35,876 bases of DNA from Planctomycetota bacterium (GTDB taxonomy: Bacteria > Planctomycetota > Phycisphaerae > SM23-33): contig JACRIL010000086.1 in NCBI GenBank assembly GCA_016235825.1, forward strand, positions 1-35,876, given 5' to 3'. Made by a program: the position numbers and the translations under genes. This document shows, piece by piece, positions 1 through 35,876 of this stretch. Numbering within the stretch: the stretch's first letter is position 1; each line of letters opens with the position of its first letter. Under the pieces are notes generated by a model. It worked only from the letters and a program-made list of their open reading frames with translations, did not search any database and was not told where the DNA came from.

Positions 1-494
1 GCAAAGCGACATTTTGCCCGCCATAAACAGGCAGCAGGGCCGATAAGGACAGATTTTTAACGCAAAAATATGAAACTTGCGGAAAACAACAACGGCCTCG
101 CGACGAATCAAGGTTGTGGACGACTAAATCGACAAGCCCTTCAGCGGGGGTTTATGGCGGCCACCTCCCCAACCCCTCCCCCGCGATATGATTTCCCGGC
201 AAGTTTTCCCGATAAGCCGCCAGCCATTGGAGACAAAAAATATTATTCGATTATCGCGGGTGAGGGGGAAAATCTTTTTACCCCCGCTGAAGCGGGGGCC
301 TGTTACACAGCACAGGCAGATCGGCGCGGCTTTTCAACAAAGCAAGCCCTTAGCAAAATGCCCAATGGCTGCGACGGGCATGCGCGGGACGCCCATGCAA
401 CACACGGGCAGGACTTGTCCGGCGAAGCCTCGGCGAAGTCGGATGCCCGTGCCACGGGAAAAGGCCGACCGGCTGGCTGCCACTGGAGGGGCCG
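1..494. other. Intergenic region with palindromic repeats
   Basis: No convincing gene is visible here. The stretch holds a GC hairpin at 281-298 (CCCCCGCT, 2-nt loop, AGCGGGGG), with half of the same sequence at 143-152. A repeat at about 360-465 carries paired motifs such as GGGACGCCCATGC and GGATGCCCGTGCCAC, which recur in other gaps of this window. Short open frames across it change frame through the repeats and look like no protein family. GGAGGGG at 485-491 serves as the ribosome-binding site of the next gene. Confidence 0.6.
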
Positions 495-2336
495 GTGAGC
501 CTGCTCGCCCTGGCGTGCGGCGTGGGGCTGATCCTGCTGGCGTGGCTGGCGCTGGGCATGGCTTTTACCGGCATCGGCCTGGCCGCGAGGCGGATGTGCC
601 GCGCCGGGGTCGATTCGGACGGCATGTTTGAATCGTTCTGGATGGGTTTTTGCGTTACGATCATGCTCCTGCAGGTCTGGCATTTCTTCCTGCCGGTGAA
701 CGGGCTGGCCTTTCTGGCGATTTTAGTGCCGGGGCTTGTCGGGCTTGCGTGGAATTATCGCGGCCTGTCGGGCTGGCTGAAGGTTTCGGCCGGGCGGAAC
801 AAACCGACGATCGCGGCTCTTTTGCTGCTGGCGGTCTGGCTGGCCGACAGGTCGGCCGGGCCGTGCGTCTTCAGCGACACAAAGGTCTATCACGCGATGG
901 CCGTTCAATGGGCCGGCCAGTATCCGGTCGTGCCGGGCATCGCCAATCTTTACGGGCCGCTGGCGTTCAATAATTCCAGCTTTCTTTACGACGCAATGCT
1001 CGAAAATGGTTTCTGGCGGAGCAGGGCTTTCCACATCGCCGACGGCCTGCTGCTCGCGGTTCTGATAATGCAGTGCGCTACGGGTGCGTTTCGGATGTTC
1101 AGGCCGAACCAGGCGGCGCGGACCGCCGGACTTTTCGAGACGGTCCTGCTGGTCCCGCTGGCGATGCTGGCGACCGGCGAGTTCGTCAGCAGCTTCAGCA
1201 CCGACATTCCGGCCATAGCGATCTGTTTTGCCGCCGCCGCGGGCCTGCTGCGGCTGCTGATAAACCCCGACTGGCCGTTCCGCCGCCAGGCATGGCAGGC
1301 GATCTGGCTGACGGTGCTGCTGTCGGCCGCCACGTGCATAAAACTCACGTCCGCCGGGTTCGCCATAGCGTCCATCATCCTTGCGTGGATCGTCCTGCTG
1401 GTCCGGTCGGGCCGATCGGCCGACGGCCGCAAACCGGTGTGGAAAACCATAGCGATTTGCGCGGGCCTGGGTGCGCTGGCCGTCGGACCGTGGTTTGCCC
1501 GCGGCGTGATAATGAGCGGCTATCCGCTTTTTCCCAACGGCATCCTCCCCTTCAACGTCGAGTGGAAGGCGCCGGCCGAGCATTGCATAGCCTACACCGG
1601 CTGGATTCACTGCTGGACCCGCAAGATCGACCGCCCGGAGCTGATGGATAACTTCCGCTGGCTTGGCGGCTGGCTTGAGTCGATAGACCGCGAGATCATC
1701 GTGGCGGCAGTTTTGATTGCGGCGGCGGTCGTCTCGCTTGCCATTGCAAGACTGCTTTTCGGCCGGCGGACGGACCGCGCCGGCAGGTCCGGATGGCTGG
1801 TGCTGCTGCCGGCCGCAGCGGCGATCAGCTTCTGGTTTTTCACAGTCCCGCAGACGCGGTTCGGCTTTTTCGCGTTCTGGATACTGGCCGGGGCAATAGT
1901 AGCCGTCGGATATCATCGCTACGCCGACGCCCTGGCCGGCAAAAAGGTCGCCGCGATTTACGTCCTGATCTTCGTCTCGCTGGCGGTCGGGTCGCTGAAA
2001 TTCAGGCAGGTCTTCGTTGGCCCCGGCCCGGATTTCGGCATGCACCCGATGCCGGCCGGCCAATATGATGAATTTTTTACGGCGCATAATTTGCGCGTCT
2101 ATCGGCCAGTGCTCACCGACGAGACTTATTACGCCCCCCTGCCCTGTTCGCCGTATCATCTTCCATTTCTGCGTCTGAGGCGGCCCGGCGACCTGGCCGG
2201 CGGCTTCGTCCACGCCGGCCCGCCGACATATCCCACCTACCGCTGGAATCCCGATGCCCCGTACATTTACCCAAGCTACGGCATTATCAGGCCTACGGTG
2301 AAACCCCTAGAGACGCAACCGGCGGATATAAAATAG
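495..2336 (+). CDS. Polytopic membrane protein of unknown function
   Basis: This 613-residue protein is dominated by hydrophobic segments, roughly ten to thirteen membrane spans. They begin at residue 2 (an LLALACGVGLILLAWLAL-type span) and run to about residue 500, with a soluble C-terminal stretch of about 110 residues rich in Tyr and Pro. The layout (a loop after the early spans with Asp and Lys, repeated Leu/Ala helices, a Pro/Tyr-rich tail) resembles large membrane proteins of the GT-C or LIC_10190 type found with cell-surface glycan genes. I see no certain catalytic motif. The start is GTG at 495, chosen because GGAGGGG lies 4 nt upstream. The next gene begins 139 nt downstream behind its own promoter-like sequence, so this may be a single-gene unit. 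A role in surface polysaccharide is only a guess. Confidence 0.75.
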   Translation: MSLLALACGVGLILLAWLALGMAFTGIGLAARRMCRAGVDSDGMFESFWMGFCVTIMLLQVWHFFLPVNGLAFLAILVPGLVGLAWNYRGLSGWLKVSAGRNKPTIAALLLLAVWLADRSAGPCVFSDTKVYHAMAVQWAGQYPVVPGIANLYGPLAFNNSSFLYDAMLENGFWRSRAFHIADGLLLAVLIMQCATGAFRMFRPNQAARTAGLFETVLLVPLAMLATGEFVSSFSTDIPAIAICFAAAAGLLRLLINPDWPFRRQAWQAIWLTVLLSAATCIKLTSAGFAIASIILAWIVLLVRSGRSADGRKPVWKTIAICAGLGALAVGPWFARGVIMSGYPLFPNGILPFNVEWKAPAEHCIAYTGWIHCWTRKIDRPELMDNFRWLGGWLESIDREIIVAAVLIAAAVVSLAIARLLFGRRTDRAGRSGWLVLLPAAAAISFWFFTVPQTRFGFFAFWILAGAIVAVGYHRYADALAGKKVAAIYVLIFVSLAVGSLKFRQVFVGPGPDFGMHPMPAGQYDEFFTAHNLRVYRPVLTDETYYAPLPCSPYHLPFLRLRRPGDLAGGFVHAGPPTYPTYRWNPDAPYIYPSYGIIRPTVKPLETQPADIK

Positions 2337-2402
2337 ATTAGATTCCATTCTGATCCCGATCTGCTTCCTTTCGCATGAATGTCATCGGAAATATTTCATA
2401 AA

Positions 2403-2439
2403 CCAGGCCCTTACATGGCCGGCCTGGGCTTTGTATAAT
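2403..2439 (+). promoter_or_regulatory. Candidate sigma-70 promoter of the debranching enzyme gene
   Basis: A perfect TATAAT lies at 2434-2439, giving an expected start near 2446 and a leader of about 30 nt before the ATG at 2476. No good -35 box sits 16-18 nt upstream (TTACAT at 2411-2416 is poor). A small inverted repeat, CCAGGCC (2403-2409) with GGCCTGG (2421-2427), covers that position and could be an operator or a weak terminator of the upstream gene. Confidence 0.4.
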
Positions 2440-2475
2440 CCCGCCTTGCAGACCCCTGAATGAAAGGAGACTTTT

Positions 2476-4710
2476 ATGGGCAAAAAAGACAAGAAGGACA
2501 AGGAACAGGATTTATCCAAAGAGGAGCGCAAGGCCGTCAAACTGGCCGAAAAGCTGGCCAAAAAGACGAAAAAACAGGCCCAGGGGATCGCCGGACAAAT
2601 GGCTGACGATCCGCCGGCCGCGGCGGTTGCGGAAAAAGTCGCCGTAAAACCCAAGGCCGCGGCCAAAAAGGCCGGTGTCAAAAAGGCGGCTGCAAAAAAG
2701 TCGCCGGCCCTGCCGGCTCCGATAACCGTCAACTGCAAGGGGCACGATCTGGATCACCTGCTGAGCCTGGAATGGCTTCAGACCAACCGCCTCGGCGCGT
2801 ATTCATCCTCGACCGTGGTAGGCTGCAACACCCGCCGATATCACGGACTGCTGGTGGCCGCAACGCTTCCGCCGGTCGGCAGGATGGTGGCGCTTTCCAG
2901 CCTGATGGAATGGCTGGACTTCGGCGACCAGTCGCACGAGCTGGGGTGCAGCGAGTTTCCGGGCAATTTCGCGCCAAAAGGTTATGACTACGTCACGGAG
3001 TACCGCGACGACGTCGCCGCCACGACGGTCTTCGAGGTCGGGCCGGCAAGGCTGATAAAAGAGTCGATCCTCGCCGAGGACGCCAACGCGGTGGCAGTCC
3101 GGTACACGCTCAAGGGCGCCTCGGGCCGGCTGAGGTTCCGACCCTTTGCCGCGATGAGAGATTTCCACCACCTGCGGACGCTCGGCGACCCGCAGCAGTT
3201 CTCCTTCGAGCAACTCGACGACTCGACGGTCGCCATTATCGACGGCCGCGGCCCGGGCAACAGGGTTGTGGTGCGGATCAAGGGCGGCGTCTTCAAGCCC
3301 GACCCGCAATGGTGGAGCCGCTTCTGCTACCGCACGGATATCCATCGCGGGCAGTACGGCTGTGAGGATATTTACTGCCCTGGCTGGCTTGTGGCCGAGG
3401 ATGTCGCCGACGGGCAGTCGATCCAAATCACGGCCAGCCTCGACGGGCCGGTGAAGGTGGACTTCGAGGCCGAGGTCGCCGCTCGTCGCGACCGGCTGGC
3501 CAAGCTCGCCGCGTCGGTCCGGGCCGACGGCGATGAAACCGCCGTGCGGCTTGCGATGGCCGGCGACGCCTTTCTGACCGACCGGACATTCAAGGGAGGC
3601 CCTGCCGCCCAGACGCTGCTGGCCGGCTTCCACTGGTTCGCCGACTGGGGCCGCGACGCCTTCATCTCGATGCCGGGCCTGCTGTTGAGCACATGGCAGT
3701 TCGGGGCGGCAAGGCAGGTCTTCAACGCGTTCCTGCGGCACCTGAGCGAGGGGATGATCCCCAGCCGATACGACGACTACGCCAGCGCCGCCCACTACAA
3801 CAGCGTCGACGCGTCGCTGTGGTTTATCGTGGCGGCGGACAGGTATCTTGAAGCCAGCGGCGACGACACGTTCTGGACCAAGACGCTCCTGCCGGCGTGC
3901 AGGGAGATTCTGGACAATTACCGCAAGGGCACGCGGTACGACATCCATGCCGACGCCGACGGCCTGCTCTACGCCGGCGCCCACAACACGCAGCTCACCT
4001 GGATGGACGCCTGCCAGGCCGGAAATCCGATCACGCCGCGGCACGGCAAGCCCGTCGAGGTCAACGCTCTGTGGTACTGCGCTCACAGAATGCTGGCCGA
4101 GCGGTGCAAGGGCGTCGATGACAGGCTCGCCCGCAAGTACGACTCGCAGGCGAAGCAGATCGGCGAGTCGTTCGCCAAGGCTTTCTGGCATGCCGAAAAT
4201 GGGTGCCTGCACGACTGCATAACCGACGGTTTCCCCGACGCGGCGATCCGGCCCAACCAGATACTGGCCGTCTCGCTGCCGTTCAGTCCGCTGTCGGCCC
4301 AGCAGCAGGCCGGCGTCGTCAAGGTGGTCCAGGAACAGCTCCTGACGCCCTTCGGCCTGCGCTCGCTGTCGCCGCTGGACAGCCGCTATCGCCGCGGTTA
4401 CGGCGGCTCGTGGGAATCGCGGGACAAGGCGTATCACCAGGGAACCGTCTGGGCATGGCTGATCGGCCCGTTCATCGAGGCGTACCTGCGGGTCAACGGC
4501 CCGACGCGGCAGGCCGTGGCAAAGGCACGCGAATTCCTCGAACCGTTCGACGCGCACCTGGCCGAGGCGGGGCTGGGTTATGTCAGCGAGATATTCGACG
4601 GCGACCAGCCGCACGAACCCAAAGGCTGCATCGCCCAGGCATGGTCAGTCGGCGAACTCCTGCGGGCAAAATTGCTCGTCGCCCAGGCCGCCAAACAGGC
4701 CGGCGGATAA
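2476..4710 (+). CDS. Glycogen debranching enzyme (amylo-alpha-1,6-glucosidase type)
   Basis: This 744-residue enzyme should release alpha-1,6-linked glucose branches during glycogen breakdown in the cytoplasm. The N-terminal GDE domain shows TNRLGAYSSSTVVGCNTRRY near residues 104-123. The C-terminal GH133-type (alpha/alpha)6 domain has WFADWGRDAF (387-396), HNTQLTWMDA (503-512) and YGGSWESRDKAYHQGTVWAW (642-661), all hallmarks of the family with their acidic residues intact. Unusually, the first 75 residues are a Lys/Ala-rich tail (KKDKKDKEQ, AAAKKAGVKKAAAKK) that the family does not normally carry. ATG at 2476 follows GAAAGGAGA at good spacing, so the tail appears to be translated. No glycogen synthase or phosphorylase is next to it. 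Confidence 0.93.
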   Translation: MGKKDKKDKEQDLSKEERKAVKLAEKLAKKTKKQAQGIAGQMADDPPAAAVAEKVAVKPKAAAKKAGVKKAAAKKSPALPAPITVNCKGHDLDHLLSLEWLQTNRLGAYSSSTVVGCNTRRYHGLLVAATLPPVGRMVALSSLMEWLDFGDQSHELGCSEFPGNFAPKGYDYVTEYRDDVAATTVFEVGPARLIKESILAEDANAVAVRYTLKGASGRLRFRPFAAMRDFHHLRTLGDPQQFSFEQLDDSTVAIIDGRGPGNRVVVRIKGGVFKPDPQWWSRFCYRTDIHRGQYGCEDIYCPGWLVAEDVADGQSIQITASLDGPVKVDFEAEVAARRDRLAKLAASVRADGDETAVRLAMAGDAFLTDRTFKGGPAAQTLLAGFHWFADWGRDAFISMPGLLLSTWQFGAARQVFNAFLRHLSEGMIPSRYDDYASAAHYNSVDASLWFIVAADRYLEASGDDTFWTKTLLPACREILDNYRKGTRYDIHADADGLLYAGAHNTQLTWMDACQAGNPITPRHGKPVEVNALWYCAHRMLAERCKGVDDRLARKYDSQAKQIGESFAKAFWHAENGCLHDCITDGFPDAAIRPNQILAVSLPFSPLSAQQQAGVVKVVQEQLLTPFGLRSLSPLDSRYRRGYGGSWESRDKAYHQGTVWAWLIGPFIEAYLRVNGPTRQAVAKAREFLEPFDAHLAEAGLGYVSEIFDGDQPHEPKGCIAQAWSVGELLRAKLLVAQAAKQAGG

Positions 4711-4886
4711 AAACATTATGGCCCAGCCGCCGTGAGGCTGGGATTTGAGATTTGCAATTTCAAATCTCATATTTCAGAGGGCGGATATGTCACAAATTAT
4801 TATGACGGGCGCCACGGCTTGCTTGCAAACCGTGATCTCCGCAGGCGCGTTAAAATGAAATTTGAAATTTCAATTCACGGCGGCCG
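4711..4886. other. Convergent intergenic gap with inverted repeats
   Basis: The gap separates two convergent genes. It contains the inverted repeat TGAGATTTG (4746-4754) / CAAATCTCA (4761-4769) with a 6-nt loop, which could end transcription from either side although no clear T-run follows. A second element at 4806-4833 (CGGGCGCCACGGCTTGC...) is a diverged copy of the hairpin at 11049-11076 upstream of secA. AT-rich copies of the GAAATTTGAAATTTC type lie at 4856-4872. Confidence 0.5.
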
Positions 4887-5918
4887 TCAGTCTTCGTCGG
4901 TGAGTTTATAAACGCGGTTGAAGACGGTCGTGCAGTATTCGCATTTATGGCAGGCGCGGTTGCACGTTGAGGTTGTGGCGAACCAGTCTGGCGGGAAGAG
5001 GGCGTTGTCGATGATGTGCGGGGCGAAGGCCGGACCGTGCCCCGGCTCGAAGAGGTCCAGCAGGTTGCCGTCGTATTTGCCCTCGACGTAGGCTTTCACC
5101 ACGATCCGCGGCCGGTCGTGAAGCCGGGTCGCCAGCTTCATCATCGCCGTCAGGCCTTCATAATTGCGCACGTCCTCCGGGCGGATCCACGCGGCCCGAA
5201 GGATCGCCGAACGGTTTTCCTCCTTGCGATAGATGTTCCAGCAGACGTGCGGCGTCCAGTCGGGGATGTTTTTCGCCTCGTCGATCTCGGCGTCGTGGGC
5301 AACCATGTTGTCGTGAAAGGTCTGGCCCGGGCACTGGTAGAGGCAGCCGCTGTTGGCCAGCAGGTACAGCCCTTTTTTGTTCGCGTCGCACCAATCTTTA
5401 AGCGAGCGGACATAATCGGGGTTCCGCTGCATGTCGCGGCGGGCGTAGAAGCTGTCGAACAGGCCCGAGACGTAGGACATTGCCTCCGGCGACTCGATCC
5501 TCATGTTCACCGACGCGCGGACCTCGATCGCCGGAAAATACCGTTTCACGGTCCGGGCCACGGTCAGCGAGGTAGTGGTAACCACATTCGGGGCAAGCTG
5601 TCGGGATTCGAGATAATCCAGCAGCGAGCCGACCTCGCTCTGAAGATGCTCGGAAATGGCCCGGCCGCCGTAACAGTTGGCGTTGAACAGCAGATCGAGC
5701 CGCACACCCATGTCGCGCAGCGCGTGCAGGTCGCGCTCGAGGGTCTGCTGGGCGGTCCAGTCGGCCGCGCCGCGTTTGACGCCAAGGGCCGCCCGCCCGG
5801 ACGACGCGGCGACCCACGGAAAATATACCTCGGCAATGTGCTCTTTAAAATCGCGGACGATGTCCACAGTCGTGTCGGCGCCTTTGGCAGGCAGTTTGTA
5901 TCCAACGGCAAATTTCAT
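4887..5918 (-). CDS. Peptidase U32-like family protein with C-terminal cysteine cluster
   Basis: The 343-residue protein reads as a TIM-barrel member of the U32 superfamily. The signature NSGCLYQCPGQTFHDN at residues 189-204 matches the family pattern of Cys-Leu-Tyr-x-Cys-Pro followed by a His/Asn stretch. A tight cluster near the end, C319-x3-C323-x2-C326-x2-C329, together with C192 and C196 could bind an iron-sulfur cluster. Characterised U32 relatives act in tRNA or rRNA hydroxylation and in ubiquinone hydroxylation rather than proteolysis, so the peptidase label is historical. The ATG follows AGGACA. The gene lies 42 nt after the lipoprotein gene on the same strand and is probably co-transcribed with it. 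The substrate is unknown. Confidence 0.7.
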   Translation of the reverse strand: MKFAVGYKLPAKGADTTVDIVRDFKEHIAEVYFPWVAASSGRAALGVKRGAADWTAQQTLERDLHALRDMGVRLDLLFNANCYGGRAISEHLQSEVGSLLDYLESRQLAPNVVTTTSLTVARTVKRYFPAIEVRASVNMRIESPEAMSYVSGLFDSFYARRDMQRNPDYVRSLKDWCDANKKGLYLLANSGCLYQCPGQTFHDNMVAHDAEIDEAKNIPDWTPHVCWNIYRKEENRSAILRAAWIRPEDVRNYEGLTAMMKLATRLHDRPRIVVKAYVEGKYDGNLLDLFEPGHGPAFAPHIIDNALFPPDWFATTSTCNRACHKCEYCTTVFNRVYKLTDED

Positions 5919-5960
5919 TTTTTTGTCCTGTGGGCGGCCTCAAATGCCACAAAGAACGCC

Positions 5961-7571
5961 TCACTCAGCCGGATCGGCCTCGCCCAGCAGCGCGATAACG
6001 CTTTCGGCCAGCCGGCCCGCGAGTTCTTCGACGAACCTGGCGGAATAATCGGACGAGGAATTGTCCGCCGCGGACAGTTCGGCGGGTTTGACCGCCTTGC
6101 CCGTGGACGGTTCGGCCGGCCAGAGCCGCTTGCCGCCGCTGTCAACGATCTTCACTTCGGCCTCCAGCCGGCCCTGCCAGAGATTCTGCGACGACTTCAC
6201 CCGGCTGTCGGTGATGCGGACGTAAAGAACGACGTCGGCCGAGAGCTTCTGGCCGATCTGTCCGATCCGCATTGAACCGTAATCGGCCGCGGACTCGCGG
6301 AATTCCTTGAGCTTTTTGTATTCGACGGCGTGCCGGCAGAGTTTCCGGCCGGCCAGCTTTTTGTTCATGGCGTCGGTCAGGCCGGCCTGAATCCGTTCGC
6401 CGTCCGCGTCCGACGGGCGGCCCTCGACCAGGACAAGCACGCTCTTGCCCGCCATCGCTTTGAGAATCGCACCGTCGGACGGGCCGGCGGCAGGCGAGGT
6501 CGTTGCGGGCTTCGTCTGCGGCTCCGCCGATATGGGCCGCTCGGCGCGGACAGCGGTCGCCGGCTGGCCGGACGGACGGCTCTCGGCGGGGGCTATCGGC
6601 GTGCCTGGCAAAGTGGACGGGGCGATCTTCGGTTTGGTCGCAGACGTTGTTGCCGGCTTGTTATGCTGGTCGTCGCCGTGCCTTGCGGCCGGCTGCCGGG
6701 GCTGTTCCTGCTTGATCTGGCCAACGCTGATCGCCCAGACGCCCGATATTATCGACGTGTACCGGTCGCGGACCTTCTCGTAGCGTTCCCTGTCGGCCGG
6801 GCCGCAGGCCGCGTCGGCGTATTCCTGCTGAACCATCCTGCCAGATGCGTCCCGCTTGCCCAGCACGTCGTGCACGTCGGTGTTGGACGCCTCCTTCTTC
6901 AGGATGGCCGTGTCCAGCCCGAGAATCGCCGGCAGCGACTCTTTGTCGCGGACCGCGCAGGCCCAGGGCTTGCCCGTCTCCGAAAGATAATGCACCACAA
7001 TGACCGGCGAGTCTTCCGCAGACTGCCAGACCAGGGCCGACGGCAGGCTTTCGGAGGCTGTCTGAAGGGTCGCAAAGCACTGCTCGGACAGTTCGGCGTC
7101 AAGCTTTATAGGCCGGGCCTTCAGATCGAAATCAAACTGGTCAGGATGCAGAAAATTCGTCATGGCGTAAAAGCCCCCGCCGATGCGGGCCAAAACCATG
7201 AAGGCGTAATTTAGCTCGTCCATCTTTGCGCCCGCCGGCCGATCGATGTACTCCAGCACGATCATGTCCTGCCAGTTGGCGAACTGGGTGTTCAGAATGC
7301 CGCCCATCATGCGGAAGGCGGCGTTGTCGGGCCGGAAGTGCAGCATCTCCTGGAATTTTTCCCAGGCCCTGTCGGCGGCGCCGGCCGGCGGCCTGGCGAG
7401 CGGATTCGCCCCGCCCGACGGCGGCGACCAGTAGGCGCAGACCGGCAGGTGGTACGGGCAGAGCTTGACAGGCCGCTCGATGACGACCTCGACCGGCTTG
7501 TTCGGATCGGGTCCGCACCCCGCCGCAAACATCGCAGCCAACATCGCAGATAATATGCCAACGACTTTCAT
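5961..7571 (-). CDS. Lipoprotein with C-terminal TolB/LpoB-like domain
   Basis: This is a 536-residue predicted lipoprotein: a short charged start, a hydrophobic stretch and the lipobox AAGC with Cys19 as the lipidation site. Residues 20-290 form an unrecognised globular region. A linker of about 80 residues rich in Pro, Ala, Thr and Ser (about 300-380) follows. The C-terminal 150 residues start with ILKAMAGKSVLVLVEGR and include SADVVLYVRITDSRV and RLEAEVKIVDSGGKRLW. That pattern resembles LpoB, CsgG or TolB-N domains, which assemble at the inner face of the outer membrane. The start ATG follows AAAGGAAA. A plausible promoter lies at 7613-7641. I infer an envelope-assembly role but cannot name it. 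Confidence 0.7.
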   Translation of the reverse strand: MKVVGILSAMLAAMFAAGCGPDPNKPVEVVIERPVKLCPYHLPVCAYWSPPSGGANPLARPPAGAADRAWEKFQEMLHFRPDNAAFRMMGGILNTQFANWQDMIVLEYIDRPAGAKMDELNYAFMVLARIGGGFYAMTNFLHPDQFDFDLKARPIKLDAELSEQCFATLQTASESLPSALVWQSAEDSPVIVVHYLSETGKPWACAVRDKESLPAILGLDTAILKKEASNTDVHDVLGKRDASGRMVQQEYADAACGPADRERYEKVRDRYTSIISGVWAISVGQIKQEQPRQPAARHGDDQHNKPATTSATKPKIAPSTLPGTPIAPAESRPSGQPATAVRAERPISAEPQTKPATTSPAAGPSDGAILKAMAGKSVLVLVEGRPSDADGERIQAGLTDAMNKKLAGRKLCRHAVEYKKLKEFRESAADYGSMRIGQIGQKLSADVVLYVRITDSRVKSSQNLWQGRLEAEVKIVDSGGKRLWPAEPSTGKAVKPAELSAADNSSSDYSARFVEELAGRLAESVIALLGEADPAE

Positions 7572-7608
7572 CGCGATCTGATTTCCTTTGAACCCCTCCC
7601 GGGAAGCG

Positions 7609-7647
7609 GCAAATGTTACATTTTATCCCACCGCGATGCAAATGTTA
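7609..7647 (-). promoter_or_regulatory. Candidate promoter with 10-bp direct repeat
   Basis: Read on the minus strand, TTGCAT (7641-7636) and TAACAT (7618-7613) are spaced 17 nt apart, with the lipoprotein ATG about 35 nt beyond the expected start site. The decamer TAACATTTGC occurs twice here, at 7647-7638 and 7618-7609, 29 bp apart. It overlaps both promoter boxes, as an operator would. Confidence 0.35.
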
Positions 7648-7733
7648 TCCGCCCCGCCGGCGGAAGTAATAGCTTGTTACTGCGGAATTATGCCGGGATG
7701 CGATGATTTTTCTGGAAAGGCCGCCTTCAGCCC

Positions 7734-7865
7734 GCGGGGCGTCTGCCAGCAGCCCCGGCGCGCAGCGAAGTCCGCTGCCGGGCGAACGGAGCGAAGCCCG
7801 GGGAAGAGTCGTCATTTAAAAAGTTTCCAATTCTCGTTCGCGCCACCGGCAGATAAGCCTGAATC
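7734..7865 (+). repeat. Copy of CCCCGGG-type palindromic repeat
   Basis: The segment has the order GCAGCCCCGG, AGCGAAGTCCGC, GAAGCCCGGGG, GTCATTT, CGCGCCACCGGCAGAT. The same order occurs at 25281-25425 on this strand and at 25590-25720 on the other strand. It is a diverged member of that repeat family and has no coding signal. Confidence 0.55.
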
Positions 7866-7900
7866 CCGGAATGCCCGGGCCAATGACTATTGATAATTCC

Positions 7901-7920
7901 GCGTGCAACAAATTGCACGC
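7901..7920. repeat. GCGTGCAA hairpin
   Basis: Perfect 8-bp inverted repeat GCGTGCAA / TTGCACGC with a 4-nt loop. A second copy with the same arms and another loop is at 11121-11140, in the gap upstream of secA. Confidence 0.6.
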
Positions 7921-7977
7921 TCTGCACCTCAATCGCCCCCGTTAAGGGGGCTCGAATCGCGTGCCTCCTGCTACCCC

Positions 7978-8080
7978 GCCCTCCGCTTCCGGCTTCGCTG
8001 AAGCTACGCCGGACAAGTCGCTCCGGGGCGGGGCTACTTTCAGATGCCCTGACGGGCTGACAAAATGGACCTGCCCGGCG
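7978..8080. repeat. Dispersed repeat with AGTAGCC core, copy 1
   Basis: The left part holds CTTCGCTGAAGCTACGCCGG, a motif also found at 33030-33056 and in variant form at 21282-21312. The right part (8012-8075) matches 25155-25232 in reverse complement, including CTGAAAGTAGCCCCGCCCCG. No gene is visible. Confidence 0.6.
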
Positions 8081-8108
8081 AAGTCGCGCGACGCGGAAGT
8101 GCGTGGAA

Positions 8109-8245
8109 GTAATGGGTCAGTTACAGCGGGACAATCAGGCAGAGGGTCCCTTTTGTGGTGCGGGCGTCTCGCCTGCGTTTTTCTGTTCCGAAAAATTTGC
8201 AGGCAGGATGCCCGCACCACAATCACCCTGTAACTGCCCCATTAC
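8109..8245. mobile_element. 137-bp MITE-like element, possibly IS66-related
   Basis: The element starts GTAATGGGTCAGTTACAG and ends with its reverse complement, CTGTAACTGCCCCATTAC, an 18-bp terminal inverted repeat with one mismatch. It is flanked on both sides by the 8-bp direct repeat GCGTGGAA (8101-8108 and 8246-8253), which fits a target-site duplication. IS66-family elements are known for GTAA ends and 8-bp duplications. Inside lies a second inverted repeat, TTGTGGTGCGGGC (8153-8165) with GCCCGCACCACAA (8210-8222), whose core resembles other hairpin repeats in this window. It is too short to encode a transposase, so mobility would need enzymes supplied in trans. Confidence 0.75.
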
Positions 8246-8315
8246 GCGTGGAAACGGATTCTTTTTTGGCCGAGCAAGCGGCGGTGTAGTCTTTGAATTC
8301 ATTGCAGATTTCCAA

Positions 8316-8421
8316 CGCCGCTGCCGATGGAACACTTTGTTCGCCGCCCCGGAATTTTGCGTCCGGCGGGGCCGCGGGCTTGATAAACGCCCCGGCAGGT
8401 GCGACATTTATCGGTGGGTTG
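8316..8421 (+). repeat. Dispersed intergenic repeat, copy 1
   Basis: About 105 bp beginning CGCCGCTGCCGATGGAACAC, nearly identical over its first 85 bp to 10898-11005 in the same orientation. The shared core includes GGAATTTTGCGTCCGGCGGG. A one-base difference (ACACTTT against ACACCTTT) shifts the reading frame between copies, which argues against coding. It ends about 35 nt before the first acyl-carrier-like gene. Confidence 0.7.
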
Positions 8422-8456
8422 CTGTCTGCCGGAAAATACGAAAATGTAAAAACCGC

Positions 8457-9290
8457 ATGGATAAAGAAAAAGACATCAACAAATCAGGCTGGAATATCGA
8501 TCTGAAAAGAAACAGCCATCAACTTGCGGCATCCGATTCGGCAGAATTGATCGTTCGTGTTGAAGATTGTTTTGGAATTAAGATCTCCGACAAGGAAGCT
8601 CTCGAAATTTACACTATCGGGGAACTGTTTAAACTGGTTCTGCGGAAACTCGGACAAAAACCTGGCCCCAATGACTTGACTCGGGCATGCCTGACAGCCA
8701 GGACATTTTACCGCCTGCGCCTGGGGCTTCTGGGATTCAAGCATTGCGAGGGCATGCGGATTCGCCCGGATACGCCGATTGAGCAGGTGCTGCCGGCGAA
8801 GAATCGCCGGAAGCTCTGGCCGGAACTGGCAAAAAATATCGGCTTGAAACTGCCCCGCCTGCGACGATCAGCCGGAATTCGCAAGTTGGTAATTCCCCTC
8901 TGTATTATATGGATAGTTGCCGGCTGGCAAATCGTCAGGCTCGTTTTTCCGGCTGGATTTTACCCATCCCCATCGGTTGAAATATTTTTTGCGATCACAT
9001 TTTCAGGGCTCGCATTTATCCTGATCTTATGGATGATTTTGACTTGCCATCTTGTCAGAACAATCCCGGACTGCCGGAATGTCGGCGATCTTGCCAGGGA
9101 TATCCTTGGCGACAATCACGCCGTAATTTCCCAGGAAGTCGGACAGGGGAAAATTGCCCAGGCGGAAATGTCTGAACCGGAAAAACAGGTCTGGGCGGCT
9201 TTATTATACATTATTGCGGACATTACCTACATCAAGGAATCCGAGTTGAAACCCGGGGACCAGTTCGTGAAAGACCTCGACTTCGACTGA
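8457..9290 (+). CDS. Acyl-carrier-like membrane protein A (permuted ACP fold, no Ser)
   Basis: The 277-residue protein has three parts. Residues 26-66 (SDSAELIVRVEDCFGIKI...YTIGELFKLVLRKL) match helices II-IV of an acyl carrier protein. Residues 80-136 are a conserved Arg/Pro-rich module (ARTFYRLRLG, RIRPDTPIEQVLPAK, LKLPRL). Two membrane spans lie at about 143-163 and 174-199. Residues 240-277 (VWAALLYIIAD, ELKPGDQFVKDLDFD) match ACP helix I and the following loop, which normally come first. The phosphopantetheine serine of the DSL motif is absent (Ala at the aligned position). The start ATG at 8457 was chosen because sequence further upstream is repeat DNA. No strong ribosome-binding site is visible. 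It is a paralogue of the next gene, 12 nt downstream. Confidence 0.8.
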   Translation: MDKEKDINKSGWNIDLKRNSHQLAASDSAELIVRVEDCFGIKISDKEALEIYTIGELFKLVLRKLGQKPGPNDLTRACLTARTFYRLRLGLLGFKHCEGMRIRPDTPIEQVLPAKNRRKLWPELAKNIGLKLPRLRRSAGIRKLVIPLCIIWIVAGWQIVRLVFPAGFYPSPSVEIFFAITFSGLAFILILWMILTCHLVRTIPDCRNVGDLARDILGDNHAVISQEVGQGKIAQAEMSEPEKQVWAALLYIIADITYIKESELKPGDQFVKDLDFD

Positions 9291-9302
9291 TTGGAGACGG
9301 AT

Positions 9303-10076
9303 ATGGGACTGGATGCTGTAGAACTGGTCATACGCGTGGAAGATAGTTTTGATATAAAGATTCCCGACGATGAAGCCTCGGCAATAGTCAGCATCGGAGA
9401 CCTTTATCGTTGCATCCTCCACAAACTCGGACAGAGTCCGAAAACGGGTAATTTAAAGAAAAGATGCATGACAGCCAGGGCGTTTTATCGCTTGCGCAAG
9501 GGACTTTCCCGTCTTAAACATTGCGAAGGCCTGCGGATTCGCCCGGACACCCCGCTTGAGCAGGTTCTTCCAGCAAAAGACCGTCAGGATATTTGGCCGG
9601 GATTGGAGAAGAGCATAGGCTTAAAATTACCCCGACTGAAGCGGCCTCCCATAATCCCCGCATTGATGCTTCTACTTTGCATTGCATGGATGGTCCTGGG
9701 CACTTCGATTTTTTACATAAAACAGAACAAATGGCCTTCATACATCGGCTCGGCGTCAACGTTTGAAGTTTTCATGACGGGCCTGCTTGTAACAGCTCTG
9801 TTAATTCTGGTAGCGTCCCTGGTTTTAACGCGCCCGCTTGCCGTATGGATCCCCGGCTGCGCGAATACGGGCGATCTTGCAAAGGCGATCCTGCAGGATA
9901 ATTACGAAAAGATTGCCCAGGAAATCTTCCCCGTGAAATTCGACTCAAAAGAGATGTCTTTAAAGGAAAAAGAGGTCTGGATGGCATTGATCGAAATTGT
10001 TGCAGATCAGCTTGGCGTATATGCAGCCGAGTTGAAACCGGAGACCGAGTTCGTGAAAGACCTCAACTGCGGCTGA
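9303..10076 (+). CDS. Acyl-carrier-like membrane protein B (permuted ACP fold, no Ser)
   Basis: This 257-residue paralogue of the preceding protein opens directly with MGLDAVELVIRVEDSFDIKI, which aligns with ACP helix II just after the DSL site. Gly replaces the phosphopantetheine-bearing Ser. SIGDLYRCILHKL (30-42) corresponds to helix IV. The central module (ARAFYRLRKG, RIRPDTPLEQVLPAKDR, LKLPRLKRPP) is close to that of protein A. Membrane spans lie at about 117-138 and 156-177. The C-terminus, VWMALIEIVADQLGVYAAEL followed by KPETEFVKDL, is an ACP helix I and loop. Start: ATG at 9303 with GGAG at 9293-9296. The start is in the same frame as the stop of protein A. I recall similar planctomycete proteins, but know of no function. 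Confidence 0.85.
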   Translation: MGLDAVELVIRVEDSFDIKIPDDEASAIVSIGDLYRCILHKLGQSPKTGNLKKRCMTARAFYRLRKGLSRLKHCEGLRIRPDTPLEQVLPAKDRQDIWPGLEKSIGLKLPRLKRPPIIPALMLLLCIAWMVLGTSIFYIKQNKWPSYIGSASTFEVFMTGLLVTALLILVASLVLTRPLAVWIPGCANTGDLAKAILQDNYEKIAQEIFPVKFDSKEMSLKEKEVWMALIEIVADQLGVYAAELKPETEFVKDLNCG

Positions 10077-10170
10077 TTCATTTGTTGAAGCGGCGGTCGG
10101 GAAGGGTTGCAAACATTTTGTATCTGCCGCCGGATTATTTACCCTCTGGTGGCAATTGCTGATCTGAAAT

Positions 10171-10566
10171 TTACGCTCGACCAATAATCTTCCTGGCGAC
10201 GTTCAAAATACGTTCGGCAGAAGCAAGGGCGTCTTTGAACTCCTCGAAGTCAGGCGAACCGCTTCCCGGATAGCGGTATTCAGTGATGTAAGGATTAAGA
10301 AGCACAGCATCATCGCGGAGCGATTCCATTTCGGATATATAATTGACGGCATTAGTTATGAGATCATCGAGATCATGAGTTTTACGAAGGGGAAGCCCCT
10401 TCCATGCCAAGACGGCTTTCAAGGCTTTTTCTGCTGCTTGCTGGCAATGAAACATTGCGATGCCCAATAGCGGTTCTTTATCCAATCCGAGGCGTTTGGC
10501 AGAAATCAGGTCTTCATCGGCCTTAGTCAGCCATTGACCCACGGAATCTTCCGGGGAGTCAGCCAT
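10171..10566 (-). CDS. HEPN-domain protein
   Basis: This 131-residue helical protein has the HEPN pattern: WLTKADEDLISAKRL near the start, FHCQQAAEKALKAVLAWKG in the middle, then RKTHDLDDLI. HEPN proteins paired with MNT nucleotidyltransferases often form toxin-antitoxin modules in which HEPN is an RNase or a neutralised partner. A textbook R-x4-6-H motif is not obvious here, only R-x2-H. The ATG at 10566 overlaps the end of the MNT gene by 8 bp, so the two are translationally coupled. An in-frame upstream extension was rejected because it lies inside the MNT gene. Confidence 0.85.
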   Translation of the reverse strand: MADSPEDSVGQWLTKADEDLISAKRLGLDKEPLLGIAMFHCQQAAEKALKAVLAWKGLPLRKTHDLDDLITNAVNYISEMESLRDDAVLLNPYITEYRYPGSGSPDFEEFKDALASAERILNVARKIIGRA

Positions 10567-10879
10567 AAAGCAGTTCTCCGCTATGGACAATTTGGTATTC
10601 CAGCGAGGCCGGATCGGAGGCGAATCGCTCGAAGTATTCCGTGCTGCGAAAAAGCAGGTCTTTCGGATACGAAAGACCACTCAATTTCCGATAGGCCCGG
10701 CGAGCCATGCGCGTTGGCGATTCCGGCAGAGTGTCAACCACTATCATCAGGTCGATGTCGCTGTCAGCCGACGGATTTCCCCACGCAAAGGAACCAAACA
10801 AATAAATCCTCCGAGGGTGGAATTCTTCGACAATGCGTTCCACCATCTCTTTAACGACTTCTTTGACCGTTGGAACCAT
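10559..10879 (-). CDS. MNT-type nucleotidyltransferase domain protein
   Basis: A 106-residue minimal nucleotidyltransferase. GSFAWGNPSADSDIDLMIV (residues 29-47) holds the Gly-Ser and Asp-x-Asp (D41, D43) pattern that binds metal and NTP in this superfamily. In characterised HEPN/MNT pairs the MNT member adds AMP to a tyrosine of the HEPN toxin and silences it. It is the first gene of the two-gene unit, with HEPN overlapping its 3' end by 8 bp. No clear ribosome-binding site precedes the ATG at 10879. The gene starts 19 nt from a dispersed repeat (10898-11005), and the pair sits on the strand opposite to secA. Confidence 0.88.
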   Translation of the reverse strand: MVPTVKEVVKEMVERIVEEFHPRRIYLFGSFAWGNPSADSDIDLMIVVDTLPESPTRMARRAYRKLSGLSYPKDLLFRSTEYFERFASDPASLEYQIVHSGELLYG

Positions 10880-10897
10880 AACTACATTGTAAACTGC

Positions 10898-11005
10898 CGC
10901 CGCTGCCGATGGAACACCTTTGTTCGCCAGCCCGGAATTTTGCGTCCGGCGGGGCCGCAGGCTTGATTAACGGCCCGTCAGTTGCGATACTTACCAACGG
11001 GCGTT
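10898..11005 (+). repeat. Dispersed intergenic repeat, copy 2
   Basis: Same orientation and near-identical core as 8316-8421 (CGCCGCTGCCGATGGAACAC, GGAATTTTGCGTCCGGCGGG). It lies in the divergent gap between the MNT gene and secA. Confidence 0.7.
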
Positions 11006-11048
11006 CCGGTTGGAAATCCCGATGGTTTAAGGATATACCGGGTCGCTT

Positions 11049-11195
11049 CGGGCGCCACGGCTTGCTCGCAAGCCGTTTGAATAACAAACGCGGGCTGGAC
11101 GCCTGTGTCGCAAAAGTAGGGCGTGCAACTTGTTGCACGCGGAAATTAAACGAGGCCGGGACGGCCTCGCCACGCGCTGGCGAGACGCCCGCGAT
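11049..11195. repeat. Cluster of three hairpin repeats upstream of secA
   Basis: Three palindromes in a row: ACGGCTTGC/GCAAGCCGT at 11057-11076 (relative at 4806-4833), GCGTGCAA/TTGCACGC at 11121-11140 (copy at 7901-7920), and GAGGCCGGGACGGCCTC followed by GGCGAGACGCCCGCG at 11150-11195 (copy at 35199-35250). The reading frame of secA stays open through them, but they look like repeat DNA rather than an N-terminal extension. Confidence 0.6.
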
Positions 11196-11202
11196 ACAAA
11201 AA

Positions 11203-14200
11203 ATGCTAGAGATAGTCGGCAGAATATTTCTGAAGATGATCGGCGGCAGCAGGAACGAGCGCATCTGCCGCGGGCATATGAGATTCGTTACCGAGAAGAT
11301 TAATCCGCTGGAAGGAGATATCCGGGGGTTGAGCGAAGAGCAGCTTCTGCAGCGCAGCGCGGCCTTGAAAGAGCGGCTCAAGGCCGGACAACATCGCGAC
11401 AGCGTCAAGGCCGAGGCGTTCGCCCTGGTCCGCGAGGCCTCGCGCCGCGCCCAGAACCACCGCCAGTTCGACGTTCAGCTCGTGGCAGGCATGATCCTCG
11501 ACCGCGGCTGGATCGCCGAGGAATCCACCGGCGAGGGCAAGACCATCGCGTGCTACCCGGCGATATTAATGACCGCCCTGGAGGGCAGGAAGACGCACGT
11601 CGTTACCGTCAACGATTACCTCGTGAAGCGCGACGCCGACTTCGCCAAGCCGATCTTCTCGCTGCTGGGCGTTACGGTGGGGTACATAACGGCCGACATG
11701 GACAACAAGCAGCGCAAGGAGATGTACGCCTGCGACATCACCTACGGGACCAACAGCGAGTTCGGTTTCGACTACCTGCGGGACAACATGAAGATGTCGG
11801 TGGCCGACCAGGTGCAGGGGCGGCTGGATTTCGCGATTGTGGACGAGGTGGACAGCATCCTGATAGACGAGGCCCGCACGCCGCTGATCATATCGGGTCC
11901 GGCGGCCGGCCAGACCGACCTGTTCCGCAAGGCCGACGCCGTGATCCGCCAGGTTATCGAGAACCACAAACCCTGGGACAGGATCAACCGCCGCGTCGAG
12001 GCCCTCAAGAGGCAGATCAAGGCCCTGACCGGCGAGTCGGACAAGGCCAAAGGCGACGCAGCCAAGGATGTCCAGGCCAAGCTCGACGAGGCCGGCAATC
12101 TTCTGATCAAAGAGGAAGACGCCCTGGCCGGCGAGACGAAATATTATGAGGTCGAGCTGGACAAGAAGTCGGCCCATCTGACGCACGAGGGCATCGCGGC
12201 GGCGCAGGACATCGCGGGGGTGGGCAGTTTTTACGTCGGTGCGAACATGGCCTGGCCCCACCTGATGGAGCAGGCCCTGCGGGCGCATCTGGTGTTCGAG
12301 AAGGACAAGGACTACGTCGCCCAGCAGGGGCAGATCGTGATAGTTGACGAGTTCACCGGCCGGCTGCTGGAGGGCAGGGAATGGTCGGACGGGCTTCACC
12401 AGGCCGTCTGCGCCAAGGAGCACGTGCCGATCAAAGAGGAAAACCAGACGCTGGCCACGATAACGATCCAGAATTATTTCAAGCTCTACAAGAAGCTGGC
12501 CGGCATGACAGGCACGGCGATGACCGAGGCCAGCGAGTTCATGAAGATTTACAAGCTGGACGTGGTCTCGGTTCCGACTCACCGGCCGGTCAACCGCGTG
12601 GATCACAACGACCGCATATACGGCGAGGTGTCCGACAAGTTCGACGCGATCGTCGAGGAGATAAACACCGTCAGCAAGGCCGGCCGGCCCGTGCTGGTTG
12701 GCACGACGAGCATCGAGAAGTCCGAGGTGCTTTCTGCAGCCCTGACCAGGCGGTACGGCATCGAACACCAGGTGCTCAACGCCCGGCCGGAGAACGCCGC
12801 CCGCGAGGCCGACATCGTCGTGCTGGCCGGCCAGCAGAGGCCGCTCAAGAAGGGCGCCAAAGAGATGGTCGGCACGGTTACGATCGCCACGAACATGGCC
12901 GGCCGCGGCACAGACATCAAACTTGGCCCCGGCGTGGTGGACGAAAAATGCAAGGTTCCGCCGCCCGAAAAGCTCGCGGAACTGGGCCTTGATCCGGAAG
13001 ATCTGTTCCCGACCGGCACAAACAAGTGCTGCATGAGATGTCCGCAGTACGACGGCGACACCAACTGCTCGCACTGCTTCAAGCCGAAACTTCATCCGGA
13101 ATTTCCCGTCAGGGGCAGATTCGAGTGCCCGCAGGACGTGCCCTGCGGCCTGCACGTGGTAGGAACGGAGCGGCACGAGGCAAGGCGAATCGACAACCAG
13201 CTTCGCGGGCGATCCGGCAGGCAGGGCGATCCGGCATCGAGCAGGTTCTTCCTGTCGCTTCGCGACGACCTGATGGCCATCTTCGCCGGCGAGTGGACGC
13301 TCAAGGTGCTCGGCTGGCTGGGCCTCCAGGGCGACGTGGCCATCGAGGACAGGCGGGTCTCAAAGGGGATCGAGAATGCGCAGAAAAAGGTCGAGGAGCG
13401 CAACTTCGACATCCGTAAAAACCTGCTCGAATACGACGAGGTGATGGATTACCAGCGCCGGGCCTTCTACGCCGACCGGCAGAAAATACTCGAAGGCAGG
13501 CAGATCGAGGGGCTGACAGCCAGGATCATCCGGGACGCCGTGGACGAGGGCGTTGACCGCTTTCTGGCCGGCAGGCACGTCCAGCAGTGCATCGCGGAAT
13601 GGGCCAAGCAGAATTTGCAGATACCGATTGAGCCCGAGCAGATCAAGGCCCAGTTCCCCGAGGACATGTCCGGCCTGATCGACGACCTGCGGGTTCGCGC
13701 CAAGGAGGAGGCATCCAGCGTGATCGCCATGACGCTCGGCGAATACATGGACGAGGACGCCGACCCCGCCGACTGGGACCTCAAGGGGCTGGTGAGCTGG
13801 GCGATGAGCCGCTTCGGCGTGAACCTGTCGCAGAGCCAGCTTCGCAAGATGCAGATCGACGAGGTCGAGCGGCTGCTGGGCGAGGCCGCCTCGCAGAAGA
13901 TCGACCAGATAGACATGTCCGAGGCCGGCAAATACCTGGACAAGGGTTTCGCCGAGGCCGCACTGGCGGAATGGGCCGGCCAGAAATTCGCGCTGGAGTT
14001 CAAGGCCCAGGAGATGTTCGACGAGGCCCAGGAAGTCAAGAAGAGGATTCTCGACAAGGTCATGGCCGCATACGACAGGCGCCGGATCGAATATCCCGTC
14101 GAATACGCGATGGATTGGACGATAGGCCAGGGCGGAGTCGAAAACATCTACGCCCTGACCAGCCTTGCCGCATGGGCCAATCAGAAGTATCAGGCCGGCA

Positions 14201-14904
14201 TCGCCGTGGAAGAACTTCAGAATTCCCAGCCGAAGGAGATATACCGGCGGCTGGTTGGGCTGTCGGAGGCATGGCAGACCGGCGGCAAGCTGGAACAGTG
14301 CGTCAGCGAGGCGCTTGGCACGGCCCCGACGGCCGAAAAGGCCGTCGAGTTCGCCAAAAGCCGCTTCGACACCGACGTGCGGCCGGAAGACCTCAACGGC
14401 CGGGCCGACGTCAACATCGCCGACAGGATCGTCGAGATAGGCAGGCGGTTCCTGCGGCGCGAGATGACCGAGCTGGAGCGGTTCGTGCTGCTGCACATCT
14501 ACGACAGCGCATGGAAAGACCACCTGCTGGCGATGGACCACCTAAAGGGCGGCATAGGCCTGCGGGGATACGCCGAGCGCGACCCCAAGGTCGCCTACAA
14601 GATCGAAGGCTCGCGGATGTTCGAGGAGATGCTCCAGACGGTGCGCGATCGCGTTACGGACATGATTTTCCGCGTCCGTCTGGCGGCCAACACGCAGATG
14701 CAGAGCGTCTACCAGATATCCAACATGGTGCACGACCAGCTCAGCGCGTACGACCAGGCGGCACAGGACATGTCGCAGCAGGAGGCCGCCATGCCGCACA
14801 AGGTCCAGCAGATCGTTCGGGACGCGCCGCGAGTGGGCAGAAACGACCCCTGCCCGTGCGGCAGCGGAAAAAAATACAAACAGTGCTGCGGAAAGGACCA
14901 TTAG
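11203..14904 (+). CDS. secA: Preprotein translocase ATPase SecA, long form
   Basis: SecA drives protein export through SecYEG. Walker A is STGEGKT (108-114), Walker B region DEVD (214-217), and VGTTSIEKSE, TNMAGRGTDI and GTERHEARRIDNQLRGRSGR mark the second motor half. Between motor motifs is a cysteine-rich insert: C609, C610, C613, C622, C625, then C642 and C648. The C-terminus has the zinc-binding SEC-C motif [17 protein letters not shown]. The protein is 1233 residues against about 900 in E. coli. Much of the excess is in the helical scaffold region (about 780-1080). ATG at 11203 gives MLEIVGRIFLKMIGGSRNER, which aligns with the usual N-terminus. There is no clear Shine-Dalgarno, so ATG 11236 is an alternative. 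Confidence 0.95.
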   Translation: MLEIVGRIFLKMIGGSRNERICRGHMRFVTEKINPLEGDIRGLSEEQLLQRSAALKERLKAGQHRDSVKAEAFALVREASRRAQNHRQFDVQLVAGMILDRGWIAEESTGEGKTIACYPAILMTALEGRKTHVVTVNDYLVKRDADFAKPIFSLLGVTVGYITADMDNKQRKEMYACDITYGTNSEFGFDYLRDNMKMSVADQVQGRLDFAIVDEVDSILIDEARTPLIISGPAAGQTDLFRKADAVIRQVIENHKPWDRINRRVEALKRQIKALTGESDKAKGDAAKDVQAKLDEAGNLLIKEEDALAGETKYYEVELDKKSAHLTHEGIAAAQDIAGVGSFYVGANMAWPHLMEQALRAHLVFEKDKDYVAQQGQIVIVDEFTGRLLEGREWSDGLHQAVCAKEHVPIKEENQTLATITIQNYFKLYKKLAGMTGTAMTEASEFMKIYKLDVVSVPTHRPVNRVDHNDRIYGEVSDKFDAIVEEINTVSKAGRPVLVGTTSIEKSEVLSAALTRRYGIEHQVLNARPENAAREADIVVLAGQQRPLKKGAKEMVGTVTIATNMAGRGTDIKLGPGVVDEKCKVPPPEKLAELGLDPEDLFPTGTNKCCMRCPQYDGDTNCSHCFKPKLHPEFPVRGRFECPQDVPCGLHVVGTERHEARRIDNQLRGRSGRQGDPASSRFFLSLRDDLMAIFAGEWTLKVLGWLGLQGDVAIEDRRVSKGIENAQKKVEERNFDIRKNLLEYDEVMDYQRRAFYADRQKILEGRQIEGLTARIIRDAVDEGVDRFLAGRHVQQCIAEWAKQNLQIPIEPEQIKAQFPEDMSGLIDDLRVRAKEEASSVIAMTLGEYMDEDADPADWDLKGLVSWAMSRFGVNLSQSQLRKMQIDEVERLLGEAASQKIDQIDMSEAGKYLDKGFAEAALAEWAGQKFALEFKAQEMFDEAQEVKKRILDKVMAAYDRRRIEYPVEYAMDWTIGQGGVENIYALTSLAAWANQKYQAGIAVEELQNSQPKEIYRRLVGLSEAWQTGGKLEQCVSEALGTAPTAEKAVEFAKSRFDTDVRPEDLNGRADVNIADRIVEIGRRFLRREMTELERFVLLHIYDSAWKDHLLAMDHLKGGIGLRGYAERDPKVAYKIEGSRMFEEMLQTVRDRVTDMIFRVRLAANTQMQSVYQISNMVHDQLSAYDQAAQDMSQQEAAMPHKVQQIVRDAPRVGRNDPCPCGSGKKYKQCCGKDH

Positions 14905-14907
14905 TCG

Positions 14908-15141
14908 ATGACGGACAAGCTCGCAAGGCATCACGACAGGATCGAAAAGGCGAAGAAGATCGAGGGACTCGACAATCGCGCCCGCTCGAAGGACGACCTC
15001 GAGGCCGAGAAGGAACTTGTGAAAAAAACCAAAAAGGTCGAGCCGATACAGGCGCAGCAGTCGCCCGGCAGAAACGACCCATGCCCGTGCGGCAGCGGGA
15101 AAAAATACAAGAAATGCTGCGGCATCAAAGACAAGGCCTGA
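14908..15141 (+). CDS. Small SEC-C motif protein
   Basis: This 77-residue protein begins 3 nt after the secA stop and is certainly co-transcribed. Residues 1-50 are a highly charged helix ([20 protein letters not shown]). The rest is a SEC-C zinc motif, [19 protein letters not shown], nearly the same as the tail of SecA even at the nucleotide level. In SecA this motif binds SecB or ribosomes. A free copy might compete for or extend the same contacts, which is inference. Short SEC-C proteins next to secA look like a duplicated tail. Confidence 0.8.
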
Positions 15142-15186
15142 CTGGCCGCGATAAAGGGCAAAAGCCGGCTGAAAACCGTTCCCAAC

Positions 15187-15215
15187 TTGGCCGGCGGACT
15201 GGTAAGCTCTACAAT
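15187..15215 (+). promoter_or_regulatory. Candidate sigma-70 promoter
   Basis: TTGGCC (15187-15192) and TACAAT (15210-15215) are 17 nt apart, about 88 nt ahead of the zinc-ribbon/VWA gene. The string TTGGCCGG-CGG--TGGTAA-CT also occurs upstream of the tRNA gene at 35580-35602. Confidence 0.45.
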
Positions 15216-15302
15216 AAAGATATGGCAGGCGTCTGACAGCCGGATGGCGACCGAAAACAGGCTGGAATTCGGCCGGTCTGCCGGGCAAAGGCGGATTTGA
15301 AC

Positions 15303-16292
15303 ATGGCCAAGATGCGAATAAAATGCAACGGCTGCAAGAAGAAGATTTCCGTCGATGAGGCCTTCGCCGGCGGGATGTGCCGCTGCCCGTATTGCAAGGC
15401 GATAGTCAAGGTTCCCGAGAGGGCCGGCGCCGCGGCCGGTGCAGGATCTTCCAGGCCTGACAGGCCCTCGCGGCCCGACGCCCCGCCCGGCAGGCCGGGT
15501 TCGCCCGCGGGCGCCAGGCAAGGCCCGGAAAGGGCCACAAAAGTCAAGGTGCTCGGACCCGAAGACATCCCCATGGCCGATCCCGTCAAGGTGCAAGGGG
15601 TCGTAACCATTCTGCTTTTCCTGTGCCTGATCATAATGGGCGCCGTCGGCGGATATGCGATATGGAAAATTATGAACCAGGAGAATCCGCATGATAAACC
15701 TTTTGTGATGCCGGCGAACGATAATTCCAATCCGTTCATGGCCAACACGGTCCCGGCGGTGGCGGGCAACATCAAGGTGGAGCCTCCAGTCATCTACGTG
15801 CTTGACTGCGGCAGCAGGATGGGGGAGCCCATGGGCTATGCCTCAAAGATGGTGCGGGCCTCCGTGAAGAGCCTCCCCAAGGGTCAAAAATTCAACATCC
15901 TCCTGCTCCGCGACGGCGGCAACAAATGGATGGTTGACGGGCTTGAGTTTGCCGGACCGGACGGTTTGGCCAAGGCCCGGCAGGAAACCAAAGACATCAT
16001 ACCTTCCGGCAGGACGGAACTGGCGGCCGGCATCAAACAGGCCCTCGACGCCAAACCAAAAACGCTTGTCGTGCTCGCCAACAAGCAGATCGAGGACAAG
16101 GATGTCAATGAACTCGCGGCCGCGGCCAAGTCCGGCGGAACGGTTATCGTGGCAATATCAATATGCGTCGGTTCCGAGGAAGATGTCGTAAAAAGTTTCA
16201 GCCGGCTTTCCGAGCAGACCGGCGGCAAGAGCAGGGCCTTCAGCATGGCCGAACTGGACACTTTTAACAATAGCTCCGACGCCGTCGATTAA
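15303..16292 (+). CDS. Zinc-ribbon, single-span membrane protein with degenerate VWA domain
   Basis: The 329-residue protein starts with a zinc ribbon (C8-x2-C11 and C28-x2-C31), then a Pro/Arg/Gly-rich linker (about 40-80). One membrane span at about 100-124 (VVTILLFLCLIIMGAVGGYA) follows, then an outer domain from about residue 155. That domain looks like von Willebrand factor A: VIYVLDCGSRMG near 164-175, a central Thr in SGRTEL (T238), and LVVLANKQIEDKD. The MIDAS motif, normally D-x-S-x-S, reads D168-C-G-S-R172, so metal binding is doubtful. ATG at 15303 was preferred over TTG 6 nt upstream. Zinc-ribbon/VWA proteins of this shape are common in planctomycetes. Function unknown. Confidence 0.75.
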   Translation: MAKMRIKCNGCKKKISVDEAFAGGMCRCPYCKAIVKVPERAGAAAGAGSSRPDRPSRPDAPPGRPGSPAGARQGPERATKVKVLGPEDIPMADPVKVQGVVTILLFLCLIIMGAVGGYAIWKIMNQENPHDKPFVMPANDNSNPFMANTVPAVAGNIKVEPPVIYVLDCGSRMGEPMGYASKMVRASVKSLPKGQKFNILLLRDGGNKWMVDGLEFAGPDGLAKARQETKDIIPSGRTELAAGIKQALDAKPKTLVVLANKQIEDKDVNELAAAAKSGGTVIVAISICVGSEEDVVKSFSRLSEQTGGKSRAFSMAELDTFNNSSDAVD

Positions 16293-16330
16293 GACCAAAC
16301 ATCCAGGTCATTCAGCGCGTCCGAACTGGA

Positions 16331-16336
16331 TATAAT
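16331..16336 (+). promoter_or_regulatory. Candidate -10 box before the methyltransferase gene
   Basis: A perfect TATAAT lies 46 nt upstream of the ATG at 16383. No convincing -35 box is visible at the expected distance. The ribosome-binding site AAAGGA is at about 16371-16376. Confidence 0.35.
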
Positions 16337-16382
16337 GGGCAAATATCCCAAAACGGTCAAATAATGGAATAAAGGAAACGCC

Positions 16383-17183
16383 ATGTTAATCATTGCCGAA
16401 AAGATCAATGCGACCCGCAAGGCCATAGCGGCCGCGCTTGCCGCCAGCGACGTTGAGGCTATCGCCAAGGTCGCCGTCGAGCAGGCCCTTGCCGGGGCGA
16501 ACTACATCGACGTCAACGGCGGCGATCCGAGGCCGGGGCAGGAAGAGGCCAATATCGCCTGGCTGCTGGACATCGTCCAGTCGCGCACCGAGCTGCCTGT
16601 GGCCATCGACACCGCCAATCCGCAGGCCATGCGAAAAGGGCTTTCGCTTGCCGCTAATTCCAGGCCGATCCTCAACAGCATCTCGCTGGAATCGCAGCGC
16701 CTTGCCGAAATGCTCCCGATAGCCGGCGAGTTCGACTGCATAGTGGTGGCCCTGCTGATGAGCGACGACGGCCCGCCCTGCGAGATCAACGACAGGCTGG
16801 CGCGGTCCGAGCAGCTCATCGAAAAACTCGGCAAGGCCGGCAAGGCTGTGGGGGACATCATCATCGACCCGTGCTTTTTCCCGGTCTCGGCCGACGACAA
16901 GTGCGGGCGGCGCGTGATCGACGCCATCGCGGGCATTCGCGCACGCTGGCCGGAGGTCCACATCGGCGGCGGGGCGTCGAACATCAGCTTCGGCCTGCCA
17001 AAACGCAGATACATCAATTTCGCCCTGCTTTCCCAGGCGATCTACGCCGGAATGGACGCCGCAATCATCGACCCATGCGTGCAGGAGATCATCCCGACCA
17101 TCCTGGCGGCCGAGGCCGTCGCAGGACGAGACGAGTTCTGCATGAACTACGTAACCGGCGAACGCGAAGGCAAATTGAAATAA
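16383..17183 (+). CDS. Methyltetrahydrofolate:corrinoid methyltransferase family protein
   Basis: This 266-residue protein has the pterin-binding TIM-barrel fold shared by dihydropteroate synthase, AcsE/MeTr and MtrH. Recognisable points are ANYIDVNGGDPRPGQEEA (40-57), the strand PVAIDTANPQAM, PILNSISLES, then IIIDPCFFPVS, GGGASNISFG and a final IIDPCVQEI. In this family the protein moves a methyl group between methyl-THF and a corrinoid protein. No corrinoid protein or acetyl-CoA synthase is adjacent, so the partner is unknown. A full dihydropteroate synthase is less likely because its signature loops are missing. The next gene begins 1 nt after the stop, so the two form one transcript. Confidence 0.82.
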   Translation: MLIIAEKINATRKAIAAALAASDVEAIAKVAVEQALAGANYIDVNGGDPRPGQEEANIAWLLDIVQSRTELPVAIDTANPQAMRKGLSLAANSRPILNSISLESQRLAEMLPIAGEFDCIVVALLMSDDGPPCEINDRLARSEQLIEKLGKAGKAVGDIIIDPCFFPVSADDKCGRRVIDAIAGIRARWPEVHIGGGASNISFGLPKRRYINFALLSQAIYAGMDAAIIDPCVQEIIPTILAAEAVAGRDEFCMNYVTGEREGKLK

Positions 17184-17184
17184 T

Positions 17185-18078
17185 ATGTCAAAGAAAAACA
17201 AAAAGCGGAATAATCCGCCCGCCCCGCAAAAACAGGATAAAGCTCCTGACAACAAGGCGGGCATCGAGGACCTCGATGTGGATGCGTCTGGGCGGCCGCC
17301 CGACCGATTGGTGGTTTTCAAGAAGATCGCTTCAAGGGAACTCCGGCTGCACGTGTTTGAGCCTGATGGGCTAAAGCCGTCCGACAAACGCCCGGCCATT
17401 GTTTTCTTTCACGGCGGGGCATGGCGAGCGGGAGAACCGAAACAATTCTACCCGCAGAGCCGGCATTTGGCCTCGCAAGGCATGGCGGCTTTTTGCGCGG
17501 AGTATCGGCTGACGCCCGAGGGCGTCAAGGTTTCAGACTGCGTCAGCGACGCCAAATCGGCTGTCCGGTGGATACGCCGGCACGCCGCCGAGTTGGGCGT
17601 TGACCCCAATCGCATCGCCGCCGGCGGCGGTTCGGCAGGCGGGCATCTGGCGGCAGCGGCCGCTCTTACGACGGACATGGACGACCCCGCTGAAGACCTG
17701 TCCATATCGTCAAAGCCCAATCTCCTTGTGCTCTACAATCCGGCCCTGTTTCACGAATTCGGACAGGGCACGCTGACGCCGAAGCACGTTACGAAGGAGA
17801 CTCCGCCCGCGATCCTAATGTACGGCACGGATGACGAGATGATCGAATATGGCAGGCGATTTCTTGAGATAGCGAAGGAAAAGGGCTTTCACGCCGAATT
17901 GTACGCCGCAGAAAAGGCCGCTCATGGCTTCTTCAACAAATCGCCCTGGCTCGAAAGCACCACGTGGCTGGTCCACGCATTTCTGGCCAGACACGGCTAC
18001 GTCGCGGCCGGACCGGATGGACAGCCGCCCCAGGGCCATAGTTTGACAAAGATCGGCGCTTTGCCAGCCTCTCGGTAA
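17185..18078 (+). CDS. Alpha/beta hydrolase, acetyl-esterase type
   Basis: A 297-residue esterase-like enzyme with HGGAW (76-80, oxyanion hole), nucleophile elbow GGGSAGG (147-153, Ser150), acid D216 or D217 in YGTDDEM, and His247 in KAAHGFF. These are the landmarks of the hormone-sensitive-lipase/BD-FAE group that removes acetyl or similar esters, often from sugars. The first 30 residues are Lys/Asn/Pro-rich (KKNKKRNNPPAPQ) and there is no signal peptide, so it should be cytoplasmic. It is coupled to the methyltransferase gene but has no obvious metabolic link to it. Confidence 0.85.
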   Translation: MSKKNKKRNNPPAPQKQDKAPDNKAGIEDLDVDASGRPPDRLVVFKKIASRELRLHVFEPDGLKPSDKRPAIVFFHGGAWRAGEPKQFYPQSRHLASQGMAAFCAEYRLTPEGVKVSDCVSDAKSAVRWIRRHAAELGVDPNRIAAGGGSAGGHLAAAAALTTDMDDPAEDLSISSKPNLLVLYNPALFHEFGQGTLTPKHVTKETPPAILMYGTDDEMIEYGRRFLEIAKEKGFHAELYAAEKAAHGFFNKSPWLESTTWLVHAFLARHGYVAAGPDGQPPQGHSLTKIGALPASR

Positions 18079-18226
18079 AACCGGGGGAATTAATTAATTT
18101 ACAGCTTTTGTCGCTCAGATGAATCCCATCAAGGAAGCGGATTTTGTCCTCAAGTTGTCAGCTTTGTCATTACGTCCGTAGTAAACAGATCAAAGATGTC
18201 TCACCTGCTCAATACGATATATTTTG

Positions 18227-18416
18227 CAGGCTCGAAGAGCCGGCAGACAGTAGCCGTAGGCGTCAGCCTACGGTTTGGGTTGCCCCATGATGAAAAGCCT
18301 CGAAGAGGCGACAGAAATTCATAAATCCTGTGCCGCCTCTTCGAGGCTCCACTCATAATGGACTCACGTTCCGGAGGCTTACGCCTCCGGCTACTCTCTT
18401 CCAGCCCTTCGGGCTT
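18227..18416 (+). repeat. 190-bp four-hairpin repeat, copy A
   Basis: Order of parts: GGCTCGAAGAGCC, GGCAGACAGTAGCC, hairpin GTAGGCGTCAGCCTAC, spacer, AGCCTCGAAGAGGCGACAG, spacer, GTGCCGCCTCTTCGAGGCT, spacer, hairpin GGAGGCTTACGCCTCC, GGCTACTCTC, AGCCCTTCGGGCT. The outer parts and inner parts are each inverted. The copy at 34768-34960 is the same element in opposite orientation. The rest of the gap 18079-18523 shows nothing I can identify. Confidence 0.75.
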
Positions 18417-18523
18417 AGATTTCCTGGCGATAAACACGCTTTATTCAACCCTGAATCCCTTGTCTTTAATACAAGTTATGTCCGAACATTAAATGCTCTG
18501 TTCCGCGAACAACAATGCGTACT

Positions 18524-19132
18524 TTACGGCCCGCTTTGAGATGCCGGATAATCGCCGGAGGCTACATGCATGGCGATATCATCAAGTTCTTTCAGGAAAT
18601 CCCGAAGATAACCTTCCGACATTGAAATATAATTCAAAGATTCGCCGATATTGTCTGAATCCGCATATATCCTGTACCATTTGCCGTTCGGTAATTTTTT
18701 GGCGAAAGCGCCTCCATTGTCTGGAAGGCGCACCTTTGCGACATCATCGACAATCTCGATTTCCAGCAGACTCCAATCGATGACGCCATTTGCTGCGACC
18801 TCAGAAAATTGCGAACGCCAGATCAAGATACAGTATTTGTCAATGAATGCCTCACTTGCTCTTTTCCCATATTTTAATTTTATTTGAAGTGCTATAGCGT
18901 CAATTTGTTCCGAACAGCGCATGGCCAGATGGAATACGCCTCTCATGGCGTCTTTATATTCTGGCGGAACCGTCCGCATAAATAATAGCCGGTCTTTGGC
19001 AAGAAGGGCGTTATGTTCCGCCTGAAACAACGCCTGGGGTGAATTAAAACCGTCCTGATCCGAACATCCGATTGACAGCATCAGGATCGCGAGTATGCCT
19101 GATTTCAAATATAGGTTAGCGATGTTATGCAT
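18524..19132 (-). CDS. Predicted lipoprotein of unknown function
   Basis: A 202-residue protein with a signal sequence ending in the lipobox LSIGC (Cys23). The mature part (SPQALFQAEHNALLAKDRLL...) looks helical at first. It ends in a beta-rich segment (WSLLEIEIVDDVAKVRLPD, KLPNGKWYRIYAD), a layout seen in small NTF2-like or DUF-type lipoproteins that respond to stress or damage. I recognise no catalytic residues. The ATG at 19132 lies 16 nt after the stop of the CBM9/esterase gene, so it is the second gene of that unit. GC content is lower than in neighbouring genes. Confidence 0.7.
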   Translation of the reverse strand: MHNIANLYLKSGILAILMLSIGCSDQDGFNSPQALFQAEHNALLAKDRLLFMRTVPPEYKDAMRGVFHLAMRCSEQIDAIALQIKLKYGKRASEAFIDKYCILIWRSQFSEVAANGVIDWSLLEIEIVDDVAKVRLPDNGGAFAKKLPNGKWYRIYADSDNIGESLNYISMSEGYLRDFLKELDDIAMHVASGDYPASQSGP

Positions 19133-19148
19133 GTTGGGGATTATTTGC

Positions 19149-21239
19149 TCAATCTGGTCTTGGGGGCGAGGCGGCTGACGGCGAAGTCGGGCGAGCGTGC
19201 TTGAGGAGCCATTCGTAGAGTTCAGGCATCCTGTACGCCTGCCGCAGCGATTCCACGTGGTTGGCGCCCGGGATGATGGTGAACTTAACATTTGCGCCGG
19301 CGGCTTTAAGGGCGTTGACCATCTTTTGCGCCTGCTCGACCGTGGTGGTAGTGTCCTTCTCGCCGTTGATAACCCACACGGGGATATTTTTGATTCGGGC
19401 GGCCTGTTCGGGCATGCCAGGCCCGCCGCCGACCGGCGCGACGGCGGCGAACCGCTGCGGCATCGCCAGCACTGTGTGCCACGTTCCGTAGCCGCCCATG
19501 CTGAATCCGGTCAGATAGACTCTGTCGGGATCGACGTGGTATTTCTGCTCAACTTCGTCCAGCAGGTCGGCAAGCGGCGTCCACCGCCAGCCCGGCCCGC
19601 CGCTCGATGGCGACACTACGATCACATCGTCCCGCATGTCCGCCAGCACCTTGCCGTCGGATTCGTAGGCCTTGTTTTTATGCCCGCCGCTGCCGTGCAG
19701 GTAGAGGATGAGCGGCCAACTCTTTTGCGGATCAGTCTCATAATCCTTCGGCAGGAAGACGGCGTATTCGTATCGCGTCGCCGTGCTGAGTTTTCGCTGG
19801 AGGTCATGCCACCATCTGTCGTTGGCAAGTTCCGCCAGGTATTTGTCCGGCTGGCCCGAGGCCAGCAGGATCGCCTCCGATTCCTCCGTGCCGTTCAGGA
19901 CCCGGTCGGGCGCGAGGCGGTAAAGTGTGCGATTGACGATGATCGGATCGCCGCCGGCAAGGGTGATTTTTGAGATAGCGCCCAACCGCCCCGGCCTGTC
20001 GGCCGCCAAAACCTTGTTGAAATCAGCGTCGTAGAAAGAAGTCTCAATCGTGTACGGCCCGACCAGCCGGCGGACCATTTCCGGGTCGCCGAACTCGAAG
20101 GCCGGCAATTTGCCGCTTTCCAAAACATGTGTTTTGAAGGTCGGCCAGGCGAAGCTGACGCGTTTCCACTCCGCGTCGCTCATGCGCCGGCCCCGGCCGG
20201 CAATGGCCGACCGCACGACCTCCAGCCGGGTTTTATGGATGTCAGGCATGGGGATGCGATCGACTGTTTTGCCTCCGACGCTGACGGCCAGTTCATCGAA
20301 CGCCGGCTCGCCAAGAGCCGGGGCGGAAAAATCCAGCGAGGCGACAGCGAGCCGGCCGTCGGCCTTCAACTCGCCGCCGCCTATCCCTGCCTTTAACAGT
20401 ATTCCTTTGTTGTAGCTGCTCACCCCGACCAGCCGACCGACATGATCGGCCGAGGCCACGACGTTCATCCGTGTCGTCAGAAGCCGGTCATAAACGGACC
20501 ACGCCGCGATATTGACCGGCGGCGAAGGTTTTTCGGCAAGCCTCAGTATGTGCCACGGATTGCCCCCGTTCGACCACGTAAACTGCCGCTTGGCGCCCTG
20601 GTTGTCCAGGTCGTTGACGTTCAGCCGAAATGCCACCTTCGCCCCGGCTTCCGGCTTGATGCCGAGGTTGGACCACGGGATGAGCGCCTCAAGGCAATAA
20701 CCATCGGCGGTTTTTGTGCGGACGGCCTCGAATGTCGCCGGTGCCCTGGCCTTCAGGTCGGCCGGACGATTGTCCCAGATGTAATACCGCAACTCCGGAA
20801 ACTTCTGATCCAGGCCGGGGCTGACGATCGGCTGGAAACTCCCCTTGTATTCCGGCGTGGTATTCAGAAACAGTTCGACGGAATCGCCCTTGAAAATATC
20901 CGACGGCCGGGGCTCCTCGCGGAATTCGTTATCCACAACCTCCACGAGCACGAGCAGACCCTTGTCTGTCCAGCCGAGCCGGGCTATGGCGTCAAAGTCT
21001 CCGGCCGGCAGCGGCGCCAATGTGTCGCAGACAAGAGCGTTCAGTTGCAGACCCTGTTCGCCCCAATCGCCGTCCTTGCCGTCGGCGGTTATGTCGCCGA
21101 CTCGCGGCAGATCGAACTCTGTAACTGCCGGGACGGGCTGCTCCTGCTTTTTCTCCGCCGTCGTAACCATATGATGCCCGCAGCCGGCAACTGCCGAAAT
21201 TAACGCGGCCATGAGGATTCTCCGAATCCGGATCGACAT
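19149..21239 (-). CDS. Lipoprotein with CBM9-like domain and C-terminal esterase domain
   Basis: This 696-residue predicted lipoprotein has lipobox AVAGC (Cys20). Residues 50-230 look like a family 9 carbohydrate-binding (DOMON-like) domain: DGKDGDWGEQGLQLNALV, then WTDKGLLVLVEVVDNEF and GDSVELFLNTTPEY. The middle (230-490) is unassigned. From about residue 500 comes an alpha/beta hydrolase of the feruloyl-esterase/PHB-depolymerase type: LYLHGSGGHKN, nucleophile GFSMGG (Ser580), acid near D629 in NGEKD, and H661 in PGANHVES. A surface enzyme that cuts ester side groups from plant or algal polysaccharide is the likely role. The ATG at 21239 follows GAAAGGAATGAG. It heads a two-gene unit with the small lipoprotein. 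Confidence 0.82.
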   Translation of the reverse strand: MSIRIRRILMAALISAVAGCGHHMVTTAEKKQEQPVPAVTEFDLPRVGDITADGKDGDWGEQGLQLNALVCDTLAPLPAGDFDAIARLGWTDKGLLVLVEVVDNEFREEPRPSDIFKGDSVELFLNTTPEYKGSFQPIVSPGLDQKFPELRYYIWDNRPADLKARAPATFEAVRTKTADGYCLEALIPWSNLGIKPEAGAKVAFRLNVNDLDNQGAKRQFTWSNGGNPWHILRLAEKPSPPVNIAAWSVYDRLLTTRMNVVASADHVGRLVGVSSYNKGILLKAGIGGGELKADGRLAVASLDFSAPALGEPAFDELAVSVGGKTVDRIPMPDIHKTRLEVVRSAIAGRGRRMSDAEWKRVSFAWPTFKTHVLESGKLPAFEFGDPEMVRRLVGPYTIETSFYDADFNKVLAADRPGRLGAISKITLAGGDPIIVNRTLYRLAPDRVLNGTEESEAILLASGQPDKYLAELANDRWWHDLQRKLSTATRYEYAVFLPKDYETDPQKSWPLILYLHGSGGHKNKAYESDGKVLADMRDDVIVVSPSSGGPGWRWTPLADLLDEVEQKYHVDPDRVYLTGFSMGGYGTWHTVLAMPQRFAAVAPVGGGPGMPEQAARIKNIPVWVINGEKDTTTTVEQAQKMVNALKAAGANVKFTIIPGANHVESLRQAYRMPELYEWLLKHARPTSPSAASPPRPD

Positions 21240-21269
21240 AATCTCATTCCTTTCCGGCAGACAACAACG

Positions 21270-21330
21270 CACTGCCCTCCGCTCCGCGAAAGCGATTCCG
21301 GCTACGCCGGACAAGCCGCGGAAGGCAGTG
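21270..21330. repeat. Nested palindrome between folD and the esterase gene
   Basis: Outer arms CACTGCCCTCCGC and GCGGAAGGCAGTG (one mismatch) enclose TCCGGCTACGCCGGA. The inside matches the GCTACGCCGGACAAG motif in repeats at 7990-8013 and 33035-33056. It lies 18 nt past the folD stop and could end that transcript, though no T-run follows. Confidence 0.6.
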
Positions 21331-21348
21331 GCGCCGCAGAGATTGCGA

Positions 21349-22353
21349 TCAGAGCATGCTCTTGGCGCACTGGATCGTGTTCCGCAGCAGCATTGCGACG
21401 GTAACTGGCCCGACGCCGCCGGGCACGGGCGTGATGGCGGCCGCTCGCTGGCTTGCGGCCTGGCAGTCCACGTCGCCGACGGTCATCATGTCGGCCTTGC
21501 CCTTTTCGTTGAGCGTAGCGTCGCCCTTGGCGTCCAGGGCCTTGGGGATGCGGTTGATCGCCACGTCGATGACGATTGCCCCTTCGCGGACCATGTCGCC
21601 CTTGATGAGCGGCGTCAGGTCGGGCGTCTGCGGATTTTCGCCGGCCTTTTTCCGCCTCTGGTACCCAAGCCAGCGGGCCTGCGAGACGCCGGTGGCCACG
21701 ATCAGCACCTCGGCCCGGCGGGTGTGGCTGGCCAGGTCCTTCGTCGCTACGTGGCAGACCGTGATCGTCGGTGCGGCGTTGAGGCTCTGGAGCAGTATCA
21801 TCGCGATTGGCTTGCCGACTATCTCGCTGTGTCCGACGACGACCGTTTCCCTGCCGGCCAGGGCCGACTGCGCGTCGCCGCCGAACTGCTCGACCGCGGC
21901 GAGCCGCAGCAGTTCAACCGCGGCAAGGGGCGTGCATGGCGCCAGGCACGAACCGCCGTAAAATAGCCTTCCCATGTTCACCGGCCCCATGCCCTCGACG
22001 TCCTTGTGCGGGGCCAGCACGACCTGCACCTGGCGGGCGTCTATCTGCTGAGGCAGCGGCATCTGGAGGATTATGCCGCTGACCGTCGGGTCGGTGTTCA
22101 GCCGGGCGATCTCGCCGAGCAGGTCGTCCTGCGAAATTCCGGCCGGCAGGTTCAGAAGCTGATAGCCGATGCCGACCTCCTGGCAGCTCTTGGCCTGCAT
22201 GTTGGTGTATATCTTGCTGGCGGGATTTTCCCCGACCTGCACCGCCGTCAACTGCGGCTTGTGCCCTTTGGCGGCCAATTCCTGCGCCCGCTCCGCGACT
22301 TCCTTGCAAATTTTGCTTGCTACAGCTTCCCCATCAATCACTTTAGCCGGCAT
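21349..22353 (-). CDS. folD: FolD-family methylenetetrahydrofolate dehydrogenase/cyclohydrolase
   Basis: FolD interconverts methylene-, methenyl- and formyl-tetrahydrofolate in the cytoplasm. This 334-residue version keeps SGIILQMPLP (92-101), VVVGHSEIVGKP and the C-terminal PGGVGPVTVAML. It is longer than the usual 280-300 residues because of an insert around 225-240 (WLGYQRRKKAGENPQTPD) and a longer loop before VGDVD. In the active-site helix the family's Tyr-x3-Lys reads Y49-T-N-M-Q53, so the catalytic Lys is Gln, and the next conserved motif reads KDVEG (E120) instead of KDVDG. Loss of cyclohydrolase activity is possible. The gene follows surE by 22 nt on the same strand. Confidence 0.88.
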   Translation of the reverse strand: MPAKVIDGEAVASKICKEVAERAQELAAKGHKPQLTAVQVGENPASKIYTNMQAKSCQEVGIGYQLLNLPAGISQDDLLGEIARLNTDPTVSGIILQMPLPQQIDARQVQVVLAPHKDVEGMGPVNMGRLFYGGSCLAPCTPLAAVELLRLAAVEQFGGDAQSALAGRETVVVGHSEIVGKPIAMILLQSLNAAPTITVCHVATKDLASHTRRAEVLIVATGVSQARWLGYQRRKKAGENPQTPDLTPLIKGDMVREGAIVIDVAINRIPKALDAKGDATLNEKGKADMMTVGDVDCQAASQRAAAITPVPGGVGPVTVAMLLRNTIQCAKSML

Positions 22354-22375
22354 GTGCGAACTCCTTTCTTTGGGT

Positions 22376-23179
22376 TCATAATGTCTTGCGGGGATCGGCG
22401 GCCCGCGGCGCCTGCCCCCATGTTATCTTTTCCAGTGCGGATAGCCCGTCATAGTCAGTCAAATCGAACCGAAGCGGCGTGATCGTGATGTATCCCTCGC
22501 CCAGGCCGTGCACGTCGGTCTGGTCGTGCTTGTGCGCGAAGTCGTAATCGTCGGAGAGTCTGTAGCTTGCCTTGCCGTTTTCCTCGAAGCATTTGACGTA
22601 GCTGTCGTCCAGGCCGGCGGTGGACTGATGCGCCACGCGGACGCCCAGCGGCCAGCCGGGCTTGTTCGGCGGGATGTTCACGTTGATAAGGTCGCCTTTG
22701 CGCAGGCCGGCGCCGGCAAGCAGCCTGTCTAGCGCCCAGCGGCAGAGCTTTGCCGTCCGGGCGAAATCGACCGGCCCTCCGGTCATGCCGGCCGAAAACG
22801 CCACAGCCGGTATCCCGCACATGGCCGCCTCGACCGCCGCCGCGACCGTGCCGCTGTAGAAAACGTTGATGCCGGCGTTGGCCCCGGCGTTGATGCCCGA
22901 AAGGACCAGGTCGGGCGGCTGAGGCAGCAGGGCCTTGATGGCCAGCCGCACGCAGTCTGCCGGCCGCCCGTCCACGCTCATCCCGACGAACGGCCGCAGG
23001 CCCTGCACTCGCACCTGCTGGACGGTGAGCGGATGCGTGAGCGTGATGGAATGGCCGGTGGCCGATTGCGGGCTGTCGGGGGCGACAACCGAAAGATCGC
23101 CCAGGTCCGCCACTGCCTCGCAGAGAGCCGCCAGGCCGGGGGCCAGAATACCGTCGTCATTGCTTACCAAAATTCTCAT
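22376..23179 (-). CDS. surE: 5'-nucleotidase SurE
   Basis: SurE removes the phosphate from nucleoside monophosphates and related phosphates using a divalent metal. The 267-residue protein shows MRILVSNDDG with D8 and D9, S39 in DSPQSATGHSIT, and N97 in LSGINAGAN, which together make the metal site. The overall length and the C-terminal VHGLGEGYITITPL segment fit the family. ATG at 23179 was chosen because the family begins with M-R/K-I-L and the extension upstream has no support. It is probably co-transcribed with folD (22 nt apart). No partner pcm or rpoS gene lies nearby. Confidence 0.93.
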   Translation of the reverse strand: MRILVSNDDGILAPGLAALCEAVADLGDLSVVAPDSPQSATGHSITLTHPLTVQQVRVQGLRPFVGMSVDGRPADCVRLAIKALLPQPPDLVLSGINAGANAGINVFYSGTVAAAVEAAMCGIPAVAFSAGMTGGPVDFARTAKLCRWALDRLLAGAGLRKGDLINVNIPPNKPGWPLGVRVAHQSTAGLDDSYVKCFEENGKASYRLSDDYDFAHKHDQTDVHGLGEGYITITPLRFDLTDYDGLSALEKITWGQAPRAADPRKTL

Positions 23180-23325
23180 TGGCAAACAGTCTAGCGACGC
23201 CGCGATTTTCCACAAGATGCAAGCGTCGTTTTTCGCCGGAAACTCCAGAAAGGAGAAAGTGGAGAGGAGATCGCGGAGAGATTCCTGCCGTTATAAAAAT
23301 TGGTCAGGACAGGATATATTAATTC

Positions 23326-23430
23326 GGTGGCACCCTCAAGCGAAGCTTGTGGGTGTTTGTTTGCCTGTGAATGAATATCGAGAACACCCCCAAGCTCCGC
23401 TGCGATGCAGCTTCGCTTGAGGGCGCCACC
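23326..23430. repeat. 105-bp nested palindromic element
   Basis: The outer arms GGTGGCACCCTCAAGCGAAG (from 23326) and CTTCGCTTGAGGGCGCCACC (to 23430) pair with one mismatch. Inside, GCTTGTGGGTGTT pairs with AACACCCCCAAGC. The whole element can fold into one long stem, like a MITE or a REP doublet. I see no clear target duplication at its edges. The rest of the gap 23180-23455 shows nothing. Confidence 0.7.
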
Positions 23431-23455
23431 AATCTTGACAAATTTCATTATGGAA

Positions 23456-24511
23456 TCAATCTGACCACAGGGCGCTATATTTTTCCATGGCGTCCATGAG
23501 GGCTTTGGCGTTTTCCAGGGGCACGCCGGGATACATGCCGTAGATCATCGTCAGCCCGCCCTGGCGGCTGCCGAGCGTTTCGACCTCCTTGCGGATCAGT
23601 TCGTCGATCTCCTTCGGCGAGCCGAAGCGCGTTACCGACTGGCGGTCGATGTCCAGGTCGATGCAGACCTTGCCCTTGAGGTTGTCGCGTATCCAGTCCA
23701 GGCCGTTGACGAGGTCCTGGAGGTTCATGGCGTCGATGCCGCATTCCAGCAGGTCGCCCATGAGCTGGCGTATGTCGCCGTCGGAGTGCATGTGGACCAG
23801 GGCGCCGGCGTCCCGGACCGCACGGCAGTATTTTTTGTAGCACGGGCGGATGTATTTGCGGAACATCTCCGGCGAGAGCATCGGCCCGTGCTGCATGCCC
23901 AGGTCCTCGGGAATACCGATTATTTCGGCCCCGGCCCGGACAAGGCCGGCTATCCGGGCCATCTGAAAACCAAACACCATCCCGATAAGCTTCGCCAGGC
24001 GGGGTTCGTCATCGTGCATGTCGAACAGCAGGTTCTCGTAGCCTCGCAGATACGCCAGACGCAGGAACGTGTGGCCGTGTTCCAGCCCGCCATGGAGGAC
24101 TCCGCCCGATTTCTTTGCCTTTTCAAAATTTCTGCCGACATCCGCCCAACTGCTCGGCCTGATTCCGTCCGTTTTTTCAGGATCGGGCGGCCTGTAGCCG
24201 TCAAACGCGGCCCAGTCCTCCAGCGGGCCTTTCGTAACCGAGCCTGTTATTCCGTCGTCGGTCGTCTGCCACGTGCAGCCCCACGGGTCCGTCCAGGGCG
24301 CGCCGGCCTTGTCGTTCAAGGCGTAGCGCATTTCCGGCTTTTTACCGCCCGGACTGAATCCCGGGAAAAGGATTTGATGCGAGGCCTTCATGTCTTCCAG
24401 CGCCCGCCAGTCGTAATGATTCCAGCAGGCGCCGTTGATGTGAAAGATCACCGGAATGCTCTGCGGTTTCCCAAATTTTATGGCACGAAGGATGTTTTCA
24501 CGATTGGTCAT
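23456..24511 (-). CDS. Uroporphyrinogen decarboxylase (URO-D) family protein, methyltransferase-like
   Basis: This 351-residue protein has the URO-D/MtaA TIM-barrel plan: MTNRENILRAIKFGKP at the start, AGAEIIGIPEDLG (194-206), LVHMHSDGDI (238-247) and a final YGMYPGVPLENAKALMDAME. The HMHSDGD segment matches the zinc-binding His-x-C/H-type site of corrinoid methyltransferases (MtaA, CmuA and relatives) better than true HemE, which lacks it. Planctomycetes carry many such paralogues of unknown substrate. The gene stands alone, and its start ATG at 24511 is supported by the conserved N-terminus. A remnant of another member lies at 35285-35520. Confidence 0.8.
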   Translation of the reverse strand: MTNRENILRAIKFGKPQSIPVIFHINGACWNHYDWRALEDMKASHQILFPGFSPGGKKPEMRYALNDKAGAPWTDPWGCTWQTTDDGITGSVTKGPLEDWAAFDGYRPPDPEKTDGIRPSSWADVGRNFEKAKKSGGVLHGGLEHGHTFLRLAYLRGYENLLFDMHDDEPRLAKLIGMVFGFQMARIAGLVRAGAEIIGIPEDLGMQHGPMLSPEMFRKYIRPCYKKYCRAVRDAGALVHMHSDGDIRQLMGDLLECGIDAMNLQDLVNGLDWIRDNLKGKVCIDLDIDRQSVTRFGSPKEIDELIRKEVETLGSRQGGLTMIYGMYPGVPLENAKALMDAMEKYSALWSD

Positions 24512-24618
24512 TTTTACCCCATAAATATGCTGGCCACATATCCGCTTTGGCGTCGAAGATCAATATCGCCTCAAAAACAGCGTGGAACACGTCAAGACCG
24601 GCGGGACAGGTTTCGCGC

Positions 24619-25125
24619 CTACTTGTTTTCCTTCTCGACTTTTCGGAGATATTTGGTTTCGGCTATGCCGGCCACCCAGTTGGCTTCCGCCGTGCAGTCG
24701 AACTGGATCGTGATCTGAAATATCCTTTGAATGTACTCGACCTCCAGGACGGCCTTGACCTGTTTGGCGATCTGCGGGGCAATCATTGTAACCATAGCTT
24801 CCACGCCGTTTGTACCCAGTCCCTCGGCGAAGTTTGGCTTGATTGCGGCTGGTTTGCCATCAGCGTAGATGGCAATGCCAGTTACCGTCGGCTTTTCGTC
24901 TTTTATCTTCTGTCCGCCCACGAAGACCGTTACCACCAATTCGTCGGCATATGCCCGGTAATCGCCCTTTGCCTCGGGCGAGGGGAACGAATCGAGCTTG
25001 TAACTCTTGCCGAAGTCCCACGACCAGTCCTTGCAGCCGGTCAGCAGGATCGCCGAGGCCAGCAACAGCAGGATGCTTGCTAAAAATAACTTGTGAAAAA
25101 AGCCTTTCTGGTTCTCATCTCCCAA
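24619..25125 (-). CDS. Predicted lipoprotein, start codon uncertain
   Basis: A 168-residue lipoprotein with signal peptide KLFLASILLLLASAILLTGC (lipobox LLTGC, Cys31 from the start used here). The mature part includes YADELVVTVFVGGQKIKDEK, IAIYADGKPA and a hydrophobic helix TMIAPQIAKQVKAVLEVE, ending in ITIQFDCTAE. No family is recognised. No ATG is in frame close to the signal peptide. TTG at 25125 is the best near start, with no good ribosome-binding site. The frame remains open for about 800 nt upstream, but that DNA is made of intergenic repeats and is not believed to be coding. Confidence 0.6.
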   Translation of the reverse strand: MGDENQKGFFHKLFLASILLLLASAILLTGCKDWSWDFGKSYKLDSFPSPEAKGDYRAYADELVVTVFVGGQKIKDEKPTVTGIAIYADGKPAAIKPNFAEGLGTNGVEAMVTMIAPQIAKQVKAVLEVEYIQRIFQITIQFDCTAEANWVAGIAETKYLRKVEKENK

Positions 25126-25149
25126 ACGTGGTTGAACATTGTTCAGATG

Positions 25150-25235
25150 CTGCGCCGGACGAGTCCATGCTGTCAGCCCGGCAAGGCGTCTGAAAGTAGC
25201 CCCGCCCCGGAGCAAATCGCCGAATGGAGAAATTG
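25150..25235. repeat. Dispersed repeat with AGTAGCC core, copy 2
   Basis: Inverted match to 8012-8075, including CTGAAAGTAGCCCCGCCCCG and the CGCCGGACGAGTCCATG edge. It directly precedes the lipoprotein gene at 24619-25125. Confidence 0.6.
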
Positions 25236-25280
25236 TTGCGCCAGGTCTAGAGTTCCTTGCAGATTCATTGCCGGTAATTT

Positions 25281-25425
25281 CAAGGCCCGCAGGGCCGAAA
25301 GATAGTAGCCCCGGGTGAAGCGAGTCCGCCGTCAGGCGGATGAAGCGGAACCTGGGGTATGGCGTCATTTGGAATGTTCTAAATTCCCGCTCGCGCCACG
25401 GCAGATGAAACCGGATCGCGGAATA
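25281..25425 (+). repeat. CCCCGGG-type palindromic repeat, left copy
   Basis: Begins with GGCCCGCAGGGCCGAAAGAT and AGTAGCCCCGGGTGAAGCG, continues with GTCCGCCGTCAGGCGGA, GGCGTCATTT and CTCGCGCCACGGCAGATG. The partner at 25590-25720 is inverted. A third, diverged copy is at 7734-7865. Confidence 0.65.
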
Positions 25426-25475
25426 ATCCGGCCCGCGATTTTCAACGAGATATTTATGATTCCTGGAGGAAAATC

Positions 25476-25516
25476 CAACCCCTCTCCCTGAAGGGAGAGG
25501 GTAGGGTGAGAGTGTT
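25476..25516. repeat. Short CTCTCCCTGAAGGGAGAG hairpin repeat
   Basis: CTCTCCCTGAAGGGAGAG followed by GGTAGGGTGAGAG. This hairpin recurs across many unrelated bacterial genomes and yields spurious translated fragments, so it is annotated as non-coding repeat. Confidence 0.65.
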
Positions 25517-25589
25517 TGTTCCCCCCGCAACAGATAAATATTTCGCCGGAGATCATTGGCTGGGTTGGATAAGGAATTTTGTCGTGTCT

Positions 25590-25720
25590 GCCGGTGGCGG
25601 GGTCGGAAATTTGGAACCTCATTGAACCGGGTTTTCCCCGGGTTTCGCTTCGTCCGCCTGAGGGCGGACTTCGCTTCACCCGGGGCTACTTTCTGCCGGC
25701 TCGTCGAGCCTACAAATCGG
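25590..25720 (-). repeat. CCCCGGG-type palindromic repeat, right inverted copy
   Basis: On the minus strand it starts GGCTCGACGAGCCGGCAGAA and AGTAGCCCCGGGTGAAGCG, then GTCCGCCCTCAGGCGGAC and AACCCGGGG. With 25281-25425 it forms a 440-bp inverted pair around the 25476-25516 hairpin. Confidence 0.65.
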
Positions 25721-25799
25721 TCGCACTGAGCTTGCAAGGTATTATTGTCCATCTGAAAACTTATGCGACGAAACAAAACCGAGACCGGACAAGTCCTGC

Positions 25800-25892
25800 C
25801 CGCGTGTGGCGAGGGCGTCTCGCCCCTGGAAAAACAAAAACTACCACGACCGGGACGGTCGTGGAACACACGGGCAAGATGCCCGTGCCACC
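25800..25892. repeat. Double-hairpin repeat GACGCCC/ATGCCCGTGCC type
   Basis: GGCGAGGGCGTCTCGCC, then CCACGACCGGGACGGTCGTGG, then ACGGGCAAGATGCCCGT. The same two-hairpin plan is seen at 360-465, 11147-11195, 33010-33165 and 35199-35250. Confidence 0.6.
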
Positions 25893-25916
25893 TTTTGAAT
25901 TGGGCGAGGCGTCTAT

Positions 25917-27161
25917 TCATGGCATGTCCTTGAGGTTCTGGAGGATGTGGCCCAGCTTGTCCTTCTTGGTCTGAAGATATTCGATGTTTTCACTGTGCGG
26001 CGGGATTTCCAACGGGACCCGCTCCACGATGGTCAGGCCGAACCCCTCCAGGCCATAGATTTTCCGCGGGGTGTTGGTCATCAGCCGCAGTTTGGTCAGC
26101 CCCAGGTCGCGGAGTATCTGGTTGCCGATGCCGTAGTCGCGTTTGTCCGGCTCGAAACCCAGGTGGATGTTGGCCTCGACGGTGTCCATTCCCTGCTCGA
26201 TCTGGAGCTTGTAAGCCCGCAGCTTGTTGACCAGCCCGATGCCGCGGCCTTCCTGCCGGACGTAGACCACCGCACCCTTGCCCTGCTTTGCGACGGCCCA
26301 CATCGCCCGGCGGAGCTGCCCACCGCAATCGCATCGCAACGAGCCGAAGACGTCGCCGGTGAGGCACTCGCTGTGGACGCGGACCAGGACCGGCTCGTCG
26401 TGTCGGATGGGTTTGCCGTCCTTGCCGGCCAAGCCCACGCCGCCCGTGCACAGCGCGACGTGCGGCTCCGGATCGACCAGCGAGCTGTAGGCGATCAGGT
26501 GGAAGACGCCGGCCTCAGTCGGCAGGTCGAGTTCCACCGTCCGCTCGATGAGCCTTTCGGACCGCAGGCGATGGCGGATGATGTCGGCGACGGTGAACAT
26601 TTTTACCTTGTGCTGCCGGCAGAATTCATCCAGGTCGTCGCGGCGGGCCATCGTGCCGTCGTCCTTGATGATCTCGCAGATAACGCCCACGGGCTTGAGT
26701 CCGGCCAGCCTGGCCAGATCGACCGCGCCTTCTGTCTGGCCGGCGCGGACCAGCACTCCGCCGTCGCGCGCCCGCAGCGGAAAGACGTGCCCCGGCCTGA
26801 CGAGGTCGGCCGGCCTGGCCGAATCGTTGCAGGCGACCTGGATCGTCCTTGCCCGGTCGGCGGCGGAGAGGCCCGTCGAGACGCCGGTGGCCGCGTCGAT
26901 GGAAACCGTGAAGGCCGTCCCGAACCGCGACGTGTTGTCGCTGACCTGCGGATGAAGGGCGAGCCGGTCGGCCTGTTCGTTGGTCATAGGCAGGCAGATA
27001 AGCCCGCGCCCGAACCGGGCCATAAAATTAACGACCTCGGGCGTAACCTTTTCTGCGGCGCAGACCAGGTCGCCTTCGTTTTCGCGGCTCTCGTCGTCGG
27101 CCAGCACAATCATCCTGCCGGCCCGCAGCTCATCCAGTATTTCATCGAGCGGAGATATCAT
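25917..27161 (-). CDS. ribBA: Bifunctional RibBA (DHBP synthase / GTP cyclohydrolase II)
   Basis: The 414-residue enzyme starts both branches of riboflavin synthesis. The RibB half (1-200) makes dihydroxybutanone phosphate from ribulose phosphate and carries [10 protein letters not shown] (22-31). The RibA half (205-400) opens GTP and holds a zinc site at C266, C277 and C279 in [15 protein letters not shown], with RQEGRGIGL downstream. Both active sites look intact. Only 50 nt separate it from the phosphatidyltransferase gene upstream on the same strand, leaving no room for an FMN riboswitch. The 3' end borders the repeat island at 25126-25916. Confidence 0.96.
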
Positions 27162-27211
27162 TTTTCAGTTTCCTTGGAACCTGGTTTTTATCGAAACGCA
27201 AACCATCGCGG

Positions 27212-27895
27212 TTATTCGGACAGGCCCTTCGATCCGCCGCCCGGCGGATGATATTCATCCAGCGGCATCTGCCGGTGGAGCATGAATGCCAGTCCCACAC
27301 GCCCGTAAGTCATAACCGCAAGCAGGCACATCGCCACGACCGCCCAGCCCGTCGCGCGGACAAGATTCGATCCCAGGGCGGACCTGACGCCGTTTATCTC
27401 CGGCGAAATCAGGACGCACACGACCATTATAAGCTGGCAGAAGGTCGCCATCTTGCCCGCCAGCGCGGTTTTTACCAGAAACCGGCCGGTTACAAGATAT
27501 ATGACGACAAACCCGAGCACGACCAGCAGGTCCTTGCCGACCACCGCCACGACCACCCAGCTTTCAATCTGGGCGCCGGCGACGCAGAAGTCCGGCATGC
27601 TCAGCAGAACAACCGAGCATATTATAAGCAGTTTGTCGGCGATAGGGTCGAGAATCGCCCCCAGGCGGGTCTTCATGTTGAGTCTGCGCGCGAGCTGGCC
27701 GTCGATAAAATCGGACAGGGCCATGACGATGAAAACCCCCATCGCCCAGAAGCGGGCCTCGGGCCAGCGGTGGTGGTTCATCATGAGGACCACGAACGGG
27801 CCGACAAGCACGAGGCGGATCAGGCTGATGCGATTGGGCCAGTTCAGCGATCCCCACGCGACGGGCGATTCGGACTGTCCTGACGATTCGGCCAT
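27212..27895 (-). CDS. pgsA: CDP-alcohol phosphatidyltransferase, likely PgsA
   Basis: A 227-residue integral membrane enzyme with about five or six spans and a complete CDP-alcohol phosphatidyltransferase motif, D62-x2-D65-G-x2-A-R-x8-G-x3-D83-x3-D87 ([13 protein letters not shown]...). Length and N-terminal WNRISLIRL-type start fit phosphatidylglycerophosphate synthase, which joins CDP-diacylglycerol and glycerol-3-phosphate. Other head-group enzymes of the family (for example cardiolipin or inositol types) cannot be excluded from the motif alone. It is followed by ribBA 50 nt on and preceded by a membrane protein gene 14 nt before. Confidence 0.88.
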
Positions 27896-27909
27896 CGCAC
27901 CGGACAGGG

Positions 27910-28503
27910 CTATCTGCCCCTGCGGAATTTTGGCCGCTTCATCAACTGCATCTGCCTGGACTTGCGGAGTTCCATGTAGAACATGATGGCCCCGCCGAAC
28001 ATTATCAGGGCGATGGGTATCGAGCCGGCCAGCATCAACCCGCCGTATTTCTGGAAGTAGGTCGGGCCTCCTTCGCCATCTACTGCTCCGCCCATCATGG
28101 ATGCCGTAACTCCGGAGAATACGAGCAGCAGCACGCCGACGGCGACCATTATGGGCATGATCGTCCGCTTGAAGGTTTCGGCGTAGGCCTTGTTGGACCT
28201 GGCCTTCATCGCGGCGGCCGACCGAGTCCTGGGGGCCGGGGTGCTGGTCAGGCTGTCTATCTCTTCGCTCTCGCCGGGCGGGTCGTCGTCGGCCGTCATC
28301 TCGACGATGCCTTGCCCGGCGCCTGGCGCTTCGACGACTACCTCCATGGTTTCCTCGTCGTGGAAGGCGGCCGCGGGCCTGGCGGGTTTACGGACCGGCT
28401 TGGGAATGAATGGATTGTCGGACGGGGCCGCCGAAAATGTTCCATCCGCCAAGGCGTCGAGTGCGTCCGCTGCCTGCTTGGACCTGTTCTGAGCGGCCAT
28501 CAA
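27910..28503 (-). CDS. Membrane protein with acidic N-terminal region, unknown function
   Basis: 197 residues. The first 110 are low in structure, rich in Ala, Pro, Asp and Glu (ETMEVVVEAPGAG, DDDPPGESEEIDS). They are followed by two membrane spans at about 113-134 and 151-173 and a Lys/Arg-rich tail (KSRQMQLMKRPKFRRGR). The tail suggests a cytoplasmic C-terminus. No family recognised. It is the first gene of the run 28503-25917 and diverges from the MEMO1-family gene. ATG at 28503 or 28500 both work. Confidence 0.7.
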   Translation of the reverse strand: MMAAQNRSKQAADALDALADGTFSAAPSDNPFIPKPVRKPARPAAAFHDEETMEVVVEAPGAGQGIVEMTADDDPPGESEEIDSLTSTPAPRTRSAAAMKARSNKAYAETFKRTIMPIMVAVGVLLLVFSGVTASMMGGAVDGEGGPTYFQKYGGLMLAGSIPIALIMFGGAIMFYMELRKSRQMQLMKRPKFRRGR

Positions 28504-28620
28504 ACTTGCTCCATAAAATGTTAAAATGGTAGGTGCAAACCTGATTTTAAAGTATACTCGCGGGCAAGCCGTCTGGCCAGCTTTTTTCCTGCCGGGCTTA
28601 ATTTTTTTAGAGACATAAGC
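28504..28620. promoter_or_regulatory. Divergent intergenic promoter region
   Basis: The 117-nt gap separates divergent genes and must hold both promoters. TATACT at 28553-28558 is a possible plus-strand -10 box with no good -35 partner. AAAATGTTAAAATGG at 28516-28530 is AT-rich and might serve either direction. Confidence 0.3.
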
Positions 28621-29508
28621 ATGAACATAAGATCAGCCGTACGGGCGGGCAGCTTTTACGAGGGCGGCCAGCAGGCGTGCCGACAGGCCGCTCAGAAGCT
28701 GCTGGACTCGGCCGAAGTTCCGCCAGGCCTGCCCGACAGGCTGCCCGGCGGAATCGTCCCGCACGCCGGATGGATGTTTTCCGGCTCGCAGGCGGCGATG
28801 ACGTTCAAGGCCCTGGCGGCCTCGTCCGGCGGCCTGGCGACGGTTGTGTTATTCGGCGCCGACCACACCGGGGCCGTCAGCTCCGGCGAGGTTTACGACA
28901 AAGGAGCGTGGGAAACGCCCCTTGGTTTGGCGCAGATCGACGAGGATGTCGCCGCGGCGATCGTCAAAAGCGGCGACTACACCGGCGCCGGCCTGCTGCG
29001 GTCCAACCCGCGGGCTCATGCTTACGAACATTCCATCGAGGTCCAGGTTCCGATCATTCAAGTGCTGTCTCCGGCCGCGAGGATCGTTCCAATAGGCGTG
29101 CCGTGCACCGAGCATGCCGCCGCGATCGGCCGGGCCGTCGGCAGGCTGCTGGTCGAGCGGTTCCCAAAGGCAAAAGTCGTCGGCAGCACCGACCTGACTC
29201 ACATCGGCGGGCATTTCGGCCCGGCGCCAGGCGGGGGGCCGGCGGAGGAATTCGCCGCCAGAAACGACCGCAGGATGATCGACCTGATCGAAAAGATGGA
29301 CGCCGACGCCGTTGTCGCCGAGGCCCTGCGGAACATGAACGCCTGCGGCGCCGGGGCCGTCGCAGCGACCATGGCCGCCTGCATGGAGATGGGCGCCACA
29401 CGAGCGCACGTGCTGCAATACACCAACAGTTTCCGTGTCATAAAAAAACTGTTCCCCTCCGACCGCGACGACACGACGGTGGGCTACCTCTCGGCGGTAT
29501 TTTCCTGA
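28621..29508 (+). CDS. MEMO1 family protein (AmmeMemoRadiSam system protein B-like)
   Basis: A 295-residue member of the MEMO1/extradiol-dioxygenase-like fold: GSFYEGG at the start, IVPHAGWMFSGSQAA (45-59, H48), LFGADHTG, YEHSIEVQVPIIQ and VGSTDLTHIGGHFG. The His residues that bind metal in MEMO1 are present. In many bacteria this protein sits beside AMMECR1-domain and radical SAM partners. Neither occurs in this window, so its role here is open. The start ATG is supported by the conserved N-terminus RSAVRAGSFY. Confidence 0.92.
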   Translation: MNIRSAVRAGSFYEGGQQACRQAAQKLLDSAEVPPGLPDRLPGGIVPHAGWMFSGSQAAMTFKALAASSGGLATVVLFGADHTGAVSSGEVYDKGAWETPLGLAQIDEDVAAAIVKSGDYTGAGLLRSNPRAHAYEHSIEVQVPIIQVLSPAARIVPIGVPCTEHAAAIGRAVGRLLVERFPKAKVVGSTDLTHIGGHFGPAPGGGPAEEFAARNDRRMIDLIEKMDADAVVAEALRNMNACGAGAVAATMAACMEMGATRAHVLQYTNSFRVIKKLFPSDRDDTTVGYLSAVFS

Positions 29509-29590
29509 CAGGCGGCGGCCTGGCCGAGGCTATGGCATTGTAATTTTGTGTAATGACATTGATCTCATCCAAAGATTGTCAGTTCCAATG

Positions 29591-29965
29591 TCAATCGTCG
29601 AAGGTCAAAAAGGGGCTGATCTGCCGGACGATTCCTGGTCCAATGCCTCGTACGGCCTGAAGGTCGCTTTCGCGGCGGAACGCCGGGGCCGGCCTGGCGG
29701 AACGATAATCGACGATCGCCTGCGCCCTTGTCGGCCCGATGCCCGGCAGGCGCTGAAGCGACGCCGACGACGCGGTATTGGGGTTGACCTTCTGGCCGGC
29801 GGCGGCGACTCTGACGGGATCGACAGGAATCCTGTCAGTCATCGCGACGGCAGGTCGGGCGAGGTTCCAGACGGCGCCGCCCGTCGCGGCAAGGCACAAA
29901 AAGAGGATCGCCGGGAGATTGGCCTGGGTCCAGGAGAAATCGAATTTGTCCGGCCGGGCGGTCAA
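29591..29965 (-). CDS. ComEA-like helix-hairpin-helix membrane protein
   Basis: A 124-residue protein with one N-terminal membrane span (about 17-34), a short linker and tandem helix-hairpin-helix motifs: VNPNTASSASLQRLPGIGPT (60-79), then LQAVRGIGPGIVRQI (102-116). ComEA binds incoming DNA at the membrane during natural transformation. Short ComEA-like proteins of this layout are widespread and do not prove competence. No comEC is present here. The gene lies 18 nt after the GH10-like gene and is likely on the same transcript. Confidence 0.88.
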   Translation of the reverse strand: MTARPDKFDFSWTQANLPAILFLCLAATGGAVWNLARPAVAMTDRIPVDPVRVAAAGQKVNPNTASSASLQRLPGIGPTRAQAIVDYRSARPAPAFRRESDLQAVRGIGPGIVRQISPFLTFDD

Positions 29966-29983
29966 GGGAATGCCCCGAAAAAG

Positions 29984-31507
29984 TTACTTCTGCGCCTCGC
30001 TGACGCTCGCCTTCTTGTTGGCGAACAGGAAATTCCGCAAGGCCTTGAGCTTCTCGAGGATCGGCTTGGGTTCCATGTCGTTTTTGCACAGTCCGCCGTG
30101 CGGCATGTAGTGGCCCTGATAATCGGCCAGGTCGCGCCAGCAGATGCTCTCGACGAACGGCTTGGAAAGGCCTATGCGGCTGAAAGAATTCAACCAGTCG
30201 GCCTGGACCGCCGGCGACCATGCCTGGTGCCAGGCGCCGGCCTTGGCGACCGCCTGCTTGCCGCCCCATGCGTCCCACGCGTCGGGCGTGATGTTCGACG
30301 GAACCTGGCAGGTTACGTGCAGGCTCTTGCCCTGTCCGACGAATTCATCCAGCAGGGCGCTGAACTGCATAAGGTCGCGGACGTAGTGCCCGTCGGTCGG
30401 GGCGCCCATGTATATCTGCAGGCCGAACGAGTCGAACTTCAGTCCGCTCTGGACGGCCATGTCGGCGTACAGCAGCGGCGGGATCGTCCGCTGGTTGCGG
30501 GCGTAATATTCACCCCACGGCATGACCAGGTCGATCATCACCTGCGACTGCGGGGCAAGTTTCTTGACCAGCAGGCAGCTCGTGCGGGTAAGCTCCATCA
30601 ACTGCTCGAAGCTCAGGTCGAAGACGTTGTGGGCGTGTATGCCGGACACGACGTTCCAGACGCGCACGAATCTGGAGTATCGCTTGACCACCCGCTGTAT
30701 GTGCTCGTAGATGCACTCTCGCAGGGCGTCGTAATCGTTCTCCCAGAGGTAGACCCATTCGGGCAGATGGGCCTGCTCGAAACTCAGCAGCGGCCCGGCG
30801 TAGATATTCTTTTTGTTCCTGGCCGCCCAGTTCATCCACGCGTCGATCGGGCCGAAATGCTGCTCGTGCTCCTTCGGCTCGACCTGCTTCCACCGGATCG
30901 GGACGGCGATGAACTCGAAATTGTCCCGCATGCAGGCCTGATAGTTGTCGCTGGTCGAGGCCAGGTCCACCGTGCAGCCGAAACCGACCCTGGAAATGCT
31001 GGCCGAAACTTTCCGCCTGGCCAGCAGAATCTCGGCATGGAACATCGCGAGCTTTTCGCTGAAGTTTACCGCGTCGGCCAGGACCTTGTCGGCAATGGCC
31101 GCGGCCTTGGTCTGATCGGTCGGGCCCAGCGACTGCACGAAACCCTTGCGGATCGAGTCGAATTCCTTGTTGAGCAGTTCGGCGTCCTGATAATCGAACA
31201 GGCCCCAGTCTTCCCGCTTCTGGTATATCTTCATTATCTGGGCGCGGGCGAGTTCAACGTTCAGGTTGTAAGGCTTGTTCCGTTCGGGCAGGCGGGTGGT
31301 GGGCAGCAGCAGCTTGCCCGTCTTGCCGACCGGCCAGAGCAGCACCAGCCCGCAGGCGCCGGGCACGCGTTTCATGCACGAAACCTGCCCGACGGCCGAG
31401 GCAAGGTCGGCTCGCACGGGGATCGAGTCCTGCCCGAAGACATATGCCCCTGCAAGGTCGATGTCCTTGGCCAGCTCGCCGTCGCGGTATACGTTGAATC
31501 TCAGCAT
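29984..31507 (-). CDS. GH10-fold protein lacking both catalytic glutamates
   Basis: 507 residues. From about residue 175 the order of motifs follows glycoside hydrolase family 10 (endo-xylanases): NFEFIAVPIRWKQVEP (196-211), WAARNKKNIYAGPLLSFEQA (227-246), LPEWV, WNVVSGIH (284-291), FDSFGLQIYMG (358-368) and LHVTCQVP (396-403). In active GH10 enzymes WNVVSG reads W-D-V-V-N-E and VTC reads I-T-E. Both catalytic Glu are therefore replaced (Gly289, Cys400). The N-terminal 170 residues look like a separate beta-rich domain and a coiled region. No signal peptide is evident. ATG at 31507 was chosen over an extension to 31555 lacking support. A binding or scaffold role is possible. Confidence 0.75.
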   Translation of the reverse strand: MLRFNVYRDGELAKDIDLAGAYVFGQDSIPVRADLASAVGQVSCMKRVPGACGLVLLWPVGKTGKLLLPTTRLPERNKPYNLNVELARAQIMKIYQKREDWGLFDYQDAELLNKEFDSIRKGFVQSLGPTDQTKAAAIADKVLADAVNFSEKLAMFHAEILLARRKVSASISRVGFGCTVDLASTSDNYQACMRDNFEFIAVPIRWKQVEPKEHEQHFGPIDAWMNWAARNKKNIYAGPLLSFEQAHLPEWVYLWENDYDALRECIYEHIQRVVKRYSRFVRVWNVVSGIHAHNVFDLSFEQLMELTRTSCLLVKKLAPQSQVMIDLVMPWGEYYARNQRTIPPLLYADMAVQSGLKFDSFGLQIYMGAPTDGHYVRDLMQFSALLDEFVGQGKSLHVTCQVPSNITPDAWDAWGGKQAVAKAGAWHQAWSPAVQADWLNSFSRIGLSKPFVESICWRDLADYQGHYMPHGGLCKNDMEPKPILEKLKALRNFLFANKKASVSEAQK

Positions 31508-31582
31508 TTGACCGTCTTGACTATAACCGCAATTCGGCCGGCAGAACAATCCCATTTAGGCCAAAATGCGAAGAAAGTGTTT

Positions 31583-32848
31583 TTATCGTCCGATCTGTTT
31601 GGTCACCAGTTTTCTTACGAGTCTTGTGTAGACCGGCAGACCGTCCTCGCCTGTTTCCACGTCGGCAGCGCCCGCGACAAGCGGGGAAAGATATCGTTTG
31701 AACGCCTCGGTTACGCTGGCGCCGTCAGGCCCGATGAATTCCGGCGGCAGCGGCTTTTCGCCGTTGGCCGCCTTTTCAAGCTCGACCAGGCCCGTCGAGC
31801 ACCGGTATTTGGGCCCGGCCTCGCGGACGAGGGTTATCATCTTGCCATGCACCCCGTGCAGGGCGGCAGAAATCGCCGCCTGTCCGACCATGACGGCCTC
31901 CTTGACGTCGGTCTGGCTGGCGAAGTGCATCGCGACCCGCTGGGCCGTGCCTGCCCGGTTGACGCGGCACTTGACGCCGGCCTCTTTCTCCACGATGGCC
32001 CGGATCACGTCGCCGGCTCCGCCGAGCTGCGCGTGCCCGAACGAATCTTTGGCGAATGCCCCGCCGGCCTCGCCGAGGTACTTGCCGTCGGCGGTTTTTA
32101 TCCCCTCGCCGCAGGCGATGAAGCACTGCTTGTAGAGCTTCAGATACTCCTTGACGTTAGCGATAAACCTGTCCAGGACGAAAGGCACTTCCGGGACGAG
32201 AATGATGTGCGGGGCGTCGTGCGGCTTTCGGCGGGCCAGGCCGGCCGAGGCGGCGATCCAGCCGGCGTTGCGGCCCATGACCTCATGGACGGTGCATGTG
32301 TCGTGGGTGTAAAGGGCCGCGGTGTCAAGCCCGGCCTCCATCACGCTTGTCGCGGTGTACTTTGCCACCGAGCCGTAGCCGGGGCAGTGATCGGTAAAGG
32401 CCAGGTCGTTGTCGATCGTCTTGGGCACGCCGATCGCGATCATCTCGTACTTTTCTTCCAGGGCCAGCTTGCCCAGCCTGGCCGCCGTGTCCATCGAGTC
32501 GTTGCCCCCGATGTAGAAGAAATATCGTATGTCGTGGGCCTTGAAAACGTCCAGAATCCGCTGATAGTCGGTGCGGTCTTTTTCCAGGCTCTTGAGCTTG
32601 TGCCGGCAACTGCCCAGAGCCGCCGAGGGCGTCCGCCACAGGCGATCTATCTCTTTGGCGTCCTCTCTGGCAAAGTCGAAAAGTTCCTCGTTGAGCACGC
32701 CCAGGATGCCGTTGAGGGCGCCATAGACGGCAGTGAACGCCTCGGGATGTTTCTGGGCCGTCTGGACCACGCCGTAGGCGCTCGCGTTTATGACCGCTGT
32801 CGGTCCGCCCGACTGCGCTACGACTGCCTTGCCTTTTATTGCGGCCAT
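31583..32848 (-). CDS. 6-phosphofructokinase, PPi-dependent type
   Basis: A 421-residue phosphofructokinase that phosphorylates fructose 6-phosphate in glycolysis. Motifs: AQSGGPTAVINAS (11-23), GGNDSMD (114-120), PKTIDND (142-148) with the Lys typical of pyrophosphate users, and MGRNAGW (191-197). ATP enzymes generally have Gly in place of that Lys, so pyrophosphate is the likely donor and the reaction would be reversible. The position after GGN, usually Asp, is D117, so catalysis looks intact. It stands alone, separated from the GH10-like gene by 75 nt and preceded by a repeat-filled gap. Confidence 0.9.
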   Translation of the reverse strand: MAAIKGKAVVAQSGGPTAVINASAYGVVQTAQKHPEAFTAVYGALNGILGVLNEELFDFAREDAKEIDRLWRTPSAALGSCRHKLKSLEKDRTDYQRILDVFKAHDIRYFFYIGGNDSMDTAARLGKLALEEKYEMIAIGVPKTIDNDLAFTDHCPGYGSVAKYTATSVMEAGLDTAALYTHDTCTVHEVMGRNAGWIAASAGLARRKPHDAPHIILVPEVPFVLDRFIANVKEYLKLYKQCFIACGEGIKTADGKYLGEAGGAFAKDSFGHAQLGGAGDVIRAIVEKEAGVKCRVNRAGTAQRVAMHFASQTDVKEAVMVGQAAISAALHGVHGKMITLVREAGPKYRCSTGLVELEKAANGEKPLPPEFIGPDGASVTEAFKRYLSPLVAGAADVETGEDGLPVYTRLVRKLVTKQIGR

Positions 32849-33009
32849 CCTGATTTGACTCCCGGGACCAATTTACCCGTGCCAGCCGTCTGACGGAAAC
32901 GAATTATCCATTATAATGTCCCTGAACCCAATCGCAACATCTTGCCGGCATGTTCGCGATTGTTTTTCAAACGGCCAATTGTAGGGTCCTGACCCTAACA
33001 ACCCGTTGA

Positions 33010-33165
33010 AAATGTGGCGTGGGCGTTCCTGCTTCGCTAAAGCTACGCCGGACAAGCCCGCCCGCATGTGGCGATGGCGTCTCGTCCGCATTTTTTATTC
33101 ATGGGGTTGCAGGCAAGACCTGTCCAGCGAAGCAGGGGCGAAGCCGGATGCCCGCACCGCAAGTT
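33010..33165. repeat. Repeat cluster in the 32849-33240 gap
   Basis: Contains GTGGCGTGGGCGTTCCTGC, CTTCGCTAAAGCTACGCCGG, GTGGCGATGGCGTCTCGTCC and GCGAAGCCGGATGCCCGCAC, all variants of motifs found at 360-465, 7978-8013 and 8155-8222. The remaining parts of the 390-nt gap show no gene. AAAATG-type AT-rich DNA at 33222-33234 may hold the promoter of the next gene. Confidence 0.55.
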
Positions 33166-33240
33166 CCCGTCTCAGGCGATTTTCCATGTTCTGATATGTG
33201 ATTGTTTTGCCGGGATATAAGGTTAAAATGTAAATGAGGC

Positions 33241-34263
33241 ATGGGCGAGGCTAAAGAGATTGTCGTGGACAGGCGGGCGAGAGATGAAATCTTTCATCTC
33301 ATCGTTCAATATATCGCCAAAGAAATAAGCGATAATCAGTTTCTCGCCCGGTTCCCGCGGGTTGCTGGCGATCCTCTTATCGATTTTCTTCAAAGGGAGA
33401 TTCCCGATCTGATATTGGATGAATCTAATAAAAGCGGATATTGCGAATTGGACGAACGTTCGCACGTTTTATGCCGATGCGCGATATTTCTCCGGAGCGA
33501 TCTGCCTTATCGCTGGCGGAAAGAAAATTGGTTTAAGGTCGGCTGGGACCGGAATGCATGGCCGTTCGTCAGCATGGATGAACTGAATAAGGCCAAAGAA
33601 TTATTCAAATCGCAGAGTCGCGATAATCCGTCGAGCGAAATGCTGATAAAAACTTTCGACACGGATTGGCGGCGGGTTCGACGGGATGAAGCCATTATAC
33701 AGTTGGATAATTTTCTGTCAGGCAAAGCTACGGCTGATGAGGTCAGAAAACAAATTCTTTTGTCCTTTAGCGATTCGAACCTCCAGGATAACATCCGGCT
33801 GTATTTATCCAGTCTCCCTTCCACGAAATTGCCGTCTCTGACGAACAAAAAAACACGAAGCCGGATCGAGGAAACGATTCATCGTTGCATCAGGTTTCTG
33901 CAGACGGATCAACAATGCATATGGAAGTCGTGCTTAAATCAGGAAGGCATTGATTGGCTGACCATCATATCCGGCTTGCTGACCATTGTCATGTTAATGG
34001 TGATGACTTTGGCTGGGTTTATAGTTGTTGCTGCATTAACAAGCCCACCAGTTGTCTCGGGACATTTCTCATATTTACCTTTATTGTCTGGACTATCCTG
34101 TTTTTCAATTTCTCTATTGGCGGTTATAGGTTTGATACGGTTACCGGTGACTTTACCTCGCGCCAGATTCCGCAACAGCGTACACGGCGGTTCGCGAAAG
34201 TCATGGCCGTTTGCTGAAGAGGAATTCCGTGATACGTCTGACAGAGCGAGCGAATCGAAGTGA
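33241..34263 (+). CDS. Membrane protein of unknown function
   Basis: 340 residues. Residues 1-230 are soluble and charged (RRARDEIFHLIVQYIAKEIS, WRKENWFKVGWDRNAWPFVS, NFLSGKATADEVRKQILLSF). Two membrane spans follow at about 239-268 and 279-302, and a short basic tail. No family recognised. Residues 1-115 vaguely recall proteins that sense or bind phosphates, but I cannot support that. Base composition is lower in GC than the neighbouring metabolic genes, possibly acquired DNA. ATG at 33241 has GAGG directly against it, too close for a classical site, so the start is uncertain. Confidence 0.6.
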   Translation: MGEAKEIVVDRRARDEIFHLIVQYIAKEISDNQFLARFPRVAGDPLIDFLQREIPDLILDESNKSGYCELDERSHVLCRCAIFLRSDLPYRWRKENWFKVGWDRNAWPFVSMDELNKAKELFKSQSRDNPSSEMLIKTFDTDWRRVRRDEAIIQLDNFLSGKATADEVRKQILLSFSDSNLQDNIRLYLSSLPSTKLPSLTNKKTRSRIEETIHRCIRFLQTDQQCIWKSCLNQEGIDWLTIISGLLTIVMLMVMTLAGFIVVAALTSPPVVSGHFSYLPLLSGLSCFSISLLAVIGLIRLPVTLPRARFRNSVHGGSRKSWPFAEEEFRDTSDRASESK

Positions 34264-34287
34264 CGTATTTGGAAAAACAAAAAACGG

Positions 34288-34312
34288 CATCCCCGCATTA
34301 ACATGCGGGGCT
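34288..34312 (+). terminator. Hairpin after the 33241-34263 gene
   Basis: ATCCCCGCAT-TAAC-ATGCGGGG then CTTTAAAAAC, 25 nt past the stop. Stem of 8-9 bp with a short T-run, so a weak intrinsic terminator is plausible. Confidence 0.55.
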
Positions 34313-34576
34313 TTAAAAACAAATCATCGGCGAACCATTCATAAAGCCCCATGCGCTAGCATGGGGATATGTGTTTTTATCGCCCACAAAATGCATGGCC
34401 GGACCTTTGGACTTGCGAACTTCCAGGCACAGTTCAAAGGCCTTGCGGACGCGGACCAGCAGCTTATCCATCGATTTGGCCTGTGTATGGCAGTCTTCAA
34501 GTTCGGGTACGGTGGCGACGAACCAGCCGTCTTCGTCTTTCTCAATTATCGCACTGTATTTCACGAACCAGGGCAA
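34313..34576 (-). CDS. Orphan HicB-like antitoxin
   Basis: An 87-residue protein whose first 55 residues match the HicB/UPF0150 fold: VKYSAIIEKDEDGWFVATVP, ELEDCHTQAKSMDKLLVRVR, KAFELCLE. HicB antitoxins normally accompany the RNase toxin HicA. No HicA-like sequence is seen on either side, so this is an orphan. Start is TTG at 34576 or GTG at 34564, the latter giving the usual M-K-Y start. GAGGAG upstream is not ideally spaced for either. The last 25 residues run through a palindrome (34347-34370) and look unlike HicB, so the true end of the ancestral gene may be lost. Confidence 0.65.
   Translation of the reverse strand: MPWFVKYSAIIEKDEDGWFVATVPELEDCHTQAKSMDKLLVRVRKAFELCLEVRKSKGPAMHFVGDKNTYPHASAWGFMNGSPMICF
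34347..34370 (-). terminator. Hairpin inside the 3' end of the HicB-like gene
   Basis: CCCCATGC-GCTA-GCATGGGG palindrome. On the minus strand it reads hairpin then CTTTATG, a near mirror of the hairpin at 34288-34312. It overlaps the last codons of the HicB-like frame. Confidence 0.45.
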
Positions 34577-34767
34577 ATCTCCTCTTCATTAATTGAAACT
34601 TCTTCGTCCGTAGTTTTACAACTTAATCTATAGACCTGAATGTGCCGGGAGATATTATCCGACACGAAGAACAATGAATTGCCTAAAGCCGACGGCCGGG
34701 GCATGCAGAGATTCCGACACTGCTGCCAGCGGCGCGCTCCGGAGATGATGCGGCGGCCGAGTTGGCG

Positions 34768-34960
34768 AAGCCCGAGGGGCTGGCAGAGAGTAGCCGGAGG
34801 CGTGAGCCTCCGGAATATGAGCACATTATGATTTGAGCCTTGAAGAGGCGGCACAATTGTCCAGGAATTTCTGTCGCCTCTCCGAGGCTCTTTATCCCGG
34901 GGAGACCTGAACCGCAGGCTCACGCCTACGGCTACTCTCTGCCGGCCCTTCGAGCCTGCG
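34768..34960 (-). repeat. Four-hairpin repeat, copy B (inverted to 18227-18416)
   Basis: On the minus strand: GGCTCGAAGGGCC, GGCAGAGAGTAGCC, GTAGGCGTGAGCCTGC, AGCCTCGGAGAGGCGACAG, GTGCCGCCTCTTCAAGGCT, GGAGGCTCACGCCTCC, GGCTACTCTC, AGCCCCTCGGGCT. The part order is the same as copy A. The surrounding gap 34577-35198 has no credible gene. Confidence 0.75.
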
Positions 34961-35198
34961 AATTTGTCGGCCGATGGCATGGCAAGGTTTCGCGGCAAGA
35001 GGTAAAAACGGGCTTGCCCGACGTAGCCTTTTGGCGAAGTCGGGTGCCACTGCTCGCATCTGTTTTATCTCGGCGTAGCGGCTTGTCCGGCGTAGCCGCT
35101 TTAGCGGCAGAGCCGGAAGCGAAGCCGGATTGCGAGCATGTTCTTTTTTCTGTCGGGTCGGAATGAATGAGTCGGGTTAATGGTTGCCGTGGGATAAT

Positions 35199-35250
35199 CA
35201 AACGAGGCCGGGACGGCCTCGACACACGCGGGCGGGACGCCCGCGGCACA
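35199..35250. repeat. Double-hairpin repeat, GAGGCCGGGACGGCCTC type
   Basis: AACGAGGCCGGGACGGCCTC then ACGCGGGCGGGACGCCCGCG, the same pair of hairpins as at 11147-11195. Confidence 0.6.
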
Positions 35251-35284
35251 TTTTCAACGGGCTGATACGTGCATTCCGGCGGAA

Positions 35285-35520
35285 TTAATATTTGCCATAG
35301 GTTCTGGCGGTGCGGACGAGTGTGCGGAGGTTTTCGTCGGATGTGTTGCGGCCTCACTGGTTGCCGGTGGAGAGGATGAATCTGTCGCCCCAGGCCGCGT
35401 CGTCGATGGCCTTTTTCGCCGCCGCTTATCGACCCTTGCCCAAGCCGCTGGAAACCAGGTAGTTGCAGCTTTCCCTGACGGCCGTCAGCATGGGTATCCG
35501 GCGGGTGAGACATATCTCCA
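35285..35520 (-). pseudogene. Remnant of a URO-D-like family gene
   Basis: Reading the minus strand, one frame gives PMLTAVRESCNYLVSS, then (after a stop) AAAKKAIDDAAWGDRF, ILSTGNQ, (stop) GRNTSDENLRTLVRTARTYG. The end resembles the closing segment of URO-D/corrinoid-type proteins (a small-Gly-rich turn, then T-x-x-E-N and an amphipathic helix). The frame has TAA at 35426-35428 and TGA at 35354-35356 but no frameshift between them. The N-terminal part is missing, so this is a decayed fragment. Assignment to the URO-D family rests on the short C-terminal pattern only. Confidence 0.55.
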
Positions 35521-35574
35521 GACGTACCCCCAGCGGGACGTGAAAGACCCGCACAGGTAGGCGAGCAAAACGAC

Positions 35575-35602
35575 TTGACTTGGCCGGGCGGGTTGGTAAA
35601 CT
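35575..35602 (+). promoter_or_regulatory. Candidate tRNA promoter
   Basis: TTGACT (35575-35580) and TAAACT (35597-35602), 16 nt apart, about 46 nt ahead of the mature tRNA. The core TTGGCCGGGCGG--TGGTAAACT resembles 15187-15208. Confidence 0.5.
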
Positions 35603-35654
35603 TGATTATGTCAGTTGTGCGGCGGTCCACATTGCAGGCCGATGCGCCCGACAC

Positions 35655-35725
35655 TGGGGATTAGTGTAACGGTAGCACAACTGACTCTGGATCAGTTAGT
35701 CTAGGTTCAAATCCTAGATCCCCAG
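35655..35725 (+). tRNA. tRNA-Gln (anticodon CTG)
   Basis: Acceptor TGGGGAT pairs with ATCCCCA (35718-35724) and the discriminator is G at 35725. The D arm contains GTGTAACGGTAGCAC, the anticodon stem ACTGA/TCAGT has a 7-nt loop CTCTGGA with anticodon CTG at loop positions 3-5, and the T arm is CTAGG TTCAAAT CCTAG. CCA is not encoded (GTTG follows). Anticodon CTG reads CAG glutamine codons. Confidence 0.95.
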
Positions 35726-35732
35726 TTGTCTT

Positions 35733-35770
35733 AAGCCCCTATAATATAGAGACTTATAGGGGCTTTTCAT
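35733..35770 (+). terminator. Rho-independent terminator after tRNA-Gln
   Basis: Perfect 12-bp stem AAGCCCCTATAA / TTATAGGGGCTT around a 9-nt loop, followed by TTCATTT. It starts 7 nt after the mature tRNA end. The last 106 nt (35771-35876) contain no gene I can support. A 10-nt direct repeat, GCGCTACGTC/GCGCTACGTT, lies at 35790-35808. Confidence 0.8.
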
Positions 35771-35876
35771 TTGTGGCCGAAATCCTTGCGCTACGTCTGC
35801 GCTACGTTTGGGGTGGGCTGCCGGGCTTTTTTTGGTCGTTTCCGGCATCTTCTGAACACGGTATGGCTGGCGGTTA

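Follow-up and report, generated by a model that had tools for sequence, protein, structure and literature searches.

Which transposase, if any, is responsible for the short palindromic element found in an intergenic region of the window (the whole analysed stretch of 35,876 nucleotides)? The element occupies positions 8109-8245, measures 137 bp and is bounded by 18-bp terminal inverted repeats that are complementary at 17 of 18 positions, with one mismatch. The left repeat, GTAATGGGTCAGTTACAG (8109-8126, plus strand), is followed by a G-rich run, which reads CGGG in this copy and GGGGG in most others; the right repeat, CTGTAACTGCCCCATTAC, lies on the minus strand at 8228-8245. Directly outside the two ends the octamer GCGTGGAA is present on the left (8101-8108) and, identically, on the right (8246-8253), forming a perfect 8-bp target site duplication. 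Both coordinates and sequence agree with the preliminary description, in which this locus was read as a MITE of 137 bp with 18-bp ends, a single mismatch and a clean 8-bp duplication.

A left spacer (8127-8154, plus strand), within which other copies contain the small palindrome CAAACAATGTTTTG (alignment of 16 copies), leads to the core, composed of two facing 17-nt REP-like hairpins. Unit 1, GCGGGCGTCTCGCCTGC (8160-8176, plus strand), is directly followed by a T-run, kept in the 16 aligned copies, and therefore resembles an intrinsic terminator; it may terminate transcription. Unit 2, GCGGGCATCCTGCCTGC on the minus strand (8199-8215), faces unit 1 and pairs with it into the long stem of the element. 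As single-stranded DNA the element folds at -46.4 kcal/mol (z = -9.5 against shuffles), with the terminal repeats pairing first and the two facing hairpins next, and its structure is far beyond chance. No gene or coding capacity is present within the 137 bp. On one side of the element lies a reverse-strand open reading frame (start at 7571) and on the other one starting at 8457, about 200 bp beyond the element. The latter frame weakly resembles carrier proteins (PF00550, 21.2 bits); positions 8457-10076, downstream of the element, hold two adjoining open reading frames of 277 and 261 aa, both of which match PP-binding (phosphopantetheine-attachment) domains weakly and in part.

The whole-genome search for other copies, proposed in the preliminary description, located the element by BLASTN at about 45 places of the 4.80-Mb draft host genome, with at least 22 complete copies (both ends kept) and about 25 partial ones. 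The absence of other copies, named in the preliminary description as an outcome that would refute it, is thereby clearly contradicted. The 22 complete copies that were delimited are 130-171 bp long. The 16-bp end, allowing at most two mismatches, occurs 69 times in the host genome versus 0 for the reversed control pattern. Flanking 8-bp duplications with at most two mismatches accompany 13 of the 22 complete copies, six of them perfect, compared with 0 of 462 pairings when left and right flanks of different copies were cross-paired. Four further complete copies read better with 9-bp duplications containing one mismatch, perhaps 8-bp duplications to which an end base was added. The element is thus short and non-coding, with matched 18-bp ends and many dispersed copies flanked by target duplications, and the original reading as a MITE holds. 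Mean identity among host copies is 87.7% (range 77.6-97.7%); since they are only about 88% alike on average and many are truncated or interrupted, the burst in the host is old.

The host copies form two sub-lines according to the base following the 16-bp end, either A with T on the opposite side or G with C. Variant GTAATCCC ends are present in L018 and, less clearly, in L023 and L026, and a divergent subfamily has ends GTAGTGGGTCAGTTTCAGGAAAA in place of GTAATGGGTCAGTTACRGGGGG (L178, L050, C54:11101). Longer copies of 166-171 bp were seen in L024, L029, L035, L050 and L051; the core hairpin of L024 and L029 encloses a further hairpin (CTTGTCCGGC...GAAGCCGGA), which gives the impression of one hairpin repeat inserted into another. 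The G/C run beside the ends varies in length in L013 and L017, up to about 16 G, and resembles a slippage-prone tract. At C195:4191-4764 (L030/L034) a MITE copy is interrupted by about 480 bp with inverted ends (ACTACAACGC...GCGTTGTAGT); this insert seems to be a further mobile element nested in the MITE, and ends of the similar form ACTACAACG adjoin MITE copies in L021 and L035. Unrelated to the MITE core, a 226-bp repeat (84.5% identity) lies beside MITE ends at L003:1176-1400 and L046:2022-2246. L019 and L022 were considered as an empty-site pair and rejected, both holding the element inside one shared duplicated flank. Solo ends in the host genome were likewise rejected as termini of a longer element: they belong to truncated or interrupted copies without a transposase.

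Ends starting with GTAA and 8-bp repeats are typical of IS66 (PMC11946415). Both traits are found here, a minority of the duplications being read as 9 bp, and on these two traits the preliminary description had assigned the element to IS66. The assignment is now backed by a Verrucomicrobiota genome (G618), where a 1,886-bp element (C106:19-1904, designated L221) carries an intact 492-aa IS66 transposase between MITE-type ends. This protein scores 220.6 bits against NF033517 (NCBIfam IS66, cut-off 180) and 126 bits against PF03050. The ends of L221, GTAATGGGTCAGTGACGGGGGCGGGGAGCGG and GTAGTGCGTCAGTGACGGGGGCGGGGAGCGG, are alike at 29 of 31 positions, G-run included, bound the gene on both sides within about 35-375 bp and, in their outer 16 bases, are identical to the MITE end at 15 positions. 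L221 may not be an intact mobile copy, because one end is worn and a duplication is absent (the flank on the worn side is 18 bp). Two partial IS66 genes point the same way. In G615, contig C119 shows the end GTAATGGGTCAGTGAG and then the N-terminal part of an L221-type transposase (56% identity across 55 aa) before the sequence stops within the gene. In a Sedimentisphaerales draft, contig L080 contains the C-terminus of such a transposase (72% identical over 71 aa), followed after about 20 bases by the end GTAATCCCTCAGTTAT. This end is of the CCC type, while the same draft carries MITEs with GGG ends; a GGG-to-CCC variant of the same kind also bounds L018 (C38) of the host genome. L221 and the fragments in G615 and the Sedimentisphaerales draft each tie the MITE ends to one branch of IS66, independently of one another.

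Ends common with an autonomous element were thus found through L221 in G618, not within the host genome. The proposed search of the host genome for an IS66 transposase with the same ends gave a negative answer: no IS66 with GTAATGGGTCAGTTAC ends was found in this draft, from which multi-copy full-length elements are easily lost, and its sole IS66 ends differently. This resident IS66 is split over contigs C14 and C10, whose ends (L033 and L032 of G000) overlap by 15 bases inside the transposase and are therefore probably one locus; the C14 side abruptly joins an LpxK-like reading frame, possibly by truncation or a chimeric join. The resident element, ending in GTAACTTATCAGCCGTCTGCAACGG, was rejected as the driver, as were the IS66 elements of 60 relatives, none of which has MITE ends. 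They share with the MITE end at most GTAA-N4-TCAG and then diverge (8-10 of 16 matches), and are kin of the putative driver, not the driver itself. A PF03050 search of five MITE-carrying genomes gave no IS66 match in three, all fragmented drafts, and tblastn of the L221 transposase in plasmids returned only distant IS66 proteins, all below 60% identity.

About 85,000 species genomes were scanned for exact matches to the end plus its G-run, which were present at 12 places in five drafts (Sedimentisphaerales, Lentisphaerae, Verrucomicrobia, Auribacterota and Oligoflexia); further elements came from searching these drafts and a Verrucomicrobiota sample of 388 genomes. In nine other genomes the same ends bound similar elements of 70-255 bp. 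These genomes are named as Planctomycetota, Verrucomicrobiota/Lentisphaerae, Auribacterota and Oligoflexia, the last being the weakest case since its one complete element has no duplication; single occurrences could be explained by wrong binning of contigs. In the other genomes both ends could be placed for 27 pairs; 8-bp duplications with no more than one mismatch flank 23 of these, versus 2 of 702 control pairings. G594 holds seven copies that are 96-100% identical, five with perfect duplications, so the element family moved recently there. The distribution is patchy: complete MITEs were not found in the 60 relatives of the host genome, and among 392 genomes sampled from the host phylum the end with G-run was seen in the host genome only. 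Viral contigs yielded no end with G-run; 28 plain 16-mer matches there lack partner ends and were judged to be chance. An end pair of 1,521 bp (G450 C137) and another of 1,233 bp (G594 C76) were rejected as chance or gene-internal. Several contigs of the Sedimentisphaerales draft (L075, L077, L078, L080) terminate no more than about 60-90 bases from a MITE end, and the MITE or its hairpins therefore probably break the assembly.

The preliminary description had further noted that the palindromic core resembles hairpin repeats scattered in the genome, and about 100 matching hairpins are indeed present in the host, some standing alone. Its suggestion that the MITE may explain how such repeats moved is right only in part: the element can account for some of the hairpins, and many others lie outside any copy. 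The 20 hairpin sites beyond the called copies include single hairpins, hairpins within a second MITE family and two apparent divergent relatives of the IS66-type MITE. The second family has ends CAGCCCGTTGAAAAA and duplications of about 4 bp, and carries hairpins of the same kind. Its members are about 160 bp long with ends CAGCCCGTTGAAAA(A/T) (L186, L189, L190, L191 and L193 on host contigs C57, C75, C76 and C89), their short duplications are T-A centred (TTAG, ATAG, CTAA; an IS5-like target), and possible remnants are present in the window near 32999 and 35250. G059, from the class of the host, has the hairpins, and no complete MITE copy was found in it. The IS66-type MITE thus explains only a part of the hairpin spread, because hairpins also occur alone and in the second family. 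In other genomes the hairpins between these IS66-type ends are quite unlike those of the host; hence either the hairpins travel as cargo, or such ends have a tendency to assemble around hairpins.

It is very unlikely that the ends belong to another DDE family that also makes 8-bp duplications and that the IS66 genes are chance neighbours. Such an explanation would suit the missing driver in the host genome and the three MITE-carrying drafts without a PF03050 match, but not the L221 gene, enclosed closely on both sides by matching repeats that include the G-run, nor the two independent IS66 fragments that end in the same kind of end in other genomes; moreover, the probability that a random 16-mer agrees with the MITE end in at least 15 positions is about 1e-8. 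Y1 transposition is not known to make 8-bp duplications. Since these are found at most copies, it is extremely improbable that the element is in the first place a hairpin repeat of the REP/REPIN type, with a tyrosine (RAYT, Y1) transposase as its mover and with matched ends that are part of the hairpin. The duplication also sits outside the GTAATGGG end and not outside the hairpin, and the ends are common to several genomes while the hairpins differ. In favour of this reading stand a core built of facing short hairpins like REP doublets, the occurrence of such hairpins on their own, and the presence of known REP families in PVC bacteria (PMC3733652).

That the element is instead kept by selection as a regulatory or terminator sequence, its copies being conserved for that purpose and not fossils of a mobile element, is unlikely. 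The hairpin and T-run kept in the aligned copies, and the intergenic position of the window copy ahead of a gene start, would agree with it, but covarying pairs are few (3 of 46) and lend weak support to a selected RNA structure, a search of Rfam with the element gave no match, and many copies are interrupted or truncated. A regulatory role is in any case compatible with mobile origin and does not replace it.

On the basis of the matched ends, the duplications, the copy number and the association with an IS66 transposase elsewhere, we consider it very probable that the element is a MITE with ends from a single branch of the IS66 family; an IS66-type transposase would have moved it in trans. 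Because it lacks a gene, the element is not itself an IS66 and must be a derivative that depends on a transposase supplied in trans. In the proposed mechanism, a full-length element with ends GTAATGGGTCAGTKAC and G-run would supply the IS66 (DDE) transposase, which would recognise both MITE ends in trans and cut the element out or copy it. Joining to an 8-bp staggered cut would give the GCGTGGAA duplication, and the two facing 17-nt host hairpin repeats would be carried between the ends. The family is probably immobile, or stranded, in the host genome at present, because the full-length driver was not found there and the copies are old.

An orphan repeat family is now linked to a named transposase family, with L221 as candidate autonomous partner for the MITE. 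In such genomes, at least two MITE families that are unrelated to each other can carry short palindromic repeats as cargo, and MITE copies may break draft assemblies, several Sedimentisphaerales contigs ending inside or at one. The mechanism as such is ordinary; what is unusual is that a single type of end is paired again and again with hairpins specific to the host. We tentatively raise a possibility that we hold to be less probable than its opposite: in at least ten genomes of several phyla, ends of one IS66 branch repeatedly pair with terminator-like hairpins of the host, giving rise to convergent elements of the form end, hairpin doublet, end. If true, this would provide a general route for short palindromic repeats to spread and for insertions to become transcriptionally quiet.

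In our literature search, MITEs tied to IS66 proved little described and the ends of the window element were not found. The element resembles IS66 of the single-transposase type, which we take to be ISBst12-like by layout, in its GTAA ends, its 8-bp duplication and the 15/16 match to the ends of L221, but it is only 137 bp long and gene-free, with a core of host hairpins instead of IS sequence; the MITE end continues with TTAC and the G-run, in place of the CCGTCTGC or similar sequence found in the resident IS66 and in those of relatives. NEMIS, ERIC and Nezha are named as bacterial MITEs (PMC3733652), and the partner of MITEPsy1 of P. syringae is an IS5-type element, with a duplication of 4 bp (PMC3189936). 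With these four it has in common a length of 70-300 bp, matched ends of 15-30 bp, a non-coding and foldable sequence, and presumed mobilisation in trans by an IS transposase, whereas it differs from MITEPsy1 in being associated with IS66 and 8 bp instead of IS5-type and 4 bp. With REP doublets and REPINs it shares a core of two facing short hairpins; in the window element, however, these hairpins are cargo between IS66-type ends, and the 8-bp duplications show the mobility of the ends, not of the hairpins.
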